This document shows, piece by piece, positions 1 to 64,000 of a stretch of 64,000 nucleotides of DNA. The notes beneath the pieces are model-generated. The model was not told where the DNA came from and did no database searches. It saw only the letters and a list, made by a program, of their open reading frames with translations. A program made the position numbers and the translations under genes. The stretch spans positions 124,001-188,000 of the forward strand of contig CAJNOJ010000015.1 in the NCBI GenBank assembly GCA_905250025.1, in the 5' to 3' direction. The stretch comes from Adineta ricciae (lineage: Eukaryota > Rotifera > Eurotatoria > Adinetida > Adinetidae). How positions within the stretch are numbered: position 1 is the first letter of the stretch; each line of letters begins with the position of its first letter.

Positions 1-1738
1 GAACGTGTTCTTTGTAAAACGCTGAAATGAAAACAAGAGCGTTGACAATCAGTTTATCAAATTACATATCTTACTCGAAAGCATAGAATCAAGTACGGTG
101 GTAGTTTAATGATTTCATAACGTCTGAGAAAGTTATCCTTGTGTGTTTTCAATTCTTGTGCTGTTTGTCCATCGAATTTAGTTAGAATTTGAAAAAGTGG
201 CACTTGTGGAATGATGCTTTCTTTGAGTTCGTCACGAAACAGTGGTGGCGGTGGTAAATCAACAGATAGGAACAAGTACGGTGTTTCTTCACTCGATTCT
301 TCAGAGAAAAATTCGAAGTCATTCACATCGTAGATGTTTAGTAGGCTTACCTTGGTATTCTTCGGTTGCTAGTAGTTTTCGTTTCTCATCTTCGCCCTAA
401 TAGGAAAGAACAGTTTTCAAATTCGAACTTTGCATTTGATACTTACCATATCCACAGGTGGAATTTTTCGTGTGTAAACTCTCATTTTGCCTTGGAAAGC
501 TTTGTAGATAATACTACTATTAGCGCTCTTCGTTCCATTTAACGTCAAATGAAGACTATTGAGTAGCCATGCAAGAAATTCAACTGGATCACCTTGCTCC
601 GTGATCTGAAAGCGTTTTTTACTACATTTAACAACTGCTTGTAACATTTCATGTGGCGAAACGTGAGCTTTGAAATTTCTCGGATTCCATAATTTGCGAA
701 CTAATTCACCGAAACGTTTGACAAGATTGACCATTATATCACCAGGTGCAACACGTATGTCAGCATAATTATCTTCTTGAAGGAAATAATCACGTAGCGG
801 GCCAACATTGATCAACGCCTAAATTTCTAACGGAGAGAAAGAATTTTCGCGATGAAGAAAGGATTTACTTGTAAAATAACATTGCAGTAATCATTTGCCT
901 TGATATTATTCAAACCAACGATACCTAAAAGCACACACTGGATAGTGGAAACCAGTTATTAAAATGTTCACTTACCAGGTAGATATAGAGTTCCATCATA
1001 AGCACGAACCATTTTTTCATTTTTATCTAAATTTTCTATTTGTTCGTTTGAATACGTTGGATTCAAGACATACTAAACAAAAAATCAGAATGATATACAC
1101 ATCGAACATGAAACTTTCTCATACTTTAATATCATCTAACGACGAATCGATAATTTCATAGTTATCCGGTAGACAAAAGATTTGTAAGGAAAGCAGATTG
1201 ATAAAAACATGATGTTCTGCTTCTACACTATGAGTATACGCACAAGATTTCTGTCCTCGACCTAGAACAAACGAAGAACTTGTATTTGGCACTGAAAACA
1301 TTCGATCAGTAACCTTGAAAGTATTTGCCGCACACTAAACAGGCATAGACATTGTTATTCAAAAGTGTAATTGAACAAAGCTTCTCAAAATCGAAGTCCA
1401 GCACACTCCTACGATAAAAGTTTAACAACATTATTTTTTCTCATTCGATAAGCGAAACGTACCGATTAATCGTATCTAAGTATGGACAATTTCGACTACG
1501 ACTATCCACTATCGTTGGTTCCGCTTTAATACTTGTATGGATCATCTCCCGCAATGTTGTACCAACAACCGGTATACCTAGCATATGGAAAAGACAAGAA
1601 TGGTTGATTGAACAATGCATGAGATGTGTACGTACCTTTTTTCTTTTTTGCTACGGGTTGATATCCAGCATTGTTGGCTGTGAGATTTGGCTCATAGGCT
1701 CGTTTGATACCTTGAATTTGTTTAATATTTTCACTCAT
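1..1738 (-). CDS. USP39: USP39 / Sad1-type tri-snRNP protein, C-terminal end beyond window
   Basis: Spliceosomal U4/U6.U5 tri-snRNP factor: a ubiquitin-protease fold without protease activity. The start at 1738 (MSENIKQIQG) leads into a basic KKKK stretch, then a UBP zinc finger (CPYLDTINR, GRGQKSCAYTHS near 1260), then the USP fold (GLNNIKANDYCN near 900, NPRNFKAHVSPHEMLQAV near 680, KLPPYLILCFRRFTKN at the left edge). The catalytic-cysteine position reads Asp (AND-Y), as in human USP39, so it is a predicted pseudo-deubiquitinase. At least eight exons are separated by introns of roughly 50 nt. The last visible junction (exon end near 77, next exon 1-21) rebuilds CFR-RFTKN in frame, so the gene runs past position 1. 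Family identification is secure from several long conserved blocks. Confidence 0.93.
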
Positions 1739-1942
1739 CTAGAAATGTTTCATGAGAAGTTTTATTGATTTTTTTGTTAGTAAAATTGATAATGTTTTAT
1801 TGTTGTCTCAGGAATATCGAGCAACAGATGAATAAGAAGGAGAACAAAAGAAAACGAAAAATAACACTTGAGTAATATTAAAAAGAATTTGTTATGTTTT
1901 TTTTTGTGATAAAACGTATTTCTAGGATTCAATATTCTATAA

Positions 1943-3832
<1,890 letters not shown>

Positions 3833-4080
3833 CGATCACGAATATTTTTCAATAATTTATCTGAAGAACACAGAGAAAAAAAAGATAATAAACACCGATC
3901 ATACACAATACTAATATAAATAAAGTTTTTATTTCCTTTTAGAAGTTGAGCCTGTCATGCTAAAGAAGGAACGATCACGCACACAACACAAACATATGAA
4001 CATAGATAAAGAAAAATTAACGAACGTAGTTTTTATTATTTGCTTTTGCAGACCTATCAAACATGTGTTGTCCTGCCCAT

Positions 4081-4698
4081 CTAATCAACGTGTGTAACAG
4101 GTGATACGCGAGGTATAGCATGATGTATATGATCACCATTACCAGCGGTTTCATTTGTCATCGATAAACAATCATGACGTGACGGTCGTCGAGTTTCCAT
4201 GTCATGCTCAACTGCTTCTTCCCATGACTCGTGTTTGACACCTTCAGCTAAATGTAGAAGTTTGATATGCACAGCCATGACTTTTTCATTCTTCGGCGGC
4301 ATTAGCATTTTCTTAAAGGAAACAATGTCGCCTTTTTTCGGTACATAATCATCATCGATACTAAATTGATTAGACAGTGTATACGATAGAGAAAAGACCG
4401 ATTTCATACTCAGAAACATGTGCAAAAATCATTTGACTTGGGTTGTCTTTAGGACGAATATAACCATGACCTTTTTCTCGACAAAATTCTTCAATAGTAC
4501 CTTCGTAGGATGGACTTTGTAACGCCCGCTCACATCTGAATAATAAATCATCGATTTATATCGAATTACAATACATACACAAAGGGAGTTATTTTAAACT
4601 CACTGAGAAAGTGTTCGTTCTCGTCGCGGAATAATTGGATGTGGCAGATGATCACTCGAACGAGGTGAAAGTGATGCACCAGAGGGCGAACGAGACAT
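4081..4698 (-). CDS. CARHSP1: Cold-shock-domain protein of the CARHSP1/CSDC2 family
   Basis: Small single-stranded RNA/DNA-binding protein; vertebrate CARHSP1 stabilises mRNAs and is regulated by phosphorylation. Three exons. Exon 1 (from 4698) encodes a Ser/Pro/Arg-rich tail starting MSRSPSGASLSP, typical of the phosphorylated N-terminus. Exon 2 carries the RNP1-like motif KGHGYIRP and the RNP2-like motif MIFAHVSD. Exon 3 gives DDDYVPKKGDIVSFKK and MPPKNEKVMAVHIKLLHLAE, matching the CARHSP1 extended cold-shock fold ending in KHESW. The second intron (near 4340-4395) joins S-D-I-D-D-D-Y in frame. A longer tail than in vertebrates (ETRRPSRHDCLSMTNETAG...) follows. CARHSP1 and CSDC2 cannot be separated by eye. 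Confidence 0.86.
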
Positions 4699-4944
4699 GG
4701 TTAACCGTAGGATAGGAAATATTCAATCTGAAACACACATAAATTAAAATCCATTTACAACAGAGTAGAAGAGACTGAAGATATTTTCTATATCAAAGCT
4801 ATTAGTTTTGTTATTTGTGATCAGACATTGAAAATATCACCTATTCAATATGTATATATGGATCAATCCATTCATTGAATTCTATGTAAAAAATAACGAA
4901 AAACATTAGTGTAAGTTCATTGAAGATCTATTCTATTTACCTGA

Positions 4945-5697
4945 TCAGATTTCTCCATCTTCTGTTGCTGATAGTGACTTTGTTCTTGCTGATACATCAA
5001 CAGTGGCTTCATCTTCCATTGCGTCTGTACTCTCCGAATCCATTTGGTCTTGCGGTAACAAAGCAGCAAGATATGGTAATGGAGAAGTAGTATTTTTTAT
5101 TAGAAAGTAATCGTTGATATTTGCTCCCTGATTGTTAATAACAGAAATTTTCTCATTGGTCTGTAGTTTAAATTTCACTAAGGATCGCTGCAAGGCTCGA
5201 CGTTGGTCAGCCAGCAATTGTCGAACGCGCGGATAGTCTTTTCGTAGATCTGCATAGGTTTCGCTAGATATAAATGTGTGAGGATCGGGAAATTCTGGAA
5301 GAAAGTCCGGAATATAAATAGGTCGATGTTTGCGCGACGAATTGTTATTTGTCGTATGTGTTACTCGAAATAATTTCATTGGATGTGTTTCTGTTTGACG
5401 ATCTGGTGAACGGAGACGATGCTTAATCGGTTGATTACACGTTTGGTGTAACAATGATGATTTGACATTCATCATTTGTAACGAACGTGCAATATCAGCT
5501 GGACACGGTTCGGTACGTGATTGAACTTCCGTTAGATTTTTAACATTGAGTAATAACCGACGAAGTATTGTATTGGATACATCGAGAATTTGATGATAGG
5601 CAGAAAGTTCAATATTATCAAAGCCATACTCACGAACGATCAGTGCTAATGAACGTTCGAAAAGAACATCATAGGGACTATCAGAGTTTGTATCCAT
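4945..5697 (-). CDS. TAF8: TFIID subunit 8 (TAF8)
   Basis: General transcription factor TFIID subunit that pairs with TAF10 through a histone fold and aids nuclear import of the complex. Single uninterrupted frame of 250 residues. Residues about 10-80 fit a histone fold (FERSLALIVREYGFDNIELS, followed by helices up to ARSLQMMN). Residues about 125-185 hold the TAF8-specific segment YIPDFLPEFPDPHTFISSETY, then DQRRALQRSLVKFK. The tail is acidic (MEDEATVD). A splice-donor-like CAGGTAAAT lies just downstream of the stop, possibly a 3'UTR intron. Shorter than human TAF8 because the disordered tail is reduced. Confidence 0.9.
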   Translation of the reverse strand: MDTNSDSPYDVLFERSLALIVREYGFDNIELSAYHQILDVSNTILRRLLLNVKNLTEVQSRTEPCPADIARSLQMMNVKSSLLHQTCNQPIKHRLRSPDRQTETHPMKLFRVTHTTNNNSSRKHRPIYIPDFLPEFPDPHTFISSETYADLRKDYPRVRQLLADQRRALQRSLVKFKLQTNEKISVINNQGANINDYFLIKNTTSPLPYLAALLPQDQMDSESTDAMEDEATVDVSARTKSLSATEDGEI

Positions 5698-6329
5698 TAT
5701 TTCAACTAAATAAAATCTATATGAATCAATGAATCTTTATTTGCGAAATAACGACGATAATGAGTAGACAAGAGAGTTAACAGCCAATCAGAATTAATGA
5801 GAATTTTTCTCATCCAGCAACTAGTGACATCGCAGACAAATTCTTGTGAACTGATATGACACTAATTTATGCGTGAAAACAAGTTCACCCGGGCTATTTA
5901 CATACCACAAATGTAAATGAGGACATTCAACTGTGGCTTCATACCTAAGCGGACAATTCTATTTCACTTGATTGATACGAGAAGATTGAAGACATACTGT
6001 GCAATCAGTTAGACACCATATCGTCTAATATAGCACTTTAGGATGGCATTGGATCGACAACAAACATGAATGACAGTATACAGATGTGGATGTGTTATTG
6101 ATTATATCTTAAATAGATTCTATTACTCTGTCATCAACGAGAGAAGAGACTGTAAGATGAGAAGAAATATTTATTTGTAATATGAATTAACAACATTGAG
6201 TTTTTGCTTATCAAATAATGAATATATCACGCATGAATTAAATGTTTTGGTTTGAATTTTTATTTTGTCTCTTGAAGAAGAGATTGAATCAAACAACTAA
6301 AATCGAACTCGAAAGAAATTGTGAATCAT
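5698..6329. other. Intergenic, no gene seen
   Basis: About 630 bases between the TAF8 start and the stop of the next minus-strand gene. AT-rich, with stops in all frames and no RNA-gene structure recognised. It should contain the TAF8 promoter on its left side. Confidence 0.6.
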
Positions 6330-7628
6330 CTAGGACTTATTCGACGATTCTATGCATATTGTAGCGTGTTTTGATTGTTTACGATGCGATGATTGTGTTT
6401 TGTTTGATGAAAACACTGATTTCCGCTTTAATGTACCAGACAATGTCGAATCGTTGCTATGAGAAGATGTTTTCTGTGGATGATTATCTGGCTGTGGTGT
6501 TAAGACCGTATCTATTGATGATGATTCTTCACTTGTTATTGTCACGGATGGCGATGTTTCTACCGATGATGATTTTTCCGAGAGAACATCGGCTGATTGT
6601 TGAACAAGACCTAACGAATTGAATAGCTGCGTTTCTTTACCAGATGATATGGTTGTTAGTGATTCGTCAGTGGGGATGAATGAATTGTGCCGACGAACGA
6701 TGGCAATTGGTGAAGATGGAGATGTTCGCTGAGAATTAATAGCGGGGCTGTCCAGATCATAAGGACGAAACAGTTTTGATTTGGGTTTTGAAGATTGTGA
6801 TGTTGCCTGTAAAATAAAGACAAATTTGTTTGTGGAATATTGCATAGATCTTTTTACTTCAGATTTTTCGTCGATTTTGCCTTGTGTTGGAACACTATTG
6901 AAATGAGATCCAAATATTCATAGATATTATTGTTCGTCTTACCGTCCTATGACGTCAGTTGCTTTCGTATTTGGAAATAGCAATGATGTGGGTAAAGGCA
7001 TTCTAGGCTGTTGTGCAAGCGACTGAAAATATGCAGATGGAGGAAACGGACCGGATGACTGAGGTGCCATGAAACGGTATGGATCAGGGCCATCGAAACG
7101 TCTGTAGATAGAAAAAGAATGACGTGTAATCATTCGAATAGTGACCATCGATTTCACTACCTATTCAGAATAGGTATACTGACATTCGGACTATCAGGTC
7201 CAGGATAGTTTCGAAGGTAATTCCGTCGCATATCTTCTCTTCGTTCCACCTAAAGTGAATAAAATTTCAAATCTACTGGCAAAAGAAGAGAAAAACAAAA
7301 TATTTACTTCTTGAACGTATTGCGTATATAATCGCAGAGCTTGCTCAGGTGACATTGAATTATTTACATGCGACATATTCGTTCGGTTAGAGAAGTCTTG
7401 CGGTGACTGAATGCAATTTGGAGTTCCATTATGATTTGCATCTAAGTAAGGGGGAACACAATCGGCGATCAAAATCTGACATAGAACTACGTCTAAAAAC
7501 ATACTAATTTTATTCTTTTCTTCCACGTGTTCAGCTAATCTTTTTAGTGCATCGGCAAAACTGCTTGTCGGTCCCGATTTAAGTCCAGTAAACGGTGGAT
7601 TTGAAGATGCCGACCAACCGAAGGACAT
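6330..7628 (-). CDS. Ser/Pro-rich nuclear-type protein, tentatively GSE1-like
   Basis: Multi-exon gene with the start ATG at 7626-7628 (MSFGWSASSNPPF). Exon 1 encodes TSSFADALKRLAEHVEEKNK, which resembles the SSSFAAALRKLAKQAEE segment of GSE1 (genetic suppressor element 1, a BRAF35-HDAC/CoREST-associated protein). Later exons give SPEQALRLYTQYVQEVERRED, NYLRNYPGPDSP and RFDGPDPYRFMAPQSSG. The 3' exon (6330 to about 6808) is low-complexity Ser/Thr/Pro with a basic tail (TLKRKS, SSHRKQSKHA). Introns of 40-60 nt fit in frame, for example one near 7440-7500 joining KIN-ANHNG. The GSE1 link rests on one short motif and should be read as a hint. The Ser-rich tail and basic patches suggest a disordered nuclear protein. 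Confidence 0.5.
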
Positions 7629-7971
7629 CTGGAAAAGGCGTTAAACTGTCAGATTATTGCAACTACAATCAGCTGATTGTTCATATATATATTGGTGATA
7701 CATATGCACTATTCTACATTAAGATGGCATGGCAGACGGATAGATGTGCTAATGAACTGAAGTGGTGAATAAGAGATAGAGTACCACAACATCGTTAGGT
7801 AATAGAGGAGAAAGTTGACAAGGATACCAGAACTAGAACGATGGTTTCCTAATGTATCTGCATCTATCTCAGCACCTATTTTTTATACCATAGTATAATA
7901 TCGAGAAAAAAGACAGAATATAAAAAAAAGAACGAAGAACTATGTGTGTGTGTGTGGTGTTGTTCTTCTTC
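7629..7971. other. Intergenic, short GT microsatellite
   Basis: No gene seen. A short GT repeat lies near 7943-7955 and a purine-rich run near 7900-7930. Confidence 0.55.
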
Positions 7972-8205
7972 TTAGACATCAAATAATGAGTTTTTAAATT
8001 TCGAATTAGAATATTTATACTCGATCATCAAAAGCAGAGCTTGGAGGTCATTTTCCATTTTCATACGATAAAAGCGAAGATAGATTTGCTCAGAAAGTTC
8101 CATATCGGAAACATCTGCGTCACCATAGATCAAACGTATAATGCGAAAAGTGTGCCGTACGGTTGATTTTTGCCATCTTTGCCGATATGTGGTATCACCG
8201 ATCAC
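7972..8205 (-). CDS. Possible terminal exon of an unidentified gene
   Basis: An open stretch of about 78 codons ends in TAG-side sequence NSKFKNSLFDV and begins after an acceptor-like TCAG near 8210. The peptide (WQKSTVRHTFRIIRLIYGDA, LYLRFYRMK-like, LQALLLMIEYKYS) has amphipathic helical character and ordinary codon use. I found no convincing upstream exon with a start codon, although 8368-8565 on the same strand also reads open. It could be a real 3' exon of a small gene, a decayed fragment or chance. No family recognised. Confidence 0.25.
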   Translation of the reverse strand: MIGDTTYRQRWQKSTVRHTFRIIRLIYGDADVSDMELSEQIYLRFYRMKMENDLQALLLMIEYKYSNSKFKNSLFDV

Positions 8206-9553
8206 ACATACTGACCGTACATAGTGTACCGATTAGACGGATAGAAGGCGACAGAGGCAAGAATTGAGAGCAAGGAGAGGAGAGAAAGAGAGCGAATGCA
8301 GTCAAAAAGCTAGTTATATACATATTGAAGGCGAAAAAAAGTGCGAGTTGAGAACCTTAAAATTATTTCAAGACAATCTACACATCATACCTTGGCATGG
8401 ACAGAATCTAAAAGAATTAAAGACGATTGATCTAACGTGCCAATGACAAATGCTTGTTACTTCGATTGAAGCAGTAGTTATTCTATTGAACATACATACT
8501 TCTGTTTTCTTTTGTATGAGTATGAAACGGAAATAGCCATCTTCCTCCTTAAAACGCCTTGTCAAGTGTCTTTCTCTATCTTGACGAGAAAACGCAAGTA
8601 TATGTTCATTGCCGAAACGATTTAACGCATCATCAATATTTCATACACACGTACGCATAGAACTAAAAGAGCGAGAGCAATCAACGCCTCTTCTTTTCCT
8701 CTTCGCTTGCTTTTCTTCCGACCCACTCACTCGTTCACTTTACTTTCTACTACTGTCGCCAATCAATAGATGTTAGAAAAGGCACAGACAGACAGAAGAT
8801 CGAGATCGAGTAAGTTGATTAAATAAGAAGCAAGAGAGAAAAATTAGTCTGCAAGAAATGATTGAAAGATAGTGCACATTGACTTGCTACAAGTTTGAGG
8901 CAGTTCGATCATCAAAAGACTATACGTGAACTACGGGATAATGCTATTAGATATTTAAACAATGGCATTGAGCTTGAAAATTTGACATCTGATTGATAGC
9001 GAATAAATTAAATCCAAATTAACACTGTCTCGATTATTTAACGAAAAAACGAGACAGATCATACGGTCATATTATTGACAAAAATCATTCGGTTAACTTT
9101 TGTTATCAATGAAAGAAAAAAAGTCTTGTATTCGTTATGATCAAAAGAAGAATCTTTTTGTACTTTGGAACATTCTTTCTTAGCCAACATATTTTCAAGG
9201 ACAAAGGACTGTCGTTGAGAGTTCTCATATTTATTGTTGACTTGTTAATACGATTTAACATTACATGAAGAAGAAAAAAAAACAATCAAATTTCATTGGC
9301 ATTCTTCGACTATTTCCTACCAATGAATAACTATTATCAAGTGTTTAATACTAAAACTAATGACGATTGTTGAATAACAAGGAGAATGATTGAATTCGCA
9401 CTCACATAGAGTCGCTTTAAACTTCATCAACATGATGACGGGTCCTTAGCAACGCCCATCTAACGTTGAAAATGGCCGAAAACAAATAATTACAAGAAAT
9501 AACAAAAATATTGTTGAATTGTAGTCTTTTTTATTTTGAGAAAACTTCCGAAC
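8206..9553. other. Intergenic, no supported gene
   Basis: About 1.3 kb. Purine-rich runs near 8260-8300 and 8790-8850, otherwise AT-rich. It may hold 5' parts of the doubtful minus-strand exon before it and the promoter of the small plus-strand gene that follows. Confidence 0.5.
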
Positions 9554-10167
9554 ATGGCAGATCGTACAAGAGTACCCAATATGCTTGATAGTTTTATGTA
9601 TTATCAAAAGAATCCAACACCTCCATATCCCGGTAGAAAAATGTTGATCGAATCGATTTCAAATTCGATTTCATCCTAGGTTATGGAGTGCCACCCACTT
9701 ATCTTCCTAATCAAACCAATGCTCAGCCATATATTGCACAAGTTGGACTAGATCCCTGGTAGTTATTCATCCAATCACACATATATCAATCCCTTGTTCC
9801 TTTTTTTTTCTGTAGGCCAGTGAATGTGCCTGCTTATCCACAAGAATATGAAACGCATTTTCCACTCGGTTCGATGCTGAATAATTCTATGTTAGTTTTG
9901 TACTTTTGATCGTATTTTCTAGGTACTGATTACTGGTGTACACCGGAATATAAACAAATTCCGCAAAATTTCAATCCGACTGAACCAACGTTAATCATAC
10001 GTGAAAATCGCGCGAAACCCGGTGTCAAACTTACCTACACTGACAAAGGAGCGGAAAGTGATCCACGAATATTTCGTGCTGGTTACGGTACATCCTCCGA
10101 TGTTCCTGCTCGGCCATACTACGCTCAACCATGGTTAATTAGCGAGATTCGCAAGCTTAAACATTAA
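9554..10167 (+). CDS. Unidentified 151-residue Tyr/Pro-rich protein
   Basis: Four exons: 9554-9632, 9680-9758, 9816-9868 and 9923-10167, joined by introns of 47-57 nt with GT..AG ends. The spliced frame is open throughout (456 nt including the stop). The protein starts MADRTRVPNMLDSFMYYQKN and is rich in Tyr, Pro and Trp, with short motifs YGVPPTYLPN, LGTDYWCTPEYKQIP and VPARPYYAQPW; it ends in EIRKLKH. No transmembrane segment or signal peptide. The composition resembles small microtubule-inner proteins of cilia, but I could not match a named family, so that is only an impression. The exact phase agreement across three introns makes the gene itself convincing. Confidence 0.72.
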
Positions 10168-10306
10168 CAATCGACGTTTTCAACTAATTCATCAGATTCA
10201 GACCTTATTTTTTTTTTCACATAAAGAATAACATTAATACATATACACGTAATGACAGACAGACAGAAGAAAGAAAAACAACTGAGAATAAAATTATTAT
10301 TTACGT

Positions 10307-12253
<1,947 letters not shown>

Positions 12254-12497
12254 GATAGACTTCTGTTCGAAACACAATAGACCGAACGAAAAGTTCCGAT
12301 GAGATGTGGTTTGATTAAACTAGTGTTTTTGCCGAGATTTAATGTAATTCACTTAATGTTTTCGCGCGCCTTTTCAATCAGCGAGTTTTACAAGCAGAAA
12401 CGATTAATGAGATCGACAATAGTCCAATAATAAACAAATATTTAGAATTTATTTGAAAGAGAAAAGCAAGAAGTACAAAAAAAAGAAAGAAATCTCT

Positions 12498-14239
12498 CTA
12501 AAGATTTGCGGGATTATTTTGAAGCCAAATGTGTAGAGCCTGTTGATGATTCCATGATGAAATCGATCGATTCAGACAAGACAATGATTTCATAATTTCT
12601 TTCGAATCAATCTGCAACATCTGCGCATATTCGAATGTGACACTCGTCAAATGTTTCAAGTGCTCAAGAATATATTTGATATCATCCAGATTTTTCACCC
12701 GGATTTGTAAGTGTTTTATGTTCGGTGATATCATGGAACAGATGGTTTCCATACGTGTCATGAAGTTATCCGGTCCCCAGTAATCCAATAACAAGAACGA
12801 ACGAAGATTCGGTGCTTGTTTGAGTAATCGTTCGATATTCGCGACGGTGTCCGGTGTTTGTTTCGGAAGAAAATTGATTGACAACGAAAGCTTAATAAGA
12901 CGTGAAAAATCGAGAGTATTCGAAAGGAAACGTAGAGATCGTTCTGGCCATTCACCATCATTACCAAGTATGAGACTCGTCACATTACGAAACAAGTAAA
13001 CATTGGAAGATATGTTCTAAACATAGAATTTACGAATTGCTTTCAATCTGTCATTGATTTTACCTTGTCTATTGCCAACTTATTGACATCTTTGGTCAAT
13101 TGTAATTCTAAACGTTGCACGTTATCCATATCTGATGAATTAAAACTTGCACCGACGTTTGATATAGACGATTTTTTCGAATCGATGTCATAAACGAAAT
13201 ATGTTTTGCAAATTGGAAGAGTATACAAGGTAATTTTCCGCGAATTAGCAATGTAATCACACATGATTGAACACTTGAGCTTCTCCAGCCAAAATCGTGT
13301 GTGAAAGGATTGCATGAGAAGTTCCGTGTTTTTCGAACGATAGTTACTATATGTTAAAATAACAAAGAAGAATTCGAATTTTTCGATATGAACAAGTCTT
13401 GTTTGGAGTAAATTTTCCCATTGACAGCCATCGAATGAAGAATTAAACAGATTCCCATCGCCGACTATTTTCAAATAAGTAAGAGAAGGTGTAAATGAAA
13501 GACATTGATTTATTTGATTGATGTCAATTCGGCCATTTTCGAACGTTAAGGATGTTAATTGCTTAAATGGGGAGAAATACCAATTGTCCTCGCTACAATT
13601 ACTATTTATTTCTTTTAAAACGAGAGTTCGTAAGCCACGATAGTTGTCAAGGACAAGACAAAATTGTTTAAATGTTATACTGTTAACCAGCCGAAGATAC
13701 CTTAACTTCCAATTGGTAGACCATGATATCTGATGCCATTCTTTCTCGCCGATACTCATATAGAGATTCTTCAAAGTATGATGAACAACCACTGACGAGA
13801 GCAGTTGCGGAGTCGTTTTTTGAGAAGTATGCATCGGTGGAACACTGATTGAAAGTGATTTTACTGAAGAATTTACAATATGTTTCAGGAAACTATTCAA
13901 ATAATCGTAATCAATTTCGAGTAAAGTTAACGATTCGAGTCGAGTAAACTGTTCAATGTTGTATAACGAAAGAAATAATTCGACTTGACCACGAGTCTTA
14001 TCTTCATCGGATAAGGTCAATGCAGTGACATTTTCGAATGGTACAAGTCGACAGATGATCCGAAATAAGGGCTTAGCAATCGATTTGAAGTTGAAGTTGT
14101 AACGATTGTATGAATCCGTTATTAAATATAACTGTTTGCAGACATAACGAATAGAGAAAATAATCGTTTGAACATCCAGATGATCGAATATCCGATGCAG
14201 GATTTCCACAGGTAGATTATCGAACGTTGCAGCCGACAT
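12498..14239 (-). CDS. F-box / leucine-rich-repeat protein, copy 1
   Basis: Likely substrate adaptor of an SCF-type ubiquitin ligase. Two exons, 14239-13064 and 13016-12498, separated by a 47-nt intron, encode 564 residues. Residues about 5-45 are an F-box (FDNLPVEILHRIFDHLDVQT). The rest is a solenoid of degenerate leucine-rich repeats (FENVTALTLSD, LESLTLLEID, LTYLKIVGDG, LRYLRLVNSIT). The chosen start is the ATG at 14237-14239, because the frame further upstream has no ATG. An acceptor (TGCAG) near 14254 shows an intron in the 5'UTR. Bdelloid genomes carry many such F-box/LRR genes; the substrate is unknown. Compared with copy 2, exon 1 differs at about 17 of 392 residues, while the shared 161 residues of exon 2 are identical. 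Confidence 0.85.
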
Positions 14240-14714
14240 GATCACCAAGAAAAGCTGCAGTTAATTGTTCGAAATAGGTCATTCAAACGAGATAGGAACC
14301 TTACCTGTCAGATACAAGTAAACTCGGAATAATACGTTCGATGGGCTTATACTAGTTTCCAATGCTGATCATCATACATCTTGAAAAGAAATATACATTG
14401 TTAAATTATACCAAAAAAGGTTTGATTCAACGATTGATCAGCTCGATGTTCTCAGACAACGATCGCTCAGCTCCGAATAAACGACAAATACGGTTTTGTT
14501 TTGTTTTTCGATTTTAATGAAACAACAAAGAATACGTTATCAATTCGCATGACTATTTTTAGTAATTCGATATTTAAATAAGTTGTATACATATAAAAAG
14601 AAAGAAGGATAAGGCAAGGAACAGCACAACACAAATATCTAACAAATAAAGATGATTTTTATCGTACAGTTGAGCACAAAAAAGAGCGAAAATTCATTCA
14701 TCTGACAATCATAT
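14240..14714. other. Intergenic between F-box gene and NCKAP1
   Basis: About 475 bases holding the 5'UTR of the F-box gene (with its small intron) and the 3' flank of NCKAP1. No other gene seen. Confidence 0.6.
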
Positions 14715-17700
14715 TCATTCAATATTACTCGAAATAATAAAAAATGCATTACGTAAAACACTCGATGGAAAACATGTTTCAAGTAGATCACGTGTTAAGT
14801 ATGGACATTGATTAACAAATTGTTCCAAAAGGATGTATGTTGCTTCACGATGGATGACATCATTCGGTAGACCATTGGAATTATTCGATGCGGAATTCGT
14901 GTTCGTATTTGAATATTTGTTATTTTGACTGCTGTCCACATCGATCAACCGAAGTAAACTTGATGATGCTAAAGCAAGAAACTCTTTGCAACGATCTTCG
15001 ATATGCCGTTGACCATGCTCGAAAAAGAAGGTTGTTATTAATGTATTTATTGCACGTACTAAACAATGACAGTTGTTCGCGTGAGCGTCCAGAGCGGCAA
15101 TGTATTTTGTCGATTCTAGTCTTGCTAAACGTGGCAAAGCAACAGCGATATAAACCATGATTAAACATGAAAGGATGTATTCTTCAGATTCGTGATTTGC
15201 TGATGTCGGCTCGGAATTATTTGTATTGTTGTTTAACGAGTTCTTTTGATTGATTAACGCTTGGCATAAGGTCGAATCGATCATGGTTGATGTTCCGGTA
15301 GATGAGATCATTTCGTTGATGAGTAAATGATGTTGCGGATCGTTGGAAAATGTCGTTGTTTTGTATTGCGCATAGAAATGTTCTAATGTAATCATTAGAA
15401 ACGGCATGCGTTTATGTAGAACATCTTGAAGAGCTTCTTCAACGAGATTTTTCAATTGTAAGAGAACTCCAATGAGTATGACACGTTGTAAGAGTAAGTC
15501 AACATGTTCAAGTTGTTTTAAATAAAGCTTCATTTGTGCTGGCTTGTCAAAATTGATACGAAGATTATTGAGAAGATCACGTTGACTATGTGTCAGTTTA
15601 CGAATTTCATTAATTTGTTGAACACAACGATAGAGAATCATTTCGCAAAGATATTTACATCCATCTAAACAAACATTGACAATAAGATTTCTAGCAAAAA
15701 CTGTGACTGTAACTTACATGGTTTAATCAGCTCTACTAAAGCTCGTAGTTCATTGAATGACGCATATTCTTCGGGATCGAAGGGTAATGTTAAATCTTGC
15801 TGGTGAATACTAACAAACGATCGTCGTAAAGGCGAATAGACAATAGTACCCATCGTTATACGTTTAATAAGAACTTCGAGAAACCAATGTGTATAGAGTG
15901 AGGTGATGGTTTCATTTCCAGCACTATCCAATGGTTGACTTTGTTGCAAGAGAACTTCATTGAAGATTCGTGTTGTATCAATTTGACAGTGAGATTCTAC
16001 TAAAGTTAAAATATCCATGTAGGATTCAACTGACGATAATAATTCTGATGGTTTGGCTATTTCCATCGCTGGCGGACGATAGTTAACCATTTCAGATAAG
16101 GATTTGTTGAAACGATTTTCTAAATGGGAGATTAGATATTCATTGGGTAAAAATTTGTGTTCCCATATGGTGATTTGTTTGCGATAGGAGATCGAAAAGC
16201 ATAATTCGTTTAGTACCATCATTAGTTTATCGGTTTTGGTCATATCACGACGATTTGATCGACGCGATTCATCACCTGGTAAGGAGATTTTCGCTGGTAC
16301 ACCATTGGAACCATTTGTGGCGTCATGTTTCGAAGATGAGCCATGTTTTTTGGATGATTGTTCAGTAGGCAGTTTTTTTCGTAAGCGAGAAATAACCGCA
16401 TTCTTAGGTAAAAGCTAAAAGCATCAAACAAAACAACATATTCGGATATGTAGTAAACCTTTGTTGGCGTACCTGTTCGTTCATAAGAAAATATTCGTTG
16501 GCGATCTCCGAAACTGTACTTTTGATTTGCTTGCATATCTCGTCAATGAAAGCATGAGCACTCTTCAAACTTAAATCGCCGATCTGTTGTCGTTCTTCTG
16601 GACATAACTCATGTGTTGCATTGATGAAATGTTGACAAATCAATGGAAAGGCAATTGCATAGCGTATCTGTGATGGGTAATAGATGCACGATGAAAATAA
16701 ATGATCGAATTGAGTCAAATAGAAGTAGAAGATCGAAAGATCACTCGTTTCGTACAATAAAGTTTCCAAATCGTCGACACATTTCGAATGAAAACAAACT
16801 GTATTCATGATTTGAGCGAAATGTTCATTATGCGACAAGGAGATTAATGATAATGATGATTTTTTCGTTACACTTGTATAAGCCTGCATACGAAACCAAT
16901 CTAGACGCAAGGCGCGTAGATCTGCGCTGGCCGTCGTTGACAATGTCGTAATTGTGTTATAAAAGGATGTTAATAGAATCGATTCATCCTCTGTACACGA
17001 CATATGTAAGTTTTTAATATTCGCTTGTAAGTCATTTGAATCCAAAGTTGATAAACATTCAATGTAATATTGTTTGATGACCGACGAATAGGTTGTGATC
17101 AAATGACGAAGTTCCTCTGAATAGCAAAATGTAGAGAATCATCCGAAAAAGAAAATGATATAATTACCAATATAGAACAAAAACTCGGGATAGGTTCGAT
17201 CGCTGTAATCGTCGCGTGTGGTACCTGCTTGCTTCTTGTTTGTTTCTTTCTGGAGTTTTGATGGGAAATTTTCACTATGTCGTAATAACCAGACAATCTC
17301 ATCACGTGCTAAACTTAACGCTGTAAATGCAGTTAATAGCTTCGGACCTAACAGTGCTGGTTGATCGGCAAAAATCAGAGCTAGTTCTTTCAATTGTGGT
17401 CGAATATACTTTCGTCTTTCGCGTCTATACAACGGCTGATCAGTCATGGCTCTTTTGAATGTTTCGTTCAAAAGTTCGGTTAATTTCAATTGTCGATAGG
17501 ATTTGTAAATATCCAAATTTTGATGTAAATATTGATGTGTCAACAACAGTTCGTCACGGTAGAGAACATGAACGAAACTATTCGATAAGGCTTTCTCGAA
17601 TAACTGCATACATTTGGAGTTAGTTACCAACTGCTGCGGACAGACAATCATTGTATAAACAATCCAACGTTCAATTGTTTCTTGTGAGAGATATTCGCAA

Positions 17701-18663
17701 GGTAAAGTTTCTGATGTATCCATCAAATGAGCTGTTTGTGGTGTAGACAATAAGCTGAGCAAAGTTTTCGCTCGCCATTCTGAAACTTTGCATGTACGAC
17801 GATCGTAGATAGGTCCTAATGATTGTATCGCGTCGCCAATTGAGCGTACATGGGGAACGAATTCATCATGTAATTTACGTAATGGTTGTTCGTAGTCGAT
17901 GATCATTTGACCAAGTCGAGGAAAATTAGCATCGCCATGTCCGTGAGTTAAATCTGTGGCTATGTTATAAAGACCAAGAACGACTTTGCGGTCATCTACC
18001 CGGGATAAAAGAATCATCAATGAGATATATGTTGAGATTAACTCTAAGTAGGATTTTGTCAAATCGTAATTCAATGCCTAAAAGAATCGAATGCGATTAT
18101 CGAAGAACTCACGCTTATCAAATACGTACGATATCGAAGTGAACTTGGCACGCATCAATCGTTGTTAACAAATCAGTAACATGGTCCTTGAAAAGAAAAG
18201 AATTGAACTTGCATTTGATACACAAGTTCGAGGCTCACTCGGAATTCTAATAGATCGACAAATGTAAAATAGTATATTGCGAGTGATTTGATAATATCTG
18301 TTTTAATCGACGTAAGTGTTTGAAATTGACTCTAGATAAGCAAATCGAAGTCAAGAGTTGTCTTACGGAGAGATAGGAGATTTACTTTATCAACAGCTGG
18401 AAATTTCTTTTGTATCTGACGAAGAACCGAGTCGAGATTTTTGTCAAGAAGAAACGATGGTTTCGATTTCGTTTCTGCACAAGCCTGAAAATTAGTAGTG
18501 TGAAATTTCAGGAGTAAATATGATACATTCACATATGTTTGTTTTCCTCTCCGCTTACCTTTTTTATATTAAATATTCTCGTTAACATTCCAATACCTCG
18601 ATCATTGAGAATCGTTAATTTCTCAGCTAGTTTTTGTTGATGAGGATTAATTTGATGAGCCAT
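14715..18663 (-). CDS. NCKAP1: NCKAP1 / HEM (Nap1) subunit of the WAVE complex, copy 1
   Basis: Core scaffold of the WAVE regulatory complex, which links Rac1 to Arp2/3-driven actin assembly at the plasma membrane. The start at 18663 gives [20 protein letters not shown], matching the family N-terminus, then [20 protein letters not shown]. Family blocks continue along the length: [157 protein letters not shown]. About eight introns of 45-60 nt. The locus is full-length (human about 1128 residues). It lies 150 bp downstream of the VPS33A stop on the same strand. Genomic length (3949 bp) is the same in both copies. Confidence 0.95.
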
Positions 18664-18813
18664 TCTCTCTCGTTTCTCTGTTTTTCACCTCTATCTAGAA
18701 TAATCAAGAAAAGTAACAGAAATGGAAATCATTCAAATCGTTAAATAGTGTATCATCAAAGAAAAGAAGAGGAAAATTAGATTTTTTTGAAAGACAATTA
18801 AATACTGTTTTAA

Positions 18814-19539
18814 TCACAGAGGTAAGATTGGCACATCGAGTAAAGATTTCATTAAACTCTTTCCATTTACGAAATGTGTTGTTGCAATAACAAAGTCATG
18901 ATTTTTATCAGCGAGAAATCGTAGTGCAGCGATTTCTCCATAAGTCACTCCGCCAACGAACACGACTAAGGTAGCTTTAGATTCGATACTTTGCTGCTGC
19001 AACTGATTTGCTGGTTTTGTCGTTTTATTCAGTGAATTCAACGAGGCGGTGGAATCATGTCGATGACGTTTTAATTCCATTGGAACTTGTTGCGTATCGA
19101 TAAATGTCGTACCAGGCAAATTATTCATTGTTTCTTGAATGTTCGTCGATGTTTGAAAAACGATTTTCTCAATTAATCGAATAGTGATCGGGGCATATTG
19201 ATAGAAAATGTACGAAACATCTTGTGGATCAGTGACATTGACTGTTTCATCACCTTGTAGTAAATTGAATTCCCGTTTCAATCGTTCGAGCGGCGTTTCG
19301 TTTGTTCGTAACGCTGATGAGCTTTTCGTTGGATCTATCAAATTTAGCAGTCCAATTTGTTCCATGGCATGAATTAACACAAGATATTGGAGACCGAATG
19401 TCTGGATAAGATCTTTTTTAATCGCATCGTAATCTTTGCGCTTTAATTGCGGACCCAGTGCATGCGTAGCAATAGAGAGGTAACGTAAGATACAGAAAAC
19501 ATCGTCTTTCCATGCAATACGTTCGTCGAGATGACGCAT
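18814..19539 (-). CDS. VPS33A: VPS33A, C-terminal third only, cut at assembly N (copy 1)
   Basis: Same gene as the complete copy at 26044-28112. Only the last 241 codons are present, from MRHLDERIAWKDDVFCILRY to the C-terminal Sec1 block ATLVVFVGGVTYGEIAALRF and LLDVPILPL. The frame is intact and stops being represented exactly where the N at 19540 begins, so this is a sequence break and not decay. It differs from copy 2 at 9 of 241 residues, all conservative or in the variable insert. Confidence 0.9.
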   Translation of the reverse strand: MRHLDERIAWKDDVFCILRYLSIATHALGPQLKRKDYDAIKKDLIQTFGLQYLVLIHAMEQIGLLNLIDPTKSSSALRTNETPLERLKREFNLLQGDETVNVTDPQDVSYIFYQYAPITIRLIEKIVFQTSTNIQETMNNLPGTTFIDTQQVPMELKRHRHDSTASLNSLNKTTKPANQLQQQSIESKATLVVFVGGVTYGEIAALRFLADKNHDFVIATTHFVNGKSLMKSLLDVPILPL

Positions 19540-19540
19540 N
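19540..19540. other. Single N at a contig junction
   Basis: The base before it lies inside the VPS33A coding sequence; the base after it is homologous to 12323, upstream of the F-box gene. The join is therefore not a continuous locus. It most likely marks a gap of unknown size written as one N. Confidence 0.85.
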
Positions 19541-19717
19541 GTGTTTTTGCCGAGATTTAATGTAATTCACTTAATGTTTTCGCGCGCCTTTTCAATCAGT
19601 GAGTTTTACAAGCAGAAACGATTAATGAGATCGACAATAGTCCAATAATAAACAAATATTTAGAATTTATTTGAAAGAGAAAAGCAAGAAGTACAAAAAA
19701 AAAAGAAAGAAATCTTT

Positions 19718-21461
19718 CTAAAGATTTGCGGGATTATTTTGAAGCCAAATGTGTAGAGCCTGTTGATGATTCCATGACGAAATCGATCGATTCAGACAAG
19801 ACAATGATTTCATAATTTCTTTCGAATCAATCTGCAACATCTGCGCATATTCGAATGTGACACTCGTCAGATGTTTCAAGTGCTCAAGAATATATTTGAT
19901 ATCATCCAGATTTTTCACTCGGATTTGTAAGTGTTTTATGTTCGGTGATATCATGGAACAGATGGTTTCCATACGTGTCATGAAGTTATCCGGTCCCCAG
20001 TAGTCTAATAGCAAGAACGAACGAAGATTCGGTGCTTGTTTGAGTAATCGTTCGATATTCGCGACAGTATCCGGTGTTTGTTTCGGAAGAAAATTGATTG
20101 ACAAGGAAAGCTTAATAAGACGTGAAAAATCGAGAGTATTCGAAAGGAAACGTAGAGATCGTTCAGGCCATTCACCGTCATTACCAAGTATGAGACTCGT
20201 CACATTACGAAATAAGAAAACATTGGAAGATGCGTTCTAAAAACACAGAATTTACGAATTGTTTTCAATCTGACATTCATTTTACCTCGTCTATCGCCAA
20301 CTTATTGACATCTTTGGTCAATTGTAATTCTAAACGTTGCACATTATCCATATCAGTTGAATTAAAACTTGCACCGACGTTTGATATAGACGATTTTTTC
20401 GAATCGATGTCATAGACGAAATTTGTTTTACAAATTGGAAGAGTATACAAGGTAATTTTTCGCGAATTAGCAATGTAATCACACATGATTGAGCATTTGA
20501 GCTTCTCCAGCCAAAATCGTGTGTGAAAAGATTGCATGAGAAGTTCCGTGTTTCTCGAACGATAGTTACTATATGTTAAAATAACAAAGAAGAATTCGAA
20601 TTTTTCGATATGAACAAGTCTTGTTTGAAGTAAATTTTCCCATTGATAACCATCGAATGAAGAATTAAATAGATTCCCATCACCGACTATTTTCAAATAA
20701 GTAAGAGAAGGTGTGAATGAAAGACATTGATTTATTTGATTGATATCAATTCGGCCATTTTCGAACGTTAAGGATGTTAATTGCTTAAATGGGGAGAAAC
20801 ACCAATTGTCCTCGCTACAATTACTATTTATTTCTTTTAAAACGAGAGTTCGTAAGCCACGATAGTTGTCAAGGACAAGACAAAATTGTTTAAATGTTAT
20901 ACTGTTAACCAGCCGAAGATACCTTAGCTTCCAATTAGTAGACCATGATATCTGATGCCATTCTTTCTCGCCGATACTCATATAGAGATTCTTCAAAGTA
21001 TGATGAATAACCACTGACGAGAGTAGTTGCGGAGTTGCTTTTTGAGAAGTATGTATCGGTGGAACACTGATCGAAAGCGATTTTACTGAAGAATTTACAA
21101 TATATTTCAGGAAACTTTTCAAATAATCATAATCAATTTCGAGTAAAGTTAACGATTCGAGTCGAGCAAACTGTTCAATGTTGTATAACGAAAGAAATAA
21201 TTCGATTTGACCACGAGTCTTATCTTCATCAGATAAGGTTAATGCAATGACATTTTCGAATGGTACAAGTCGACAGATGATCCGAAATAATGGCTTAGCG
21301 ATCGATTTGAAGTTGAAGTTGTAACGATTGTACGAATCCGTTATTAAATATAACTGTTTGCAAACATAACGAATAGAGAAAATAATCGTTTGGACATCCA
21401 AATGATCGAATATGCGATGCAAAATTTCCACAGGTAGACTATCGAACGTTGAAGTCGACAT
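19718..21461 (-). CDS. F-box / leucine-rich-repeat protein, copy 2
   Basis: Two exons, 21461-20286 and 20236-19718, with the same phase and 564-residue length as copy 1. The F-box reads FDSLPVEILHRIFDHLDVQT. Amino-acid changes relative to copy 1 fall only in exon 1 among the residues compared (for example the N-terminal ATFDN/STFDS region, and Thr/Ile, Asn/Lys and Cys/Tyr changes in the repeats). Both copies are intact, so both are probably functional alleles or paralogues. As in copy 1, a possible start upstream is excluded by the lack of an ATG. Confidence 0.85.
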
Positions 21462-21945
21462 GATCACCAAGAAAACCTTCAGTAATTATCCGAAATAAGT
21501 AATTCAAACGTGATAAAAAGAAAAATCTTACTTGTCTGGTACAACTAAACTCGGAATAGTACGTTCGATTGGCTTATACTAGTTTCCAATGTTGATCATC
21601 ATACATCTTGAAAAAGAAATATACATTGTTAAATTATGCCAAAAAAGGTTGGATTCAACGATTGATCAACTCAATGTTCTCTGGCAACGATCGTTCAGTT
21701 CCGAATAAACGGCAAATATGGTTATGTTTTGTTTTTCGATTTTAATGAAACAACAAAGAATACGTTATCAATTCGCATGACTATTTTTAATAATCTGATA
21801 TTTAAATAAGCTGTATACATATAAAAGAAAAGAAGGATAAGGCAAGGAACAGCACAACACAAATATCTAACAAATAAGGATGATTTTTATCGTACAGTTG
21901 AGCACAAAAAAAAAGAGTGAAAATTCATTCATCTGACAATCATAT
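21462..21945. other. Intergenic, homologous to 14240-14714
   Basis: Same content as the matching spacer in copy 1, with several small indels and substitutions. No gene. Confidence 0.6.
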
Positions 21946-24900
21946 TCATTCAATATTACTCGAAATAATAAAAAATGCATTACGTAAAACACTCGATGGA
22001 AAACATGTTTCAAGTAGATCACGTGTTAAGTATGGACATTGATTAACAAATTGTTCCAAAAGGATATATGTTGCTTCGCGATGGATCACATCATTCGGTA
22101 GACCATTGGAATTATTCGATGCGGAATTCGTGTTTGTATTTGAATATTTGTTATTTTGACTGCTGTCCACATCGATCAAACGAAGTAAACTTGACGATGC
22201 TAAAGCAAGAAACTCTTTGCAACGATCTTCGATATGCCGTTGGCCATGCTCGAAAAAGAAGGTTGTTATTAATGTATTTATTGCACGTACTAAACAATGA
22301 CAGTTGTTCGCGTGAGCATCCAGAGCGACAATGTATTTAGTCGATTCTAGTCTTGCTAAACGTGGCAAAGAAACAGCGATATAAACCATGATTAAACATG
22401 AAAGAATGTATTCTTCAGATTCGTGATTTGCTGATGTCGGCTCGGAATTATTTGTATTGTTGTTTAACGAGTTCTTTTGATTGATTAACGCTTGACATAA
22501 GGTCGAATCGATCATGGTTGATGTTCCGGTCGATGAGATCATTTCGTTGATGAGTAAATGATGTTGTGGATCGTTGGAAAATGTCGTTGTTTTGTATTGC
22601 GCATAGAAATGTTCTAATGTAATCATTAGAAACGGCATACGCTTATGTAGAACATCTTGAAGAGCTTCTTCAACGAGATTCTTCAATTGTAAGAGAACTC
22701 CGATGAGTATGACACGTTGTAAGAGTAAATCGACATGCTCAAGTTGTTTTAAATAAAGCTTCATTTGTGCTGGTTTGTCAAAATTGATACGGAGATTATT
22801 GAGAAGATCACGTTGACTATGTGTCAGTTTACGAATTTCATTGATTTGTTGGACACAACGATAGAGAATCATTTCGCAAAGATATTTACATCCATCTAAA
22901 CAAACATTGACAATAAGCTTTCTAGCAGATATTGTGACTCTAACTTACATGGTTTAATCAGTTCTACCAAAGCTCGTAGTTCATTGAATGACGCATATTC
23001 TTCGGGATCGAAGGGTAATGTTAAATCTTGTTGGTGAATACTAACAAACGATCGTCGTAAGGGTGAATAGACAATTGTACCCATCGTGATACGTTTAATA
23101 AGAACTTCGAGAAACCAATGTGTATAGAGTGAGGTGATGGTTTCATTTCCAGCACTATCCAATGGTTGACTTTGTTGCAAGAGAACTTCATTAAAGATTC
23201 GTGTTGTATCAATTTGACAATGAGATTCTACTAAAGTTAAAATATCCATGTAGGATTCAACTGAGGATAATAATTCTGATGGTTTGGCTATTTCCATCGC
23301 TGGCGGACGATAATTAACCATTTCAGATAAGGATTTGTTAAAACGATTTTCTAAATGGGAAATTAGATATTCATTGGGTAAAAACTTATGTTCCCATATG
23401 GTGATTTGTTTGCGATAGGAGATCGAAAAGCATAATTCGTTTAGTACCATCATTAATTTATCGGTTTTCGTCATATCACGACGATTTGATCGACGCGATT
23501 CATCACCTGGTAAGGCAATTTTTGCTGGTACACCATTGGAACCATTCGTGGCATCATGTTTCGAAGATGAACCATGTTTTTTGGATGATTGTTCAGTTGG
23601 CAGTTTTTTTCGTAAGCGAGAAATAACTGCATTCTTAGGTAAAAGCTAAAAGCATCAAACAAACAACATATTCGGATATGTACTAATCCTTTGTTGACGT
23701 ACCTGTTCGTTCATAAGAAAATATTCATTGGCGATCTCCGAAACTGTACTTTTGATTTGTTTGCATATTTCGTCGATGAAAGCATGAGCACTTTTCAAAC
23801 TTAAATCACCGATCTGTTGTCGTTCTTCCGGACATAATTCATGCGTTGCATTGATGAAATGTTGACAAATCAATGGAAAGGCAATTGCATAACGTATCTG
23901 TGATGGGTAATAGATGCACGATGAAAATAAATGATCGAATTGAGTTAAATAGAAGTAGAAGATCGAAAGATCACTCGTTTCGTACAATAAAGTTTCCAAA
24001 TCATCGACACATTTCGAATGAAAACAAACGGTATTCATGATTTGAGCGAAATGTTCATTGTGCGACAAGGAGATTAACGATAATGATGATTTTTTCGTTA
24101 CACTTGTATAAGCCTGCATACGAAACCAATCCAGACGCAAGGCGCGTAGATCTGCACTTGCCGTCGTTGACAACGTCGTAATTGTATTATAAAAAGATGT
24201 TAATAGAATCGATTCATCCTCCGTACACGACATATGTAAGTTTTTAATATTCGCTTGTAAGTCATTTGAATCCAAGGTTGATAAACATTCGATGTAATAT
24301 TGTTTGATGACCGACGAATATGTGGTAATCAAATGACGAAGTTCCTCTGAACAGCAAAATGTAGAGAATCATCCGAAAAAGAAAATATATTTATTTACCT
24401 ATATAGAACAAAAACTCAGGATAGGTCCGATCGCTATAATCGTCGCGTGTGGTACCTGCTTGTTTCTTGTTTGTTTCTTTCTGGAGTTTTGATGGAAAAT
24501 TTTCACTATGTCGTAATAACCAGACAATCTCATCACGTGCTAAACTTAATGCTGTAAATGCAGTTAATAGCTTCGGACCTAATAGTGCTGGTTGATCGGC
24601 GAAAATCAGAGCTAGTTCTTTCAATTGTGGTCGAATATACTTTCGTCTTTCGCGTCTATACAACGGTTGATCAGTCATGGCTCTTTTGAATGTTTCGTTC
24701 AACAGTTCGGTTAATTTCAATTGTCGATAGGATTTGTAAATGTCCAAATTTTGATGTAAATATTGATGTGTCAACAATAGTTCGTCACGGTAGAGTACAT
24801 GAACGAAACTATTCGATAGGGCTTTCTCGAATAATTGCATACACTTGGAGTTGGTTACCAATTGTTGCGGACAGACAATCATTGTATAAACAATCCAACG

Positions 24901-25894
24901 TTCAATCGTTTCTTGTGAGAGATATTCGCATGGTAAAGTTTCCGATGTATCCATCAAATGAGCTGTTTGTGGTGTAGATAATAAGCTGAGCAAAGTCTTC
25001 GCCCGCCATTCTGAAACTTTGCATGTACGACGATCATAGATAGGTCCTAACGATTGTATGGCGTCACCAATTGAGCGTACATGGGGAACGAATTCATCAT
25101 GTAGTTTACGTAATGGTTGTTCATAGTCAATGATCATTTGACCAAGTCGGGGAAAATTGGCATCGCCATGCCCGTGAGTTAAATCTGTAGCTATGTTATA
25201 AAGACCAAGAACGACTTTACGATCATCCACCCGGGATAAAAGAATCATCAATGAAATATATGTTGAGATTAACTCTAAGTATGATTTTGTCAAATCGTAA
25301 TTCAATGCCTAAAAAAATCGAATGCGATTATCGAAGAACTCAAGTTCATCGAATACGTACGATATCGAAGTGAACTTGGCATGCATCAATCGTTGTTAAC
25401 AAATCAGTAACATGATCCTTGAAAAGAAAAGAATTGAACTTACATTTGATGCACAAGTTCGAGACTCACTCGGAATTCTAATAGATCGACAAATGTAAAA
25501 TAGTATATTGCGAGTGATTTGATAATATCGGTTTTAATCGACGTAAGTGTTTGAAATTGACTCTACAAAAGCAAATCGAAGTCAAGAGTTGTCTTACAGA
25601 GAGATAGAAGATTTACTTTATCAACAGCTGGAAATTTCTTTTGTATCTGACGAAGAACCGAGTCGAGATTTTTGTCAAGAAGAAACGATGGTTTCGATTT
25701 CGTTTCTGCACAAGCCTGAAAAGTAATAGTATGAAATTTCCGAAGTAAATATGATACATTCACATGTGTTTCTTTTCCTCTCCGCTTACCTTTTTTATGT
25801 TAAATATTCTCGTTAACATTCCAATACCTCGATCATTGAGAATCGTTAATTTCTCAGCTAATTTTTGTTGATGAGGGTTGATTTGATGAGCCAT
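21946..25894 (-). CDS. NCKAP1: NCKAP1 / HEM (Nap1), copy 2
   Basis: Complete second copy of the WAVE-complex scaffold, starting at 25894 ([10 protein letters not shown]) and ending at the same codon context as copy 1. In the 308-residue C-terminal exon only two residues differ (ALPRL/SLPRL and YIAAL/YIVAL), although sampled nucleotides differ by about 3-6%. This points to strong purifying selection on both copies. Exon-intron structure is the same, including the short introns near 24335-24395 and 25310-25360. Confidence 0.95.
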
Positions 25895-26043
25895 TCTCTC
25901 TCTTTCTCTCTGTGTGTCACCTCTATCTAGAATAATTAAGAAAAGTAGCAGAAATGGAAATCATTCAAATCGTTAAATAGTATCATCAAAGAAAAGAAGA
26001 GAAAAATTCGATTTTTTTGAAAGACAATTAAATACTGTTTTAA

Positions 26044-28112
26044 TCACAGAGGTAAGATTGGCACATCGAGTAAAGATTTCATTAAATTCTTTCCATTTAT
26101 GAAATGTGTTGTTGCAACAACAAAGTCATGATTTTTATCAGCAAGAAATCGTAGTGCGGCGATTTCTCCGTAAGTCACTCCACCAACGAACACAACTAAG
26201 GTAGCTTTAGATTCGATACTTTGCTGTGGCAATTGATTTGCTGGTTTTGTTGTTTTGTTCAGTGAATTCAATGAGGCAGTGGAATCATGTCGATGACGTT
26301 TTAATTCCATCGGAACTTGTTGCGTATCGATAAATGTCGTACCAGGCAAATTGTTCATTGTTTCTTGAATGTTTGTCGATGTTTGAAAAACAATTTTCTC
26401 AATCAATCGAATACTGATCGGGGCATATTGATAGAAAATGTATGAAATATCTTGTGGATCAGTGATATTGACTGTTTCATCATCTTGTAGTAAATTGAAT
26501 TCCCGTTTCAATCGTTCGAGTGGCGTTTCGTTTGTTCGTAACGTTGACGAGCTTTTCGTTGGATCTATCAAATTTAGCAGTCCAATTTGTTCCATGGCAT
26601 GAATTAACACAAGATATTGGAGACCGAATGTCTGGATAAGATCTTTTTTAATCGCATCGTAATCTTTGCGCTTTAATTGCGGACCCAATGCGTGTGTAGC
26701 AATAGAGAGGTAACGTAAGATACAGAAAACATCGTCTTTCCATGCAATACGTTCGTCGAGATGACGCATAGCATCTTGTAAGGTTGGTGCGAAGAGCATT
26801 GACAATTGTTTGGCTAGACACATATCATAAATCGCTGTTAGTTCTTGTTTCACCGCACAGGCTAATTCAAGATGTGTGGATAAGGTTTGTGTTTTCGCAT
26901 TTTGATTGGATATGCGAGTAACGAATTCGCGTAGATCAGCAAGTTTCTTGCCTTGAATTGTTGATGCTGAACCGGAGAATTTGTCATCGAAATCTTTCCG
27001 TAATTGCTTCTGCGCACGAGCACCTTCTTGAAGCACTCGACCCACAGTGATCATATGTAGATAACGTGTATCGGAATACAATTGATCACTGGTTAGCAAA
27101 CGTACAGCTACTTTGTCTTGAGTTTTGGCGTCGATTTTTTGTGCTTCGCAAAAGTGTTCACTAAATGCTGATGTTGGTACTTCGATCCGATTGAATTGTA
27201 TGTCTATTAAAGCAAAAGATAGAGTGATTTCGATCTGAAATCAATTGTCTTACTGAAAACTTCATCAAGTAAAGCTTCGTATGTTGCTGGTATCATCATC
27301 GGTGTAATCAAATCAGTTGTGCGATCGATTAGAATCATGTTTTCTATTTGTGTTGGCACTTTCTTTTCATTATCAGGCACTTCACGTTGCATTCTCATCA
27401 TCGTATCATAACACTGTTTAGCCTTATCACCTTTGACGAACACGTTTGGAATAATTCCATACAATTTCTGAAATGTTATAAGACCATGGGCAAGATTGAA
27501 TAACGATGTGGTTTCATTATTCAGGTAAATATCACGAAAACAATCATTCGATTCCATTGATAATACGTCGGTATCAATGGGAATGAAATCTAAGTTTAAT
27601 TCATCGATGATGATATCACCACGAACACCTTGTTCTTTTAGTTTTTCTTCACAAACACGCGAACGACGTGGTACGAAGATAATTCCATACTGTTTTGGAC
27701 TTGCACCTTTCGATCTTTGAGAATTTAATTTGCTAAGTTCATCTTTAATCATATTGGCAATGACTTCCATATAAATAACTTTTGGTCGAACAAGAAACAA
27801 TGTTACCTTATAGTCGGATGTATCATGTTGACGTTCTTTGAATATTCGAATATCATTCGCGCCCAGATCACCGATAGCTTGAACGTGTGCAAGTAGATTT
27901 TTGATCGAATCATCGATAATCACACATTTGTCTTTAGTGAACTGTTTTGGTAGGTTACTTTTCTCTGTATGAAATAGATTTGTACAACGCTTGATTTCTT
28001 GAATGATGTATTCACGGAGAATAGTTAAATTGATGCGACCGGTTTTTAAGAATGTGAAATCTTGTTTGGCAGCTGTTCCTGCTGCGGCTGTTGTTGTCGT
28101 TCTTCCTGACAT
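26044..28112 (-). CDS. VPS33A: VPS33A, Sec1/Munc18 subunit of HOPS/CORVET
   Basis: SM protein that templates SNARE assembly during endosome-lysosome and vacuole fusion. Two exons: about 28112-27255 and about 27206-26044, joined by a 50-nt intron giving VF-NIQFNRIEVP in frame. N-terminal blocks: GRINLTILREYIIQEIKRC, FLVRPKVIYMEVIANMI, YGIIFVPRRSRVCEEKLKEQ, DTDVLSMESNDCFRD, YGIIPNVFVKGDKA. C-terminal: FGLQYLVLIHAMEQIGLL, YQYAPISIRLIEKIV, FVGGVTYGEIAALRFLADK. The GRxNLxxLRE start and the VATTHFINGK tail fit VPS33A better than VPS33B. The start is the ATG at 28110-28112 (MSGRTTTTAAAG); there is no in-frame ATG further upstream. A Thr/Ala-rich N-terminus is extra relative to vertebrates. Confidence 0.92.
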
Positions 28113-28522
28113 AGGCACAGATATGATGGCAAAGAAAACAAACAACTAGGACTAACGAAAGTTCATTGAATAGGAAAAGAAAGAAAGAATGATGAGCGCT
28201 ATGAACTCAATTGTGAGTGCATTGATGGTAGCGCTATGACAATGTCAACCAATAGCAATGAAGACGCTAAATTGTCTATCTACCTCAATCGATGAATCAT
28301 CGAAATCATAACGAAAAAGAGAGTACTGGAATCTTCAAGCACTCCCAGTTGTACTTATTTTTGAGAAGATTTGCTAAGATTGAATTGTGTAAAATTATCC
28401 TATTGACTATTGTATATACACAAAACATAATTGAAATTAAACATATCTATTGACTACCTACGTATGCAAATTTATCTTTTAGATTGTCATATGATAAAGC
28501 AAAGTTCTGAATAAAGCGAACG
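28113..28522. promoter_or_regulatory. Intergenic head-to-head region, likely bidirectional promoter
   Basis: 410 bases between the start of VPS33A (minus) and the start of the first ABHD gene (plus). An acceptor-like TTTATCTTTTAG at about 28471-28482 precedes the plus-strand ATG and could be a cis 5'UTR intron end or a spliced-leader acceptor. No core promoter element identified with confidence. Confidence 0.4.
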
Positions 28523-30117
28523 ATGCTACAAGGTACACCAAGTATTGCTGAAGAAGATGAAAATCCTGATCAAGAACAATACGAGGATGATCGAGCACAA
28601 TTCACCACTGATAGACGAACAGATACTAGTCTCGTGAAAAATCAGCATGAACATCTACCTCAAATTTCGCTAGCAACAGCTTCGTAAGTGTTGAAGAGAG
28701 TATTTTCTCGACACTAACGCGATTTGTATCGTTTAGCAGCGGTTTAAGTTCATGGCGTATCCCACGTTTAATATTAAATTTTCTCTCTGTGTCACCTCAT
28801 ATGCTTGCAAGTGCTGAAGAACGACTGTATCAAAGTATTCATCAAACGCATGAATCATTTTCATTTCATACATGAATAATATGTTTAGACTTGAAGAATA
28901 AATACTACGGTGACTATGTACATATTCGGTAAGTGAAACTCATATTACATGTTTGATGAAACGATATGAGTGAATGTCTATTAGTGGTGATAATTCAATA
29001 TGGACAGTTCGAAGTTTGAATTCGCCAGCAGATACAGTTCCGATCGTGCTTATTCATGATTTTGGCTGTGCTTCCGGTATCTGGATACAAAATACTGACT
29101 TCTTAAGTGCACGACATCAGCTGTATATGTTTGACATCCTTGGATTTGGTCGTTCCTCACGTCCATGCTTTGATCAAACAAACACAATTAGTGCTGAAAC
29201 GAAATTTGTCGAATCCATTGAAGATTGGCGTATAGCAGTCGATCTACAAACGAAATTCTACTTAGTTGGTCATGGATTCGGTGCATATCTCGCAACACTT
29301 TATACAATGCGATACGGACACTGGATAAAAAAATTGATTCTTCTCGATCCATGGGGTTTCAATCCAAAACCGGATGAAAGTCAATTAAATCTAAGCACAC
29401 CGTTATGGATTAAACTTATTGCTTACATTACTCAAACATGGACGTCATTTTCTGCATTCCGTTATCTTGGACCGTTGGGTAAACCGAATTTAAAGATACT
29501 TTTCATATCGAAATCGGATGAATCATTTCTAGGTTTACCATTGTTAAAAGTACTTGCACCACGTTGGAAACGTTTAGCACCGATTGATTCTTCATATCAG
29601 AAATCCAATGCACTCTATGAATATTTGTATCACGTCAATGTTCAACCAGCAAGGTATGTTCTTTTCTGTACATTTTCGAATGTACATATGTTCATTTCAA
29701 TCAAGTGGTGATGTGGGCTTTCAAGCATTAGCCTCTTGGTATGGCTGGGCGAAAGATCCAATAGTTCAAGTGGATCATTCGCGTATCGAAAGTATATCTG
29801 ACGAAATCTACATCGCATTCATATATGGTTCACGGACCAGTATTGATAATACCGCTGCTCAACAAATTCTTCATCAGCGTGGTTCGAATAATACATGTAT
29901 CAAAGTATGTGAAGAGCTCAAAATTTCTTTGACATTTTCATATCATGTCTTCTTTGTTTTTTGTTAGATCATTCATAATGCTGCACATTTCTTTTTCATG
30001 GAGAAACCAATTCAATTTCACGAAGTCATGAGCGAAATCTTATCTGATTTGCCCCACTATTTTCGTACATTGGCATCAGTTGATAGAACTATAACCACAA
30101 CAGTCTTACCCGAATAA
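28523..30117 (+). CDS. ABHD4/ABHD5-type alpha/beta hydrolase lacking the nucleophile serine
   Basis: Member of the ABHD4/5 (CGI-58) family of lipid-metabolism proteins. Exon 1 starts at 28523 (MLQGTPSIAEEDENPDQE) with an acidic tail. Introns of 50-65 nt join ATA-SSGLSSWRIPRL, RLYQ-NLKNKYYGDYVHIR, GDNSIWTV, QPA-SGDVGF and CIK-IIHNAAHFF in frame; the stop is at 30115-30117. Family blocks: PIVLIHDFGCASGIW, DILGFGRSSRP, VESIEDWR, LILLDPWGF. The nucleophile elbow reads GHGFG where active relatives have GHSxG, so the catalytic Ser is Gly. The C-terminal HX4D acyltransferase-type motif is HFFFME (Asp to Glu). Vertebrate ABHD5 also lacks the Ser (Asn there) and works as a co-activator of ATGL. The intact frame suggests a functional pseudoenzyme. 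Confidence 0.88.
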
Positions 30118-30283
30118 CATTCACTGAGTATTTTTATAGTCAGATGCATAATTTTTCCGGTGTGTTTAACATTGTGTGATTTTCCTTTCATATTTTGAGT
30201 GTTTGGTGTTCAAAACAGTGATAGTTTTTCTCTATTGACATCGGATTTAAAAACTACTTGAACGTTATTTCAGATTTTGAACA

Positions 30284-32024
30284 ATGGCGACAACTACTGG
30301 AATGACCCAGAATTCAGATAACGATCTAGCGTCAGCATCGGATGCCATTGATCAAATGATTTCGATGTCGATTGCTAATCACAACCCTGATGTCAACAAT
30401 CCAGCTTCAGATAAAACAATAGCAGAACAAATGAATATTACTCGCCAGAATTGCTCTCCGAGGTTAGTGAAAAAACTCGTACTATCGTATAAGATTGCCG
30501 ATAGTGTTGATAGTAGCTTATTATACAATTGGGTTTCTCTTTCGTCGTTCATTCTAGAGTTTCTATTTGATGCATGTGAATATTCATCCACCGGTAGGTT
30601 GCGATACAAGAATTTGACAAACTTGTGCACATATCGAATGAAGAAGAAGAATATAACCAGATTTTGGAATTGACACTGCATGAAATTATAGAGATATGTA
30701 GCCGATATGACGCATCTCTGCTCTGATAGAACAAATTGATTCAACTTGTCCTTTTTCGGAAATGATATAGAATTATATTACGTTGTGGTTATGCATTGCA
30801 CTTTTGAACTCAAACAACTATTGAAAATTTCTTTCTTTTGTGTTTTTAGTCGTTTTCGTACAATTGAATACTTAAAACGACTGACATGGACGAATAGTAG
30901 CCCCGAACAGTTAGAACGTGCAGAAATGAAGGTCTTAGAAACACTGAAAAGTCAATTTCAAGGCCGTTCTATCCCTGTATGCAATGCTACACAAAAAATC
31001 TGGACTATCTATTCGAATATAACTTCGACAAATTATCCCCTGGTACTCGTTCATGGTTTTGGTGGTGGCGTTGGCTTATGGAGTTTAAACCTTGATCAGC
31101 TATGTAGCGATCGTCCCGTTTACGCTCTAGATTTGCCTGGTTTCGCCCATAGTAGTCGCCCGGTGTTTAGTCTTGATCCATTAGAAGCTGAAAAACAATT
31201 TGTAGATATGATAGAAGAATGGCGAATCGGAATCGGACTGAATGAACCGTTTATACTACTTGGGCATAGTTTTGGTGGCTTTATAAGTACTTCATATTCA
31301 ATACAGTATCCAACATATGTCAAACAATTAGTTTTGGTGGATCCATGGGGTTTTGGATATAAACCAGCTAATTGGCAAACGTCACCCATGCAACGTATTC
31401 CACCGTGGTTAAGATCGTTTTCATCCGTGATGATGAAATTTTCTCCATTAGCTGGTCTACGAGCAGCAGGACCGTTTGGTATGAAATTGCTTTTGCATAA
31501 TCTCAACCTTTTGCTAATTTGATTGGAATAGGTATTCGAATCATGAAGTACTTTCGGGCCGATCTGCGAAACAAATTCGAAACACTTTTTAACGATGATC
31601 GAATCTTAGTTTATTTATATCATTGTAACGTTCAAATTCCAACGGGTGAAGAAGGCTTTCGAACAATAAGTGATTTACTAGCGTGGGCGAAACGTGCGTT
31701 TTTTTTTCTACGTTCATTCTCTTGCTTCATTAGCACCTTTCTTCTAGGACCTATGCTTGATCGAATCGATGAATTAGATCCACAAATACCAGTATATTTT
31801 CTCCATGGTGAACAATCATGGATCGATATTGAGTCATCTGTCTGCGTACAATCAAAACGTTCGAATGTTTTTGTTGATATGATTCCACAAGCCGGTCACC
31901 ACGTAAGAGATGTTTGTTGAGATAGATTGAATACTTATTCGTTTTTTTCCTCTTCCTATAGGTTTATGCTGACGCACCTGTGGAGTTCGATGTGTATTTA
32001 AAACGTGTTTTATTTAATAAATAA
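30284..32024 (+). CDS. ABHD4/ABHD5-type alpha/beta hydrolase, catalytic residues kept
   Basis: Tandem paralogue of the gene before it. The nucleophile elbow is GHSFGG (Ser present), preceded by LVHGFGGGVGLW (oxyanion region) and LPGFAHSSRP. Later blocks are VDPWGFGYKP, YLYHCNVQIPTGEEGF, WAKRPMLDRIDELDP and GHHVYAD with the HX4D motif. ABHD4 is an N-acyl-phosphatidylethanolamine lyase/lipase, so this copy may be the enzyme of the pair. Preferred model: exon 1 30284-30462 (MATTTGMTQNSDNDL, 59 codons plus 2 nt) spliced over 387 nt to 30850, giving CSPS-RFRTIEYLKRL. The first gene has its intron at the equivalent place and phase. Alternatives are a start at an in-frame ATG near 30790, or a separate small gene at 30284-30727. 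Later introns are about 45-60 nt; the stop is at 32022-32024. Confidence 0.82.
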
Positions 32025-32776
32025 TGAATGACTATTTCCAATAATTTATTCAAGCTGTCGAGAGTATCTATGTCAATTTTGTGTACCATCTCGGTGCTTC
32101 TATTTTTATTACTGTGATTGTTTAATATCTTTGAAAATTCAATAAAATAGACGTGCTTGAAACCAAAATCCTGATATATCAATGAAATAGCGACGAAAAG
32201 AACATACATTGAAAAGGTGAAAACGGAAATTAGATCATTGAACGTTTCCTTTGTTCCGGTTGTCTTAATGAGAAAAGAACATGATTTCCTTTTTTCATGT
32301 GCGTCTCCTGAATAAACTCGTTTAAATATTCTTCGTCTATGAACACGTGTATAACTGCAAAACATCGATCAAAGACTTGCATTTGCCACTTTGCTATATG
32401 CACATTTCTGTTTTTCGTTTATATAATCATCTGTGAAGTTTATCAAAAAAATAGAACTATTACCAGAGGTTGCTCAACAGTACAGTATCCTATATGTATA
32501 TACTAGTTGATCTATGCTAAACGTGTGATTTTTTTTATGAACGATTGTATAAGAACAATACTAGTCTATTTATTTCCTAAACATGATTTTCCATTTCCCT
32601 TACCTCTCAGATTGTCAAGTACCATCATAAATATGAGATCAGTTGGAGTGTTTTCACGACTCACGAGTTCAGAAAATTCTTTTCATTATCAAATCATGAC
32701 AAACTACCTAATGTAATGTTCTTCAACGCCAAGGATGAGTCAAAATGTTTTTCTTTATTATTATTGGTATGAAATC
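32025..32776. other. Intergenic, convergent 3' ends
   Basis: About 750 AT-rich bases between the 3' ends of a plus-strand and a minus-strand gene. Short open stretches here have no coding character. No RNA gene recognised. Confidence 0.55.
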
Positions 32777-34240
32777 TTAAAAATGATAGAATAGACGTAT
32801 TGAAAGAAGACCGAGAAGTATTTTGTACGGAATCAGCGAAGAACCTTTCGAATCAACAGTAGGTTCAACTGTTAGTGGAGGGTGCATAGAGAATCGAATG
32901 GCATTAAATACCGATTGTTGATTCAATGCTTTGATGTAGACAGTTTGTCGTCCAGGATTCAGAAGAAAATCTCCAACAGACACCCAGCGTGAAACTGTTG
33001 TTTGCTGATTGTAGACATATCCATAATCACCATCGGTTTCATCGTACGCGTCTGTAACAGCAACATTGATTCGTGACGTGGCACCTGAGGTTGAGTTGAG
33101 GTACGATGGATTCCAGATCGATACTGTATAGACACCACGTTCGGTTAGAGTTGGATGAATGATGCAGGAAGTATTGAAAGTGATCAACGATTGCCCGAGT
33201 GTATCTTTTGGAAGTGAAGATGTATATTTCATCATATCGGAGTTACATGTATAGATATCTTCATTATCAGTGGTGAAAATTTGGGTTGCCGACGAATTCA
33301 ATGAAAACTTTTCAAGAACCATTTCTGTGAAACGACCCAAGATGTAGAAGTCACTCGCGGGGCGTTGAAAACCATTACTAAATGCTGATAGAACAATCTC
33401 TTTCCCATTCGGTAATATAATGTAGGCGATTTCTTCAACTGTATCATAAGCGTTGCCCACTTTCGAATAGATTCTACTACCAGCTGGTAAACCATTGCCA
33501 AATGTTGTTTGCTCACTTTCGAGTGTATGGTAGAGCATTGATTTCATGTAGTCTAGTTCATTTTTGGGTCGTGTTTGCATCAAGTATAGCATAAATGATG
33601 CAGTGCAACATGACTGCAAAAGATTTCGTGAAGATGGACTTCGAAGAAGAACCGTTTCACTGCCTACAGGTGATTGACCTGAGTTTGTTGGATATGTTTT
33701 ACTTCGAATAATTTGATTTTCGTATAGATTCAAATCTTTCAATAGACGCTCGGTATATAAACGTTGATTAAGCCAATTCGACCAACGTGTATCATTCGTC
33801 GATGTCAAATCATCAATGTTCGTTGTATTTGTTATCGCATCCACAACATAACCTGTATCCAAATTTGATGAAACGATAATCATTGGTCGAACATATCGAT
33901 CCAGACAATCGACTGTGTAACCTTGAGTTTTGCACCACTCCATAGCGGAATACATGTACATCAATTTAACTGTCGATGCTGGATAAGCGACGAGAGTTGC
34001 ATTGACACTCCCTCGTTTCCACGTTCGAGTATTACCATCTCGAATGAGTATCGTAGCAGACAATCGATTGAAAGCACTCGATGGTTGTCGAGCGAGGAAT
34101 TCATCGCGAATACTTTCGATTCCACTAGCTAATTGCTCGTCATCAACGATTTCAACCGATGGTATTCGATTACAACCACATTCTTCACAATTTATTCTTA
34201 CAACTAACACCAAGCTTACGACTATCATGTAACGAATCAT
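32777..34240 (-). CDS. Secreted/GPI-type serine beta-lactamase-fold protein with golvesin-like C-terminal domain
   Basis: Intronless, 487 residues. Residues 1-18 are a signal peptide (MIRYMIVVSLVLVVRINC). Residues about 40-310 have the three class A beta-lactamase/penicillin-binding motifs: SxxK at 89-92 (PASTVK), SxN at 124-126 (SSN) and KxG at 260-262 (SKVG). Residues about 360-450 look like the golvesin/xanthan-lyase-type beta-sandwich (GVYTVSIWNPSY, YNQQTTVSRWVSVGDF, FNAIRF). Residues 469-487 are a hydrophobic tail, suggesting GPI attachment or a membrane anchor. Several N-glycosylation sequons fit a secreted protein. Such serine hydrolases are bacterial; with no introns among intron-rich neighbours, horizontal origin is likely. 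The substrate is unknown: peptidoglycan, beta-lactam or other ester/amide. Confidence 0.8.
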   Translation of the reverse strand: MIRYMIVVSLVLVVRINCEECGCNRIPSVEIVDDEQLASGIESIRDEFLARQPSSAFNRLSATILIRDGNTRTWKRGSVNATLVAYPASTVKLMYMYSAMEWCKTQGYTVDCLDRYVRPMIIVSSNLDTGYVVDAITNTTNIDDLTSTNDTRWSNWLNQRLYTERLLKDLNLYENQIIRSKTYPTNSGQSPVGSETVLLRSPSSRNLLQSCCTASFMLYLMQTRPKNELDYMKSMLYHTLESEQTTFGNGLPAGSRIYSKVGNAYDTVEEIAYIILPNGKEIVLSAFSNGFQRPASDFYILGRFTEMVLEKFSLNSSATQIFTTDNEDIYTCNSDMMKYTSSLPKDTLGQSLITFNTSCIIHPTLTERGVYTVSIWNPSYLNSTSGATSRINVAVTDAYDETDGDYGYVYNQQTTVSRWVSVGDFLLNPGRQTVYIKALNQQSVFNAIRFSMHPPLTVEPTVDSKGSSLIPYKILLGLLSIRLFYHF

Positions 34241-34956
34241 GTTTATGTCTATGCATGTAAAACTGATAAGCTTTTAAACAATAATGATAACCAAGAACAA
34301 TAAAATGTGATATCGCAAATATTGACTTCATGGCTTTCTAGGGATTACATATCTTAAAATATTCATCAAAATGGCCTTTTCTAAAAAAATAAAGTTTTGC
34401 CCCAATACATTTGTTAACTATGAGCTTGTTCATTAGTCGCTAAGAATAACAGTGATAGACAGCGTGGCATACGCCTACATGCAGCTTTAACATGACAAAA
34501 GAAAAGAAAAGGAAATGTAGGCGATGAAAAAGGAGGAAAATGTCCAATGATTTTGTTGATCTATTAGAAACCATCATGTAAATGTAACTACACATAGAGA
34601 GAGAGAGAGACGGAGAGAGGATGAGAAACTCCCTTTCCTTGGTAAATTTATATAAATATTAAGTCATAATACTTACAATTTCTCCTTTGACAGTAATCTT
34701 TAACACAGACAAATCATCTATTCCATTTGCTAAACTTCGTACGTTAATCAAGTGAGTGAATATCTAACAAAGATTTAATAATGTGCGTCATTAGTTATAT
34801 TTCAACTATACAAAAAGAAAAATTAGTTAAGAAAGCGTTCTAGATGTGACTTTCCAAGAACATCTTTAGAAGATCTTCGCGAGACTCGTGTAGATCATTC
34901 TTTGGAATGAAATCGTTAAAACTTCATGAAATCTTCTTTCTTTTTAGTTTTAAAAC
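34241..34956. other. Intergenic, GA microsatellite
   Basis: About 715 bases of divergent promoter DNA. A GA run lies near 34597-34620. A pyrimidine tract ending in TTTTTAG at about 34941-34947 sits just before the next gene's ATG and could be a 5'UTR-intron or spliced-leader acceptor. Confidence 0.5.
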
Positions 34957-35348
34957 ATGGCACAGTCATCTTTTCTTTCATTTATTGTTTTTACTTGTCT
35001 TCTTGTTTTGCAACCGTCCACGATCGAATGTCGTCCTCGCACTCAACGAATTGTTATTCACGGTCATGAATGGACAGTACCAAACGAGTCGGGCTGGCAA
35101 GATGGTCAGTGTCAATTTTGTTTCTCTTCCGATAGATCATTTTTTCCATTGTTTTAGTTCTACAAGAGGCGGAATCTATTCGGAATCGATTGTTAAGCAA
35201 TTGTGCTACAAGTCGAGAATGTCGATTAGCGGCGGAACAAATACGAAAAGTTTTCTTGAATCACCCTGTTTCTTCGAAGTATTACGACGATGCTTCAGAT
35301 AATGATCCTCCCCGATATGAAACAGCATCGATTTTCAAATGGGGATAA
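34957..35348 (+). CDS. Small secreted protein, candidate peptide precursor
   Basis: Two exons, 34957-35104 and 35158-35348, with a 53-nt intron joining GWQD-VLQEAES in frame; 112 residues. Residues 1-25 form a clear signal peptide (MAQSSFLSFIVFTCLLVLQP). The mature part starts RPRTQRIVIHGHEWTVP, has one Cys pair (CATSREC), a basic pair (IRKVF) and ends ASIFKWG. The final Gly after Trp is what an amidated neuropeptide would need, and Arg-Lys could be a convertase site. No known family recognised, so hormone-like function is inferred from architecture only. It could equally be a small secreted structural or defence protein. Confidence 0.7.
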
Positions 35349-36779
35349 CTTGCTATTGCCAAATATGTGATCTCGCAAATTCTTATCAAGTATGTCTGAC
35401 AAGAAATCTTTTCAAGAGTTTATCTTGTTTATTTATAATAATAATAATAAATCTTATCACCGACATGGAATGAAAATGTTTTATACTAGAATTCGAATTT
35501 TGTTTTTCTATATATAAATCCTAATTATAATAAAAATTCATCGATTCAAATCAGTTCTCTTACATACCCAAGCCTAATCAGCTACGAAAAGTTAAGTTTC
35601 TTTCTTGAGACATTTTATAATTTATCTCATTCACGGAACATCAAGTCGTACTGACCTGTTTCATACCTTAAGACGCATTATGCACAACGATTACTATATA
35701 AACATTATTAATCTTTCCAGCCAACGATGTTTTAATCCCAGTTTTAAAATGTATTTCTCATTCGTATATAAAAGAATTCACCGATTTTCACGCGAGAATT
35801 GGACCGCGAGTATAATACGAACAACAACGAAACAACGATTTCATATATTCGCTAATATCAAAACTCATCTGTATATAAAACATGTACAGGAAATGAGTTG
35901 CTATTGTTGCATAGACAATTGATGATTTGAGAGGGCGTGAAAAGATTCAATAGAGATTATCAAACTTGCCTATGAAGAACATACATGTTTGTGCTTGCTG
36001 TTTCTGGATGTCAAAAAAGTCAGACAACTTGATTATTACAGTTACGATTGTCATATTTGCTTTTCATCAGAACATGTTTGTTTTGCTACAATTATGATTT
36101 GGAATAGTAGTTTATTCATTGAACAAATTCCAATCAAAGTCAGGCAATACGAAAAAATACAACATCATTTAATGTTTGCTTTAATTTGATTCAAATTGAA
36201 GAAAGAATCAGTGTCGAGTGGTGCAAAAAAGTTGCTCAGATAACTTGAATAGCCATTGAGTAACAAGAAGACTGCAGAAATCTACGTTTTCTATATGTCA
36301 TCCATATAAAAAACATTAGGAGTTTTTTATGGAATTTATTATTCATATTTTCTCTCTTCAAAGCATCTAATGAGATTGTATGTAAATATATTCGTTCTTT
36401 TTCAAATACGCATAAAACTCAGTAGTTAATTTCGCCATAAAATAAATCGATCCGAATGGAAAAAGTAAGAACGGTCGCATGTATTAAAAGAAGTTTATTT
36501 TCTATTTCTTCGCATTTGTCTTGTATTTTTCGTTCCTTTTGCTAGTCATGAGTTTTGTCCTAATTATGAAATAATGATACGAATAACCCAATTATTCATC
36601 TATCAAAAAGGGAAAAATTGTTTCTCTTTTTACTTATTGCAGTGATGACAGAACACATATGAAGTAAACGAAAGAATATATTTTATCTTATAATTCGTTT
36701 TCGCTCACTCAGCAATTTAGATATTCTTATCCAGTACTTGTAAGATACTAAATTCGATGATTTTGTATCGACTTCAGAT
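35349..36779. other. Intergenic, no gene seen
   Basis: About 1.4 kb, strongly AT-rich, with homopolymer runs and short chance frames only. The 5' end of the following receptor gene may include an unrecognised signal-peptide exon here, because its first visible exon is directly preceded by an acceptor-like CTTCAG. Confidence 0.5.
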
Positions 36780-39479
36780 ATGTCAGCACCAGTAACGACG
36801 TACCAAGCATTGCTGACTACTCAATCTCCCACATTGCCGGTCTATATTATTACAAGTTTTACTGTATTAAGTATTTTGTTAGTGTCATACTTACACATGT
36901 AATACTTACTTTACTTGTAGCTACCACATGGCCAACTATGCAGTACACTAGCCAAACAACTGCTCTCATGTCGAGCCAAGCGACAACAGGTAGCAGTACC
37001 GCAAGTAGTCTAACTACAGGCGGAATGTCCACAAGTATCATATCGACTATAATCGCAACTAGTATAATGACTACAGTTGAAATGACTACAGTTGGAATAG
37101 CTACAGTTGGAACAACTACAGTTGGAACAACTACAGTTGGAATAACTACAGTTGGTATGACTACAGCTGGAACAACTACAGCTGGTATAACTACAGTTGG
37201 AACAACTACAGCTGGAATGACTACAGTTGGGACAACTACAGCTGGTATAACTACAGTTCGAACAACTACAGTTGGTATAACTACAGTTGGAACAACTACA
37301 GTTGGAGCAACTACAGCTGGAATGACTACAGTTGGGACAACTACAGTTGAAATAACTATAGTTGGTACTACTATAAATAAGACAGCAGCTATCACTGTAA
37401 CAAATATAGTGCCTGCAAGTAGTATAACTACGCGTGAAGCGATTACAAGTACGCCATTAACCATCATGACGTCAAGCAGAATGACTACGGACGGAATGAC
37501 GACAGGCGGGATGACTACAGGTGAAATGAGTGTAAGCGGGATATCTACACGTTTGACATCAACTATCGTGACAACACACAAAATGACTACAATTATGACT
37601 ACAACGTCAGTACCACAGCACAACTTTTCACTATGGAATCCTGATACTTGCAATAGCGCCAACTTTATTAAGCTATCCAATAATACGTGTGTACCAAAGC
37701 AGGATGCACAAGTATGATGAATATAATTTTGCCGAATTTAGAAATGATCGGTTTTGTCTCTTACGTATGTAGGTCATTGGTTGTGGTCTCGTACATAATC
37801 GATCTGCGAGCGATGAGTACATAGCCTATGGAATATCTCTATATATCAGTTCAACTACTAATTCGACTACTGCACGAAATAATACATGTGTTTTGACACC
37901 GAGTGAAATCGACGATGCACTTTATAATCGCACAACAACGAACTTACTGATCAATTCCTATACATCATTAGTTATGATTCAGCAACCACATCGTGATGAT
38001 GACGTATTTATTCTAGGTGCATCATTCAGTCGAGGAATTGGTGGAGACATCGTCGATACAAAAAATAAAGAAAATGTCACACGCTCAAATATATCTGCAG
38101 CAGCTATTGTAAATCGAGAATCTCTGGTTGGTGTCACATCTTTACAAGTGATTATCATTGATAAACCTACGGACTATGAACATGCCGATAATAAGACAAA
38201 TAAAACAATTCTTTCATCGGTTATTGTTGTTAATCTTGAACGAAATAGATCAAGTGTAACTCCACTACAGATTTCATTATACTTCAATCCTTTAGAAGAA
38301 TACCAGCCAAATGGAAGTGGAATACATCTTTGTTCATATCTTAATACAACTACTTCGACCTGGAATGAAACTGGCTGTTCGAGTGCTCTGTTTTCGGAGA
38401 AACATAACCGCTACGAATGTACCTGCAACCATACAACATCGTTTGCTCTTGTTTGGTTACCAACATCACTAGAAACAATGAATTATACAAAAGAACTCGA
38501 TGCACAAGATATTACTTCACTAATCTTTCAATTAGCCTCTATAATATGCTTTTTAATCATACTAACACATGCTACTGCCACCCGCATTATCCAACCAATG
38601 CGGAGTATCCCAGCACTTAATCTACTTCCGTTGATTTCAACAGCAAGTTCGACAATTTTATTTATTTTCTTCATCGCTCTTTCACTAACTGTTTATACGC
38701 AAACAGCATCTTCAGATCAAATTGTTTGTTTTCCGACTTCCATTGTATTAATGTTTATCACATATTTCCTGCTGATATTCATGTTTTGTGCAAAAACAAT
38801 AACTGGCTACTTTTATTTTCTTCGTTTCGTTCGGCTTTTTCCGCAACCAACTCATCGAAGATTATATCTTATGCTTCTTCTCTCTTTTCTCATTGCTTGC
38901 GTATTTGTGTCGTTCGCAATTGGCTTTTACATTCGATTATCCGATCAAATCATACGATTATATCCATATAAACTATGTTGGTTCAATCGTCCATCGATTT
39001 ATTATTTTATGACAATACCAATTGGACTTTCTCTCATCACAAATCTCGTAACAATAAGTTTCGTTGCTAAAAGTATCATCACCCATGCGCGCAATGCTGC
39101 GACATCGAAACAAATTAGTGAACGATTGAAACGTTGTGTGATTGTTCTACTATCATCCTGTATCTTCCAAGGACTTGGGTGGATATTTGGACCATTGATT
39201 TCGTTTGTTAATCCGATGGCTGGAAATGTTTTAACATGGTTATTTATTATCATCAATGGTTTAGAAGGCGTTTGGTCGGTAATTTTATATGTACTTATAC
39301 GATTACAACGATTAGATGAACATAAGATCGTGTCAGCTGCTATGGAACTTCCCAAAGCAATTGCGAATGTACCGAAGAAGGTGAAAGGTGGTGACAAAGT
39401 TTCACTCTCTTCAACAAAGAATTTGCGCCAACGTGAATCGAGGAATGGTTCAAGTGATGAGAACCATTGGTTAAAATGA
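36780..39479 (+). CDS. Adhesion-GPCR-like receptor with Thr-rich repetitive stalk, copy 1
   Basis: Seven-transmembrane receptor of the adhesion class. First visible exon from 36780 (MSAPVTTYQALLTTQSP). A 50-nt intron leads to a long Thr/Gly/Val-rich stalk with about twenty 5-residue repeats (TTVGT type). After DAQ an intron near 37710-37772 leads to VIGCGLVHNRSASDEY, then a GAIN-like region (VFILGASFSRG). A GPS motif follows: Cys-rich, ending CTCNHTTSFALVWLP. Seven hydrophobic segments run from IICFLIILTHAT to LEGVWSVILYVLIRL, then a short basic tail. The GPS reads HTT instead of the usual HLT, so autocleavage is uncertain. No signal peptide is visible in the first exon; one may lie upstream. 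Paralogue of the gene at 41939-45716. Confidence 0.82.
37068..37370 (+). repeat. 15-bp coding minisatellite
   Basis: About twenty copies of a 15-bp unit (ACTACAGTTGGAACA consensus) encode Thr-Thr-Val/Ala-Gly-Thr/Ile/Met. Units vary at a few positions only, mainly the fifth codon and GTT/GCT, and the reading frame is kept. This builds a flexible, probably O-glycosylated stalk. The opposite strand is also open here and should not be called a gene. Confidence 0.92.
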
Positions 39480-39697
39480 AGATCAATCTCTGTCACAAGC
39501 TTCTAGTCATTAAAGTTTTTCTGAATCCAATTCAATTAATCAGTCTAAAGTGCACTTTTTCTCTATCTAAGTGACATAAATAAAAAATCATTTCGAAAGA
39601 AGTTATAATTGAATTTGTCTTTTGTTGAGAGAATGCATGTCGAAGTTGATTAACAGGAAAACAAAATAGTCGCTTCGAAATAGATCTGATCGAAAGT

Positions 39698-41192
39698 ATG
39701 GGGTACATGATCGTTTTGTTTGCAATAGCTTTTCAATTTTTGCCAATCGTCTCCATTAATGAAACTTGTTGGCCAACTGCAAATAATTTAACGTGCGTTC
39801 TAAACGATCTACTCTTGGGATATAATAAATATCAACGGCCTAATTATACTGGTAGAAATTATGTTCCGAAAATTGTAAAAAGAAAAAATCGACTATTTTA
39901 GGAGATCCAATTCGCGTAGAAGTTTACTTAATGATTATTAGTCTTGGACCAATTTTTGAATTGGATATGGTTTGTAATCGATGAGTTTTTATTCGATCAT
40001 TCTTTATTTTTTGTTATTCAAAAATCTCAGTCATTCACAATGAATCTGTTTTTTCGACAAGTATGGACTGATCAACGATTGACATTACCCAATCAAGTAT
40101 CCAACGTCGCTGTTTCAACAAAATTACTCAGGTATAATGAATCTACTGTCTTTATTTTCTAGTAAACATACATATTTGAATCCAGTGCAATATGGAAGCC
40201 TGATACCTATTTTATTAATTCGCATTCCGCTTACCTTCATACAACGCCAACATTCAATCATCTTTTACGCATATTGGAAAATGGTCGATTGCTTTACTCC
40301 AGTCGGTGTGTGTTTTTGTTATTCTTACTTAAAAAACAAGTTTTTGATGATTGTTATTTCAGTTTAACAATCAAGGCTTCTTGTTCGAACTTTTTAAAAC
40401 GATTTCCTCTTGACGTTCAACTATGTCCACTGGCATTATCTAGCTGTAAGTCGAGTCGGAATCATTTTTTGTGATACATTCGAGTCTATAAAGATGCTTA
40501 TGGAACGAAAGATATCATTTACGATTGGAAACTAAATGCAAACAATGGTGTAGAATTTGAACGATTAAAATTATCCCAATTTGATCTATTCGATCATAAA
40601 ATCTCTCGACGAGAAGTTCAATTGAATGACCGTTTGTTTTCTACTTCAATCTCGAATTCCTAGAAACGATTTACTTCATAGGAAATCATTCTGTCCTTCA
40701 ACTCGATCTTTTCATGCGCCGAAAAGCTGGGTATTATATTNTTCCAGCTGTACCGTACTTCACTGCGATCGATTACTTTTTTGTCATGTGTTATTTGTTT
40801 CTGTTTGCTTCATTAATTCAATTCACTGCTGTCCATCGTTATCTTGGCGTATGCTAAACATCCGTACAACAAAATCTTTTTGTATTATTTTTGTTATTCG
40901 TTTTTAGTATCGTCAATCAATGAAACCTGCGGAGAGTCTAAACGACCAACGAAAATCTCTTGTGTTAGAGGAAGCTATGGAGACCAATGTCAGTTTCCTA
41001 AGAAATGAAGAAAGCCATTCAACATATTTGCCGCGTCGATCGACATTCAGTGTTATTGTACAAGGTTTGCATTTAATAAGACGAAAAGCGCCTCTACATA
41101 AACTTGATGAACACGCACGCATTGGATTTCCTCTTCTATTTATTCTTTGTAATGTTATTTATTGGTTTATTCTAGTAGTTTATACCGCATAA
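39698..41192 (+). CDS. Cys-loop ligand-gated channel, GABA-A/glycine receptor type (M1-M2 missing at N)
   Basis: Pentameric ligand-gated channel subunit. Signal peptide MGYMIVLFAIAFQFLPIVS. Extracellular blocks: LLLGYNKYQRPNYT, VEVYLMIISLGPIFELDM, FTMNLFFRQVWTDQRL, IWKPDTYFINSHSAYLHT, then the Cys-loop CSNFLKRFPLDVQLC with 13 residues between cysteines. The frame continues to RRKAGYYI, where M1 begins, and then meets the N at 40741. After it comes PAVPYFTAIDYFFVMCYLFL, the pre-M3 and M3 of this family. Roughly 48 residues holding M1 and the pore-lining M2 are absent. The last exon (from about 40908) ends with M4, HARIGFPLLFILCNVIYWF. Introns of 45-65 nt join in frame. Without M2, anion selectivity is inferred only from overall similarity to GABA/glycine receptors. 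Confidence 0.85.
40741..40741. other. Single N marking missing receptor sequence
   Basis: The undefined base sits in the middle of the channel's transmembrane region, exactly where about 145 nt of expected M1-M2 coding sequence is absent. Like the N at 19540, it behaves as a placeholder for an assembly gap rather than one ambiguous base. Confidence 0.8.
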
Positions 41193-41938
41193 AGTCAATC
41201 CCTTTCGAAATATATTTGATATATAAAATATTTTGAATTAATACCAATGTGACTGACAATATTTGTACATGCTATTCGTATCGTAAATCTCACTGGCAGC
41301 ATATTTATGTAGCCATTAGTATGTTGTTGATCGAAAGAAGAAAAATTGAAAACAGATTTTTTGCCATTTTCGCTTTCGGGTGTGATTGATTGTAAAGAGA
41401 AAATTTCCTTCACAAACCACTAGCAAGGATTTGTTTATAATGATTTCGTTGGGCGAACACAACACACAAGCGTTGTCAAAATTTAAAAACGTCTTTTTGT
41501 TCTGTTGCCTTAATACTTCCTTTCTTTCTGTTCTGCTTATGATTCAACCGAACATATATGATGTAAAGAAAGTCATGCCTACTTCTTTCCAAAGAATTTA
41601 AAATTGAATGCTTAGATGTCAAGTAATGTCTGTCTAGCATAAACTCGATGTATTACGTATGTATATTCTTACATCGATTGAAATAAATATAATTGGTATA
41701 TCATCAAGGACCTTTCCATTTTTGTAGTATGTATTTGAATGAATTAAAACAAACACATGAAAAAATTCATGGTGCGTTGATCCAACTACTGAATAGCCTT
41801 AAACCAAGTATATAACAGGTTCGGATTTTTGTGTTTTGAGAAGCACATGGCTTTACTTCATTCCTAACAAATAATTTAACTCCGTATTAACGTACTTTGG
41901 CAATTATCGTTTATCTTTATGTAGATCAATTCCCAAAG
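41193..41938. other. Intergenic, no gene seen
   Basis: About 745 AT-rich bases upstream of the second adhesion-type receptor. No supported coding or RNA feature. Confidence 0.55.
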
Positions 41939-44900
41939 ATGAATTTTGTTAAACTGAGATACTACTCCATATTACTTTTGGCTATTCTTGGTAGTCGATC
42001 ACAATTGACAACAGGTAAACAATGTTTGATTCTGTATTTTAAACAATCCGCTAACAAGTGCGAACTAACAAACTTCAGATCTAGTTCGGTTTGTTAAAAT
42101 TTTGTCCCGTGATATCGTTATTGCTCATCACATTTAAGATTGAGAAACACTATGCGTGTCTAAATTCTCACGTAAAAGCAGTTTCCCACGCCATCGCTTA
42201 TACGCACCTAATAACACAGATCGAAGAAGGCCACATGGATTACATTCCACATATGTATCAGCATCTCCCTGAACTAGCACTACTTTCAACATCCCATGGG
42301 TATCAAATCATAATAAAAGACTCCTATTTTTTTCTCCCGCTCTACCCAAGTCGACCAATCTCATATTCCCATCCCGAAAAAGGATTTCATGCATTTTCGT
42401 AGGTTCATAATTGAATACAGTTAGAAACAAAGTTCATCAAATTTGAGACAAATGACGTGATTTTTTCAGTGGAAATCCAATGCATATATGTCATCGGGAA
42501 TCACATCGGATTTGTCACCCTAAGTGATCCCTCCGTACCCCATAAAGTAAAGGATTTTAAAATGACATTGAATGAAAATGCGACCAGCCGTCCAGGGCTA
42601 CTAACAACAACATCCAATAGACTCCTCTTTGATACAAATTATCAACCTCTACTTCAGACGCAGAAACCTCCGTTTCCTTTGACTTAATTACCACAGAAAC
42701 CACAACGACCAGCACTACGAGCACCTCTACTAGCAGCACGAGCAGTACAAGTTCTTCCAGCAGCATCACGAGCACCACGACTACCACAACCACAAGTAGC
42801 AGCAACTCCACCACCACGACGACCACTGCAACCACCACGACAACTAGTAGCAACACCTCCACGAGCACAAGTACAACGGCAACTACCACGACCACCAGTA
42901 GCAGCAACTCCACCACCACGACGACCACTACGACTACCACGACAACTAGTAGCAGCACCTCCACGAGCACAAGTACCACTGCAACTACCACGACCACCAG
43001 TAGCAGCACCTCCACGAGCACAAGTACAACGGCAACTACCACGACCACCAGTAGCAGCAACTCCACCACCACGACTACCACTGCAACTACCACGACCACC
43101 AGTAGCAGCACCTCCACGACCACCAGTACAACGGCAACTACCACGACCACCAGTAGCAGCAACTCCACCACCACGACGACCACTGCAACCACCACGACAA
43201 CTAGTAGCAGCACCTCCACGACCACCAGTAGCAGCAACTCCACCACCACGACTACCACTGCAACTACCACGACCACCAGTAGCAGCACCTCCACGAGCAC
43301 CAGTACAACGGCAACTACCACGACCACCAGTAGCAGCAACTCCACCACCACGACTATCACTGCAACTACCACGACCACCAGTAGCAGCAACTCCACGACC
43401 ACGACTACCACTGCGACTACTACGACAACTAGTAGCAACACCTCCACGAGCACAAGTACAACGGCAACTACCACGACCACCAGTAGCAGCAACTCCACGA
43501 CCACCAGTAGCAGCAACTCCACCACCACGACTACCACTGCAACTACGACGACCGCCAGTAGCAGCACCTCCACGAGCACCAGTACAACGGGAACTACCAC
43601 GACCGCCAGTAGCAGCAACTCCACGACCACGACTACCACTGCGACTACTACGACCACGAGTGGCAGCACCACCACTGGAACTACCACGACCAGTAGTGTC
43701 AGTTCTTCGACCGGCACGATTGCTACAACCACTATCGCGACAACAGGAACAAGTTATATTATAACATCGAGTAGTACCACGGTATCAACGACAACTACTC
43801 AGATGACAAGTTCACAATCAACCACAACAACGACGACCACTAGTGCAGGATTTTATTGTGTGAATTCAACTCATGTTTTATTGGTGAATTCTAGTTGTGT
43901 GCTGAAGGGTGATGCACAGGTATCTTAACAGGTCGGTAATGCGTATATGAAATTGTCGAAGGTTTGTTTTATTTAGCAATCAAGTTACAACATATTGTTG
44001 AATGATACGGCTAATGCCACAACAGTTGGATCGAATTTGATTGATTACTTTGAGTCGTTTACAAACGTGTCTTCTACTAACTCGAGCTATATATTAACGT
44101 TGAATCGAGTAGATCAATTGGTGAATAATTTGAATAGTACGAGTTTTACTGTTAGCGGAACATCATCGTTTTTGTTGGTACAAACCACAAGTGGAAACCA
44201 AACCGATGACGTTCTGGTTTTAGGTGCTTCTTTCAGTCCTGACGCACACGGTCAGGTCGTGAATACTCAAAACAGAGATAGTATCATCAACTCGAATATA
44301 TCCAGTGCTGCTGTCGTCAGTAATGACTCGATAGTGAATGTCAAGTCGATGAATATATTTATTATTGACAATCCAAGTTTGTACAAAAATGTAGATAACT
44401 CAACGAATGACATGTTAGTTAGCTCATCGTTAATTGTTGCTTCGGTGAAAAATTTTCCGAATAGATCGAGTTCTGTTAAAATTGCATTATACTTCACTCT
44501 AGCATTAGATTCTCCGCAGCCGAGTAATGGAACGTTCCTGTGTTCATTTTATGATACAAGCATGTCTCGATGGAATAGTTCCGGCTGTAGTTCGCCGACA
44601 TATAATTCAAATTTCAATCGGTATGAATGTAGTTGTAACCATACAACTTCGTTTGCCCTTATTTGGTTACCATCTGGCCTATTAGAGTCTAGTGGACGTA
44701 ACTTTCGATCGGCAGATATCGCCTCGCTCATTTGCCAATCGTTATCTATAGCGTGCATTTTGGGCATTCTTCTTCATGCGGTTGTGAATCGAGTAATTCA
44801 ACCTTCGAATTATATATCTGCAACTATCATGCTTCCATTAATATCCTATGCAAGTACAGGCATTCTGTTCGTCTTTTATATTGCTCTCACCATGACTGTA

Positions 44901-45716
44901 TATGCTCGCACAACATCCGAAAATGAAACAAAATGTTTTTTGAGTTCCCGTGTCTTAATGTTTTTCACTTACTTCTTCTTAATCTTTATGTTATGCATCA
45001 AAACAAGCATCGGTTATTTCAATTATTTGCGCTTTGTGCAACTATTCCCACCGCCGTCATATCGACGACTTTTCATTCTACTTCTCATCTCATTGATACT
45101 GGCAGGCGGTTGGGTTGCTTTCGCAGCTGGTTTCGATTCAAATTCTTCCTACAACATTACACAATTGTACCCCTATCGATTTTGTTGGTTTACTCACACA
45201 GTCATCTATTATTTTTTAACCATACCTGTCTCAATCTTTCTTCTATTGACATTTGTCAACATTATTTATGTTAGTAAGCGCATGATAGAGCATGTGCAAC
45301 GAGCAACATCTCCACATCATACGTATCAACGAATGAAACAATGCGTGCTAGTTTTAATAGCATCTTCAATTACTCAGGGAGTCGGGTGGTTGTTCGGTCC
45401 ATTTCTTTCGTTTGTGAGTCCGTCTGGTGCGTCGGTCTTAGAATGGTTTTTCATCATATTTAATGCGTTAGAAGGTGTATGGGCTGTCCTTGCTTACTTA
45501 GTTATTCGAGCACAAATAAAACAAGAACAAATACGTGTAACAACAGTGAAGAAATGGACCAAGGAACCAGTTACGATAAAGAGCACACCCAAGGAACCTA
45601 ACCCACCAGTCGCTCAAAAAGGAACTGGTATCGAAACCAGTGAATTTGAACCTGTGCGCCGAAAGCGTCAGAACGATCCGATAGAGCGCTTCGATGATTT
45701 ACGTTACACGAACTGA
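41939..45716 (+). CDS. Adhesion-GPCR-like receptor with mucin-like Ser/Thr stalk, copy 2
   Basis: Exon 1 (41939-42014) encodes a signal peptide (MNFVKLRYYSILLLAILGSR). A 643-nt intron with an in-frame phase match (TT-D-AETSVSFDLITTE) leads at 42658 to a roughly 300-residue Thr/Ser stalk built from 51-bp repeats with NST glycosylation sequons. After KGDAQ an intron near 43921-43977 leads to QSSYNILLNDTANATT, then a GAIN-like region (DVLVLGASFSPDAHG). The GPS ends CSCNHTTSFALIWLP. Seven hydrophobic helices run from LSIACILGILLHAVVNRV to LEGVWAVLAYLVIRA, then a basic tail ending DDLRYTN. The intron after DAQ is at the same site as in the receptor at 36780-39479, showing common ancestry. The ligand is unknown. 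The intracellular tail is longer than in copy 1. Confidence 0.84.
42777..43690 (+). repeat. 51-bp coding minisatellite with alternating unit types
   Basis: About 17 units of 51 bp encode 17-residue blocks. Two flavours tend to alternate: ATTTTTSSSNSTTTTTT and ATTTTTSSSTSTSTSTT, giving a partial 102-bp higher-order period. Several NST sequons occur per array. Units are very similar in DNA, indicating recent expansion or homogenisation. The reverse strand is open for nearly 400 codons of Val/Leu, a by-product of the repeat. Confidence 0.92.
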
Positions 45717-46143
45717 TATTTTCCTTTTGTTTAATGTTCTTTTTCTTTCTCGACATCATCCACAAAAAAATGTTGTAGTATAAAAATCTTTCTGTAAAAG
45801 AAAACATTCGATACTTTCTCGTATCATCAAGAATACAAGTGAATTTAATTTTATGAAAACTAAGATATTTTCACAATTGATAAAATTCAAATTGATATAA
45901 TTAACTATGAACTGAAGGAGAATATCTGTGTGTCTCTGAAGAAAAGGAACAAACAGAGAATTGGCTACACATCAATAAGTCTTCCTAATCTTTCCTACAG
46001 AAAACAAATCACATTTATGTACAATTGTATCACAGTAAAAATGAGATTACGATTATAAGAAACAAACAGAAGAAAACAAAACAAATATGATTTAGATGTG
46101 AATCAAAACGCTAACCGCTGTTTTTTTCCTCACCTCTTGTCAA
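45717..46143. other. Intergenic, convergent 3' ends
   Basis: About 430 AT-rich bases between the receptor stop (plus) and the HP1 stop (minus). No gene seen. Confidence 0.6.
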
Positions 46144-46940
46144 TTATCCCTCAGTTTGCCGATCATTCCAAGATATTCGAGTTTCGTAGAATTGAATGAT
46201 TTCATCTTCGCAGTATTTTTTCGCTACGTCAGCCGGAATCAACTCCATGTTATCTTCGATGCTCGTAGGAGATTCGTAATGAACAAGATAGTGTAATTGT
46301 TCGCCTTTCGTTCGATTAATTCCCAAAACGGCTTGAACTTTGAGACCTTTTTCTAATCCATACGTGGTCGTGTCCATTTTGGAAGGCTTTTCGGAATTGG
46401 TAGATGAAGCAACTGACTTAGGTGGATCGTCATCTTGTTCATCTTCTTCCTCGTCATCATCATCTTTAATAACTTTTGTACGTCGCTTTTTCCGTTGTTC
46501 AGCTCTATTAATTCGTTTTTGTACTTTTTTCGACCTCATTTTGTCTCGTTGTGAACGTTTTCGACTGCGTTCTTCTTCACGACGAAATTCTGCTAAACGT
46601 TCGGGGCAGTTCAAACTCGTTGCAGGTATCCATTCATTGGCTGAGTCATCGTAACCGACCCACTTAATGTAATACTCGTATCCACCGCCTCGGCGACGTT
46701 TTCGTTTAGCCAGGATTTTCTCCTTAACAAAAACAATCATGAAAAAAACAATGATTAATCAATTCATTTTCATTTTCAACTTACGACTTCGTATTCACTA
46801 CTGGAATTACTAGCAGTATCGTCATTGTCGTCATTATTCGATTCGCTTGTTTGAGATTTTTCTTCGTCAATGTCATCGGTTTTCTCTGTGCTAGACGCGA
46901 CAGTTTCGTTATCTTCGTCAGCTTGCTTTTCACTACTCAT
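46144..46940 (-). CDS. Heterochromatin protein 1 (chromodomain plus chromoshadow domain)
   Basis: Reader of methylated histone H3K9. Two exons, 46940-46785 and 46722-46144, give 244 residues. Residues 1-48 are a very acidic Ser-rich tail (MSSEKQADEDNETVASS). The chromodomain begins EYEVEKILAKRKRRRGGGYE and keeps the aromatic cage (Y of EYEV, W and Y of IKWVGYDDSANEW). A charged hinge follows, with a basic stretch and then an Asp/Glu run. The chromoshadow domain starts YGLEKGLKVQAVLGINRTKG and ends QFYETRISW. The order chromo-hinge-chromoshadow identifies HP1; alpha, beta or gamma type cannot be assigned. The chromodomain has a few extra Arg/Gly residues compared with vertebrate HP1. It faces SEC23 head to head across about 210 bp. 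Confidence 0.92.
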
Positions 46941-50457
<3,517 letters not shown>

Positions 50458-52455
50458 ATAGATCTTCGAGCTTCCTGGTTTTGTTTGCCCGTGTTATTTG
50501 TGTGTGAATGCATGAATCTCATATCTATTTTGCTGTGTTGTTTTTTTTACGTTTTTATATACAAATCGTTTTCAATCTCATGTTTTGACTTTATATCTGA
50601 TAAAATATTCGAACTAGTCCTTGTTATCCATTTATCTTTTCTACTCAATATGTCATCTATCGATGATAGCAAGTTTTCATCAAGACAATCTATCAGGTAC
50701 GAGATATCTATATAGACAATCATCGATATGGCAAGTTCAAGATATGTAGGAATTAGTGCTCATCATTGAATTGTAAAGCTACTCTTGGATCCTTTTGTGT
50801 GTTTAATCGAGTATGACAATTGAATCAGTGATCTTAGATCGATCGATTGTAGTAGATGTGTCGTGTTATGAGCTATAAATATGTACAATCAAGGTGAAAT
50901 AAATAATTTAACTTGAAAAAACAAAGCAGAAACCAAGAGAACAAATTGTCAATATTTTCTCCGTACGGTTCGATAATTAGTTTGTTCGGAACTTGATCAA
51001 CAAGCGACATTCTCACTTATTTTCTTCTTCTCTCCTCTATACGAGTCATAACATATTATCTTTGAAACGAAACGTGTAAACTTAATCCAAAAAAGAGTAA
51101 TTGAAAAGAAAAAGAAAGGCAACTCTATATCTAACCAAATGGCATGACAGAAATGAACACAAATAATAACGGAAATGAATGACGTTGATAATGATCAACG
51201 AGAATGGTGTGTTTATGAGAAGAGAAATATGTATGCATATGCTTGTCTGCTGTTTACGTTGATTATAGTGCGTGTTTTTAATAGCAAGTCGCATGTTGTA
51301 GGTTATTCTAACAATGTCACTGCACGCAGAGAATCCGATTAGAAATTGCGAATTGCAATAAACTTTCCCATTTGTTTCTTTCTAATTCATTCATGTTCGT
51401 CGTTCTATGTCAATGAATTCCTTAAGGCGATAAGACAAAGAAGAAGACGAAGAGCAGAAGGAGGAAGAACAAGAAGCTTTGTAACGAAATATTCTTTTTG
51501 TGTCTGACACTTTTGACTTCTAATAGCAAATCGATTTATAAGACAGAAAACATCGATGTGAAAATGATAAACGATTAGATGTTTACAGATCTGTCGACAT
51601 CTAATCAAGTGATATAATCTGCAAAGCGATTCTTTGTTCGTGCGTTCGACATGCAATGATGGCGAGGAGACAACTTGCATAATTCTGCTCTTTTGTGTTT
51701 CAAAGGCATCAAACACTTTTTCTAGTATTACAGTCAATCAAAAAGCCTGCTGTGCAATGTACGTGAGTGTGTGCAGATAGGAAAGATAATCGAACGAGAC
51801 GTTCACTGTGTGTTCAAAAGGAAAATGAGAAAAGAAGCAAAGAAAAATATCCATTAAAAGAGAAATGATGAACTTCTCTTGGAGTTTTTTCCTCCTCCTT
51901 CTTTTTCTTTTATTCTTCCTTTTTTTTTTGCAAATCTATTTTAGTAATAAAATTATGATTCAATTGCCATTAAACTTTTGATATTATCTTGACATAAATG
52001 AATTTCTTTATGTATTATTTTTCCTTATGTCTAAGATAAATATGTTTATATATATATATATATATATCAAGCATTCAGATCGTTTGCGAGCGTTGAAATG
52101 CAGTTCAAGCGAAAGCAAGTAGACTAGAAAGATAATGCTCTAATCGGAACACAACACTTGAAGGAACGGGCATCAAGAATCTATCATCTCTTCTCTTCTC
52201 TTCTTTGCCTTGTTCTCGCGGGAGCGACCACATCGCTTTCTAACAGTATTTTCTCGTGTTCCGAACTACACTTTTCTCTCCTCCTTTATTCGTCTCTATT
52301 TCTCTCATCTTGTCGAATAAGAGAACGCAGAAAAACTCCTAACAGTCAAAGCACCGCTATCAACGCACACACGCACATAAGTAGACAAACACACGCACCA
52401 ACGAGATATTTGAAATTATTTTAAAACAAACTTATGCGATACAAGTAACACTACA
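50458..52455. other. Intergenic, TA microsatellite
   Basis: About 2 kb, the largest gene-free stretch of the window. AT-rich with purine/pyrimidine runs and a TA repeat near 52047-52068. No supported coding frame or RNA gene. It should contain the promoter of the nicotinic receptor. Confidence 0.55.
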
Positions 52456-55400
52456 ATGTTGTGTTCATCGATTCTTTTGATGCTGTTTCTTACAGGTAAT
52501 ATATTCTACTATAATCGAGTTCTATCTAATTATCTTTTCCATGAATAAATTAAAAAATAATAACATATTTATATGTAAAATAGCAATTCTACTTCTTAAT
52601 GAACGATGAATGTCATATGCATACATCTGTTGATTTTTATTAGTTACTTATGCAGCGGAACAAAAGTGTAATCGACAACGTGTTGCAACATGGAATGCGG
52701 AACAACGATTAATCTGCGATCTACTTGATAATTATCAAGTCAAATGGGGACGGCCGGTAAAGAATATGACTGAAGACGTCGAAGTTCAATTTGGTTTACA
52801 ATTGATCCATATCAGTGACCTTGTACGTTGCACTTTTATTCGAGTTCTTGAAAACGGATTCCCTTGTCTAGGATGAGAAAAATCAAGTATTGATCACTAA
52901 TCAATGGCAAATCTATGTATGTGTTTAATCGGATAGGTTCTATTTCGTATGAAATTTGATTTTCTTCTTGATAGGAATGGCAGGACGAAGCATTAACATG
53001 GTAGGCGTCGGTTTTGATCTTTCTTTTTTTTTACTTATTCCATTGTATTTTAGGGATCCAGAATATTATGGTAAATGCAATCGAACGGAAAATAGATGAA
53101 CACAAAAACAAGCTTATTCTTTTAGATGATCTTCAAGATATACGTTTACCGATCAAACGTATTTGGCAGCCAGATGTCACGTTGTATAACTAGTAAGCCT
53201 CCTATTAATAACGAAGCATCGATTCGAGAAATATCCCAAAAGACTAGTTTAACTAATCAACCATCTGTAGCTCATATTTGTTGTTGAGAGAAGAAATTTA
53301 TCTTAAGGATATATTAGCGATTAATTTGCTTAACTCAATTTGGAAATGTTTATTCTAAACTTGTTTAACCTTGATCGTATGTATGTTATCTTCTAGTGCC
53401 GATACACGACTGGAAGAAAAACGTGAAGTTCTAGCTGTTGTGTATTACAATGGAACCGTTGTTTGGAAACCAATGTCAATTTTTAAGTCAACATGTCAAA
53501 TTGACATTCGGTAATTGACCTTTCTTCTCTTATTACCGACGTCTGACGAGGAAACTACCCCAAGTGATTCATGCCAATTAGTCCCATATTTCGGCCATGT
53601 GTGTGACTCAGCGAGATTAAGAAAAATCTAAAATAGTTCGGGCACACAGCTTATTAGATGAGAGTTATGGTCATTTTATTAAATTTTTGGTCTATTCATG
53701 AATATTTACTAGAGATTCGAATGAAGAGATTTCTGCCTGAAATTGTACTCAAAGATAGTCTTTATCAAGCCTCAGATGCTCTAAAAATTTCAGCTCAAAC
53801 TTACTTTCCTTTCTTGAAATACTGAATTTTTAAAAATTAGTCATTTATCACATAATTGTCTCAAAAATCGACTGTACGTGAAAATGAGATATTTCAAGAA
53901 AGAAAAGTAAGTTTGAGCTGAAATTTTTAGAGCATCTGAAGCTTGATAAAGACTATCTTTGAGTACAATTTCAGGCAGAAATCTCTTCATTCGAATCTCT
54001 AGTAAATATTCACGAGTAGACTAAAAATTTAATAAAATGGTCAGAACTCTCGTCTAATAAGCTATGTGCCCGAACTATTTTAGATTTTTCTTAATCTCGC
54101 TGACTCACACACATAGCCAACATATGGGACTAATTGGCATGAATCACTTGGGGTAGTTTCCTCATGAGTTATTCTTTATCATTGATCTCATTAGACGGTT
54201 CCCATACGATCGGCAGAATTGCTCAATGAAATTCGGTACATGGACGTATGATAGTTCCAAAGTGAATCTTAATTTCTATCGTGATATTCATCAATTCGAC
54301 TTGAGATCGTATGTTAAATCCAACGAATGGACGATTTTAGAAAACTACGCCAAACGTAATACCGAAAAATACGGTAAGCTGAAAATGATCTTGTCGGAAG
54401 GAACTAGTTTTTCGGCGAAGTTCAGATTGCTGTCCGGAAATTTATGTTGACTTGAAATTCTATATCATACTTGAACGGCGAGGTGGATTTTATAATTACA
54501 TTCTTATTTTACCATGCGTACTTCTCTCCTGCTTGACATGCATACTATTTTGGCTACCTGTAAGTGAATTTATTCGAATGAAGAGTGATGTATCAGGAGT
54601 GGTTCTTTTTTTAGCCGGAAAGTCCGTCGAAGTTGGTCCTTGGTGAGCTGAAGATAAACTCTTTCATGATAACCTTCTTTTCCTCTGTTGCATTCACATA
54701 TAGGAATGAATATATTTACTTCATTTTTCGTCTTGTTACTTCTATTATATAAGAATATGCCTTCCAATGCTGAACATATTCCACGAATAGGTAAAGACAA
54801 AGTCGTTCTCTTCCGGCATTTAATTATTTCCTTTCATTGAAAACGGAAGTCTATGTTATTTACTCGTATAGGTGCGTACTACTGTTTAAATATGGGCATG
54901 ATCGCTACATCGACATTTCTCTGTACAATTGTCGTTCATATCTATTTCCGTGGAAGTGGACCGATGCCTGTTATATTACGAAAAGTATTTTGGCCAAAAG
55001 CAAAATAGTGGAGTATCAGATGAACTTTTGTTTTTGATCTAGGTTTTTCTCGAGTGTTTGGCACGACTTTTCTGTATGGTACCGCATACGGGTTCATATC
55101 AGCAGCATGCAGTCAACGGTCTCGTTCCCCCTGTGAAAGCCACGTGCGACGGTGATAAATTTGAGAAATTTGAGTTACTCAAAGAACGGTTTAAAACATT
55201 CGGTGATAAACGTATTATAACAACGAACGATGATTCAAATGATGAAGCATTAGAAATGACTGACGACGATCATCATCATCATCAACAACAACAACACGCA
55301 CAGATACTAAATCAACAAATCCAACAGCAAATAACAGCGTCGATTGCATTCATGACTGTGGAGACAGATTTGAAAGAAATACGTGATTTTCTTCGAACAA

Positions 55401-55543
55401 CACGAAAACGTATGGAAGATAAAGAAGCCAAAGCGAAAACAATTAACGATTGGAAACAAGTCGCACTTGTACTTGATCGAACTTTCTTTTTCATCTACTT
55501 ATCTGCTATAATTATCTCTCTTGCTGCGATGTTCCCTCGATAG
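52456..55543 (+). CDS. Nicotinic acetylcholine receptor alpha-type subunit with atypical pore
   Basis: Cys-loop receptor subunit. Signal peptide MLCSSILLMLFLTVTYAA, then QRLICDLLDNYQVKWGRPVK. Ligand-site loops are intact: loop A Tyr (PDVTLYNY), loop B Trp (KFGTWTYD) and loop C with vicinal cysteines (KYDCCPEIYVDL), which defines an alpha subunit. The Cys-loop is CQIDIRRFPYDRQNC. M1 is ILPCVLLSCLTCILFWLP. M2 is abnormal: PESPSK then LVLGMNIFTSFFVLLLLLYK, so the usual GEK filter is PSK, the 9' Leu is Thr and the 20' Glu is Lys. M3 is LNMGMIATSTFLCTIVVHIY. The cytoplasmic loop has His/Gln runs. M4 is VLDRTFFFIYLSAIIISLAA. About a dozen introns; the one splitting the Cys-loop (53511-54194) carries a foldback element. 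All splice junctions keep the frame. Confidence 0.9.
53543..54168. mobile_element. Foldback / MITE-like inverted-repeat element in an intron
   Basis: Two arms of 278 bp (53543-53820 and 53891-54168) are reverse complements with about 94% identity (16 differences counted), flanking a 70-bp loop. Outer ends read CTGACGAGGAAACTACCCC and, reversed, CTCATGAGGAAACTACCCC. There is no coding capacity, as expected of a non-autonomous DNA element. It lies inside a 684-nt intron; removing its 626 bp leaves 58 nt, the usual intron length here. No clear target-site duplication was seen, so the exact ends may be off by a few bases and the superfamily is unknown. Confidence 0.85.
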
Positions 55544-55748
55544 AATAACGTGACTGTTTACTTTTTTCTCTAGTCATCCTTAAATATGAGGTGATAGTCT
55601 TACGAAAAGAGAACCAGTGTCCATGTTTATTTATTTGTTCGCTCAATGTACATTGAAATACAAAACATAAGTAAAAAAAAACTTTATTTTTATGACATAG
55701 GAAAACAACGGAATCGTACAGGCGATTGTCCGTCTTGCATTCTCAAGT

Positions 55749-56486
55749 TTATCGGTCTTCAAGATCGGGTGAGTAGTGGTTATAGCGTTGTTGAATACGT
55801 CGACGAACCAGTAGTTCGAATGGATTGACTTTTGGTTCAAAATTTTCACGAACGAGAAATTTCGCACGTTCGGATTTTTTCTGATCTTCGTCTTCTTCTT
55901 CTTCTTGATTGTCCTCGGCATTATCGACAGTCGGCTTCTTACTAATCGACTTGACATATTGATGCACTGTATGAATGACAAATGCAGATGCAACTAATAA
56001 CATAATAATACCAATCATAAACGATATCTTTATGAGACTGTGGGGTGCTTCAAATTCTTCTTCAGGCACATCCCATGGAATGTGTAGGCAACTGTTCGGT
56101 GAGCGATAATAGAAATGCTGAGATTTATCGTAGAGTAGATTCACACAGATTTCATAACGACCCGGCGATAAATTATGCAGATCAATCGTATTGTTTTCAT
56201 TCTGTGTTCGATTCAGTTGTGAGTACTGACCAATTTGTTTCTCAAAGCGTTCTTCCAAATGAAGAGCATGATCATCCATTAAATCGAGCGTTCGTAACGT
56301 AAAGATATAATACGAAAATTGAAACTGTTCACTTTGGTTGACTTTTAAGTGTAGCCATACACGAATCGACGATATGTTTAATTTCTGTCGACACAGATAA
56401 ACGTCATTTGACTTCAAAGGTATTTTTAATGAACATTTGTGCCCGTAAGTCAATGTGAAATAGAAGAAATATATAAGAAAAAACAT
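55749..56486 (-). CDS. Unidentified type I membrane protein with fibronectin-III-like domain
   Basis: Single frame of 245 residues. Residues 1-15 are a signal peptide (MFFLIYFFYFTLTYG). The extracellular part (about 16-148) has four cysteines, several N-glycosylation sequons (NISS, NQSE, NRTQ, NNTI) and the phrase LHNLSPGRYEICVNLLYD, typical of the last strands of a fibronectin type III domain. One transmembrane helix spans about 155-178 (ISFMIGIIMLLVASAFVIHT). The cytoplasmic tail has a Glu/Asp run (QEEEEDEDQKK) and ends HYSPDLEDR. No family recognised; FNIII-like folding is inferred. It ends convergently with the nicotinic receptor about 200 bp away. Confidence 0.75.
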   Translation of the reverse strand: MFFLIYFFYFTLTYGHKCSLKIPLKSNDVYLCRQKLNISSIRVWLHLKVNQSEQFQFSYYIFTLRTLDLMDDHALHLEERFEKQIGQYSQLNRTQNENNTIDLHNLSPGRYEICVNLLYDKSQHFYYRSPNSCLHIPWDVPEEEFEAPHSLIKISFMIGIIMLLVASAFVIHTVHQYVKSISKKPTVDNAEDNQEEEEDEDQKKSERAKFLVRENFEPKVNPFELLVRRRIQQRYNHYSPDLEDR

Positions 56487-56760
56487 TCATCAAAGGCTGA
56501 TCAATTGACAGTATTTAGAAGAAAAAATATATTTTCTTTTCTTTGACAATTTCGAATCATCAACCAATCGTTTGCTCGGAAGAATAATCTATCAAGCATC
56601 TAAAAATACATGCTATTATTGATGATTAAAACAACGGAAAGGACGAAGAAGAAAAGAAAACGAAAACTTTATTTTTTTTTCTTTTCAATCACGGGTATAT
56701 TAACATATGTGTGAATGTTAAATAAATAAGCTCGAAAACGATGAGGTTTCATTTCGGCTC

Positions 56761-59339
56761 TTACGATCGAGGACAGTAATAAGTCACTCGATCAGGTATG
56801 GTTCGATTGATTGCGACAGAGTTATTCCCTCGTCTAGAATATCGACAAATAAAGTTGTTCCGTTTGAAAGATAAGAGAGAGAATGAAATCTTACGATAAA
56901 GCGATCATTCGTCGTTCTGGATCGATATGCAATTTTGTACGCGCATTGAATGCCATGCATGCACTATCTGCTGAAGGAGTTTTATATGAAAATCTTTCGA
57001 CTAGAATAAAACAATTGAGATCTCTGAATGCAACTAAAATTCACTTACATTGTGTTCGATGACTATTTTCATTGAATTGGAATTTGACATAGTTGCTGTA
57101 TTTCTAGAAGAAAAGAATGAGATTATGGTAGACAGGATAAGATCGGTTACGTTTGTTTCCTTCGATGTTGAAGTTAATCGGATTTCTTGATCGAAATTGG
57201 CGAGCTCAGTCAACATTAAGTACCACTGTTAATCGAAGACATTGAGATGCTGTTTTTTCGATAAAAGAAAACTTTCTCTTACCAACTTTCGAAGGTATTC
57301 TTCATCCAATCGATCTTTCTCGAAAATCCCAGCAAAAAGCATTCGCGAGTTACGCTGAATGTAAAGAACTAATTCATCACGTTCGATTTCATCGTTTTTT
57401 TCCGGTACATCACCCCATGATGCATGTCCTTCTTGATGTTCCGTCGCATTGTATTCACCATCATTCAAATCCGAATGACTTGTTAATGTTCTTTGTCTTG
57501 GCCGATGGAAATGCGAAGATAGAACCATCGGTGGCAAACAAATCATATCGTCTTCACAGCAACTACTTTCATGACCGTCGACAGTTTCAATTGGTTCGAA
57601 AACCAGACTATTGACATTTGTATCCATGAAACGCGATCGATCGTAATCATTCTTCAATAGATTGTCATAATCATTATCTGACATTGATGAACGAGATCGT
57701 TCGAATTTATGTCGTATCTTATCATCATCAGTTCGTGATTCTTGCGATGATAGAGGTGATAATTTGACATTCGATTCAGGTTTAGAATGCTAAACAGAGC
57801 TAAATGAAACATAAAACAAATGCATAACACAAACGTACTTGTTGTAATATTGGAAGAGATTTTCTGCCATTGAACTGTGAATCTGCACTTTGAGAAATCA
57901 GTTTTCTACTCGACGACACATGAGTTGATTGATCACGATCGAAATCTGTTGCTTCTTCGGATGAAGTATGTGATTCTTCGGTAATCACTGATTTGGAATA
58001 GAACATTTCGCCAATGGACGAAGAACAATTCATACTATTGGACTGAAAAGTCCACGGAGATGTTGAGTTATCATTGGATAATAATGTGTTTAGGATATTA
58101 ATCGGTTCTGATGAATGTTGTCGATGGAGGAACGACGAGTTATTTGTATTAACAGCATTCAACATTGGCTGTAAACTTGGTGCTTGTCGTATATGAATTC
58201 GAATCAAGGATACGCCATTATTTAGTTTGGTTTCTGAATTCAATGGCACGTGAATGTCATCGATCTAATAGAAACATAATATTAGTCTTTCTTTTCAAAG
58301 AATCGCAAAACTATTCTGATTGTCAACACCTTACCGGCAAATTCTGTTCCAAATCGAGAATAACTTGTAGTAGAAATGTAGTCTCAGTGTCAAGTGATGA
58401 ATACAATATTCTACGTATTTCAAAAAGCGATCAGTTATGAAAACGGATTCGTTAGGCTTACTGTTTGTCATAAGCAAAAAATCCACCATGGATTCCATAA
58501 TTTGATTCTAAATGACTTAGGAAATGTTTGATTTGTAGCAAAAATCGTATATCATCCTTAAAGACAGATGATCATTATGATTAAAACAACATTTAAGTTA
58601 GTATTACTTGTTTTACATAAGCATAATCAATACCGGAGAAAAGACTTCGGATAGATCGGTTTTCATTGAATACGTATTCGACAAGAGGAGTGAATGTTCG
58701 TTTGAAATAGGCTTGTACTTGATGATTCTCTCGATGTATCTAGAAAAATGTCGAAATTTTAGGAAAAAGTTTTCTATGAGTATCGTTTTACAGATTGTAT
58801 AGAATTCAATGTTCCGTATAATATATTGAACAACTGAATGATATGAGTCAAATGAACATTAGCTTCGTCGAAAGTGAATCGATCTTTCGGCAAAACTAAG
58901 AACTACATGAAGAGAAAAATAAATTTCAAAAGTATGCTTGACCCAAGAAAAGCATCTTACTACTGAGTGTCTTCCAAAATGTTCGCAAATGACAAAAGAT
59001 CTTTTATATGCGAATTCTTTAGGTAAACAGGCGAACAAATCATGCTTAAAGAATTGTATTAGTCCAACTATTTCTCCGCAATCCAGAAGTTTCTAAATCA
59101 GAGAAGTGATTAACGAAATTAACTTTCAGTCGAATGAATCTAATTCATGAGCCAAATTACATAAAGAGCAGATGATTTTCTTTCGTATAGTTTACTTGTC
59201 GTTTGAAATCGTCTTTTGTCGGATAGAAATAAACGATTGAATCGGGAACTAAGTCGTTCTCATCAGTCGAATCTTTCATATAATAAAAATCAAATATGAA
59301 GAAGTACGAGGTAGTTCTATGTGAACTCATCGTTGACAT
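56761..59339 (-). CDS. HPS4: HPS4-like subunit of BLOC-3
   Basis: BLOC-3 (HPS1-HPS4) is the exchange factor for Rab32/38 in lysosome-related organelle formation. The start at 59339 (MSTMSSHRTTSYFFIFDFYY) opens a longin-type domain: DSIVYFYPTKDDFKRQ followed by KLLDCGEIVGLIQFF matches the HPS4 YFYPxxxxxxQQELLCGQIAGV block. Next are LVLPKDRFTFDEANVHLTHI, LFNILYG and a second longin-like part (LESNYGIHGGFFAYDKQ). A long Ser-rich disordered middle follows (near 58250-57230). The end includes ERDELVLYIQRNSRMLFAG, LANFDQEIRL and DSACMAFNARTKLHIDPE. The last exon ends VTYYCPRS with the stop at 56761-56763. More than ten exons. The start ATG directly follows TTTCAG, so an upstream exon or trans-spliced leader is possible. 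CCZ1, the paralogue, fits less well. Confidence 0.7.
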
Positions 59340-59840
59340 CTGAAACACGAACGAACTTTGATTTCATACTCTTCGAGGATGAGAACGAAAAAAAAATAAC
59401 ATAATGTAAAAACATGCCGAGATAACAAACTATTTTCGATGCACATCACGCTGACAATGTCTAATCTATCTCACCTACATACATAGTCAATTTATAGGGC
59501 AGTTTTACATATATTTCTTTCAAGGAGAATATTACCATACTTAATCGCCGTAACGGATGTGATTATATCGGCAACTCTTATACACAATGATTACGTCTGA
59601 AATTAAATGAACTGAACTTGATGATATCGCCTGTTCTCGTACGAAAACGATTTTGTTCTTGAAAAGGTGTATTTCTTGCTGAAAAAAGTTTTACATAAAT
59701 GTAAAAGAAAATAATAACAATATATACGAACATGCCCACGAACAGAAAAGAAAATCTACATATTCAATGTAGTGAAAAATAGAACTGCAATGAAACGAAA
59801 TTCATGTAGAAAAACAAAAGAAAATAAATATTGAAAGTCT
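59340..59840. other. Intergenic, no gene seen
   Basis: About 500 AT-rich bases between the HPS4 start and the 3' end of the SNF2-family gene. Confidence 0.6.
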
Positions 59841-62800
59841 TTAAAAAAACGTTAAAGGATTCGTTGTGAAACTATTGTTGTTTTCACCAGCGTCAGTGCT
59901 GTTGGTGGTCGGGTTGTTGGTGGTACTGTTGATTGATGGAAACATGTCGAATGGATTTGAGAAGAGTGCAGAAAAATCGTCATTTTGCCAGGGAGTCCGA
60001 TTTTCGAGAGTTGACGATGAAGCAGGAGTGGGACTGGAATTTAAATCATCGAGTAAAAGATCAATTTCATCATTTAAATCATTTAAATCATTCGAAAAGA
60101 TACTCGACGAAGGAAACGGCATGGAATCGGATAACAGCTCATCTAATAAGCTAGTAGCGGAAGGAGGTGTAGGCTGTGGTCGAGGCAACTGCGGCGGCGG
60201 CGGCGGCCGCGGTGGTGAACGTAGTAGTGGAGGAAATTTCGGTGTTGGCTGAGGACTGTTCATAGCCGTTGATGGAGACTGGCGTATACTAAAGTATCGA
60301 CCATCAGGTGTTCGAACATACGAACCGCGAGATGATTTTATTAGCTGAATTTTCGCACCAGATGGAATATGTTCACGTTCAAAACTGTTTATTTGCACTT
60401 GTAACGCTACAATGAAAACATGATTGATTTGGTTGATATGCTGAAACTTGCACTTACGACTACGAAGTGTAACGACTTGTACGGACGCGCCAGATTGTTT
60501 TGGTGGCTCTTGTTTTCTTTCCGGCAATTGATAGTTGTTGTATTGAGGGTACCGAGATTCGAAGGATGGTAAAGGTGAGCGATGCAAACGTTGATATTCT
60601 TGCAAAAATCGTGAACTATTGTTAAGATACGATGAGCTGCTAGAAGAAAGAGCCAGTACAACGAAAACATTAATCAATGGTTTTGCTTACGCTCGAGAAG
60701 CATTGAATCTCGATCGATTTCCATAGATATTCATTTGTTTTTCGTGTTGATAATGTTTCTGTGCACGACGCTTTTCTGCAGATGTTAATTGATTTTCTTT
60801 TTTATCCAATAGAAGAGATTCGTGTGTAAAAGGAACTTTCGTTATCGATTGCGCATATTGTTTAGAAATAAATAGTAAAATCGGATCATCGGAAATTTCT
60901 TCAACTCGATTAACTAAATCAGGAACGGCTGGTTCTTCTTCAGCGGCGAAATGAAGCAATTTTTCCACTTCGTTTCGGGTGAACTGATTCTGTGGTTGCA
61001 GTTCATCAACAACACGGTCCGACATGCCTTGCTTAGCTATTTGTCTATCGTAAATACGCTTTTCCATAGTAAAATCGGCGATCAAACGATATATGTAACA
61101 ATGTTTTCGTTGCCCATAACGGTAAACCCGACAAATAGCTTGTGCATCAAGACACGGATTCCACGACACATCTAAGACAATCACACGATTCGCAGCTGTT
61201 AGATTTATGCCAAGACAACCCGCTCTAAACACTCAGATTCGCACTTCGTGCTACAGAAGTGCTTTTCTTACCGTGTTGATAACAGAAACAATTGTGCACT
61301 GGAGTTAGGTGCATTGAATGCATTGATCAATCGTTCACGTTCAAGACCACTGGTACTTCCATCCAGTCCTGTCGAAAATAAGTGGCAGAGTGAATTCATC
61401 AAAACGAGATATTTTTCACTTACGATAATAACTGGTGTTTTTTTCCCATTTTTTATCTGTGTTAGGTATTTGTTGTTGATTCAGAAATTTTTCCAGTTCA
61501 TTCAGAGTTAACAAGCTTTGACTGAAAGTACGAAGTAGAACGTCTTGGTTCGGATAAAAACTAAACTCTTACCTGAACAGGAGAATTTTGTCTCTGAGTC
61601 GCACGGAGAAATCGATAATAGTAAGTGCCACTTGAAATTTAATCCCATTGGATAATTGACCACACGTATACGAATTCAAGATCGAATTAGCCTACAATGT
61701 CTGTTGAAAAGAGAAAATATGAGGTGGAAAGCGAAGAACTCACAAAGTCATAATCAAAATCTTTCCTCTCTGTTAAAGTTTGTAATTCAAACGGACTCAT
61801 CATCGTAGTCGTCTGTGGTGACGAAATGGGTGATGAACGGTTGATGATATTCAATCGATTATTTGATCGACTTTTTGTTGTTAACGCCCGATTTGTTGAA
61901 TTCGAATTCTGTTCGATATCCATGTCGAAATCAACATCAGCACCATCTTGACGGTCACGTACAAATTTATACAGAACATCAGCATGATTCCAAATCTATT
62001 TCCCGTAGAAAAAGCATTCTCATCGCGAGTCCTCCCTCTCTCTGCTGCTTACTTTACAACAGATTGTGAATGCTCTCAGAGGATTTAATGTTTTCTCCGT
62101 TGTATTCGACAGAGCACCAACTGCTTCCAAAAACTTCATGTACAATTGCCGTTGGTTATATGATAATTTCAATAAAATGACATATTCCGTTTTGGGCGGA
62201 AGGTCTGTCTGTAGAACATCGTGACCCCGTCTGCCACAAAGAAAAAGAAAACAGTGAGTGTTGTTTAAGAGAACGAAATCGACAAGAATACCTTTGAATA
62301 AAACCCTCGAGTAAACTGTGCAAAACATGAGCACGTGCACGCATGAGTTGTCTGTCTTCTGACGTTGAATCAACACATTGACCGTTGAGAATGGGCCGTT
62401 CGAACATATTACAAAATTCTTGTTTGCTGCCGAGATAGTTTGGACGGATAAAATCAACCATGCACCAATATTCTAAGTGTATTTTCGGAGTCTATTGTTT
62501 CAGTTAGAGTTCTGACTTACCAATAAGATTATTCTGTAAAGGATAACCGGTGAGAACAATCCGACGCCTAATAAAAGAGAGAAAAAGGATTGAAATGATG
62601 TTATTTATATTCTTACTGAGTTCGAATTGATTTTAAAGCAATGGCAACACTAGCCAGATGATTCTTTATTCGATGACCTTCATCACAAATGACAAGATCA
62701 GGATTAATCAATGCATTTGCTACATCTACATGAATAGAAACGAAATAAACATTCGTGCTCATAGATAAGCGATCTCCATACCTTCCATCGTATCGAAATT

Positions 62801-64000
62801 TTTCTCCTCTTCCTCGCCATCCTGAAACACAGACGCTGTTGGACTCGGTATGTTCATAGTTTTCATTGAATTCGTAGTTTTCATCGATGTACTCATTTGC
62901 ATAGGTTTCTTCGTCACCAACAACCGAAACATTTCATAACCGATAATCAGTGTTCCACCTGTTTGAGCCCAATTTTGAACAATTTTAGCACGTTGAACAA
63001 ATTTCTTCGAAGTTTCATTCAATATATACAATTGATACGGACGAGTGTATCCAACATTCGGATCATCTATTGGACACCAACGATTGAACTCATTTGCCCA
63101 ATTTTGTATAGTATTTATCGGTACAACAACCAGAATTGATTTTGCTGTTGTGTGACGTAGAAAAATATCAATGAAGGTGATTACCTAAGAAGAAAGAAAG
63201 CGATTCATTAATCTCGAAGTCGATATGATGCTTTTTACTTGTAGTGTCTTTCCACAACCCATGGAATGCGCAAGAATACAACCGAGACCGGGTGTTGCTT
63301 GAAAACGTTGCAGAGACTCAACGATATTGTCGTACATAAAACGTATGCCACCGATTTGATGAGGTTTAAGAACTGGGGAGAGATGTCGGGTTATATACAA
63401 ATCAGGATCGTCACTCGGATGATTCACATTCACCAAAATATTTCCTAGAAACGCAAGTCCAAATATTCAGCAGAACTTTCTAGTTTAGTTTATACCATAT
63501 TCATCGGGTATATTCACCCGATCATAGACATGTAAACGTTGCAATTTCTTGGTTACATTGTCATTTACATATTCAGTGTCACTGTCGACACATTGAACAT
63601 CAGAATCATTACCATCATCATCAGCAGTACTTCTATTCATATCTGAAGAAGGTTTGAACACTACAGATTATGACTGCGGATATAAGAAACATATTTACCT
63701 GAAGACTTCAGCAATGCTGAATTGTACAGTTGCTCGTTATCGTCAACATCATCATCATCACCACCTCCTTCGTCGAGTACAATGTATTCTTGTTGATTGG
63801 GCGAATGAGTCACTGGATGAACGTTGTTGTTTAGTAAATGAGCATGATCTGCATTGATTTCTTCTAATCTTTTCAATCTATCTTGTTCAGCTTTCAGTGC
63901 TGATAGTGTATCACCTTGTAATTTATCGTTGGTAAATAAATTTCGAATGTTTCTTCGCATATACGCAGGTGTTTGCTTTGACTTTTTTGCTTCAGTCGAA
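59841..64000 (-). CDS. RAD54L2: ARIP4 / RAD54L2 SNF2-family ATPase, N-terminal part beyond window
   Basis: Chromatin-remodelling type ATPase of the ATRX/ARIP4 branch, a steroid-receptor co-regulator in vertebrates that also acts on trapped topoisomerase II. At the right edge [15 protein letters not shown] matches the pre-helicase region. Motif I is [20 protein letters not shown] and then [10 protein letters not shown] (GLGKT in relatives). Motif Ia: [18 protein letters not shown]. Motif [17 protein letters not shown] (DEGH, typical of this branch). Motif [23 protein letters not shown]. Then [78 protein letters not shown] and [18 protein letters not shown]. After a Pro-rich linker the C-terminus keeps the ARIP4-specific [18 protein letters not shown] and [15 protein letters not shown]. 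It ends NPLTFF with the stop at 59841-59843. Many short introns. Confidence 0.92.

What the first reader, a model, noticed from the sequence alone, without database searches (positions are those of the whole stretch)
54195..54800. Alpha-type nicotinic subunit with intact acetylcholine site but a rewritten pore (PSK filter, 9' Thr, 20' Lys)
Seen: LPPESPSK-LVLGMNIFTSFFVLLLLLYK aligns without gaps to the usual LPSDCGEK-M2. The -2' Gly is Pro, the -1' Glu is Ser, 2' is Val, the 9' Leu gate is Thr, and the 20' Glu is Lys. Known: the -1' Glu ring is required for cation selectivity; anion channels carry a Pro-Ala-Arg filter; Leu-to-Thr at 9' in alpha7 slows desensitisation and raises agonist sensitivity. 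Inferred: this subunit may form an acetylcholine-gated anion channel, or a channel with unusual gating. Pro replaces Gly here rather than being inserted, so it is not simply the classic anion filter.
Basis: partly seen in the sequence, partly recalled or inferred. Interest (0 to 1): 0.78.

Follow-up and report, generated by a model that had tools for sequence, protein, structure and literature searches.

The report
Acetylcholine receptor with chloride-channel-type pore
A nicotinic acetylcholine receptor gene in an animal genome keeps the normal transmitter-binding site but carries a pore of the kind that lets chloride through, so it is probably an inhibitory acetylcholine receptor, and its pore also lacks the usual leucine gate.

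Summary
Window 52456-55543 (+) is a complete 13-exon, 509-residue alpha-type nicotinic subunit, all introns GT-AG, with an intact acetylcholine box and the M2 segment PPES-PSK-LVLGMNIFTSFFVLLLLLYK. A probable allele (C9) and a diverged duplicate (C30) encode the same M2; against C30 it is 30/30 identical although synonymous sites are near saturation. So this pore is under strong selection. The nearest paralogues by search rank and membrane-domain identity are non-alpha subunits (C26, C34, C22) with a PAK filter and 9' Ser. PAK/PAR is the filter reported for schistosome acetylcholine-gated chloride channels. PSK and PAK form one clade without the M2 columns, less firmly on the extracellular domain alone. 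Best reading: the ligand-binding subunit of an acetylcholine-gated anion channel, probably partnered by PAK. A discussion passage (PMC6800317) says alpha7 became anionic with an inserted proline, loss of the Glu, and 13' Thr or 9' Thr, so the 9' Thr may belong to the anion pore. The 20' Lys is not unusual. Selectivity was not measured.

The parts
52456..55543 (+). Whole gene, 13 exons, 1530-base CDS including stop, 509 aa, alpha-type nicotinic subunit
   Evidence: open frame over 13 exons with all 12 introns GT-AG, two Pfam channel domains; aligner returns the same junctions when given this protein
52456..52495 (+). Exon 1, start codon and hydrophobic N-terminus (putative signal peptide, not tested)
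52644..53510 (+). Exons 2-7 with their introns: ligand-binding domain up to the first half of the Cys-loop, with loop D Trp and loop A Tyr (LYN)
54195..54373 (+). Exon 8: second Cys-loop cysteine, loop B Trp (GTWTYD), up to the loop C Tyr
54426..54559 (+). Exon 9: vicinal cysteines (DCCPEIY), M1
54615..54642 (+). Exon 10: selectivity filter PESPSK and M2 1'-3'
54704..54790 (+). Exon 11: rest of M2 with 9' Thr and 20' Lys, M2-M3 loop
54872..54984 (+). Exon 12: M3
55043..55543 (+). Exon 13: M3-M4 loop and M4, stop codon
53543..54168 (.). Foldback element inside intron 7 (arms 53543-53830 and 53881-54168); not part of the channel, absent from the C9 copy

Best explanation
The gene encodes the acetylcholine-binding (alpha-type) subunit of an inhibitory, anion-conducting nicotinic receptor. 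Acetylcholine binds the intact aromatic box under the vicinal-cysteine loop and opens the pore. At the inner end the Glu ring is missing and Pro-Ser-Lys takes its place, so the filter no longer favours cations; the hydroxyl at 9' replaces a greasy ring in mid-pore and may help chloride shed water. The likely partner is the non-alpha PAK subunit encoded elsewhere in the genome. Shown: the gene, its M2, its conservation, the PAK relatives, the intact ligand box. Inferred: acetylcholine as agonist, anion selectivity, co-assembly, inhibitory role.
For: Intact alpha-type binding residues. -1' Glu absent, with Pro at -2'. One group with PAK non-alpha subunits: support 100/99 on 307 columns without the M2 segment, 90/94 on the extracellular domain alone. 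PAR or PAK is reported for schistosome ACCs (passage); there SmACC-1 is alpha-type and SmACC-2 non-alpha, and SmACC-1 formed a cholinergic chloride channel by iodide flux (passages): the same alpha plus non-alpha pattern as here. M2 30/30 identical between duplicates at overall dS about 1.6 and dN/dS 0.06. Pro, no Glu and 9' Thr together are reported to make alpha7 anionic (passage, citing Corringer 1999, which I did not see).
Against: No recording. The filter reads Pro-Ser, not Pro-Ala. In alpha7 the Pro was inserted, not substituted; proline alone or with one other change gave non-functional receptors, and loss of the Glu without the Pro left the channel cationic (passages). The -4' Glu is kept. 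In extracellular identity PAK (41%) is no closer to PSK than many GEK subunits (41-44%), and on the extracellular tree the nearest rows by path outside the PSK copies are C117 and C184, not PAK. No sequence of a proven anion-selective nicotinic subunit could be aligned, so orthology with snail or fluke channels is untested. No expression data.
Confidence: 0.72

Rival explanations
1. A cation-selective or poorly selective nicotinic channel with reduced calcium permeability: loss of the -1' Glu alone is not enough to flip selectivity, and the Pro substitution is only structural.
For: Passages report that alpha7 E-1'A alone stayed cationic in experiments and that the Pro had to be inserted; here the linker has the same length as in GEK subunits and the -4' Glu is kept.
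Against: No acid remains at -1' in the PSK or the PAK group, PAK is a reported schistosome chloride-channel filter, and 5-HT3 with the same Glu loss became slightly anionic (passage).
Confidence: 0.13
2. A channel gated by something other than acetylcholine, as in cephalopod chemotactile receptors derived from nicotinic subunits.
For: Spiralian nicotinic families are expanded and some members do not respond to acetylcholine (passages on Alpo4 and on octopus and squid receptors).
Against: The box positions read and the vicinal cysteines are those of acetylcholine-binding alpha subunits, and the extracellular domain is 210/210 identical to the C9 copy and 188/210 to C30.
Confidence: 0.1
3. An accessory subunit that never forms a pore by itself and only tunes ordinary cation receptors when it joins GEK subunits, giving mixed filter rings.
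For: Heteromers are usual among nicotinic subunits (general knowledge, no call).
Against: A PAK group with a matching filter and 9' hydroxyl exists in the same clade.
Confidence: 0.04
4. Artefact: pseudogene, assembly error or mis-spliced exon.
For: The filter sits on a 28-base exon.
Against: Three genomic copies keep the same exon borders around it and the same M2 under strong purifying selection; no alternative GEK exon between M1 and M3.
Confidence: 0.01

Closest known systems
Nicotinic acetylcholine-gated chloride channels of Schistosoma mansoni (SmACC-1, SmACC-2) and the Lymnaea anion-selective nicotinic subunits
   Same: Nicotinic subunits with a Pro-containing filter lacking the -1' Glu; SmACC-1 alpha-type and SmACC-2 non-alpha, as with PSK and PAK here (passages).
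   Different: Filter is Pro-Ser-Lys, not Pro-Ala-Lys/Arg, in this subunit; 9' Thr. Their own 9' residues could not be checked because no sequence was at hand.
Vertebrate neuronal alpha-4 (PDB 6ur8_A) and other cation-selective nicotinic alpha subunits
   Same: 43% identity in the extracellular domain; same aromatic box residues and vicinal cysteines.
   Different: GEK filter, 9' Leu and 20' Glu in 6ur8_A; only 10/30 identity in the M2 segment.
Engineered alpha7 made anion-selective (proline insertion, Glu to Ala, V13'T or L9'T)
   Same: Proline at the filter, neutral -1', Thr at 9' (passage).
   Different: Pro inserted in the mutant, substituted here; Ser, not Ala, at -1'; natural, with a paralogous group that has 9' Ser.

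Membership tests
Nicotinic acetylcholine receptor, alpha-type subunit | Cys-loop with 13 residues between cysteines, ligand-binding and four-helix membrane domains | tested here: met
   C-QIDIRRFPYDRQN-C read from the model; both Pfam domains over the cut-off
Nicotinic acetylcholine receptor, alpha-type subunit | Vicinal cysteines and the five aromatic box residues | tested here: met
   W55, Y93, W149, YDCCPEIY (numbering recalled)
Nicotinic acetylcholine receptor, alpha-type subunit | Opened by acetylcholine | not testable with these tools
   needs expression and recording
Nicotinic acetylcholine-gated chloride channel (ACC, snail and fluke type) | Pro-Ala motif at the filter, called a defining feature in PMC4055736 | tested here: not met
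   Pro is present but -1' is Ser, not Ala, in all 3 copies; the 3 PAK paralogues do meet it
Nicotinic acetylcholine-gated chloride channel (ACC, snail and fluke type) | Absence of the -1' Glu ring | tested here: met
Nicotinic acetylcholine-gated chloride channel (ACC, snail and fluke type) | Falls in one clade with the snail and fluke ACC subunits | not testable with these tools
   no such sequence was reachable; only the clade with the own genome's PAK subunits was shown
Nicotinic acetylcholine-gated chloride channel (ACC, snail and fluke type) | Chloride permeability | not testable with these tools
   needs reversal potential or halide flux
GABA/glycine/glutamate-class chloride channel | One residue more between M1 proline and 0' than in nicotinic subunits (recalled) | tested here: not met
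   spacing 21 here; 22 in the single comparison gene, C31
GABA/glycine/glutamate-class chloride channel | Closest relatives lie in that class | tested here: not met
   the 60 best of 349 PDB matches shown are nicotinic or 5-HT3 chains; the best genome matches carry nicotinic-type features

The most novel reading that the evidence does not exclude
PSK and PAK subunits co-assemble into an acetylcholine-gated chloride channel in which no 9' position holds the usual leucine: every one is Thr or Ser. Nature would then have combined the same kinds of change that were needed in the laboratory to turn alpha7 into an anion channel (proline, neutral filter, hydroxyl in mid-pore), and the receptor would be unusually sensitive and slow to desensitise, or gated elsewhere in the pore.
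Probability: 0.4. Interest if true: 0.7.

Novelty: new variant of a known kind. Interest (0 to 1): 0.56.

Why it matters
Anion-selective nicotinic receptors are known from snails and flukes. Because the filter varies (PSK beside PAK) while the 9' hydroxyl is shared, the pair offers a natural test of which pore residues are needed for charge selection, and of how a nicotinic receptor shuts without its leucine gate.

Tried and rejected
Considered and rejected: mis-splicing or a mutually exclusive GEK exon; pseudogene; membership of the GABA/glutamate class; 20' Lys as a sign of anion selectivity (one search shows it in GEK subunits). Led nowhere: the Lymnaea paper is not held; the listing for rotifer, nicotinic acetylcholine receptor and chloride channel gave 3 papers, none on the subject by title; bdelloid with acetylcholine receptor and ion channel gave 1, on the chaetognath genome; rotifer with cholinergic, acetylcholine, muscle and nicotine gave 2, on neonicotinoids and anatoxin-a. 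In PMC6896357, on lophotrochozoan nicotinic receptors, the words rotifer, Adineta, Brachionus and TM2 do not occur, and anion occurs once, in the reference list. By my reading the C19c and C16 models, and the first residues of the C26 and C34 models, contain doubtful stretches; the loop C columns of C19c should not be relied on. In one search the C117 row matched a spurious PSK in the extracellular domain; its true filter is GEK.

Full report
WHAT IS THERE. The region holds a complete gene, larger than the span given. A model with 13 exons runs from 52456 to 55543 on the + strand and encodes 509 residues; all 12 introns are GT-AG, 9 of the 12 being 49-81 bases long. The protein matches the Pfam ligand-binding domain at E 1.4e-60 and the membrane domain at 3.2e-28. 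Its best solved relatives are nicotinic subunits, led by alpha-4 (6ur8_A, E 7.9e-85), and the alignment has no gap from M1 through M3.

THE BINDING SITE. The intron between exons 8 and 9 splits a loop C codon; joined, it reads YDCCPEIY. With Trp at 55, Tyr at 93, Trp at 149 and both loop C tyrosines, the principal-face residues of an acetylcholine site are present, and Trp 55 of the complementary face too (the numbering is the usual one, recalled).

IS THE PORE REAL? Two further copies exist in the genome. C9 carries a probable allele, 94.6-94.7% identical in DNA over two aligned stretches, with 500 of 506 aligned residues identical and no change in the extracellular domain (210 of 210) or M1-M3 (96 of 96). 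C30 carries an older duplicate with 423 of 496 residues identical under the alignment (428 of 495, by another aligner), dS about 1.63 and dN/dS 0.06; its first exon was not recovered. The segment -6' to 23' is 30 of 30 identical, with 16 synonymous differences over about 20 synonymous sites. The intracellular loop is freer (dN/dS 0.13). This is what selection for this particular pore looks like. A hidden exon that would restore a GEK-like filter was sought in three frames from the M1 exon to the M3 exon of the three copies, with no hit.

RELATIVES IN THE SAME GENOME. A search with the first 360 residues ranked three genes on C26, C34 and C22 first by E-value (45, 45 and 42% identity; the gene's own copies rank lower only because their exons are matched one by one). 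They encode PPES-PAK-MILT(V/I)SIFSGLFLLLLLLAES: Pro-Ala-Lys filter, 9' Ser, 20' Glu, and no vicinal cysteines, so they are non-alpha subunits. I ran 32 gene models and dropped two fragments (C117b, C25b). With the window this makes 31 gene copies: PSK in 3 (window, C9, C30), PAK in 3, GEK in 20, AEK in 1 (C19c), RKK in 1 (C85), and no recognisable filter in 3 (C154a, C154b, C303). At 9' there is Thr in the 3 PSK copies, Ser in the 3 PAK copies, Leu in 19, Val in 3, Met in 3. Lys at 20' occurs in the PSK copies and in C19b and C7b, which are GEK. Fourteen further fetched loci (L061-L070, L076-L079) were not modelled. So the counts describe 31 modelled copies, not the whole family. A motif pattern for PES-P-[AS]-K-x-[VI]-x over the whole assembly found 5 places: window, C9, C22, C26 and C34, with 0 for the reversed pattern. 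It missed C30, whose Val codon is GTG, so it is not exhaustive.

TREE. With the M2 segment removed (307 columns, 29 rows; C154a, C154b and C303 were left out) PSK and PAK form one group with support 100/99. On the extracellular domain alone (210 columns) the support is 90/94, short of the program's star, and the nearest rows by path outside the PSK copies are C117 and C184a/b, not PAK. In identity the extracellular domains of PSK and PAK are no closer (41%) than PSK is to many GEK subunits (41-44%), while M1-M3 is (53-54% against at most 42%); by subtraction of the M2 segment from those counts this holds outside M2 as well (32 of 61 for C26 against 26 of 62 for C48). The grouping thus rests largely on the membrane domain, the root is a midpoint, and the program warns of long branches. 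I hold it likely, not proven.

COMPARISON WITH THE LITERATURE. From passages, not whole papers: PMC4055736 calls a Pro-Ala motif in M2 a defining feature of acetylcholine-gated chloride channels, counts five schistosome subunits with it, places them with the snail subunits in one clade within nicotinic subunits, and reports that SmACC-1 (alpha-type) made a homomeric cholinergic chloride channel while SmACC-2 lacks the vicinal cysteines. PMC9874803 gives their filter as PAR or PAK against GEK, and notes one schistosome subunit with VKK, which recalls the RKK gene C85 here. PMC6800317 states that converting alpha7 to anion selectivity needed a proline insertion along with loss of the Glu and V13'T or L9'T; that the proline alone, or with one of the Glu and V13'T changes, gave non-functional receptors; and that without it the channels stayed cationic (that paper numbers the filter one position lower). 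PMC8011927 repeats that experiments found E-1'A alone cationic, although its own simulation found inversion. PMC4548482 reports that L247T (9') in alpha7 slows desensitisation and shifts the acetylcholine curve 660-fold. The Lymnaea paper of 2005 was not available and I saw nothing of it.

READING. The PSK subunit departs from the letter of the Pro-Ala motif by Ala to Ser, both small and uncharged. It has the features one would ask of the ligand-binding partner in an anion-selective nicotinic receptor, and the genome supplies a non-alpha PAK partner. The 9' hydroxyl, shared as Ser or Thr by both groups and by none of the other 25 modelled copies, may be part of the anion pore. It would also predict high sensitivity and slow desensitisation, unless the gate has moved. 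Against this stand the substituted, not inserted, proline (spacing 21, against 22 in one GABA/glutamate-like gene), the retained -4' Glu, and the absence of any recording. Because a defining motif of the ACC family was tested and not met to the letter, I say that it works like an ACC with probability about 0.7 and do not file it as a member. Membership in the alpha-type nicotinic subunits is met by sequence.

LIMITS. There are no transcripts, no other species, no structure model. That no rotifer anion-type nicotinic receptor was found in print rests on the listings and the word search of one paper, in an open-access library only.

Noticed in passing
window 53543-54168: A foldback element (two 288-base arms, 93% complementary, 50-base spacer) sits in intron 7 and is absent from the C9 copy; the matching intron of C30 is 58 bases. 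One arm also matches C647 at 93% and C366 at 67% (a lower bound).
   Followed up: partly
L057 (C85:249800-253500): An alpha-type nicotinic gene with filter RKK: Lys at -1' and Arg at -2', with Tyr in place of Trp 55. A schistosome subunit with VKK is reported.
   Followed up: partly
L061 (C31:605300-608900): A channel that looks like the GABA/glutamate class in M1-M2 spacing but has ATNDR, an acidic filter, so possibly cation-selective.
   Followed up: no
window about 39650-41200: A second ligand-gated channel gene (ligand-domain hit at C15:164013). A single N at 40741 stands where the C9 copy (L065 1826-2031) has 206 more bases, so the window copy seems to have a shortened assembly gap there.
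   Followed up: partly
L051, L052 (C154), L055 (C303): Three channel genes with a good ligand-binding domain whose M2 begins with no GEK-like or PAR-like filter.
   Followed up: no
L048 (C19:500800-510200): Three nicotinic-type genes side by side, one with an AEK filter, 9' Val and 20' Arg.
   Followed up: no
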